Below, one piece after another: positions 1 through 21,313 of a stretch of 21,313 bases of DNA (position 1 is its first letter; the number at the start of each line of letters is the position of its first letter). The stretch covers positions 1 to 21,313 of IMG/VR virus record IMGVR_UViG_3300027847_000409. The stretch is one strand, 5' to 3'. The notes beneath the pieces are model-generated. The model worked only from the letters and a program-made list of their open reading frames with translations. It ran no database searches and was not told where the DNA came from. This stretch comes from a virus. Both the position numbers and the translations under genes were made by a program.

Positions 1-760
1 CTTCACCGTTATGGGCGGACCCACCAATAGTATTAGATAGTACGTTGTTTTCTTCAACGAATCTCATACCAAAGTATGAACCTATCTCTCCATTGATTAA
101 GTTTTCTGGTTGGTCATATTTGTGTAAATCCACAATACCACCAGTTGCTGTGTCTTCAAATAACTTTGCCATAGCAAATGCAGATAGAACAGCTAAATAA
201 CTGTTACCATCCCATTTTGGTACGTTATCAGTTTTTAAGTTTCTGATAATGTCCCTGATATGAGCAGCTGTAATTGAAGCAGCAGCACCGGTACTTACAG
301 TACCATCTTTATCTAATGTACCTGCTGAAGTAGAAGTTGGAGTATAGAATACGTCAGAATTCTGGAACTCTGTTCCTGCAACTTGGTCCATGGATTCAGC
401 TACGTTCATAGCTAATATTTTCTTAAGTGTTTCATCAACTGAGTATTCTGCTAATGTTTGTGATTTCTTTGTGTAAGATACACCATTACCATACTCTGCG
501 ATTGTAGTCTGTACAAAACCTACGTTAGGTTTTTGCATAGGTAGTGATTGCAGTTCTGAAATTGTACTAGTAGCTTTGTCTAGTTTTTGATACTTTTCAA
601 TTTCTACTACGGAACCTTTGTTTCTTCCATAAGCTTTTATGGGTTTCGCAAGGTTTCTAAACTGCATCATGTTACCTGCTTGAAATCTAATATCACTATC
701 CATTTTAGTTTTGGCTAGTCTATCGGACTCATTTAAATAACTAATTGCTCCTTGTGGCAT
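1..760 (-). CDS. Major capsid protein, N4-gp56-like, partial (C-terminus beyond left edge)
   Basis: About 253 N-terminal codons are visible, beginning MPQGAISYLNESDR; the gene runs off the left edge. The start is an ATG at 760-758 with a strong AGGAGG a few bases upstream on the minus strand. The text resembles the N4-gp56 family of HK97-fold major capsid proteins: a charged N-terminal stretch, then GSVVEIEKYQKL, later FVQTTIAEYGNGVSYTKKSQTLAEYS, and an Ala-rich segment before RDIIRNLKTDNVPKWDGNSY. It would form the icosahedral shell. Lying just downstream of the scaffold-like and portal genes supports this. The family name rests on pattern memory, not a search. Confidence 0.85.
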   Translation of the reverse strand, partial: MPQGAISYLNESDRLAKTKMDSDIRFQAGNMMQFRNLAKPIKAYGRNKGSVVEIEKYQKLDKATSTISELQSLPMQKPNVGFVQTTIAEYGNGVSYTKKSQTLAEYSVDETLKKILAMNVAESMDQVAGTEFQNSDVFYTPTSTSAGTLDKDGTVSTGAAASITAAHIRDIIRNLKTDNVPKWDGNSYLAVLSAFAMAKLFEDTATGGIVDLHKYDQPENLINGEIGSYFGMRFVEENNVLSNTIGGSAHNGE

Positions 761-782
761 AATTGTTTCCTCCTGTTATGCT

Positions 783-1313
783 CTAAGTTTTTACGTTAAG
801 TCCCCTTTTCATTGTAGTCTGTTGTCTGAACCTATCTTGGAGATATTTGAAATAGTCATCGTTATCTCCTAAGGGTGCATCGTTTGCAGTTTCCAATTGA
901 TTGTTTAGGGGGCTAGTACTCGTGCGAGTACCCGTATCCATATTCCCTTTTAGGGAAGTTTCTTTTGGTGGTTCTTTTGGTGACTCTTCCTTAGGATTCT
1001 TGACAGCATTGAATTTGCCTAAAGCAGATTCAAAGCGTTCCTCCACACCTAAATTCTTGTCACTTGCAAGAAGTAAAGCATCAAATACTTCTTTATCTGG
1101 AGCAGCTAAATCTTCTGCATGCTTAGCATACAACCTATCCGCCTTTACCATATTAGAAGTATATGTAGTCAAGTCTTCACCTGACATCTCACTTACACTC
1201 TTGCCACCAGGTAACAGCTGTTCTGCTGCATCCTTAGCTTTAATTTGAATCCTAGCATCCTCAGATGCTGTATCATCAATCTGTTCTTCTTTATTGTTGT
1301 TGTTGTCTGACAT
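783..1313 (-). CDS. Probable capsid scaffolding protein (acidic, 176 aa)
   Basis: This is a hydrophilic, Asp/Glu/Lys-rich protein without membrane segments or recognised catalytic motifs. The N-terminus is MSDNNNNKEEQ, the middle is predicted helical (KADRLYAKHAEDLAAPDKEVFDAL in part), a Pro/Lys/Glu-rich linker follows (PKEESPKEPPKE), and a short basic C-terminus ends MKRGLNVKT. Such composition and a position between portal and capsid genes are typical of phage scaffolds, which act inside the procapsid and then leave. The start ATG overlaps the 3' end of the portal gene by 23 bases and has GGAGGT about nine bases upstream. The scaffold role is inferred from context; the gene itself is secure. 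Confidence 0.72.
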   Translation of the reverse strand: MSDNNNNKEEQIDDTASEDARIQIKAKDAAEQLLPGGKSVSEMSGEDLTTYTSNMVKADRLYAKHAEDLAAPDKEVFDALLLASDKNLGVEERFESALGKFNAVKNPKEESPKEPPKETSLKGNMDTGTRTSTSPLNNQLETANDAPLGDNDDYFKYLQDRFRQQTTMKRGLNVKT

Positions 1314-3036
1314 TTTTCAAGACCTCCATTAATTGTTCTGGTGATTGCTGTTGTTGAGCAGGTGGAGCTCCAGCTTGATTTCCTTGACCTTGCGGCTGAG
1401 GTTGTTCACCCGTTGGCGTTGCACCAGGTACACCTTGTTGTTTTAGCATCTCCATGTTAATTATGTCTCCAGGATTCTCATCAAATGATTCAAATATCCT
1501 CTGAACAAATTTAGCTGGGTCTAAAGCCTGTGCAACTTGAGGCATGTTACCAATAACATTGATAATTTGCATCAACTTCTGAAAATTAGTCATCTTCAGA
1601 ACTTTGCCAGATATCCCTCTTACTGTTAGTGTAGAATCTTTTATTGCATCTACACGCTCATTGAAACTCATAGCTTTGAGTACCGTTAATGCTTCTGGGT
1701 TAGCGAGGGTTTTACTATAATCGAAGTGAGACGAATCATTCATATAAATTAACTCAGTGTAAAGTAACAACTCAAGTGTAGGTTCTATGATAGCTCGCTC
1801 TATTTCATTAGCAATATCTGCAAAAAACGCATTAGTGTCTTGCGACTTTTGCGACACCTCAGAAGCGGTGGGTCTTCCCTTAGATGTTGGTGCTCCTTGA
1901 AAGAACTCGTTTTGGAATGACCTATTTTGAATAAGCCTGTCAAGAGTAAATAAAAGGCTACTGGAATTAGGATTCACTGCATTATTATATACTTGATTTA
2001 TGGTTCCTGTTTGAGTAACTGGGTACAATCTACCTGGAACTACCGAGCCGAACAAGTGAGCCTTACCAGTTTCTATATTATTGGTAACAACTTCATACAC
2101 GCCTAGCGTGTTTAATGTAAATGCATCTAGTAGTAGGTTCATGCTCTCAACATAAGAACTTAACAAAGACCTCAACTTTGAAATATATCCTCTTCCGTAC
2201 TTGCCTTTAAGTACTTTCATTGGAAACCCCACAACGTATGGGAATTCTCCTTTTGGTAATATGTTTTTACCGTAATAGACGACATGCTCTTTGTTAGCAA
2301 TAACAAAGTGCACGTTTTCATCTAATATTTTTCCTTGGTCACTAGTCATACATCTACTATACACATATTCTAAATGAACTGTAGGTCTATACAATGCGTC
2401 ATTAGGGTCTTTCTGTTTGTGTAAGTTACGTATAACTTTCTCTGCATTCTTCCACTGATTTATTTCTGCCATAGATATAAAATCAGATAAGTCTACTTCT
2501 TTATTTTCTATAATGTACTGGTCACCATTAGGGTCTAGTCTCACACTAAAAGGGTCACATGTTTTAATTTCTGTTTTACCTACTATAGTATCTTCAGTAT
2601 CATAAGAGTTCTTTTTTTCATTATATGTAGGATAGCTTTCTTTATGATAGGTATAAGCTATCTTAGTAATATACGGGGATGTTAATAGTGCCATCTTAAG
2701 TGCATCCCCAAATATCATAGGGAACTTATTAGTTTTAAGTACTACTTCTACCAAACTACTTAACCCAGCTTTGATTGCAGGATTAGGATGTTCTATAGTA
2801 AAGTACTTATTATCACTAGACATCAGTATTCTTACAAAGAAGTTACTAAGTCTAACTACTAAGTTATCTACGATAGGGTCTTTAATCTTAGTTTGCCATG
2901 CTAGTTTATTATCAAATGAGTACTCATCCATGTAGAATTTCATGTTCTCATTCCAATCTTTACGTGTAGATACAAACCCATCTTCAGCTTCTTTAGCTAT
3001 AAATTGGTAGTATTTTAATACATCTGCCTCTCTCAT
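1291..3036 (-). CDS. Portal protein
   Basis: This 581-residue protein fits a phage portal, the ring at the special vertex through which DNA is packaged and ejected and to which the tail attaches. An N-terminal helical region (KYYQFIAKEAEDGF) leads into KIKDPIVDNLVVRLSNFFVRI. A mid-protein segment, GEFPYVVGFPMKVLKGKYGRGYISKLRSLL, then ALTNL-like helices are portal-like. The C-terminus is Gln/Pro/Gly-rich and low in complexity (ends KNVRQQQQ). The start ATG overlaps the terminase stop as ATGA, which suggests coupled translation, and AAGG lies eight bases upstream. Gene order terminase-portal-scaffold-capsid supports the call. Confidence 0.9.
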   Translation of the reverse strand: MREADVLKYYQFIAKEAEDGFVSTRKDWNENMKFYMDEYSFDNKLAWQTKIKDPIVDNLVVRLSNFFVRILMSSDNKYFTIEHPNPAIKAGLSSLVEVVLKTNKFPMIFGDALKMALLTSPYITKIAYTYHKESYPTYNEKKNSYDTEDTIVGKTEIKTCDPFSVRLDPNGDQYIIENKEVDLSDFISMAEINQWKNAEKVIRNLHKQKDPNDALYRPTVHLEYVYSRCMTSDQGKILDENVHFVIANKEHVVYYGKNILPKGEFPYVVGFPMKVLKGKYGRGYISKLRSLLSSYVESMNLLLDAFTLNTLGVYEVVTNNIETGKAHLFGSVVPGRLYPVTQTGTINQVYNNAVNPNSSSLLFTLDRLIQNRSFQNEFFQGAPTSKGRPTASEVSQKSQDTNAFFADIANEIERAIIEPTLELLLYTELIYMNDSSHFDYSKTLANPEALTVLKAMSFNERVDAIKDSTLTVRGISGKVLKMTNFQKLMQIINVIGNMPQVAQALDPAKFVQRIFESFDENPGDIINMEMLKQQGVPGATPTGEQPQPQGQGNQAGAPPAQQQQSPEQLMEVLKNVRQQQQ

Positions 3037-4553
3037 TGTAGTACCTTGTTCTCCTCACCAAATTTCATTTTATAGTAACTTGGTTCTTGCATCTCTACAG
3101 ATTCGTTGAGTGTCATTTTCTTAGCTATATAAAAACAACCTAGTTTAAAAGCATCTGAAAGATGCTCAAAGTAGTTGTCTTTCCTAGCAATACCAGTCTC
3201 TTCATGTCTAGTATACCCAGCCATAGTCTGAAGTAAATCACTGCAAGTCTTAGAATCAAACCTTACCATAGGTTCTCCTTTACTAAATTGTTTAAGTTCT
3301 TCATTAATTTGTGCATAGCTTGCTTCTTTCTTAACATATATAGTCTCTACGTTCTTTATCCCTTTATTATGAAATATATCAAGAGCACTGTTAGGAGATA
3401 CATCATATTTTCTATTAGCATCATGTGGGAGTATATCCATTGTTTCAGTAATTTTAGGTAATATTTCATTGCACAGTGCCTCTATCTCATCTATAAAATC
3501 TGTAAGTTGTATGTTATGTCCCATCCTGCTAAATAGGACATTCTTCCTACCATGGGCATCTATCTGAAAACCTACACATGCCGGATGTACAAACCCCATA
3601 TCCCAGCTTCTCCATAAAGTTCTTAGTGGGTCATACTGGTCTACTAAGTCATCCGCTACATGTAACTCACAGAAATCAGGATATACCAAAGCACCTTTAG
3701 GTTGCAGTTGGAATTTACCACCATCACTGAATCTCCAGTGCATAGCAGCTTTAGTAAATCTTTTCTTATACCTATCTATATCTGATTTCTCTAATGACAG
3801 GTTATCATATACATCAATAAAATGAAAGGATGTATCAGGGTCATCTATGTTATTCTTATATATATCTTGTACTATGTAATTCTGAGTACTACTTTCTACA
3901 ATAAAACTCATAGTCATCTTACCATTCTTTCTTAGTAATCTAGCTAAAATTTCATCATGCATTACATTACTTGGACACTCATCAAACCAGCAGAAATCAA
4001 TACCAGAAGCTTGTAAGTTCTGTGTCTTCATTTCACCTGATTTAAATTCAAGGAGTGTACCATCCCAGAATCTAACAAAGTCAATACATCTATTTTTACC
4101 CCAAGCTACTTTACCACCACGTCTCTCTATTGATTCAATACTAGGGAGGAGTCCAATATTATTAGGTGTATCCGTTGAGAACAAATGTACCTGACTTGAA
4201 GTTCTCTGGATATCAAATGAAGGACTGAACGCCCATATAATCCTATCTCCGTATTTGGGTGGACCTATATCATAACTTGGGTTCCAACCTATTATATTGT
4301 ATGCTGTCTTAGCAGCCGCCACATAACTCTTACCAGAACTATTATTACCATGAACATATACAGAGAAAGCGTCATCATCAAGAATAGGCTTTTGAGCAGG
4401 ATATGGCTTAAAGAAGAATAAGTTACCATACCAATACTGTAGCTCCTTGATTACTTTAGGGTCCAGATGTTTAAATTCTTCATTGGTCATATTATGGATT
4501 TTTCGCCATAACGCCAACATCTTCTCATCTTTCCACCACCAATCTCTTATCAT
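3033..4553 (-). CDS. terL: Terminase large subunit (packaging ATPase/nuclease)
   Basis: The product drives ATP-dependent DNA packaging and cuts the concatemer. The ATPase domain shows Walker A HGNNSSGKSYVAAA (G69 to S76 from the chosen start) and Walker B IDFCWFDE (D191, E192). The RNase H-like nuclease half shows WRSWDMGF with its Asp and ILPHDANRK with a second Asp. The frame opens four codons earlier at a TTG (4565). I place the start at the ATG at 4553 because GGAAGGA sits directly before it and the TTG has no ribosome binding site. The resulting length, 506 residues, is normal for the family. It is separated from the upstream lipoprotein gene by a hairpin-forming spacer. Confidence 0.95.
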   Translation of the reverse strand: MIRDWWWKDEKMLALWRKIHNMTNEEFKHLDPKVIKELQYWYGNLFFFKPYPAQKPILDDDAFSVYVHGNNSSGKSYVAAAKTAYNIIGWNPSYDIGPPKYGDRIIWAFSPSFDIQRTSSQVHLFSTDTPNNIGLLPSIESIERRGGKVAWGKNRCIDFVRFWDGTLLEFKSGEMKTQNLQASGIDFCWFDECPSNVMHDEILARLLRKNGKMTMSFIVESSTQNYIVQDIYKNNIDDPDTSFHFIDVYDNLSLEKSDIDRYKKRFTKAAMHWRFSDGGKFQLQPKGALVYPDFCELHVADDLVDQYDPLRTLWRSWDMGFVHPACVGFQIDAHGRKNVLFSRMGHNIQLTDFIDEIEALCNEILPKITETMDILPHDANRKYDVSPNSALDIFHNKGIKNVETIYVKKEASYAQINEELKQFSKGEPMVRFDSKTCSDLLQTMAGYTRHEETGIARKDNYFEHLSDAFKLGCFYIAKKMTLNESVEMQEPSYYKMKFGEENKVLQ

Positions 4554-4571
4554 GTTTCCTTCCAACTAGGC

Positions 4572-4616
4572 AGGTTCTATTGGCTGGTTCAGTCTCCTGA
4601 ACGTATGCCAGAACCT
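4572..4616 (-). other. Long imperfect hairpin between lipoprotein and terL genes
   Basis: Three nested inverted repeats share one axis. AGGTTCT (4572-4578) faces AGAACCT (4610-4616), GGC (4582-4584) faces GCC (4607-4609), and GTTCAG (4587-4592) faces CTGAAC (4597-4602) around the loop TCTC. That gives 16 possible base pairs with small bulges. It fills the gap between the lipoprotein stop and terL, ending ten bases before the terL ribosome binding site. There is no T-tract on either side, so a processing, stability or translational role is more likely than termination. Confidence 0.6.
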
Positions 4617-4845
4617 ACTTAGCGTTTAATAATTCCCACGATTGCTCATGTACCCAGATACAGGCTTTGTATGCTTGTTTCTGTGTAGCAAGGCATTGTA
4701 AATCTTCTTCAGATAAACAAGCTTCGTATATATTACACTCAGGTACTTCAGGACATGTAGGTCCACTATACCTGGAATAGTCATCTTTAGTAGCTGTCCA
4801 AAAATCTAGGTATGAACAGGCACTAACGCTTATTAAGATAATCAC
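4615..4845 (-). CDS. Small Cys-rich lipoprotein, o-spanin-like
   Basis: The frame reads into a hydrophobic stretch ending SVSAC, a lipobox, then about 66 mature residues with five further cysteines (PTCPEVPEC, EACLSEEDLQC, KACIW). It overlaps the 3' end of the coiled-coil gene 4823-5029 in another frame, the arrangement known for Rz/Rz1 spanin pairs in which the o-spanin is an outer-membrane lipoprotein. The coordinates use a GTG at 4845, the first canonical start. That start gives only nine residues before the Cys, with no positive charge and no ribosome binding site. Upstream codons in frame read (ATA)KKLVIIVIILISVSAC, with GGAG seven bases before the ATA at 4866, so the real protein probably begins there (83 residues). 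The spanin role is inferred; Pro content is lower than in classic Rz1. Confidence 0.68.
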   Translation of the reverse strand: MIILISVSACSYLDFWTATKDDYSRYSGPTCPEVPECNIYEACLSEEDLQCLATQKQAYKACIWVHEQSWELLNAK

Positions 4846-5029
4846 GATGATTACTAATTTCTTTATCTGCTTTCTCCAGAGCTAGTCTTTGTAGCTCACG
4901 TTGTCTTAATTTGAAACTAAGTTCCATTATTTTATTCTTTTGTTCTACATCTTTCTGATATTTAAATTGATTAAATATCTTACCAGCTATACCTAGAAAT
5001 GTCTTTAATAGAGTTAACCACATTATCAT
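4823..5029 (-). CDS. Small membrane-anchored coiled-coil protein, i-spanin-like
   Basis: This 68-residue protein has an N-terminal hydrophobic segment (MIMWLTLLKTFLGIAGKIF) followed by one long charged helix (KYQKDVEQKNKIMELSFKLRQRELQRLALEKADKEI). That matches an inner-membrane spanin subunit in outline, although it is shorter than the usual Rz, and the lipoprotein gene begins inside it in another frame. The start ATG shares one base with the preceding stop (TAATG), and AGGCGGA is the likely ribosome binding site. A second ATG two codons later is possible. A holin-related or structural role cannot be excluded. Confidence 0.62.
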   Translation of the reverse strand: MIMWLTLLKTFLGIAGKIFNQFKYQKDVEQKNKIMELSFKLRQRELQRLALEKADKEISNHRDYLNKR

Positions 5030-5172
5030 TAGGATTTCCGCCTACTTGCTCTTGCTCCAGGCATACGTTTCCAAGAGTCATTTAGCTTTTGTAGACCTGT
5101 TTTTGGTGGTGTCTTCTTCTTCTTCTTGGGTCTACCCAATTTACTTCCGTATGTTCCTTTGCCTTGTGGCAT
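5029..5172 (-). CDS. Small basic protein, 47 aa
   Basis: This short gene reads MPQGKGTYGSKLGRPKKKKK, then TPPKTGLQKLNDSWKRMPGARASRRKS. It has AGGAGAG several bases upstream of its ATG, and its TAA overlaps the ATG of the next gene (TAATG). That makes it a convincing gene despite its size. About a third of residues are Lys or Arg, with five consecutive Lys encoded by AAG repeats. I recall similar MPxGKGTYGSKxGRP starts in small proteins of environmental phages, but the function is unknown. It is the last of three consecutive Lys-rich genes. Confidence 0.8.
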   Translation of the reverse strand: MPQGKGTYGSKLGRPKKKKKTPPKTGLQKLNDSWKRMPGARASRRKS

Positions 5173-5181
5173 TATACTCTC

Positions 5182-5622
5182 CTACTTCTTTTTCTTTGGT
5201 TTCCTTTTTACATTACCATATAGTAAACGCATACTATCGTAGTTACCTGCTGGTCCTATTGATAATTTTTTCTTTGTTTTCTTTTTATTTAAGCCAGTGT
5301 TTTGGCTTTTTGCACCAACTCCTGTACCACTAGCAAACTTATTCTTTGTAACTTTGCTACCATATTTCTTACCTAATGTGTTTACAGGTTTAGGTCCTTT
5401 ACCTGCACTACCTACCTTAGTTTTTTTGCTACCAGTAAGATATCCTAATCCAGTTTTAAGGTCTTTAGATTGTTTAGCTAAAGATTTTGCTCCGCTGTTC
5501 TTAGCGTCCTTGTTAACCTTAGGCTTCTTTTTAGTTACAGTACTTTTAACTGTTTTACTTGTTATTCCTGAAAAACCTTTATACTTACTTACTACTTTTT
5601 TCTTTTTCTTTTTTACTGCCAT
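5182..5622 (-). CDS. Lysine-rich basic protein, 146 aa, function unknown
   Basis: About 43 of 146 residues are lysine. There are poly-Lys blocks at the N-terminus (MAVKKKKKK), in the interior (NKKKTKKK) and at the C-terminus (KRKPKKKK), separated by Gly/Ser/Thr-rich linkers. No membrane segment, fold or catalytic motif is visible. Such composition suggests nucleic-acid contact, for example a DNA-condensing or internal head protein, but this is inference. GGGAGGACAAAGGG precedes the ATG at 5622. The gene overlaps the end of the preceding 64-residue gene by 38 bases, consistent with expression in the late operon. Confidence 0.82.
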   Translation of the reverse strand: MAVKKKKKKVVSKYKGFSGITSKTVKSTVTKKKPKVNKDAKNSGAKSLAKQSKDLKTGLGYLTGSKKTKVGSAGKGPKPVNTLGKKYGSKVTKNKFASGTGVGAKSQNTGLNKKKTKKKLSIGPAGNYDSMRLLYGNVKRKPKKKK

Positions 5623-5779
5623 TACCCTTTGTCCTCCCAGACTTCTTAGTTTTAGTTATTGCTGCTTTTAGGCTACTGGCTGCAGATTGCAGCCAAACAG
5701 GGATATATCTACCCTGTGTATTATTTAATTCTTTCATCATGTCTTTAGTCCCTTTTAATTGACTATTGAACTTTGCCAT
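5585..5779 (-). CDS. Small protein with Lys-rich tail, 64 aa, unknown
   Basis: The protein begins MAKFNSQLKGTKDMMKELNN, has a short segment VWLQSAASSLKAAITKT that could be an amphipathic helix, and ends in a Lys/Ser/Gly-rich tail (KKSGRTKGNGSKKEKEKSSK). I do not recognise it. A GGAGGA box lies six bases before its ATG. The start lies inside the 3' end of the small terminase gene (17-base overlap), and its own end overlaps the next gene. It is the first of three consecutive basic genes, and a shared virion or DNA-binding role is possible but unproven. Confidence 0.8.
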   Translation of the reverse strand: MAKFNSQLKGTKDMMKELNNTQGRYIPVWLQSAASSLKAAITKTKKSGRTKGNGSKKEKEKSSK

Positions 5780-6248
5780 GGTCTTCCTCCCAAGCGGTTA
5801 CAGCTAGGTTTGTTATTGCATCATTAAGGTCTTGTTTCTCATTATTATTAACAAGATGTCCCATACTAGCTTTTAATTGGTCTTTTAATACAGAGGATTT
5901 TAATCTTAATAACTGAACTATTAGATTCTTGTCTTCCTTTTTATCAGCTGCTTTTATCCTTGTATCTAGGTCCTTTAGTGAGTCTTCATATCTATCAAAG
6001 ATTTTATTTTGAAACACCGGGTCTTGGAATGACCTTACTTGTATTTCTAACTTGCTAACAAAGGCGTGGTATTGTGGAGTGTCTTTGACAGACTCTATTA
6101 TGTTCTTTACTGTCTTATGGTTTATACCCAGTTCTTTAGCTGTAGCTCTTTGTGACCAGGCATAATTATAGCAGGTCTCCAGAAACTTGAGTATCTTTAG
6201 TTCATATTGAGGTATTTCAGGAAATAGTTTATTTAATGTTCTATTCAT
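5763..6248 (-). CDS. terS: Probable terminase small subunit (HTH DNA-binding)
   Basis: The predicted 161-residue protein has a helix-turn-helix near its N-terminus (SQRATAKELGINHKTVKNIIE), then charged helices (FDRYEDSLKDLDTRIKAADKKEDK) that could oligomerise, a plan typical of small terminases, which recognise phage DNA for packaging. The frame is open to an ATG at 6293 that lacks a ribosome binding site. I chose the ATG at 6248 (MNRTLNKLF) because GAGG lies six bases upstream; the adjacent ATG at 6251 is equally possible. These start codons overlap the end of the acidic gene 6241-6372. Unlike many phages it does not adjoin terL. Some other HTH regulator remains possible. Confidence 0.68.
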   Translation of the reverse strand: MNRTLNKLFPEIPQYELKILKFLETCYNYAWSQRATAKELGINHKTVKNIIESVKDTPQYHAFVSKLEIQVRSFQDPVFQNKIFDRYEDSLKDLDTRIKAADKKEDKNLIVQLLRLKSSVLKDQLKASMGHLVNNNEKQDLNDAITNLAVTAWEEDHGKVQ

Positions 6249-6372
6249 CATCTTCCTCTTCTTCTTCTGCAGGATATGCTTCAACTGCTTCATCCCAGTC
6301 AGGATAATAAGGCAGGGGTCGGTCAGTTAAAGGGATGTGGTCGGCTTCAGGTTCGCTCTTGGTTATCATCAT
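6241..6372 (-). CDS. Acidic small protein, 43 aa
   Basis: The frame reads MMITKSEPEADHIPLTDRPL, continues through PYYPDWDEAVEAYP and ends AEEEEEDDE. It fills the space between the sigma-like gene, which it overlaps by 26 bases, and terS. Two ATGs stand in tandem at its start, with only a weak upstream GAGA. Its last codons hold the Shine-Dalgarno and start codons of terS, so translation of the two is probably coupled. The function is unknown. The coding call rests on tight fit, biased composition and gene overlap rather than a recognised family. Confidence 0.66.
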   Translation of the reverse strand: MMITKSEPEADHIPLTDRPLPYYPDWDEAVEAYPAEEEEEDDE

Positions 6373-6595
6373 AGTCAACTTGTCTCTTTCCCTCTCTATG
6401 TCTGCGTTCTCTGTGCTTACCTATATACTTCCACATAATCTTGTAATAGTCAATAGCTGGTGTGTCGTGTTCTACTATATGTAGTAGTGCATCATGAAAG
6501 ATGTCATCACAATCCTGTACTTTGAACCCATGCAGAGTAGCATGCTTGATAACATAAAGCCGGAACTTGTGATAGTCTTGTGTAGATAAATTCAT
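6347..6595 (-). CDS. Small sigma-region-2-like protein, 82 aa
   Basis: The sequence follows the pattern of ECF-type sigma factor region 2: HKFRLYVIKHATLHGFKVQDCDDIFHDALLHIVEH matches the helix with the conserved acidic DxxDIxxDxxL motif, and YKIMWKYIGKHRERRHREGKR matches the second helix ending in basic residues. Region 4, which reads the -35 box, is absent, and the protein ends shortly after. It is the first gene downstream of the leftward promoter. A role in steering or altering host RNA polymerase is inferred; a degenerate DNA-binding protein is the alternative. The upstream AGGA is about eleven bases from the ATG, a long but usable spacing. Confidence 0.62.
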   Translation of the reverse strand: MNLSTQDYHKFRLYVIKHATLHGFKVQDCDDIFHDALLHIVEHDTPAIDYYKIMWKYIGKHRERRHREGKRQVDYDDNQERT

Positions 6596-6622
6596 AACTA
6601 GTATAATCCTGTATGCATGATT

Positions 6623-6642
6623 ACAAATGCTTAAGCATTTGT
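6623..6642. promoter_or_regulatory. 20-bp perfect palindrome (operator or leader hairpin)
   Basis: ACAAATGCTTAAGCATTTGT is its own reverse complement over all 20 bases. It lies between the predicted leftward transcription start (about 6686) and the sigma-like gene. As DNA it could bind a dimeric regulator; as RNA it would form an 8-bp hairpin with loop UUAA in the late leader. No T-tract follows, so it is not a standard terminator. Confidence 0.65.
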
Positions 6643-6692
6643 TAAACCCATCAAGTAATTACACTGTGTCTAATCTAGTTCCCCGTATACCT

Positions 6693-6722
6693 AGTATAAT
6701 AGCTCAGAACAGCGTTTGTCAA
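6693..6722 (-). promoter_or_regulatory. Leftward sigma70-type promoter for the late block
   Basis: On the minus strand a consensus -35 TTGACA (6722-6717) is followed after 18 bases by TATACT (6698-6693), or after 17 by TTATAC. Transcription would start near 6686 and give a leader of about 90 bases before the ATG at 6595. The consensus -35 makes this the strongest promoter candidate in the window; it is a prediction. Confidence 0.65.
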
Positions 6723-6900
6723 GTCTTTTCTTACTAAAACATGAAATAAGTAGTATATTTCCTGTATACTGGTGGATATCCATGGGTTAATACTAGTCCC
6801 CGGATGTAACTATGCGTAGTTATTACCTTATTTAACATGTATTACTAGAGTAAACTACGGGTTTATACTGGGTATTTATGGGTACGTGTTTAATACCGAC

Positions 6901-6929
6901 TTGATTCTAGGAGAATATTATCATATAGT
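6901..6929 (+). promoter_or_regulatory. Rightward sigma70-type promoter for early genes
   Basis: TTGATT (6901-6906) and TATAGT (6924-6929) are separated by exactly 17 bases. Transcription would start near 6936 and produce a leader of about 235 bases, rich in inverted repeats, before the first early gene at 7173. Weaker alternatives lie upstream, such as TTACTA-17-TATATT (6731-6759). The assignment is a prediction. Confidence 0.55.
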
Positions 6930-6946
6930 ATAGGGGGCTATGACCA

Positions 6947-7083
6947 TCACGAGGGGGGACTTTGATATACCCCCCAGATACATCTACGAGAATTAACTCG
7001 TCTCTGCGTTCCTCGTGAATTCCCTGGATGAATCTGGAAAGGAAAAGATATATCTTCTAGTAATATCTCGTCCACCCATCCAG
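6947..7083 (+). repeat. Nested inverted repeats in the early leader
   Basis: Four inverted repeats are visible. TCACGAGG (6947-6954) faces CCTCGTGA (7011-7018) and encloses G6/C6 (6953-6958 with 6970-6975) and ACGAG/CTCGT (6986-6990 with 6997-7001), which could make a three-way junction. Further on, CTGGATG (7024-7030) faces CATCCAG (7077-7083) around the palindrome AAGATATATCTT (7045-7056). They lie between the predicted transcription start and RNA element 1. Function is unknown and the fold is by eye. Confidence 0.45.
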
Positions 7084-7105
7084 TATCTTCTTCGTAGTAA
7101 ACAAA

Positions 7106-7151
7106 AGTGTACGTACGGTCACAAGTGGTGAGCCGTCCAAGTACGTACACT
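7106..7151 (+). promoter_or_regulatory. Structured leader RNA element, copy 1
   Basis: A perfect 11-bp stem, AGTGTACGTAC (7106-7116) with GTACGTACACT (7141-7151), closes a 24-base core reading GGTCACAAGTGG then TGAGCCGTCCAA. The core can form an inner helix GG-UCAC/GUGA-G-CC with loop AAGUG. It lies 21 bases before the start codon of the gene at 7173, between the stem and whose ATG an AAGGAG box stands. A second copy at 7851 keeps the core and pairs the stem through compensatory changes. I do not recognise it as a known riboswitch class. Confidence 0.75.
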
Positions 7152-7172
7152 AAAAGGTTCAAGGAGATTAAC

Positions 7173-7463
7173 ATGAATAATAAATCTTATACTATCTACG
7201 AAGATGTAGACTGGCATAATAATGAGGATGACATGATGCCTCATATGCTTTCAATTAAACATGAACGAGGACATAACATCCTATCTCTCTATAGAGAGAT
7301 AGGATGGGACTGGTTCTCTGATGGTACTGTTAACTTCAAAGTCACCTTAGACCATCCTAAAAATAAAGACTGGAGCTACATGGTACACACCCCTTGTCAT
7401 ATTAAACTTGCAGAGTACTATGCCGGTGACTATCGTCCTGCTCACTACATGGTGACATTCTAA
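7173..7463 (+). CDS. Early protein of unknown function, 96 aa
   Basis: The protein begins MNNKSYTIYEDVDWHNNEDD and contains SIKHERGHNILSLYREIGWDWFSDGTVNF and HPKNKDWSYMVHTPCHIKLAEYYAGDY. It is soluble, rich in aromatic, His and Asp residues, and has no motif I recognise. The frame is open upstream through RNA element 1, but the ATG at 7173 is chosen because AAGGAG lies seven bases before it. Its TAA overlaps the next ATG (TAATG). Position first in the early block suggests a host-takeover or anti-defence function, which is inference only. Confidence 0.85.
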   Translation: MNNKSYTIYEDVDWHNNEDDMMPHMLSIKHERGHNILSLYREIGWDWFSDGTVNFKVTLDHPKNKDWSYMVHTPCHIKLAEYYAGDYRPAHYMVTF

Positions 7464-7744
7464 TGCTTTTAATTAAATTCATTATCCATAACCCATCATA
7501 TCCTAATGAGATAGCTGTCTATGACGGTTATCCTGACCATTCCCCTTCGTTCGTCCCGGATGAAGGACACGACTATCACGGAGAGTTCCCGATGCCGGAA
7601 TACAGCCAAGAGTTCTTAGTAGCAGGTAGAACTTGGCCGAACTTACTCATGGGAACAATAACATCTGATGACAGTGATGACCCTTGGTTATCAGGTTATA
7701 TGCAAGGAGAAGAGTTGAGTGTAGACTTTTATGACCATATCTAA
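7463..7744 (+). CDS. Early protein of unknown function, 93 aa
   Basis: The protein starts MLLIKFIIHNPSYPNEIAVYDGYPDH and is strongly acidic afterwards, with EGHDYHGEFPMPEYSQEF and TSDDSDDPW. No family is recognised. Its start overlaps the preceding stop and its stop overlaps the next start, both as TAATG, so three genes are stitched into one coupled unit. The acidic surface would suit a DNA mimic or protein-binding inhibitor, as many early phage proteins are, but nothing in the sequence proves that. Confidence 0.82.
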   Translation: MLLIKFIIHNPSYPNEIAVYDGYPDHSPSFVPDEGHDYHGEFPMPEYSQEFLVAGRTWPNLLMGTITSDDSDDPWLSGYMQGEELSVDFYDHI

Positions 7745-7821
7745 TGGATATGCTAGACCTGCAAGTACTCTGGATGTTCGCTATCATCTTGCTACTGTTG
7801 GTGTCATCATTTTTCAGGTAA
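7744..7821 (+). CDS. 25-aa membrane microprotein
   Basis: The frame reads MDMLDLQVLWMFAIILLLLV then SSFFR and stops. It starts on the TAATG overlap with the 93-residue gene and contains one hydrophobic segment (LWMFAIILLLLVSSFF), an acidic N-terminus and an Arg at the end, as expected of a single-span protein with N-out or N-in undecided. No separate ribosome binding site is needed if translation is coupled. Its function is unknown; small early membrane proteins of phages often act on host membranes. At this size the coding call is moderate. Confidence 0.58.
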   Translation: MDMLDLQVLWMFAIILLLLVSSFFR

Positions 7822-7850
7822 CACCCCAGTCCTATCTACCAGCAAACAAA

Positions 7851-7896
7851 AGTGTGTGTACGGTCACAAGTGGCGAACCGTCCAAGTACACACACT
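7851..7896 (+). promoter_or_regulatory. Structured leader RNA element, copy 2
   Basis: AGTGTGTGTAC (7851-7861) pairs perfectly with GTACACACACT (7886-7896) around a 24-base core, GGTCACAAGTGG then CGAACCGTCCAA, that differs from copy 1 at only two positions. Both copies are preceded by AACAAA. Relative to copy 1 the 5' arm has GT for AC and the 3' arm AC for GT, so two base pairs change while pairing is kept. The element ends 25 bases before the ATG of the gene at 7922, with AAGGAG between. Confidence 0.75.
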
Positions 7897-7921
7897 CAAG
7901 TAAGTAAAAAAGGAGTTTAAT

Positions 7922-8098
7922 ATGAGTTATAAAGAGATTAAAGACTTTACTTTAGTTCAAGATTGCAATGCTATCTTCGACTTAGCATGTCGTGGTCGTA
8001 TCAGTCATGAGCTAGCAGAGAATTTAGTACTGGAACTGCTGTACGCAGACACCAGTACTAGAAAATCGGGTGATGACCTACATCAACAAGGAGATTAA
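7922..8098 (+). CDS. Early protein of unknown function, 58 aa
   Basis: The product reads MSYKEIKDFTLVQDCNAIFD, continues LACRGRISHELAENLVLELL and ends DDLHQQGD. It looks like a small all-helical soluble protein. AAAAAGGAG stands before its ATG, which directly follows RNA element 2. Its last codons (AACAAGGAGATTAA) supply the ribosome binding site of the next gene, whose ATG begins two bases after this stop. I do not recognise a family. Confidence 0.8.
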   Translation: MSYKEIKDFTLVQDCNAIFDLACRGRISHELAENLVLELLYADTSTRKSGDDLHQQGD

Positions 8099-8099
8099 T

Positions 8100-8819
8100 A
8101 TGCCTAGTACCAAACATACATACGGAGATGTTACTGATGTGCTATCAATAGATAGTACAAAGCAACCTCTTCTACACTTTGCACAAGGATTCACACTACA
8201 TGACTCCGAGTGGACAGAACATGAGAATCTACAATTTCATGTATCCAAATCATACGCTCAATACAAAGATGGAGCTATGATTAAAGAATATAATGGTCGT
8301 ACATATAAGTATGATGTTGCCATTGTACCATCTAATGCCTATCTACAGGTACTACTTGATTCCATGCAAGGAATTTATTCTGTTAAGTTAGGAGTTAAGA
8401 ATAGAATCATAGATGGCTCTCGTAAATACGAGAAAGAGAATGCTAGTTTCATAGAAAACCTATCTAGACTTGATGCTAGTAACAATCCAATCAGAGGCTA
8501 TAGCATGAAACCGGCAACTGAACTTGAATTCATAGCTAACTATAAAGCTGTGAATCATATATCAGATGATGACTATGGTTTCATGCCTCTATATTTCATA
8601 GATTCTATCAACTCTCTGTTCTCTCGTAACCTTCAGAGATTACAGTGGGCTAAAACTACTAGTGATGACACCATAAAATCTAAACAATTGAATCAGTTTA
8701 TAGCTGACTTCATATACGTTTGGAATGAACCATTGATATCTTACACTGCTAATAAAGATAGTAAGATACTACCAACTAGAACTACCGTTAGTAACTCCGT
8801 TACAAACGTAGGATTCTAG
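8100..8819 (+). CDS. Early protein of unknown function, 239 aa
   Basis: This is the largest gene of the early block. It begins MPSTKHTYGDVTDVLSIDST and includes NGRTYKYDVAIVPSNAYLQVLLDSMQGIYSVKLGVKNR, a central Asn/Ser-rich part and a C-terminal helix LNQFIADFIYVWNEPLISY. There is no signal peptide, membrane segment or motif I recognise. The frame is open ten codons further upstream, but AAGGAG sits six bases before the ATG at 8100. It is the last gene before a strong terminator. Confidence 0.88.
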   Translation: MPSTKHTYGDVTDVLSIDSTKQPLLHFAQGFTLHDSEWTEHENLQFHVSKSYAQYKDGAMIKEYNGRTYKYDVAIVPSNAYLQVLLDSMQGIYSVKLGVKNRIIDGSRKYEKENASFIENLSRLDASNNPIRGYSMKPATELEFIANYKAVNHISDDDYGFMPLYFIDSINSLFSRNLQRLQWAKTTSDDTIKSKQLNQFIADFIYVWNEPLISYTANKDSKILPTRTTVSNSVTNVGF

Positions 8820-8826
8820 ACTATCC

Positions 8827-8871
8827 AGAGAGAGTAGGATTTATTCCTACTCTCTTTCCTATTTTTTTTTT
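8827..8871 (+). terminator. Intrinsic terminator ending the early block
   Basis: AGAGAGTAGGA (8829-8839) pairs perfectly with TCCTACTCTCT (8845-8855) around the loop TTTAT, and two more weak pairs extend the base. After six bases a run of ten T follows (8862-8871). It lies eight bases after the 239-residue gene. On the opposite strand the hairpin is preceded by A10, but no leftward gene ends there. Confidence 0.88.
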
Positions 8872-8925
8872 ATTATCTAGCTCTCTATTGTAAGATAAGA
8901 AGACAGCTAGAAGGAGGTTAATAAC

Positions 8926-9105
8926 ATGAATGATATGAATCAAAGGATGATGATACTACTGCGTTATATATCAGAGTATCTTGCATCAGAAGAGAATACC
9001 AAGCATAAGCAACGTCATGTGATGGATGCTATGGCAGACTTTACTGACGTAATAAAGAAGGAGATTAAAGATGAAAGACAAAAAGCTAAAAGCATTACAA
9101 AATAG
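8926..9105 (+). CDS. Small helical protein of unknown function, 59 aa
   Basis: The frame reads MNDMNQRMMILLRYISEYLA, continues SEENTKHKQRHVMDAMADFT and ends KKEIKDERQKAKSITK. AAGGAGG lies eight bases before its ATG. It is the first gene after the early terminator, and it overlaps the next gene by 35 bases in another frame. The helical pattern and basic C-terminus are all that can be said; no family is recognised. Confidence 0.78.
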   Translation: MNDMNQRMMILLRYISEYLASEENTKHKQRHVMDAMADFTDVIKKEIKDERQKAKSITK

Positions 9106-9307
9106 CTGGACTAAAAGACAGCTAGCTACATTTATCTACGAAGAACTACACACAGACGTGCTTAGTCACATAGTAGATAAGAAGTACGAGGCTTTAGCTA
9201 AGGATATATCTATGGCATACATCACCACTCTGACAAAGACAGAGATGGTGGTGATGCTGGATAACCTAGACTTTAGACTAGAACCTGAACCAGGCAAGGA
9301 GGTATAG
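9071..9307 (+). CDS. Protein of unknown function, 78 aa
   Basis: The product starts MKDKKLKALQNSWTKRQLATFIYEELHTDVL and ends MLDNLDFRLEPEPGKEV. It is predicted to be helical, basic at the N-terminus and acidic at the C-terminus, without membrane segments. AAGGAG is eight bases upstream of the ATG. The last codons (GGCAAGGAGGTATAG) provide the ribosome binding site for the next gene. Placement ahead of the AAA+ gene is its only functional hint. Confidence 0.82.
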   Translation: MKDKKLKALQNSWTKRQLATFIYEELHTDVLSHIVDKKYEALAKDISMAYITTLTKTEMVVMLDNLDFRLEPEPGKEV

Positions 9308-9308
9308 C

Positions 9309-9509
9309 ATGGCAGAATATGTACAAGACCATGAAGACAAGGAAGAAGACATAGTTAATCCCCCACCTACACTAGAGGAGGACCAAGAAGAAGAGAATCC
9401 TGATACCCTATATAAAGACAATCAGAAACTCTTGAACGTAAGTATAAGAAATCTAAGAAAGCTACATGAATTCATGTTAGCGAGGATGGTGAAACGTGGA
9501 CGTAAATAA
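9309..9509 (+). CDS. Acidic small protein, 66 aa
   Basis: The N-terminal half is very acidic (MAEYVQDHEDKEEDIVNPPPTLEEDQEEENPD) and the C-terminal half is basic and helical (LRKLHEFMLARMVKRGRK). AGGAGG precedes the ATG at 9309. The end overlaps the AAA+ ATPase gene by 14 bases. The charge split suggests an adaptor or regulator that binds a partner through one half, which is speculative. No family is recognised. Confidence 0.8.
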   Translation: MAEYVQDHEDKEEDIVNPPPTLEEDQEEENPDTLYKDNQKLLNVSIRNLRKLHEFMLARMVKRGRK

Positions 9510-10572
9510 AGAGATAGCACTCGAAGCCTGTAAAGTACAGCAAGACATAGGATTGCTGGACTCTAAGATTCCAGTGCTAGTAGGGAAGACAAGTTCAGGC
9601 AAGACATACTGGATACAACATGAGCTAGCTGACAAGCTAGAGCTACCTGTAGTTAAGATACTACTACAGAATGAACAAGCAGATGAGGTACTAGGTTATC
9701 CTAAGTTCATGGGTAATGACCAACTAGAGTTTCTTAAGCCAGCATGGTGGACGGATACACCTAGTATCTTCTTCTTTGATGAGCTTGATAAATCAAGAGA
9801 TGAGTTACATGCATCTATACTCACTCTATTACGTGAAGGTACCATACGTGGACGTGCCCTACCTAAGGGTAGTGTTATCATCTGTGCTATGAATGAGTCC
9901 GACTATTTATCTGACCCATTAAAAGCTAGATGTTTATTCTTACCCTTTGAGTATGGTCAACGTGGTATAGAAGACAGGACACTAACACAAGTAAGTGATT
10001 ACTTACAATCCTTTGTACTACCAGTTGAGTTACCTACTCAAGCTATAGTACCAGAGAATCTACACTACTTAGATAAGTACCAGAGTATAGACCCTAACAT
10101 ACTGAGTAATAATAATAAGCTACGCTCATTATGTTATGGCTTGTTCCCGCCTAAGAATGTACTCCCTATCATGGGTATACTATCTAAGCTAACAGACCTA
10201 GACTATGTCCAGTTAATAAAGGATGACAAGCTATTGGATACGTTCATTAAATCTATAAGTACTGTGCATGATGGGCATAGACATTTCATAGAGTTCCTTA
10301 AAGTATGGGATGATGACCAGAGTACACGTCAACTGGATGAGTTAGTTACTAAGTTCAGTGATAGTAATGCAGAAGACCTAGTAAAATTCTATGAGCTATG
10401 TCATGATGCCTGGCTAGATGACATACCTAACATAGGTAATCATGTATTCAATAAGACAGCAGTAAAAAGTCTAGGAGAACACATGAGATATATACTTAGA
10501 GATTTATCTGAAGATGTAGATACAAAACTACAAGAGTCCTCTATCTCTTGGGATGAAAAAGATGCAAAGTAA
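9496..10572 (+). CDS. MoxR-type AAA+ ATPase
   Basis: The 358-residue protein carries Walker A GKTSSGKT (G30-T37), Walker B IFFFDELDKS (D95, E96), a sensor-1 Asn in IICAMNESD (N133) and an Arg-containing LKARCLFLPF (R145), in the compact order of MoxR/CbbQ-like AAA+ proteins. A C-terminal helical region follows. Such ATPases act with VWA-domain partners in remodelling or metal-cofactor insertion; a VWA protein lies two genes downstream. The start is a GTG at 9496 inside the end of the previous gene with GAGGATGG upstream, and no better start exists before the P-loop. The target substrate in phage infection is unknown. Confidence 0.88.
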   Translation: MDVNKEIALEACKVQQDIGLLDSKIPVLVGKTSSGKTYWIQHELADKLELPVVKILLQNEQADEVLGYPKFMGNDQLEFLKPAWWTDTPSIFFFDELDKSRDELHASILTLLREGTIRGRALPKGSVIICAMNESDYLSDPLKARCLFLPFEYGQRGIEDRTLTQVSDYLQSFVLPVELPTQAIVPENLHYLDKYQSIDPNILSNNNKLRSLCYGLFPPKNVLPIMGILSKLTDLDYVQLIKDDKLLDTFIKSISTVHDGHRHFIEFLKVWDDDQSTRQLDELVTKFSDSNAEDLVKFYELCHDAWLDDIPNIGNHVFNKTAVKSLGEHMRYILRDLSEDVDTKLQESSISWDEKDAK

Positions 10573-11389
10573 TCCGGGGTATAATAACCTACACTATGCA
10601 GGTATATGTCCTATAGTTACACATGAGGAGACAGGTGTATCTTTTCCTGTTGTTACTCTATCTCAATACAATAAACTTATGTATGCTAGTGACATACCAG
10701 GTAATTGTATAAACCTAAAGCATCCTGACTTCAACTATGATATGCCTATATCTAAGCATGAGCATGTCAAGAAGACAGATGTTCAGTGTATAGTAGGTGC
10801 AAGAATAATGACATCTGCTAATTATAGTAACTACACTCATCTAAATATACATAACCTACAACAAACATATTACTGGGATTATAAAGAGAATATGATACCT
10901 AGTAATATAGGTTATGTACGACACCCTAATGAGACACTAACAATGAACTGGAAGACAAGGAATAATCGAGATTTTATATATCGTGAGAAGGGATACAAAC
11001 ATCTATCAGTCATGTATATTACACGCAAGAATGGCTTGATTAATCATGATATATATTTCAGATGGTGCCATGAAACTGGCTTACCTTTTCCAGAAGATAT
11101 GGTACATACTAGTGAAGACCTAGACGTTGCTCTATCTACCATCAAGGGCATAGGCCATAGCATGAAGAGTAGCTACTCAGCTCTAGGTCTTATAGATAGT
11201 ATACGTAAGAAGAAGGTATACCCTTGGGCTATACCTTTTATCTCTGGTACCAGAAAGAATATCAAGAAGGAAGACATTAAAGTATTTAGCAGGATGTCTA
11301 AATCCTCAGCTAAAAGGCCATGGACTATCATGACCTACACTAAAAGATTAGACAGGAGGTTAAAACGTGCAAGAAATAGACATAAATAA
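10553..11389 (+). CDS. Protein of unknown function between AAA+ and VWA genes, 278 aa
   Basis: No family is recognised. The N-terminal part contains LHYAGICPIVTHEETGVSFPVVTLSQYNKLM, the middle is rich in Asn, Tyr and His, and the C-terminus is basic (SAKRPWTIMTYTKRLDRRLKRARNRHK), which could bind nucleic acid. Its start overlaps the AAA+ gene by 20 bases; the ATG at 10562, three codons in, is an alternative start. It also overlaps the VWA gene at its 3' end, so all three are probably translated together and may form one system. Confidence 0.85.
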   Translation: MKKMQSNPGYNNLHYAGICPIVTHEETGVSFPVVTLSQYNKLMYASDIPGNCINLKHPDFNYDMPISKHEHVKKTDVQCIVGARIMTSANYSNYTHLNIHNLQQTYYWDYKENMIPSNIGYVRHPNETLTMNWKTRNNRDFIYREKGYKHLSVMYITRKNGLINHDIYFRWCHETGLPFPEDMVHTSEDLDVALSTIKGIGHSMKSSYSALGLIDSIRKKKVYPWAIPFISGTRKNIKKEDIKVFSRMSKSSAKRPWTIMTYTKRLDRRLKRARNRHK

Positions 11390-12563
11390 ATACGTTACCT
11401 TTGGTAAAGAAGATGCATGGATAAGCTATCAGTTAGACAGGTGTAAAATTCTTACTGATGATACAACTAGTGCTCCGGCCTACTGTTACGCAGAGCATGG
11501 AGTATTCTGTATCTTTATAGCTAAAGATTATATAGTAAAAGGAGGTAAGGTACTAGTTGAGTTACTTAAACATGAGCTAGCTCACGGTTACTTCGGGCAC
11601 TTGAGGTACATGAAGGGTAGAGAGAAGCATAAACAATTACTTAACGTATTGTTTGACTGCTCTATACATGTGAATGCAGCTGATGCTACTACTCTTAGTA
11701 CCATTGGTGATATCTGTACCTATGACTCAATTAAGTTACCTATCCTTCCTCCTCTCGTACTATATGAGAAGCTTAAAAAGGAAATGGATAACAAGACTCT
11801 TGATATGTTCTTAGATAATAATCTTTCTGATGTACTATGGAAACAGAAAGCTATCAGTGAACTAGAGAATCAAGTTATACATAGGACAATGGATGAAGGG
11901 ATACAAGAGGCTGAGCGTGATGGTCATGTAGCTCCGGATAGCTATGGTTCGGGCCCGGGTACTGGCTCTAACCTAGGTACTGACATAGATGTACTGAAAG
12001 AAGCTACTCCTGATTGGATACACCAACTCAAGAAGTTTCTTCTTAATAGTATAGCAAAGCATAAGAGTCCTAGTTGGCACAGAGAGGCAAGGAATCTTAC
12101 TCATCCTGATATACTCAAGAGAGGCTATGCTCCTAGTACGTCTAAAGGTAGATGCCTGTTTGCTATAGATTGTTCATGGTCTATGAACCCTAGGTATGTA
12201 TCTCAGGCTGTATCTGTACTACTACATTGTACTGAGCATGAGGATATAGAAGGTTCAGCTGTGTTCTTTGATAGTAAGGTATCAAAGAGAGTATCTCTGA
12301 GAAATAAAGCAGAGATAATAACCCTAGCTCAAGAACGAGGAGGTGGTACTAGCTTACAACCTGTAATAGATTATGCTAGACCTGATGACCTAGTTGTATT
12401 CTATACTGATGGATGGTTTGATAGGTGTGACTCTTCTAGATTACAGAGACCACCTATCTGTGTCATCACTCCCAATGGTACTACCTCTACTGTAGAACGT
12501 AGTATGCCTGACTGGAAGATAATACAAATTGAAAATGAAACTGACTGGACTGAACCAGTATGA
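11367..12563 (+). CDS. HExxH metallopeptidase-like / VWA-domain protein
   Basis: The N-terminal domain has a zinc-peptidase signature HELAHGYFGH (H69, E70, H73, H78) followed by LFDCSIHVNAAD, the layout of the DUF2201 N-terminal domain. The C-terminal domain is von Willebrand A-like with a full MIDAS: DCSWS (D268, S270, S272), GGGTS (T328) and YTDG (D348). A Gly/Ser-rich linker (DSYGSGPGTGSNLG) lies between. MoxR ATPases are commonly encoded beside such proteins, as here. The start is a GTG with AGGAGGT seven bases upstream. Whether peptidase activity is retained cannot be told, but the motif is intact. Confidence 0.85.
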   Translation: MQEIDINKYVTFGKEDAWISYQLDRCKILTDDTTSAPAYCYAEHGVFCIFIAKDYIVKGGKVLVELLKHELAHGYFGHLRYMKGREKHKQLLNVLFDCSIHVNAADATTLSTIGDICTYDSIKLPILPPLVLYEKLKKEMDNKTLDMFLDNNLSDVLWKQKAISELENQVIHRTMDEGIQEAERDGHVAPDSYGSGPGTGSNLGTDIDVLKEATPDWIHQLKKFLLNSIAKHKSPSWHREARNLTHPDILKRGYAPSTSKGRCLFAIDCSWSMNPRYVSQAVSVLLHCTEHEDIEGSAVFFDSKVSKRVSLRNKAEIITLAQERGGGTSLQPVIDYARPDDLVVFYTDGWFDRCDSSRLQRPPICVITPNGTTSTVERSMPDWKIIQIENETDWTEPV

Positions 12564-12599
12564 ACACTTGCAAGCACATGGCAAGTGTGATATACTGGT
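12554..12599 (+). other. Two-part hairpin between VWA and helicase genes
   Basis: ACCAGTAT (12554-12561) pairs with ATACTGGT (12592-12599), and inside it ACACTTGC (12564-12571) pairs with GCAAGTGT (12581-12588) around a nine-base loop, giving 16 Watson-Crick pairs with one small internal loop. The VWA stop codon (12561-12563) lies in the stem, and the helicase ribosome binding site starts just after it. No T-tract follows, so simple termination is unlikely. Confidence 0.62.
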
Positions 12600-12615
12600 G
12601 AAGGAGGAGAATGCG

Positions 12616-13686
12616 ATGGACAATTCCTATCTAATTCTGTTTAGTTTCTTATTACAAGAATCTAAACGGATTCAATTAAAACCCTTAGTTAACAGTATGA
12701 ATCTACAGTATCCATATGATATACTATGGCAAGAACTTAAAGAAATAAAGACAGATATAACTAAGACAGATTTCTTAATTATAGTCAGAGACATACTAGA
12801 CTCTGACAACTATATCTTCTTTAATGAGATGCCAGCTGAAGTAACTAATGTCATAGGATACAGAGCTACTAAGAAGCTCAGTGATTCAAGTAAGCTAAGT
12901 AAGATAACAGATGTCATTAAAGATGACAAAGAAACAGTTAAGAAACTAGAACATATACAGAATGTATTAGACCAATCCAGTTCCTTTGGTATCAGTAAAA
13001 CTAAATTGATATCAGAGATGGTAATGGATGAGAGAGCTAATGACTTCTATGTATTCAACTATGGTGTATGTAGAGAGGAGCTAGTTGTACTATGTGCCTT
13101 TACAGGTAGAGGTAAGACAAGTCTTATGCTTACCTTTGTACGTGAAGCCTTGTTAAACAAGCTGAACGTTATGTATATATCAATCAAAGATTTCAGTGAG
13201 ACAATGCTTAAGCAAAGGATTCTTTCTGCTGGAGAATTCCCAGACTTCAAGGCTAGTTGTTATTCTAATCTAACTATCCCTGACTTAGAGATAGAGATAG
13301 ACCAGCAGTCACCTGACATAGTGTTCGTTGATTACTTAAGTGTCATGAATGCTAGTGCTAAGGCAGACACTAGAAGGTTTGAGCTAGAGAATATCACCTC
13401 TAACCTTAAGAGGATAGCTCAAGACAAGAAGATTATCCTAGTCACAGCTCATCAACTAAACAAAGACAATCCATTTCCTAAGGCAGATGATTTACTAGAA
13501 GCCAAGGCAGGTATAGTATCTCATGCTGACTTAGTATTAGGTATAGGTGGTGATATACACAGTGACTACAGAAATATAACTACAATAAAATCTAGAAGAC
13601 ATAAACCTTTAGAAGAGTTTATGGTTAAAGTTAACTTTGATAATCTTACATACGAGTTAGCAATGGAGAGTACGGATGATACATAA
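12616..13686 (+). CDS. DnaB-like replicative helicase
   Basis: This is an SF4/RecA-fold helicase that would unwind DNA at the phage fork. After an N-terminal domain of about 150 residues come Walker A CAFTGRGKTSL (K167, T168), Walker B DIVFVDYLSVM (D239), the motif LVTAHQLNK (Q280) and the arginine-finger region IKSRRHKPLEEF. All match DnaB order, including Ala in place of the first P-loop Gly. The length is 356 residues. The frame is open upstream to 12529, but the ATG at 12616 is chosen because GGAGGAG stands just before it and because the hairpin separates it from the VWA gene. The primase is encoded separately downstream. Confidence 0.92.
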   Translation: MDNSYLILFSFLLQESKRIQLKPLVNSMNLQYPYDILWQELKEIKTDITKTDFLIIVRDILDSDNYIFFNEMPAEVTNVIGYRATKKLSDSSKLSKITDVIKDDKETVKKLEHIQNVLDQSSSFGISKTKLISEMVMDERANDFYVFNYGVCREELVVLCAFTGRGKTSLMLTFVREALLNKLNVMYISIKDFSETMLKQRILSAGEFPDFKASCYSNLTIPDLEIEIDQQSPDIVFVDYLSVMNASAKADTRRFELENITSNLKRIAQDKKIILVTAHQLNKDNPFPKADDLLEAKAGIVSHADLVLGIGGDIHSDYRNITTIKSRRHKPLEEFMVKVNFDNLTYELAMESTDDT

Positions 13687-13993
13687 CTACATTATACTAG
13701 ACGGGAACAATGATACACTTGCTTCAGTGTATATACCTAGCTCTTGTTATAACATGGTAACTGATACATGGGATTCCTTAGGGCAGGCATTAGTCAGGTA
13801 TGTAAGGTATGAAGCTAAGAATAATCCAGTCCATACTAAGAATACAAATGTACGTTGGACAGATAAGTCTTGGTTTGAAAGGATGCAAAATAAAGAGATG
13901 CTACCTAGCTCAGGTAAGGTTAATCTAAAAACAAAACTAGCTAAGAATGGGATACCATTACCTAGACCGAGAAACAAGAGAGGTAAAAAATGA
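13676..13993 (+). CDS. Protein of unknown function, 105 aa
   Basis: The N-terminus reads MIHNYIILDGNNDTLASVYIPSSCYNM, suggesting a beta-strand start. The C-terminus is basic and Pro-rich (NLKTKLAKNGIPLPRPRNKRGKK), a likely nucleic-acid or protein contact. It overlaps the helicase gene by 11 bases, has GGAG seven bases before its ATG, and overlaps the next gene as ATGA. The setting between helicase and primase suggests a replication accessory such as a loader, but this is inference. Confidence 0.82.
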   Translation: MIHNYIILDGNNDTLASVYIPSSCYNMVTDTWDSLGQALVRYVRYEAKNNPVHTKNTNVRWTDKSWFERMQNKEMLPSSGKVNLKTKLAKNGIPLPRPRNKRGKK

Positions 13994-14166
13994 GTGGACC
14001 TTGGCAAGAATATCTAGAAGAACTCTATGAAACCTACAGGGGTGAAGGTTATACACATGAGATAGCTGAAGCTATGGCCTTAGAAGACATGGATGCTAAT
14101 CAGTATGACCATGAACCAGAAGAGGACGAGGAGGATGATGATGGGACAAGTGATAGCGATGACTAA
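13990..14166 (+). CDS. Acidic small protein, 58 aa
   Basis: It reads MSGPWQEYLEELYETYRGEG, has a helical part (THEIAEAMALEDMDA) and ends in an acidic tail EPEEDEEDDDGTSDSDD. The ATG overlaps the preceding stop (ATGA) and AGAGG lies six bases upstream. Its tail codons form the ribosome binding site and start of the primase gene, which overlaps it by 26 bases. The function is unknown; the acidic tail could imitate DNA or contact the basic neighbour. Confidence 0.8.
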   Translation: MSGPWQEYLEELYETYRGEGYTHEIAEAMALEDMDANQYDHEPEEDEEDDDGTSDSDD

Positions 14167-14905
14167 GTGTCCCTTCCATGGAGACACAGACCCTTCACTA
14201 GCAATATACGAGAATGGATTCTACTGCTTTGGCTGCCACAAAAGTGGCAGACTAGAGCAGTGGATGACAGACTTAGCACATCAGAAACCTTTAAACAAAT
14301 CTTCTATTAACACTATCAAATATATGAAAGACATAGAAGAGTACACGTATAAGTATACTGATAAGGCTAAAGACTTTCTAAAAGAAAGACACATCAGGAT
14401 AGATGTAGCTAAAGAGTTTGGTATAAAGAATTATCATAACAAACTACTAGTACCCTTATATAACATGGAGGGTATGACTAGTGGTAAGCAAGTTAGATTC
14501 TTAGATAGGAAACCTAAGTATAGGTTGTTACCTAAGATAAAACACAAACAACATGAGTACCCTACCTATAGTAGGGTATTGCCAGACGTAGCATTCGGGC
14601 ACGGAGCTTTTGTAGTTGAATCTGTTTATGATGCAGCTAGATTATATCAAGCAACTAGTCTCCCTAGTATAGCCATACTGGGTACTAACATGCGGAATGA
14701 TTTAATCCAGTCTATGTATATGCTAAGCAAAGAGTATGATACTAAGTGGATTATATACTTCGACCCGGATGCTCATGTTATATCAAGATTAATAGCAGAC
14801 AAGCTAATGAACTCTGGATTAAGAGGTGCAACTATTATGTCTAATAGTAAACCCTATGAAGAGACAGATGAAGAATTGATATCCATGGTAGAGGAGGTAC
14901 TATAA
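14141..14905 (+). CDS. DNA primase (zinc finger + TOPRIM)
   Basis: The protein would make RNA primers for lagging-strand synthesis. It begins almost at a CHC2-type zinc finger: KCPFHGDTDPSLAIYENGFYCFGCHKSG, with Cys, His, Cys and Cys as ligands. A TOPRIM domain follows, with FVVESVYDA (Glu), IAILGTNM and YFDPDA (DxD). The frame opens earlier at 14093, but GAGGAGG at 14128-14134 points to the ATG at 14141; the tandem ATGs at 14135 and 14138 are too close. At 254 residues it is short for a primase, and it lacks a fused helicase, which is instead encoded at 12616-13686. Confidence 0.88.
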   Translation: MGQVIAMTKCPFHGDTDPSLAIYENGFYCFGCHKSGRLEQWMTDLAHQKPLNKSSINTIKYMKDIEEYTYKYTDKAKDFLKERHIRIDVAKEFGIKNYHNKLLVPLYNMEGMTSGKQVRFLDRKPKYRLLPKIKHKQHEYPTYSRVLPDVAFGHGAFVVESVYDAARLYQATSLPSIAILGTNMRNDLIQSMYMLSKEYDTKWIIYFDPDAHVISRLIADKLMNSGLRGATIMSNSKPYEETDEELISMVEEVL

Positions 14906-15147
14906 TGGGATACTTTAAAGATAAGACAATCAAGTTGGAGGAAGACATGACGTACTACATTGAGACATGTACTGAAGAAATAATGGCAGGCCTAGAGCTA
15001 GATAATCTCACAGATGAAAGATTAGAAGATGCTCGGTTAATTATAGAAAGAGTACTGCATAAAAACCTAGACGAACTATTCAAACTATTGTTGGAGGAAC
15101 AAAAGGATGATAACAAACACATACACACAGAGAAAAAAGAAACATAA
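14905..15147 (+). CDS. Acidic helical protein of unknown function, 80 aa
   Basis: The sequence MGYFKDKTIKLEEDMTYYIETCTEEIMAG and LEDARLIIERVLHKNLDELFKLLLEEQKDD predicts two or three long helices with high Glu/Asp content, ending in a charged tail HIHTEKKET. GAGGAGGT precedes its ATG, which overlaps the primase stop (TAATG). It overlaps the polymerase gene by 41 bases. No family is recognised; a small replisome-associated protein is possible from context. Confidence 0.82.
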   Translation: MGYFKDKTIKLEEDMTYYIETCTEEIMAGLELDNLTDERLEDARLIIERVLHKNLDELFKLLLEEQKDDNKHIHTEKKET

Positions 15148-17281
15148 ACTTAGAAACTTAGATGATACTTGTTTACGTTGTGGTCTATATGAACACACAA
15201 GTAAACCTAAGTTAGACAAAGTAAAGATACAAGACGGTGAAGCTGGTATTGTATTGGTAGTACTTGGTACACCAACAAGGATGTCAGAATCTAGAGGCGA
15301 CATAGCACATGATACAGTAGCTACTGTTGTAAAGAAATATACTAAAGAATACTTACAAGATTGTGAAGTCTGGATAACTTCTTCTGTTAAGTGTTACCCT
15401 AATGACTGGAAAGTAAAGACACATGAAGCTCGTTGGTGTAGTAAATACCTATCAGAAGACATAACTGACACTAAGCCTACTAAGGTGATAGCTATGGGTG
15501 AGCTGGCAAGGATGGGATGCAAAGAGATTGAACAAGAGTATGAGAGTTCCATACACCCATTACAACTTAAAGAAGGTGGACTACCTAGAACTATCATTGA
15601 AGCTTTCAGTAGATGTGGTAAAGAACTAAGACAAGAGTTAGGCCAGATACCCTGGAGCCCTACCCTTATACCTGTAATAAACCAAGCAAGGAAAGAGAAG
15701 TACTTAGGGTTAGACTTTGAATGGAACCCTACTACTGATGTTACACACACTGTAGGTTTTAGTTCTAGTACCTCTTGTCACGCAGTAGTGATGTCTGCTA
15801 AAGCTAAGCATCTAATAAAAAGATTAGTCATGGATGAAGACATGGTGATTGTAGGTCATAATATCATAGCAGATGTAATAAGAATCTTGAAGTGGGTTAG
15901 GCGTAAGGATATAAAATGTAGATTCATGGACACACTAGTACTTAAAAGACAACTTGCAAGTCACTTACCTGTAGGTGGACTTAAGTTCTTTGCTCATTCT
16001 TATCTATACCTAGAAGATTATGCTAAAGACATATCTATGGAAGACTACAACGAGTACAGTGAGAAGCTACGGGTCTACTGTGCAGGTGATGCATATGTAG
16101 GTGTCTTGTTATACCACTACTTTAAAGATACATACCATAAGAAATGGGATATCATGGCTCCTGCTAGGGACATAGATATGGACATGATACTACCTGTAGC
16201 TGATATGATTAAGGGTGGGATAGCTGTTGACCATACACAACTACATACCATGACTAAAGAAATAGATAAACAAGTAGATAAGTTACTAGATGAATTGAAT
16301 ACAACGTATGATATTAATCCGGGTAGTCCTACACAGGTACTAGCTAAGTGTGTTGAGCTAGGATTTAAAATAGATAGTACGGGTGAGGCTATACTCAAAA
16401 AGATTACTCATCCTTTCACGGACAAGATATTAGAATACAGAAAGTATTCTAAACTGGCTACAACTTATACTACTAAGATACCTGAGTGGCTCAGTGTAGA
16501 CGATAGGCTACACTGTAACCTCCACCTAGCATCTACGGTTACGGGTCGTATGACTTCCTCCAAGCCAAATATGCAGAACGTTCCTCCAAAAGTTCGTCCA
16601 TGTTTTCAAAGTATATTTGGTGAAGACGGTATACTCATGACCGTAGATGCTAGTCAATCAGAACTTAGATGCCTAGCTTACCTTGCTAACAGTAAGTATC
16701 TTATAGATTCCTACAACAAGGGAGTGGATATGCACACGCTGGTAGCCCAGCTTGCTGGGATAGACAGGCGTGATGCAAAGACACTGAACTTTGCTTACAT
16801 CTATGGAGCCAGTGACTTCAGGATGCAACAAGAGTTAATCAAGCTAGGCAAGGGTGTAGCTAAAGCTAAGAAGATTACAAAAGATTATATAGAATCTATG
16901 AAAGAGTTAGGTATTGCAAGTTATCAAACAAAACTCTTGACACAGACAAGTAAAGTAAAGTATAATACTAGTGTATATGGGAGGATAGGAGAGAGATTGA
17001 ACCCTACACAAGTAGTTAATTTTCCAGTGCAGTCATTCAGTGCTGACCTAAACAAAATAAGAATCATACAGATGTATGACCTATTACGTGATAACAACTT
17101 GTTATCTAGGATATGGTTAGAATTTCATGATGCTATGGAACTAGATGTACACAAGGATGAACTGGAAAAAGTAATTACTCTAGTTAAATCCTTAGATACA
17201 AGAATACCGGACATACTTAACAAGCATATTTCTCTCGACTTACCGCTTGACATTAAGTATACGGATAAAAATTGGAACTAA
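15107..17281 (+). CDS. Family A DNA polymerase with N-terminal UDG-like domain
   Basis: This is the phage replicative polymerase. Residues about 20-160 resemble family 4 uracil-DNA glycosylases: CLRC (C22, C25), VKCYP (C96) and RWC (C111) match the four iron-sulfur ligands, and IHP (H150) matches the late HP motif, but the usual GEAPG is LGTPT. Residues about 200-340 are a 3'-5' exonuclease: DFE (D203, E205), HNIIAD (D256) and YCAGD (D328). The polymerase follows: TVTGRMTSSKPNMQNVP, motif A DASQSELR (D514), motif B RRDAKTLNFAYIYG (K558, F562, Y566) and motif C FHDA (D675). The length is 724 residues. GGAGGA lies nine bases before the ATG. Fusions of this kind are known in SPO1-like phages. 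Confidence 0.95.
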   Translation: MITNTYTQRKKKHKLRNLDDTCLRCGLYEHTSKPKLDKVKIQDGEAGIVLVVLGTPTRMSESRGDIAHDTVATVVKKYTKEYLQDCEVWITSSVKCYPNDWKVKTHEARWCSKYLSEDITDTKPTKVIAMGELARMGCKEIEQEYESSIHPLQLKEGGLPRTIIEAFSRCGKELRQELGQIPWSPTLIPVINQARKEKYLGLDFEWNPTTDVTHTVGFSSSTSCHAVVMSAKAKHLIKRLVMDEDMVIVGHNIIADVIRILKWVRRKDIKCRFMDTLVLKRQLASHLPVGGLKFFAHSYLYLEDYAKDISMEDYNEYSEKLRVYCAGDAYVGVLLYHYFKDTYHKKWDIMAPARDIDMDMILPVADMIKGGIAVDHTQLHTMTKEIDKQVDKLLDELNTTYDINPGSPTQVLAKCVELGFKIDSTGEAILKKITHPFTDKILEYRKYSKLATTYTTKIPEWLSVDDRLHCNLHLASTVTGRMTSSKPNMQNVPPKVRPCFQSIFGEDGILMTVDASQSELRCLAYLANSKYLIDSYNKGVDMHTLVAQLAGIDRRDAKTLNFAYIYGASDFRMQQELIKLGKGVAKAKKITKDYIESMKELGIASYQTKLLTQTSKVKYNTSVYGRIGERLNPTQVVNFPVQSFSADLNKIRIIQMYDLLRDNNLLSRIWLEFHDAMELDVHKDELEKVITLVKSLDTRIPDILNKHISLDLPLDIKYTDKNWN

Positions 17282-17305
17282 AGAAAATAAACAAAGGAGG
17301 ATATC

Positions 17306-17596
17306 ATGGCATATCAACGAGCATATAACGCTGCTCCTGGTGCACCCGCTGCTCAGTCTCAAGAGAAGACAGAGTGGGTACAACTAGGAGTTGGTTGGAA
17401 TAAGCCTGCTGGTGGTAAGCTTGCTTTTATGGCCATCTTAAACATAGATGGACAAGCTATAAAAGTACGTGGATTCCATACGGATAAGTCAAAGAGTAAG
17501 TCTAAGAATCCAAGTGACTTTACTTTGACTGTACCTAAGGAAGAACTACCTACTAACATGGTTGAGCTATTCGCTCAACCAGAATATCAGAAGTAA
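17306..17596 (+). CDS. Protein of unknown function after polymerase, 96 aa
   Basis: The N-terminus is Ala/Pro-rich and probably disordered (MAYQRAYNAAPGAPAAQSQE), followed by a compact beta-rich part (WVQLGVGWNKPAGGKLAFMAILNIDGQAIKVRGFHTDKSKSKSKNPSDFTLTVP). AAAGGAGG lies before the ATG. A small beta-rich protein between polymerase and nuclease genes could be a single-stranded-DNA-binding protein with a DUF736-like pattern, but I cannot confirm this. A strong ribosome binding site suggests high expression. Confidence 0.82.
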   Translation: MAYQRAYNAAPGAPAAQSQEKTEWVQLGVGWNKPAGGKLAFMAILNIDGQAIKVRGFHTDKSKSKSKNPSDFTLTVPKEELPTNMVELFAQPEYQK

Positions 17597-17609
17597 CTGA
17601 TAGAGGACA

Positions 17610-17634
17610 TGGGCCAGGTCTTTAAAAGGGCCCA
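17610..17634 (+). other. Short GC-rich hairpin between two replication genes
   Basis: TGGGCC (17610-17615) pairs with GGCCCA (17629-17634) around a 13-base AT-rich loop in the 51-base gap before the nuclease gene. No T-tract follows. It may be a weak pause, processing or stability element. Confidence 0.4.
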
Positions 17635-17647
17635 CTAGAGGTATGAG

Positions 17648-18463
17648 ATGGAAGTAAAAGATTTAATATATGACCCAGAAAGTTTCTTACTAGAACTAGA
17701 AGATGCTAAGAAGGGTACAATGGATGAGTACATGGCAGCACGTAGTGCTGAGTGGGAAGAGAGAGGTAAGTCTGAGAATGCTATACGTTCATCTAGCCTG
17801 GGTACATGTATCCGTCAGACCTTTTACAATTACTTTACTGACCGGAAGGCTAGTGCTATTACAGATATAGTTATGCAATCAAGAATGTATATGGGTTTTA
17901 TAAACGAAGAGACCCAAGGCACGTTCCTTAAAAGGATGCCCGGACATTTGCATGGGTTAGATTCTGCTGAACAAAACCAGTTCCCTATTCACCTTAACAT
18001 TAAAGAAGATGTAGTATACACAGCGACCACTGATTTTGTGCATGAATACAGCCACAACAATGAGAAGTACTATGTACCTATGGAACTTAAGAGTACAGAA
18101 CTGTGGAAGTGGAAAGAGTTTAAGTACCACCCGTTCCACCTGAAACAACTACTACTGTGGATGTACTACGCTAAGGAAAAACTAAACTTGAATGTACCTT
18201 TTGGGGTACTTATGTACACCAAAAGAAGTAGCATGGAGAATAAGTATGTAATCATATCTTGTGATACAAGGTTTGAAAAACTCAGTAGAGAAGTACAGAA
18301 GTATGACTACTGGAGACCTTGGTTAGAGAATCATGTAAATACTATTACTCAATGTATCCTTGATGAGGAGTTGCCGGAACGACCTAGTGATGTACCAGTA
18401 TACATATGTAAGAGTTGTTCCTTCGTAGATTATTGTAATGCCAATAAGAAGACAAAACCTTAA
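17648..18463 (+). CDS. Cas4-like PD-(D/E)XK exonuclease with Fe-S cysteines
   Basis: The 271-residue protein follows the RecB/Cas4 nuclease plan. SSLGTCIRQTFYNY (C54) is the N-terminal Cys motif, TATTDFV holds the active-site Asp (D129), PMELKST holds ExK (E146, K148), FHLKQLLLWMYY is the QxxxY-type helix (Q167), and CKSCSFVDYC holds the C-terminal cysteines (C254, C257, C263). With C54 these would ligate a [4Fe-4S] cluster. It probably resects DNA ends during replication or recombination. AGAGG precedes the ATG. It lies directly before a resolvase gene and overlaps it by 26 bases. Confidence 0.88.
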   Translation: MEVKDLIYDPESFLLELEDAKKGTMDEYMAARSAEWEERGKSENAIRSSSLGTCIRQTFYNYFTDRKASAITDIVMQSRMYMGFINEETQGTFLKRMPGHLHGLDSAEQNQFPIHLNIKEDVVYTATTDFVHEYSHNNEKYYVPMELKSTELWKWKEFKYHPFHLKQLLLWMYYAKEKLNLNVPFGVLMYTKRSSMENKYVIISCDTRFEKLSREVQKYDYWRPWLENHVNTITQCILDEELPERPSDVPVYICKSCSFVDYCNANKKTKP

Positions 18464-18839
18464 TAAGACACCTAGATTTAAAAAGATGTATAGAATAGGA
18501 TACATGTTTGAAAAGAAGACACGTGCTGTTATCACAGCTATACTGAAAGGTATAAATTGTTTATTGTTTTATACTATAGAGTCCAGAGGTAGCAAGGGTA
18601 AAGCTGATATAATTGTAGGCTTATACAACACTAACAATGGACAGAGAACTTGGATAGGTATCCAATGTAAGAAAGGATATATTAGTAAAGCCGAGCAAGG
18701 AAGACAGATGCATGCTGCTCTTAAGGAGAATGGTATGTTCATGTTCTTTGCTACCCATAATGCAAAGACTAACTTAGTAGATTTTAATCCAGGCTTTAAG
18801 GAGTATGTAATAGAATGGACTACTTCATCCAGACGGTAA
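18438..18839 (+). CDS. Hjc-like Holliday junction resolvase (PD-(D/E)XK)
   Basis: The sequence YRIGYMFEKKTRAVITAIL (E25), YTIESRGSKGKADIIVGL (R50, S52, D57) and IGIQCKKG (Q76, K78) follows the archaeal Hjc pattern of an N-terminal acidic residue, RxGSxGxxD and a third motif (Q/E)xK. Here the usual Glu is Gln, as in some Mrr-type nucleases. It would cut branched DNA to ready concatemers for packaging. At 133 residues the length fits the family. Neither the ATG at 18438 nor the one at 18486 (MYRIGYMFEKK, 117 aa) has a clear ribosome binding site; overlap with the previous gene favours the first. Confidence 0.8.
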   Translation: MPIRRQNLNKTPRFKKMYRIGYMFEKKTRAVITAILKGINCLLFYTIESRGSKGKADIIVGLYNTNNGQRTWIGIQCKKGYISKAEQGRQMHAALKENGMFMFFATHNAKTNLVDFNPGFKEYVIEWTTSSRR

Positions 18840-19309
18840 AGAAGCTAGCACTTATATCTGTACTTAGTACCAACATAACAGAGAGCAGTGTCATATCAGG
18901 TTCTATCTTTAGTGATATAAGAACTTCTTTATATTCTAGGATGTTAGATTTAACTAAAAGAAACTGGATAGCTTTAAGTCTAGATAGATTTATAGAGGCT
19001 GATACCAGCCCTATAGCTTACATGGACTGGGTACTTAATCAGATAACTGAGTATAGCAATAAGGATGTATACCTGAATCCTAGTTATCTACATACAATAG
19101 AGGATGGAGTACACAAGTATAAGATAGAACCTACACACATACCAGACAGATTCCTCTACTATAACCTATCTCCTATACAAGTTATATGGGTACTACAAAG
19201 AGTAAAGACAGATACAAAAGTTTTCCCATGTAGATACTCACTGTATGCAGAAGCTAACATAGATGATATTATTAGAGAGGTAAATAAGAAACATGAACCC
19301 AACACCTAG
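18815..19309 (+). CDS. Protein of unknown function, 164 aa
   Basis: The sequence MDYFIQTVKKLALISVLSTNITESSVISGSIFSDIRTSL leads into TKRNWIALSLDRFIEADTSP and later FLYYNLSPIQVIWVLQRVKTDTKVFPCRYSLYAEANIDDII. It looks mixed helical and soluble with a moderately hydrophobic N-terminus; no family is recognised. AAGGAG lies eleven bases before the ATG. It overlaps the resolvase gene at its 5' end and the next gene at its 3' end, so it belongs to the replication/recombination operon. Confidence 0.82.
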   Translation: MDYFIQTVKKLALISVLSTNITESSVISGSIFSDIRTSLYSRMLDLTKRNWIALSLDRFIEADTSPIAYMDWVLNQITEYSNKDVYLNPSYLHTIEDGVHKYKIEPTHIPDRFLYYNLSPIQVIWVLQRVKTDTKVFPCRYSLYAEANIDDIIREVNKKHEPNT

Positions 19310-19787
19310 ATTAGTTATCACACCATTATCCGCTTTGTATAACTTACCAGATTACTTTGATGAGAACATCTCGGATAAAGACAGAGAGTTAATCTCTCTT
19401 AAGTTTATGATGTACTATAATGATTCCAACTTTTCTGACAATGCTATACCTACACTGGGAGCGTTACTAGCTTTAGGACATCTAAGATTAGTAGTAGTAG
19501 ATGGGTATACAGAACCAGTATGGTTTAGAGCCCGGACTGTACTAGCTACTTTGATACGTACTATTCTTCCTGACCCACAAACCGTGAAGTTACTAGAGAC
19601 TAATGTAAAATACATTAGAGCAGATAGTAGTAATGATATACATGAAAAAGGTTTAATAATGATAGAGAAGTATGAGAAAGAAGGTTATACTATAGTTAAC
19701 TTATTCAATGATAGCTGGGCTAACTACTCAAGAAAAGAATTTCCAGAATTATATCCAACTAAAGATGACGAAGGCGGTCATCACTAG
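19293..19787 (+). CDS. Protein of unknown function, 164 aa (end of rightward block)
   Basis: It begins MNPTPRLVITPLSALYNLPDYFDENISDKDRELISLKFMMYYND and includes IPTLGALLALGHLRLVVVDGYTEPVWFRARTVLATLIRTI. The C-terminus is KDDEGGHH. No family is recognised. It overlaps the preceding gene by 17 bases, GAGAGG lies some distance before the ATG, and coupling to the upstream gene is likely. It is the last rightward gene, about 45 bases before the terminator hairpin. Confidence 0.82.
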   Translation: MNPTPRLVITPLSALYNLPDYFDENISDKDRELISLKFMMYYNDSNFSDNAIPTLGALLALGHLRLVVVDGYTEPVWFRARTVLATLIRTILPDPQTVKLLETNVKYIRADSSNDIHEKGLIMIEKYEKEGYTIVNLFNDSWANYSRKEFPELYPTKDDEGGHH

Positions 19788-19804
19788 GCAAGGAACTTAT
19801 CCCA

Positions 19805-20077
19805 TCATCCTTTTTTCTCCGGTTTCTTGTCGGAGGTAAGCTCTTTAAGAGCTTGCCTCTTTCTTTTGTTTAGTCTATAGATAGTACGTTCTAACATGTC
19901 CACCTTACTGGTAAGCTTAACTAGACTCTCATCCCTATCCTGCATCTCATGACTTAGATTATCTATAGCTACCTTTAGTTTATCCAGGCTGCCATTCAAT
20001 CTTAGCAAGACAAACAGGGCCACAACTATAGGGAAACCTAAGTCTCTTACTATACTTGCTATAACAGGATAGTCCAT
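19805..20077 (-). CDS. Small membrane coiled-coil protein, YvrJ/holin-like
   Basis: The N-terminal part VIASIVRDLGFPIVVALFVLLRLNGSLDKL is one membrane span followed at once by a long coiled coil (VAIDNLSHEMQDRDESLVKLTSKVDMLERTIYRLNKRKRQ) and a Lys-rich tail. The GFPIVVALFVLLR pattern resembles YvrJ/BhlA-like small phage membrane proteins. A role in lysis or membrane attachment is inferred. The ATG overlaps the previous stop (TAATG). Its 3' end contains the rightward terminator hairpin, so sense and antisense transcripts meet here. Confidence 0.75.
   Translation of the reverse strand: MDYPVIASIVRDLGFPIVVALFVLLRLNGSLDKLKVAIDNLSHEMQDRDESLVKLTSKVDMLERTIYRLNKRKRQALKELTSDKKPEKKG
19833..19871 (+). 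terminator. Intrinsic terminator of the rightward block (inside a leftward gene)
   Basis: GAGGTAAGCTCTT (19833-19845) faces AAGAGCTTGCCTC (19847-19859) as a near-perfect stem with one G-U pair. The T-rich tail TTTCTTTTGTTT follows (from 19860). In the plus direction this is a good intrinsic terminator after the gene ending at 19787. The same bases code for the end of the convergent gene 19805-20077. There is no T-tract in the leftward sense. Confidence 0.78.
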
Positions 20078-20424
20078 TACTTACTATGTCCGTTTTTCAT
20101 GTCGTATTTAGTCTGGTATAAATCTTCTTTTAAAGTGTTCACATTACCTTCTAGTTTATCTAGAATCTTTTCTATCATATCTAGTCGCATGTTCTGCTCA
20201 GCGTCATCAGGTAGTGAACCAAGTTCACCTCTTGGCCATCTAACTCTGAACTCAGAGTTTAAGTTAGCATTGATACTAGCAATCTCTTGCTCATGTTCAA
20301 GGAAGTTTATCCTCTCAGTGATACCGAAGTACCCCCATACTGCTAAAGCAGTAACAACTAGTATCTGGATAAACCACTTAAGGTTTATCTGCATCTCTGT
20401 CTTCTCTCCAATAGGTTCACTCAT
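20077..20424 (-). CDS. Membrane-anchored coiled-coil protein, 115 aa
   Basis: The protein begins MSEPIGEKTEMQINLKW, has one membrane span (FIQILVVTALAVWGYFGI), then charged helical segments (ERINFLEHEQEIASINANL; MRLDMIEKILDKLEGNVNTLKEDLYQ). The layout is of a type II inner-membrane protein with a periplasmic coiled coil, as in i-spanins, but no lipoprotein partner lies inside or after it. AGGAGGT is six bases before the ATG. Translation is linked to the next gene through TAATG. The function is not certain. Confidence 0.78.
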   Translation of the reverse strand: MSEPIGEKTEMQINLKWFIQILVVTALAVWGYFGITERINFLEHEQEIASINANLNSEFRVRWPRGELGSLPDDAEQNMRLDMIEKILDKLEGNVNTLKEDLYQTKYDMKNGHSK

Positions 20425-20434
20425 GTCCTACCTC

Positions 20435-20617
20435 CTACTTTAAAAGTTTCTTAGCTTCAGTCATAAACTCAGTCCATTCTTCTGGAGTAACTTTATCATC
20501 AGCCCACATCTCAGTGAAAACTTCTATAGTCTTCTTGAGTTGTGCGTATTTGTTCTTAAATAAATAACCAGCTACTGATAGTATGCCGGTTAGTATCCAA
20601 GGAATATATTCACTCAT
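20435..20617 (-). CDS. Small holin-like membrane protein, 60 aa
   Basis: The sequence MSEYIPWILTGILSVAGYLF holds a single membrane span; KNKYAQLKKTIEVFTEMWADDKVTPEEWTEFMTEAKKLLK is a charged helix-turn-helix tail. Size, one span and a charged C-terminus fit a small (class III-type) holin, and the next two genes are also membrane proteins. AGGAGGT lies seven bases before the ATG. The holin role is inference from these features and the neighbours. Confidence 0.72.
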   Translation of the reverse strand: MSEYIPWILTGILSVAGYLFKNKYAQLKKTIEVFTEMWADDKVTPEEWTEFMTEAKKLLK

Positions 20618-20627
20618 ACTTTACCTC

Positions 20628-21313
20628 CTATTCTAAAGATTTAATGTGCCGCTGTAGTGCGTCTTTACCTTCTTTTATGCCAGGATTCTGGTCTGAATAA
20701 GCATAGTTAAAAGTTTCAACCTCTTGTTTTAGATACTTATTTTTATAAAGCTTAATAATATTAGGCCATTTCATGTTAGAAAGTTTAGTTAATTCTTTTG
20801 CTTCACCAACCTTGTTCTCATTTATAAGGTCAAAGATTTCTGTCTTAGTCCAGGCACGTTGCCTACCAGTAAATCTAGATTTATCTAGTAAAGCAAACTT
20901 TAAATTTTTATACCTACTTTCTTCCATACTCTCGAAGCCAATAGTTGTTAACATGGCAGCATAGTATTTATTATCTTCAAGTTTATTGTAATCAAGTAGT
21001 AAGTTTCTATCATAGGTACCTCTTAGCTCACCAGTAGCAGCCATAGTAAATCCAGACCTAAGGTTTTGTAATGCTTTAGGTAAGGTATAGTTTATAGCTC
21101 TTTCTGGATTACCTTTCCATAGAGCACCACCGGCTTTAAATAATCTAGCAGGGTAGATACCAAAAGCATTCTCAGGTTGTACAGTAGTTGTTAAGTTACC
21201 TGGCCCCATTCTTCCTTCTAAGGATATACCTGCACCCATTGCCATACCTGAAGTCATTAAGTCCAAGATGGTACTATCTTGTTCCATTATCCAAGCTTTA
21301 GGTGATACTCCAA
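20628..21313 (-). CDS. C-terminal part of a larger, probably virion, protein (cut by right edge)
   Basis: The frame is open to the end of the window: upstream of the ATG at 21287 it continues GVSPKAWI without stop, and no ribosome binding site precedes that ATG, so this is most likely the tail of a longer gene. The visible part reads SGMAMGAGISLEGRMGPGNL, NAFGIYPARLFKAGGALWKGNPERAINYTLPKALQNLRSGFTMAATGELRGTYDRNLL, then charged helices to RHIKSLE. Ala/Gly-rich ends of this kind occur in large internal virion or injected proteins of marine podoviruses. I cannot name it further. Confidence 0.7.
   Translation of the reverse strand, partial: GVSPKAWIMEQDSTILDLMTSGMAMGAGISLEGRMGPGNLTTTVQPENAFGIYPARLFKAGGALWKGNPERAINYTLPKALQNLRSGFTMAATGELRGTYDRNLLLDYNKLEDNKYYAAMLTTIGFESMEESRYKNLKFALLDKSRFTGRQRAWTKTEIFDLINENKVGEAKELTKLSNMKWPNIIKLYKNKYLKQEVETFNYAYSDQNPGIKEGKDALQRHIKSLE

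Follow-up and report, generated by a model that had tools for sequence, protein, structure and literature searches.

Introduction

The early operon in the genome of phage T7 carries five RNase III hairpins (R0.3, R0.5, R0.7, R1 and R1.1), which are related to each other, are located mostly near ribosome sites and show compensated changes at 3 of 10 pairs. T7 also has late RNase III sites, whereas in the phages analyzed here the enrichment of hairpins is found in early leaders only. Hairpins that are repeated in early transcripts, alike within one phage and different between phages, are also known from the nut sites (boxB) of lambdoid phages and the put sites of HK022; boxB is a 5-bp hairpin adjoining boxA and put consists of two stem-loops. 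In Escherichia coli, 5' stem-loops of the ompA type place a stable stem shortly upstream of an open ribosome site, and it has been described that 5' hairpins block RNase E (PMC5371410). Template switching, finally, is a mutational process that has been reported to create and maintain RNA hairpins (Monttinen and Loytynoja, 2022; PMC8794818), with stems that are perfect and compensated changes that span several bases.

Here, we analyzed a window of 21,313 nucleotides (IMG/VR record IMGVR_UViG_3300027847_000409) from an uncultured phage, which encodes a family-A DNA polymerase, a DnaB-like helicase, an AAA+ ATPase, a VWA protein and a terminase and to which cultured phages are only remotely similar. 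As in T7, several related hairpins per early operon are located just upstream of ribosome sites, the stems are predicted to be irregular or interrupted, and the changes between copies are compensated (two copies in the window, three in the related phage L040); early transcription is likely performed by the host polymerase in both phages. In contrast to T7, the lower stem in the window is longer and has no G-U pairs, which are used by the T7 stems, and the loops differ between related phages; the likeness to T7 is one of layout. The hairpins share with the ompA type the stable stem shortly upstream of an open ribosome site, but they are also found inside a presumably polycistronic message and processing would therefore be needed to place them at a 5' end. 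They resemble nut and put in being repeated in early transcripts, alike within one phage and different between phages. Judged by layout, however, neither arrangement is seen, and the elements of the window adjoin ribosome sites. The likeness to hairpins made by template switching (PMC8794818) lies in the perfect stems and the multi-base compensated changes, but it concerns mutational origin and not function, and the early-leader enrichment and strand bias reported below need selection as well.

By this comparison, the closest precedent is the RNase III hairpin set of T7 and not a riboswitch. We assign a probability of roughly 0.5 to the reading that the elements are early-mRNA leader hairpins of a lineage-wide set, which would mature or stabilize early mRNA in the way the RNase III hairpins of T7 do.

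Two leader hairpins with compensated stems

The preliminary description of the locus had reported two 46-nt hairpins with 11-bp stems and 24-nt cores differing at two positions, each preceded by AACAAA and followed by an AAGGAG box with the start codons at 7173 and 7922. Both hairpins and their surroundings are confirmed at these coordinates (Table 1). They are part of a 59-nt repeat unit (7096-7154 and 7841-7899, 86% identity), which takes in the 5' flank, with AAACAAA 5' of both hairpins; the AAGGAG box and ATG follow 3' of both. All 11 pairs of either lower stem are Watson-Crick pairs without G-U. Between copy 1 and copy 2 two adjacent pairs differ, A-U being replaced by G-C and C-G by U-A, and both are Watson-Crick pairs in both copies, as had been noted. 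The cores are identical at 22 of 24 positions (the differences are T/C and G/A), and within the genome the cores are less variable than the stems.

In copy 1, the 11-bp lower stem is followed by an unpaired stretch on the 3' side and a short upper helix. In copy 2 an A-C mismatch interrupts the inner helix (UCAC/GUGA) on the sense strand, and the upper part is predicted to be unlike in the two copies. The fold z-scores against shuffled sequences are -3.9 for copy 1 and -2.3 for copy 2. Patterns made from the core and from the 5' arm (up to 3 mismatches allowed) occur twice each in the window, at a shuffle expectation of 0.00 and 0.04, respectively. The hairpins end 22 nt (copy 1) and 26 nt (copy 2) before the start codon, and in the predicted main fold of both leaders the Shine-Dalgarno sequence and the AUG are unpaired.

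Given 8 differences in 59 nt, the chance that all 11 pairs stay Watson-Crick and at least two double changes occur is p ~2e-4 for uniform changes and p ~2e-3 if only transitions are considered. The compensated pairs are real, but the "classical covariation signature" seen in them by the preliminary description is weaker than claimed, since a single template switch is able to alter two neighboring pairs at once (PMC8794818). A coding explanation of the element was rejected: both core changes would be synonymous in one frame, but this frame lacks a start codon upstream of copy 1.

A third leader hairpin (Table 1) shows the same layout as copies 1 and 2 in a different sequence. It comprises 9 perfect base pairs, or 11 bp when folded, a 2/3 internal loop, a 4-bp upper helix and a 5-nt loop, and its fold z-score is -6.3.

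Other features of the window were observed near the hairpins or in the replication operon. A 30-nt perfect palindrome, CATCCTATCTCTCTATAGAGAGATAGGATG, is located at 7277-7306 inside the early gene 7173-7463. Between the two hairpins an unlisted frame of 25 codons at 7744-7821, MDMLDLQVLWMFAIILLLLVSSFFR, overlaps the preceding stop codon (TAATG) and, to judge from its sequence, possibly encodes a small membrane peptide. The AAA+ ATPase and VWA-domain genes are located near each other in the replication operon (9496-12563).

Table 1. Coordinates of the leader hairpins and adjacent features in the window.
Feature	Position	Strand	Description
5' flank of copy 1	7096-7105	+	AGTAAACAAA; common to both copies
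Leader hairpin, copy 1	7106-7151	+	46 nt; 11-bp lower stem, 7106-7116 with 7141-7151
Core of copy 1			24 nt, GGTCACAAGTGGTGAGCCGTCCAA; short upper helix and 3'-side unpaired stretch
Shine-Dalgarno AAGGAG (7161-7166) and ATG (7173)	7161-7175	+	early gene 1; predicted unpaired beside hairpin
Early gene 1	7173-7463	+	96 aa; without family match
5' flank of copy 2	7841-7850		AGCAAACAAA; common to both copies
Leader hairpin, copy 2	7851-7896	+	46 nt; lower stem also 11 bp, two neighboring pairs changed with compensation
Core of copy 2			24 nt, GGTCACAAGTGGCGAACCGTCCAA
Shine-Dalgarno AAGGAG (7910-7915) and ATG (7922)	7910-7924	+	second served gene
Early gene	7922-8098	+	58 aa; without family match
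Third leader hairpin	8025-8060	+	within 3' end of gene 7922-8098, ~40 nt before ATG 8100
Early gene	8100-8819	+	239 aa; without family match
Hairpin followed by T run	8829-8855	+	likely intrinsic terminator of the early operon

The core sequence is private to one genome pair

A search of Rfam gave no match to either hairpin. Among viral contigs, the core pattern is confined to the window and one other contig, IMGVR_UViG_3300009173_001158, whose identity to the window is 99.8% over 10 kb. Looser core patterns yielded otherwise only armless chance matches in viral contigs, and the core pattern was absent from the bacterial genomes searched. A covariance model run over 54 loci matched only the window and L001, and the next matches had E ~9. 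A DNA similarity search of phage records gave no match over the region, and chance-level matches only for the element alone. Relatives sought through the early proteins were limited to the near-identical contig, and a terminase search of bacterial genomes found none. As these searches returned no orthologue of intermediate distance, the covariation evidence consists of two adjacent pairs in two sequences, possibly changed in one mutational event, plus analogues in relatives. The riboswitch-like class upstream of varied genes that had been envisaged does not match this distribution: the core is private to one near-identical genome pair and relatives have other sequences in its place. The element is a sequence-private form of a known kind, the early-phage leader hairpin.

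Different hairpins occupy the same places in related phages

Relatives of the phage were recruited via the terminase, the ATPase and a small terminase-side protein. Their layout is that of the window, with structural genes leftward and a divergent early region that opens the rightward operon. The window core is missing from their early leaders, and several have other long hairpins at the same places. In L040, three hairpins with a common 12-nt loop are each located upstream of an AAGGAG box and an early gene. The loop reads CUCACGUAGUGA in two copies and CUCAUGUAAUGA in one (also written CTCACGTAGTGA, CTCACGTAGTGA and CTCATGTAATGA). The arms differ between the copies yet are complementary, with compensated changes and with base pairs gained and lost, and in one copy a compensated C-G to U-A change adjoins the loop. 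A scan of viral contigs revealed this combination in no other genome; further contigs matching the loop together with a Shine-Dalgarno sequence were judged chance matches because they lack long arms. In L012, stems of 11-15 bp precede several early genes, and their loops are mostly not in common. G001 and G003 share 98% identity in the last leader hairpin, compared with 62% in its 5' flank and 76% in the following gene. Since the loops of the window and of L040 differ, a single conserved sequence reader across the lineage is excluded.

Two observations on these genomes are added. In the record IMGVR_UViG_3300030060_002972 (G002, 83.7 kb), two phage genomes that are related but not the same are arranged in tandem, with two terminases, two polymerases and two giant proteins; the record is perhaps a chimeric assembly. 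The giant virion-side protein (L067, 1385-9427, in G001, and its counterparts) has 1823-2680 aa, is fast evolving and has almost no family match.

The main rival to processing or stabilization is that a phage (or host) protein binds the hairpin RNA specifically, either in translational autoregulation or in antitermination of the nut/put type, the loop being matched to the protein of each phage. We regard this as somewhat unlikely. It would account for loops that are alike within a genome and different between genomes (22 of 24 core positions in the window; one 12-nt loop in the three L040 copies), for the compensated change next to the L040 loop and for cores that vary less than stems. However, no candidate RNA-binding protein was recognized among the early genes, the Shine-Dalgarno sequence is not covered by the hairpin, and the hairpins of L012 are mostly without common loops. 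Furthermore, an equal likeness within one genome is also produced by recent duplication, and the RNase III sites of T7 share sequence within their genome, too.

Early leaders and early mRNAs are enriched in structure

To quantify the enrichment, leaders of the window and five relatives were scanned for perfect stems of 9 bp or longer within 100 nt before the start codon. Such a stem is present in 14 of 25 early leaders (56%) but only in 5 of 143 other leaders (3.5%), and in shuffled sequences the proportions are 0.8% and 0.4%, respectively. The Fisher p-value of ~4e-10 is optimistic, since G001 and G003 are close relatives, and the early-leader count includes likely terminators such as the one at 8829-8855; despite this the contrast is large.

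Sliding-window folding of the sense strand resulted in a z-score of -1.9 in early regions compared with about -0.6 elsewhere. In the early tiles, which overlap, the sense strand is more stable than the antisense strand (p ~1e-4). Such a difference is expected if selection acts on the RNA, where G-U pairs can be used, but not if the structures are DNA palindromes, which are strand-symmetric. Codon shuffles that keep protein and codons fixed gave a mean z of -3.6 for early genes and -2.0 for the others (p ~6e-4); the gene 8100-8819 reaches -7.5 on its sense strand, compared with -1.4 on the antisense strand. The claim of structured, RNA-level leader elements before early genes is supported by the positions, the compensated changes, the early-leader enrichment, the sense bias and the hairpin conserved between G001 and G003. 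Among the control phages, T7 has no structure excess in its early region (-0.1), HTVC010P is strongly structured around the capsid gene and P-SSP7 is moderately structured throughout; therefore, densely structured mRNA also occurs outside this lineage.

Outside the early region, a 60-aa gene of the window (20435-20617, minus strand) also has a strongly structured mRNA (z -7.4). In L012, a 185-aa early gene on the minus strand (~2948-3502, within 2000-5000) is packed with perfect short hairpins in its coding sequence: hairpins of 7 bp or more number 13 in 1 kb where 0.7 are expected, the MFE z-score against codon shuffles is -9.5, and the tiles are 68% more stable. This gene recalls the coding palindromes of nematomorph mitochondria (PMC6649704).

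Mutational origin, DNA elements and RNA switches

The perfect arms could also have been made or corrected by template-switch (quasipalindrome) mutation of the DNA, in which case a compensated change is a single event and RNA selection is unneeded. This is in line with the adjacency of the two changed pairs without a visible G-U intermediate, with the compensated gains and losses of base pairs in L040 and with the occurrence of a 30-nt perfect palindrome inside a gene of the window. But a strand-blind, genome-wide process predicts neither the concentration in early leaders (56% versus 3.5%) nor the sense bias, and it accounts for the origin of hairpins, not for their retention. Template switching may be the origin of the perfect arms, but as an explanation that dispenses with RNA selection we consider it quite improbable.

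Inverted repeats upstream of genes could furthermore be DNA elements, that is, a two-fold symmetric operator or, given the giant virion-side protein (1823-2680 aa) found in relatives, N4-like hairpin promoters for a virion RNA polymerase. Both possibilities are decidedly doubtful. No single operator would fit the arms, which vary both inside a genome and from one genome to another, and the structure is sense-biased. The giant protein has no match to PDB, Pfam or RNA polymerase families and no conserved polymerase motifs, and a search for T7-type polymerases in the relatives gave no match, although the positive control of this search was also silent. Moreover, the promoter hairpins of N4 are shorter than the stems of 11-14 bp plus upper helix found here.

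A riboswitch, or another RNA switch with two exclusive folds, had been suggested by the repetition of the start of the 5' arm in the loop AAGUG, which could pair with the 3' arm instead, and is very unlikely, as the alternative fold is 11-13 kcal/mol weaker (-7.8 versus -20.5 kcal/mol in copy 1, -5.7 versus -17.1 in copy 2), the main fold leaves the Shine-Dalgarno sequence accessible, an expression platform was not seen, Rfam gave no match and the core was not found outside the window phage.

A possible role in early mRNA maturation

Position, repetition within the genome, compensated stems and the helix predicted to be interrupted, all common to T7, favor processing or stabilization of early mRNA. 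While structure, position, early-leader enrichment, compensated changes and strand bias are observed, we infer transcription of the region in a single operon, recognition of the hairpins by RNase III and an effect on processing or stability. The hairpins would then be located in the 5' leaders of the cistrons of one early operon. Host RNase III would cut their long stem, which is interrupted by an asymmetric internal loop or bulge, or the stem would remain and protect the 5' end, and each cistron would be left with a clean, open ribosome-binding site. A point against maturation by RNase III is that the lower stem of 11 bp and the short upper helix, in part mismatched, are together rather short for a substrate of this enzyme. 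Furthermore, RNase III needs no common core; the identity of the cores at 22 of 24 positions would therefore stem from a recent duplication or else indicate that the sequence is recognized.

A more far-reaching possibility, which seems rather improbable to us, is a private, self-renewing hairpin code: each phage would duplicate its own hairpin and preserve the loop to suit an RNA-binding regulator of its own, with stems that change by template switching and early coding sequences that are padded with hairpins. If true, this would amount to a novel form of early-gene control or RNA defense.

If maturation or stabilization by leader hairpins is right, early-mRNA maturation of the T7 kind evolved or persists in an unrelated lineage of uncultured phages. 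The hairpins would be renewed within each genome, which would make them a clear case for how perfect RNA stems arise and persist. Furthermore, it would show that early phage mRNA can be selected for dense structure of the sense strand, to an extreme degree in one relative, and this structure may bear on the resistance to host RNases.
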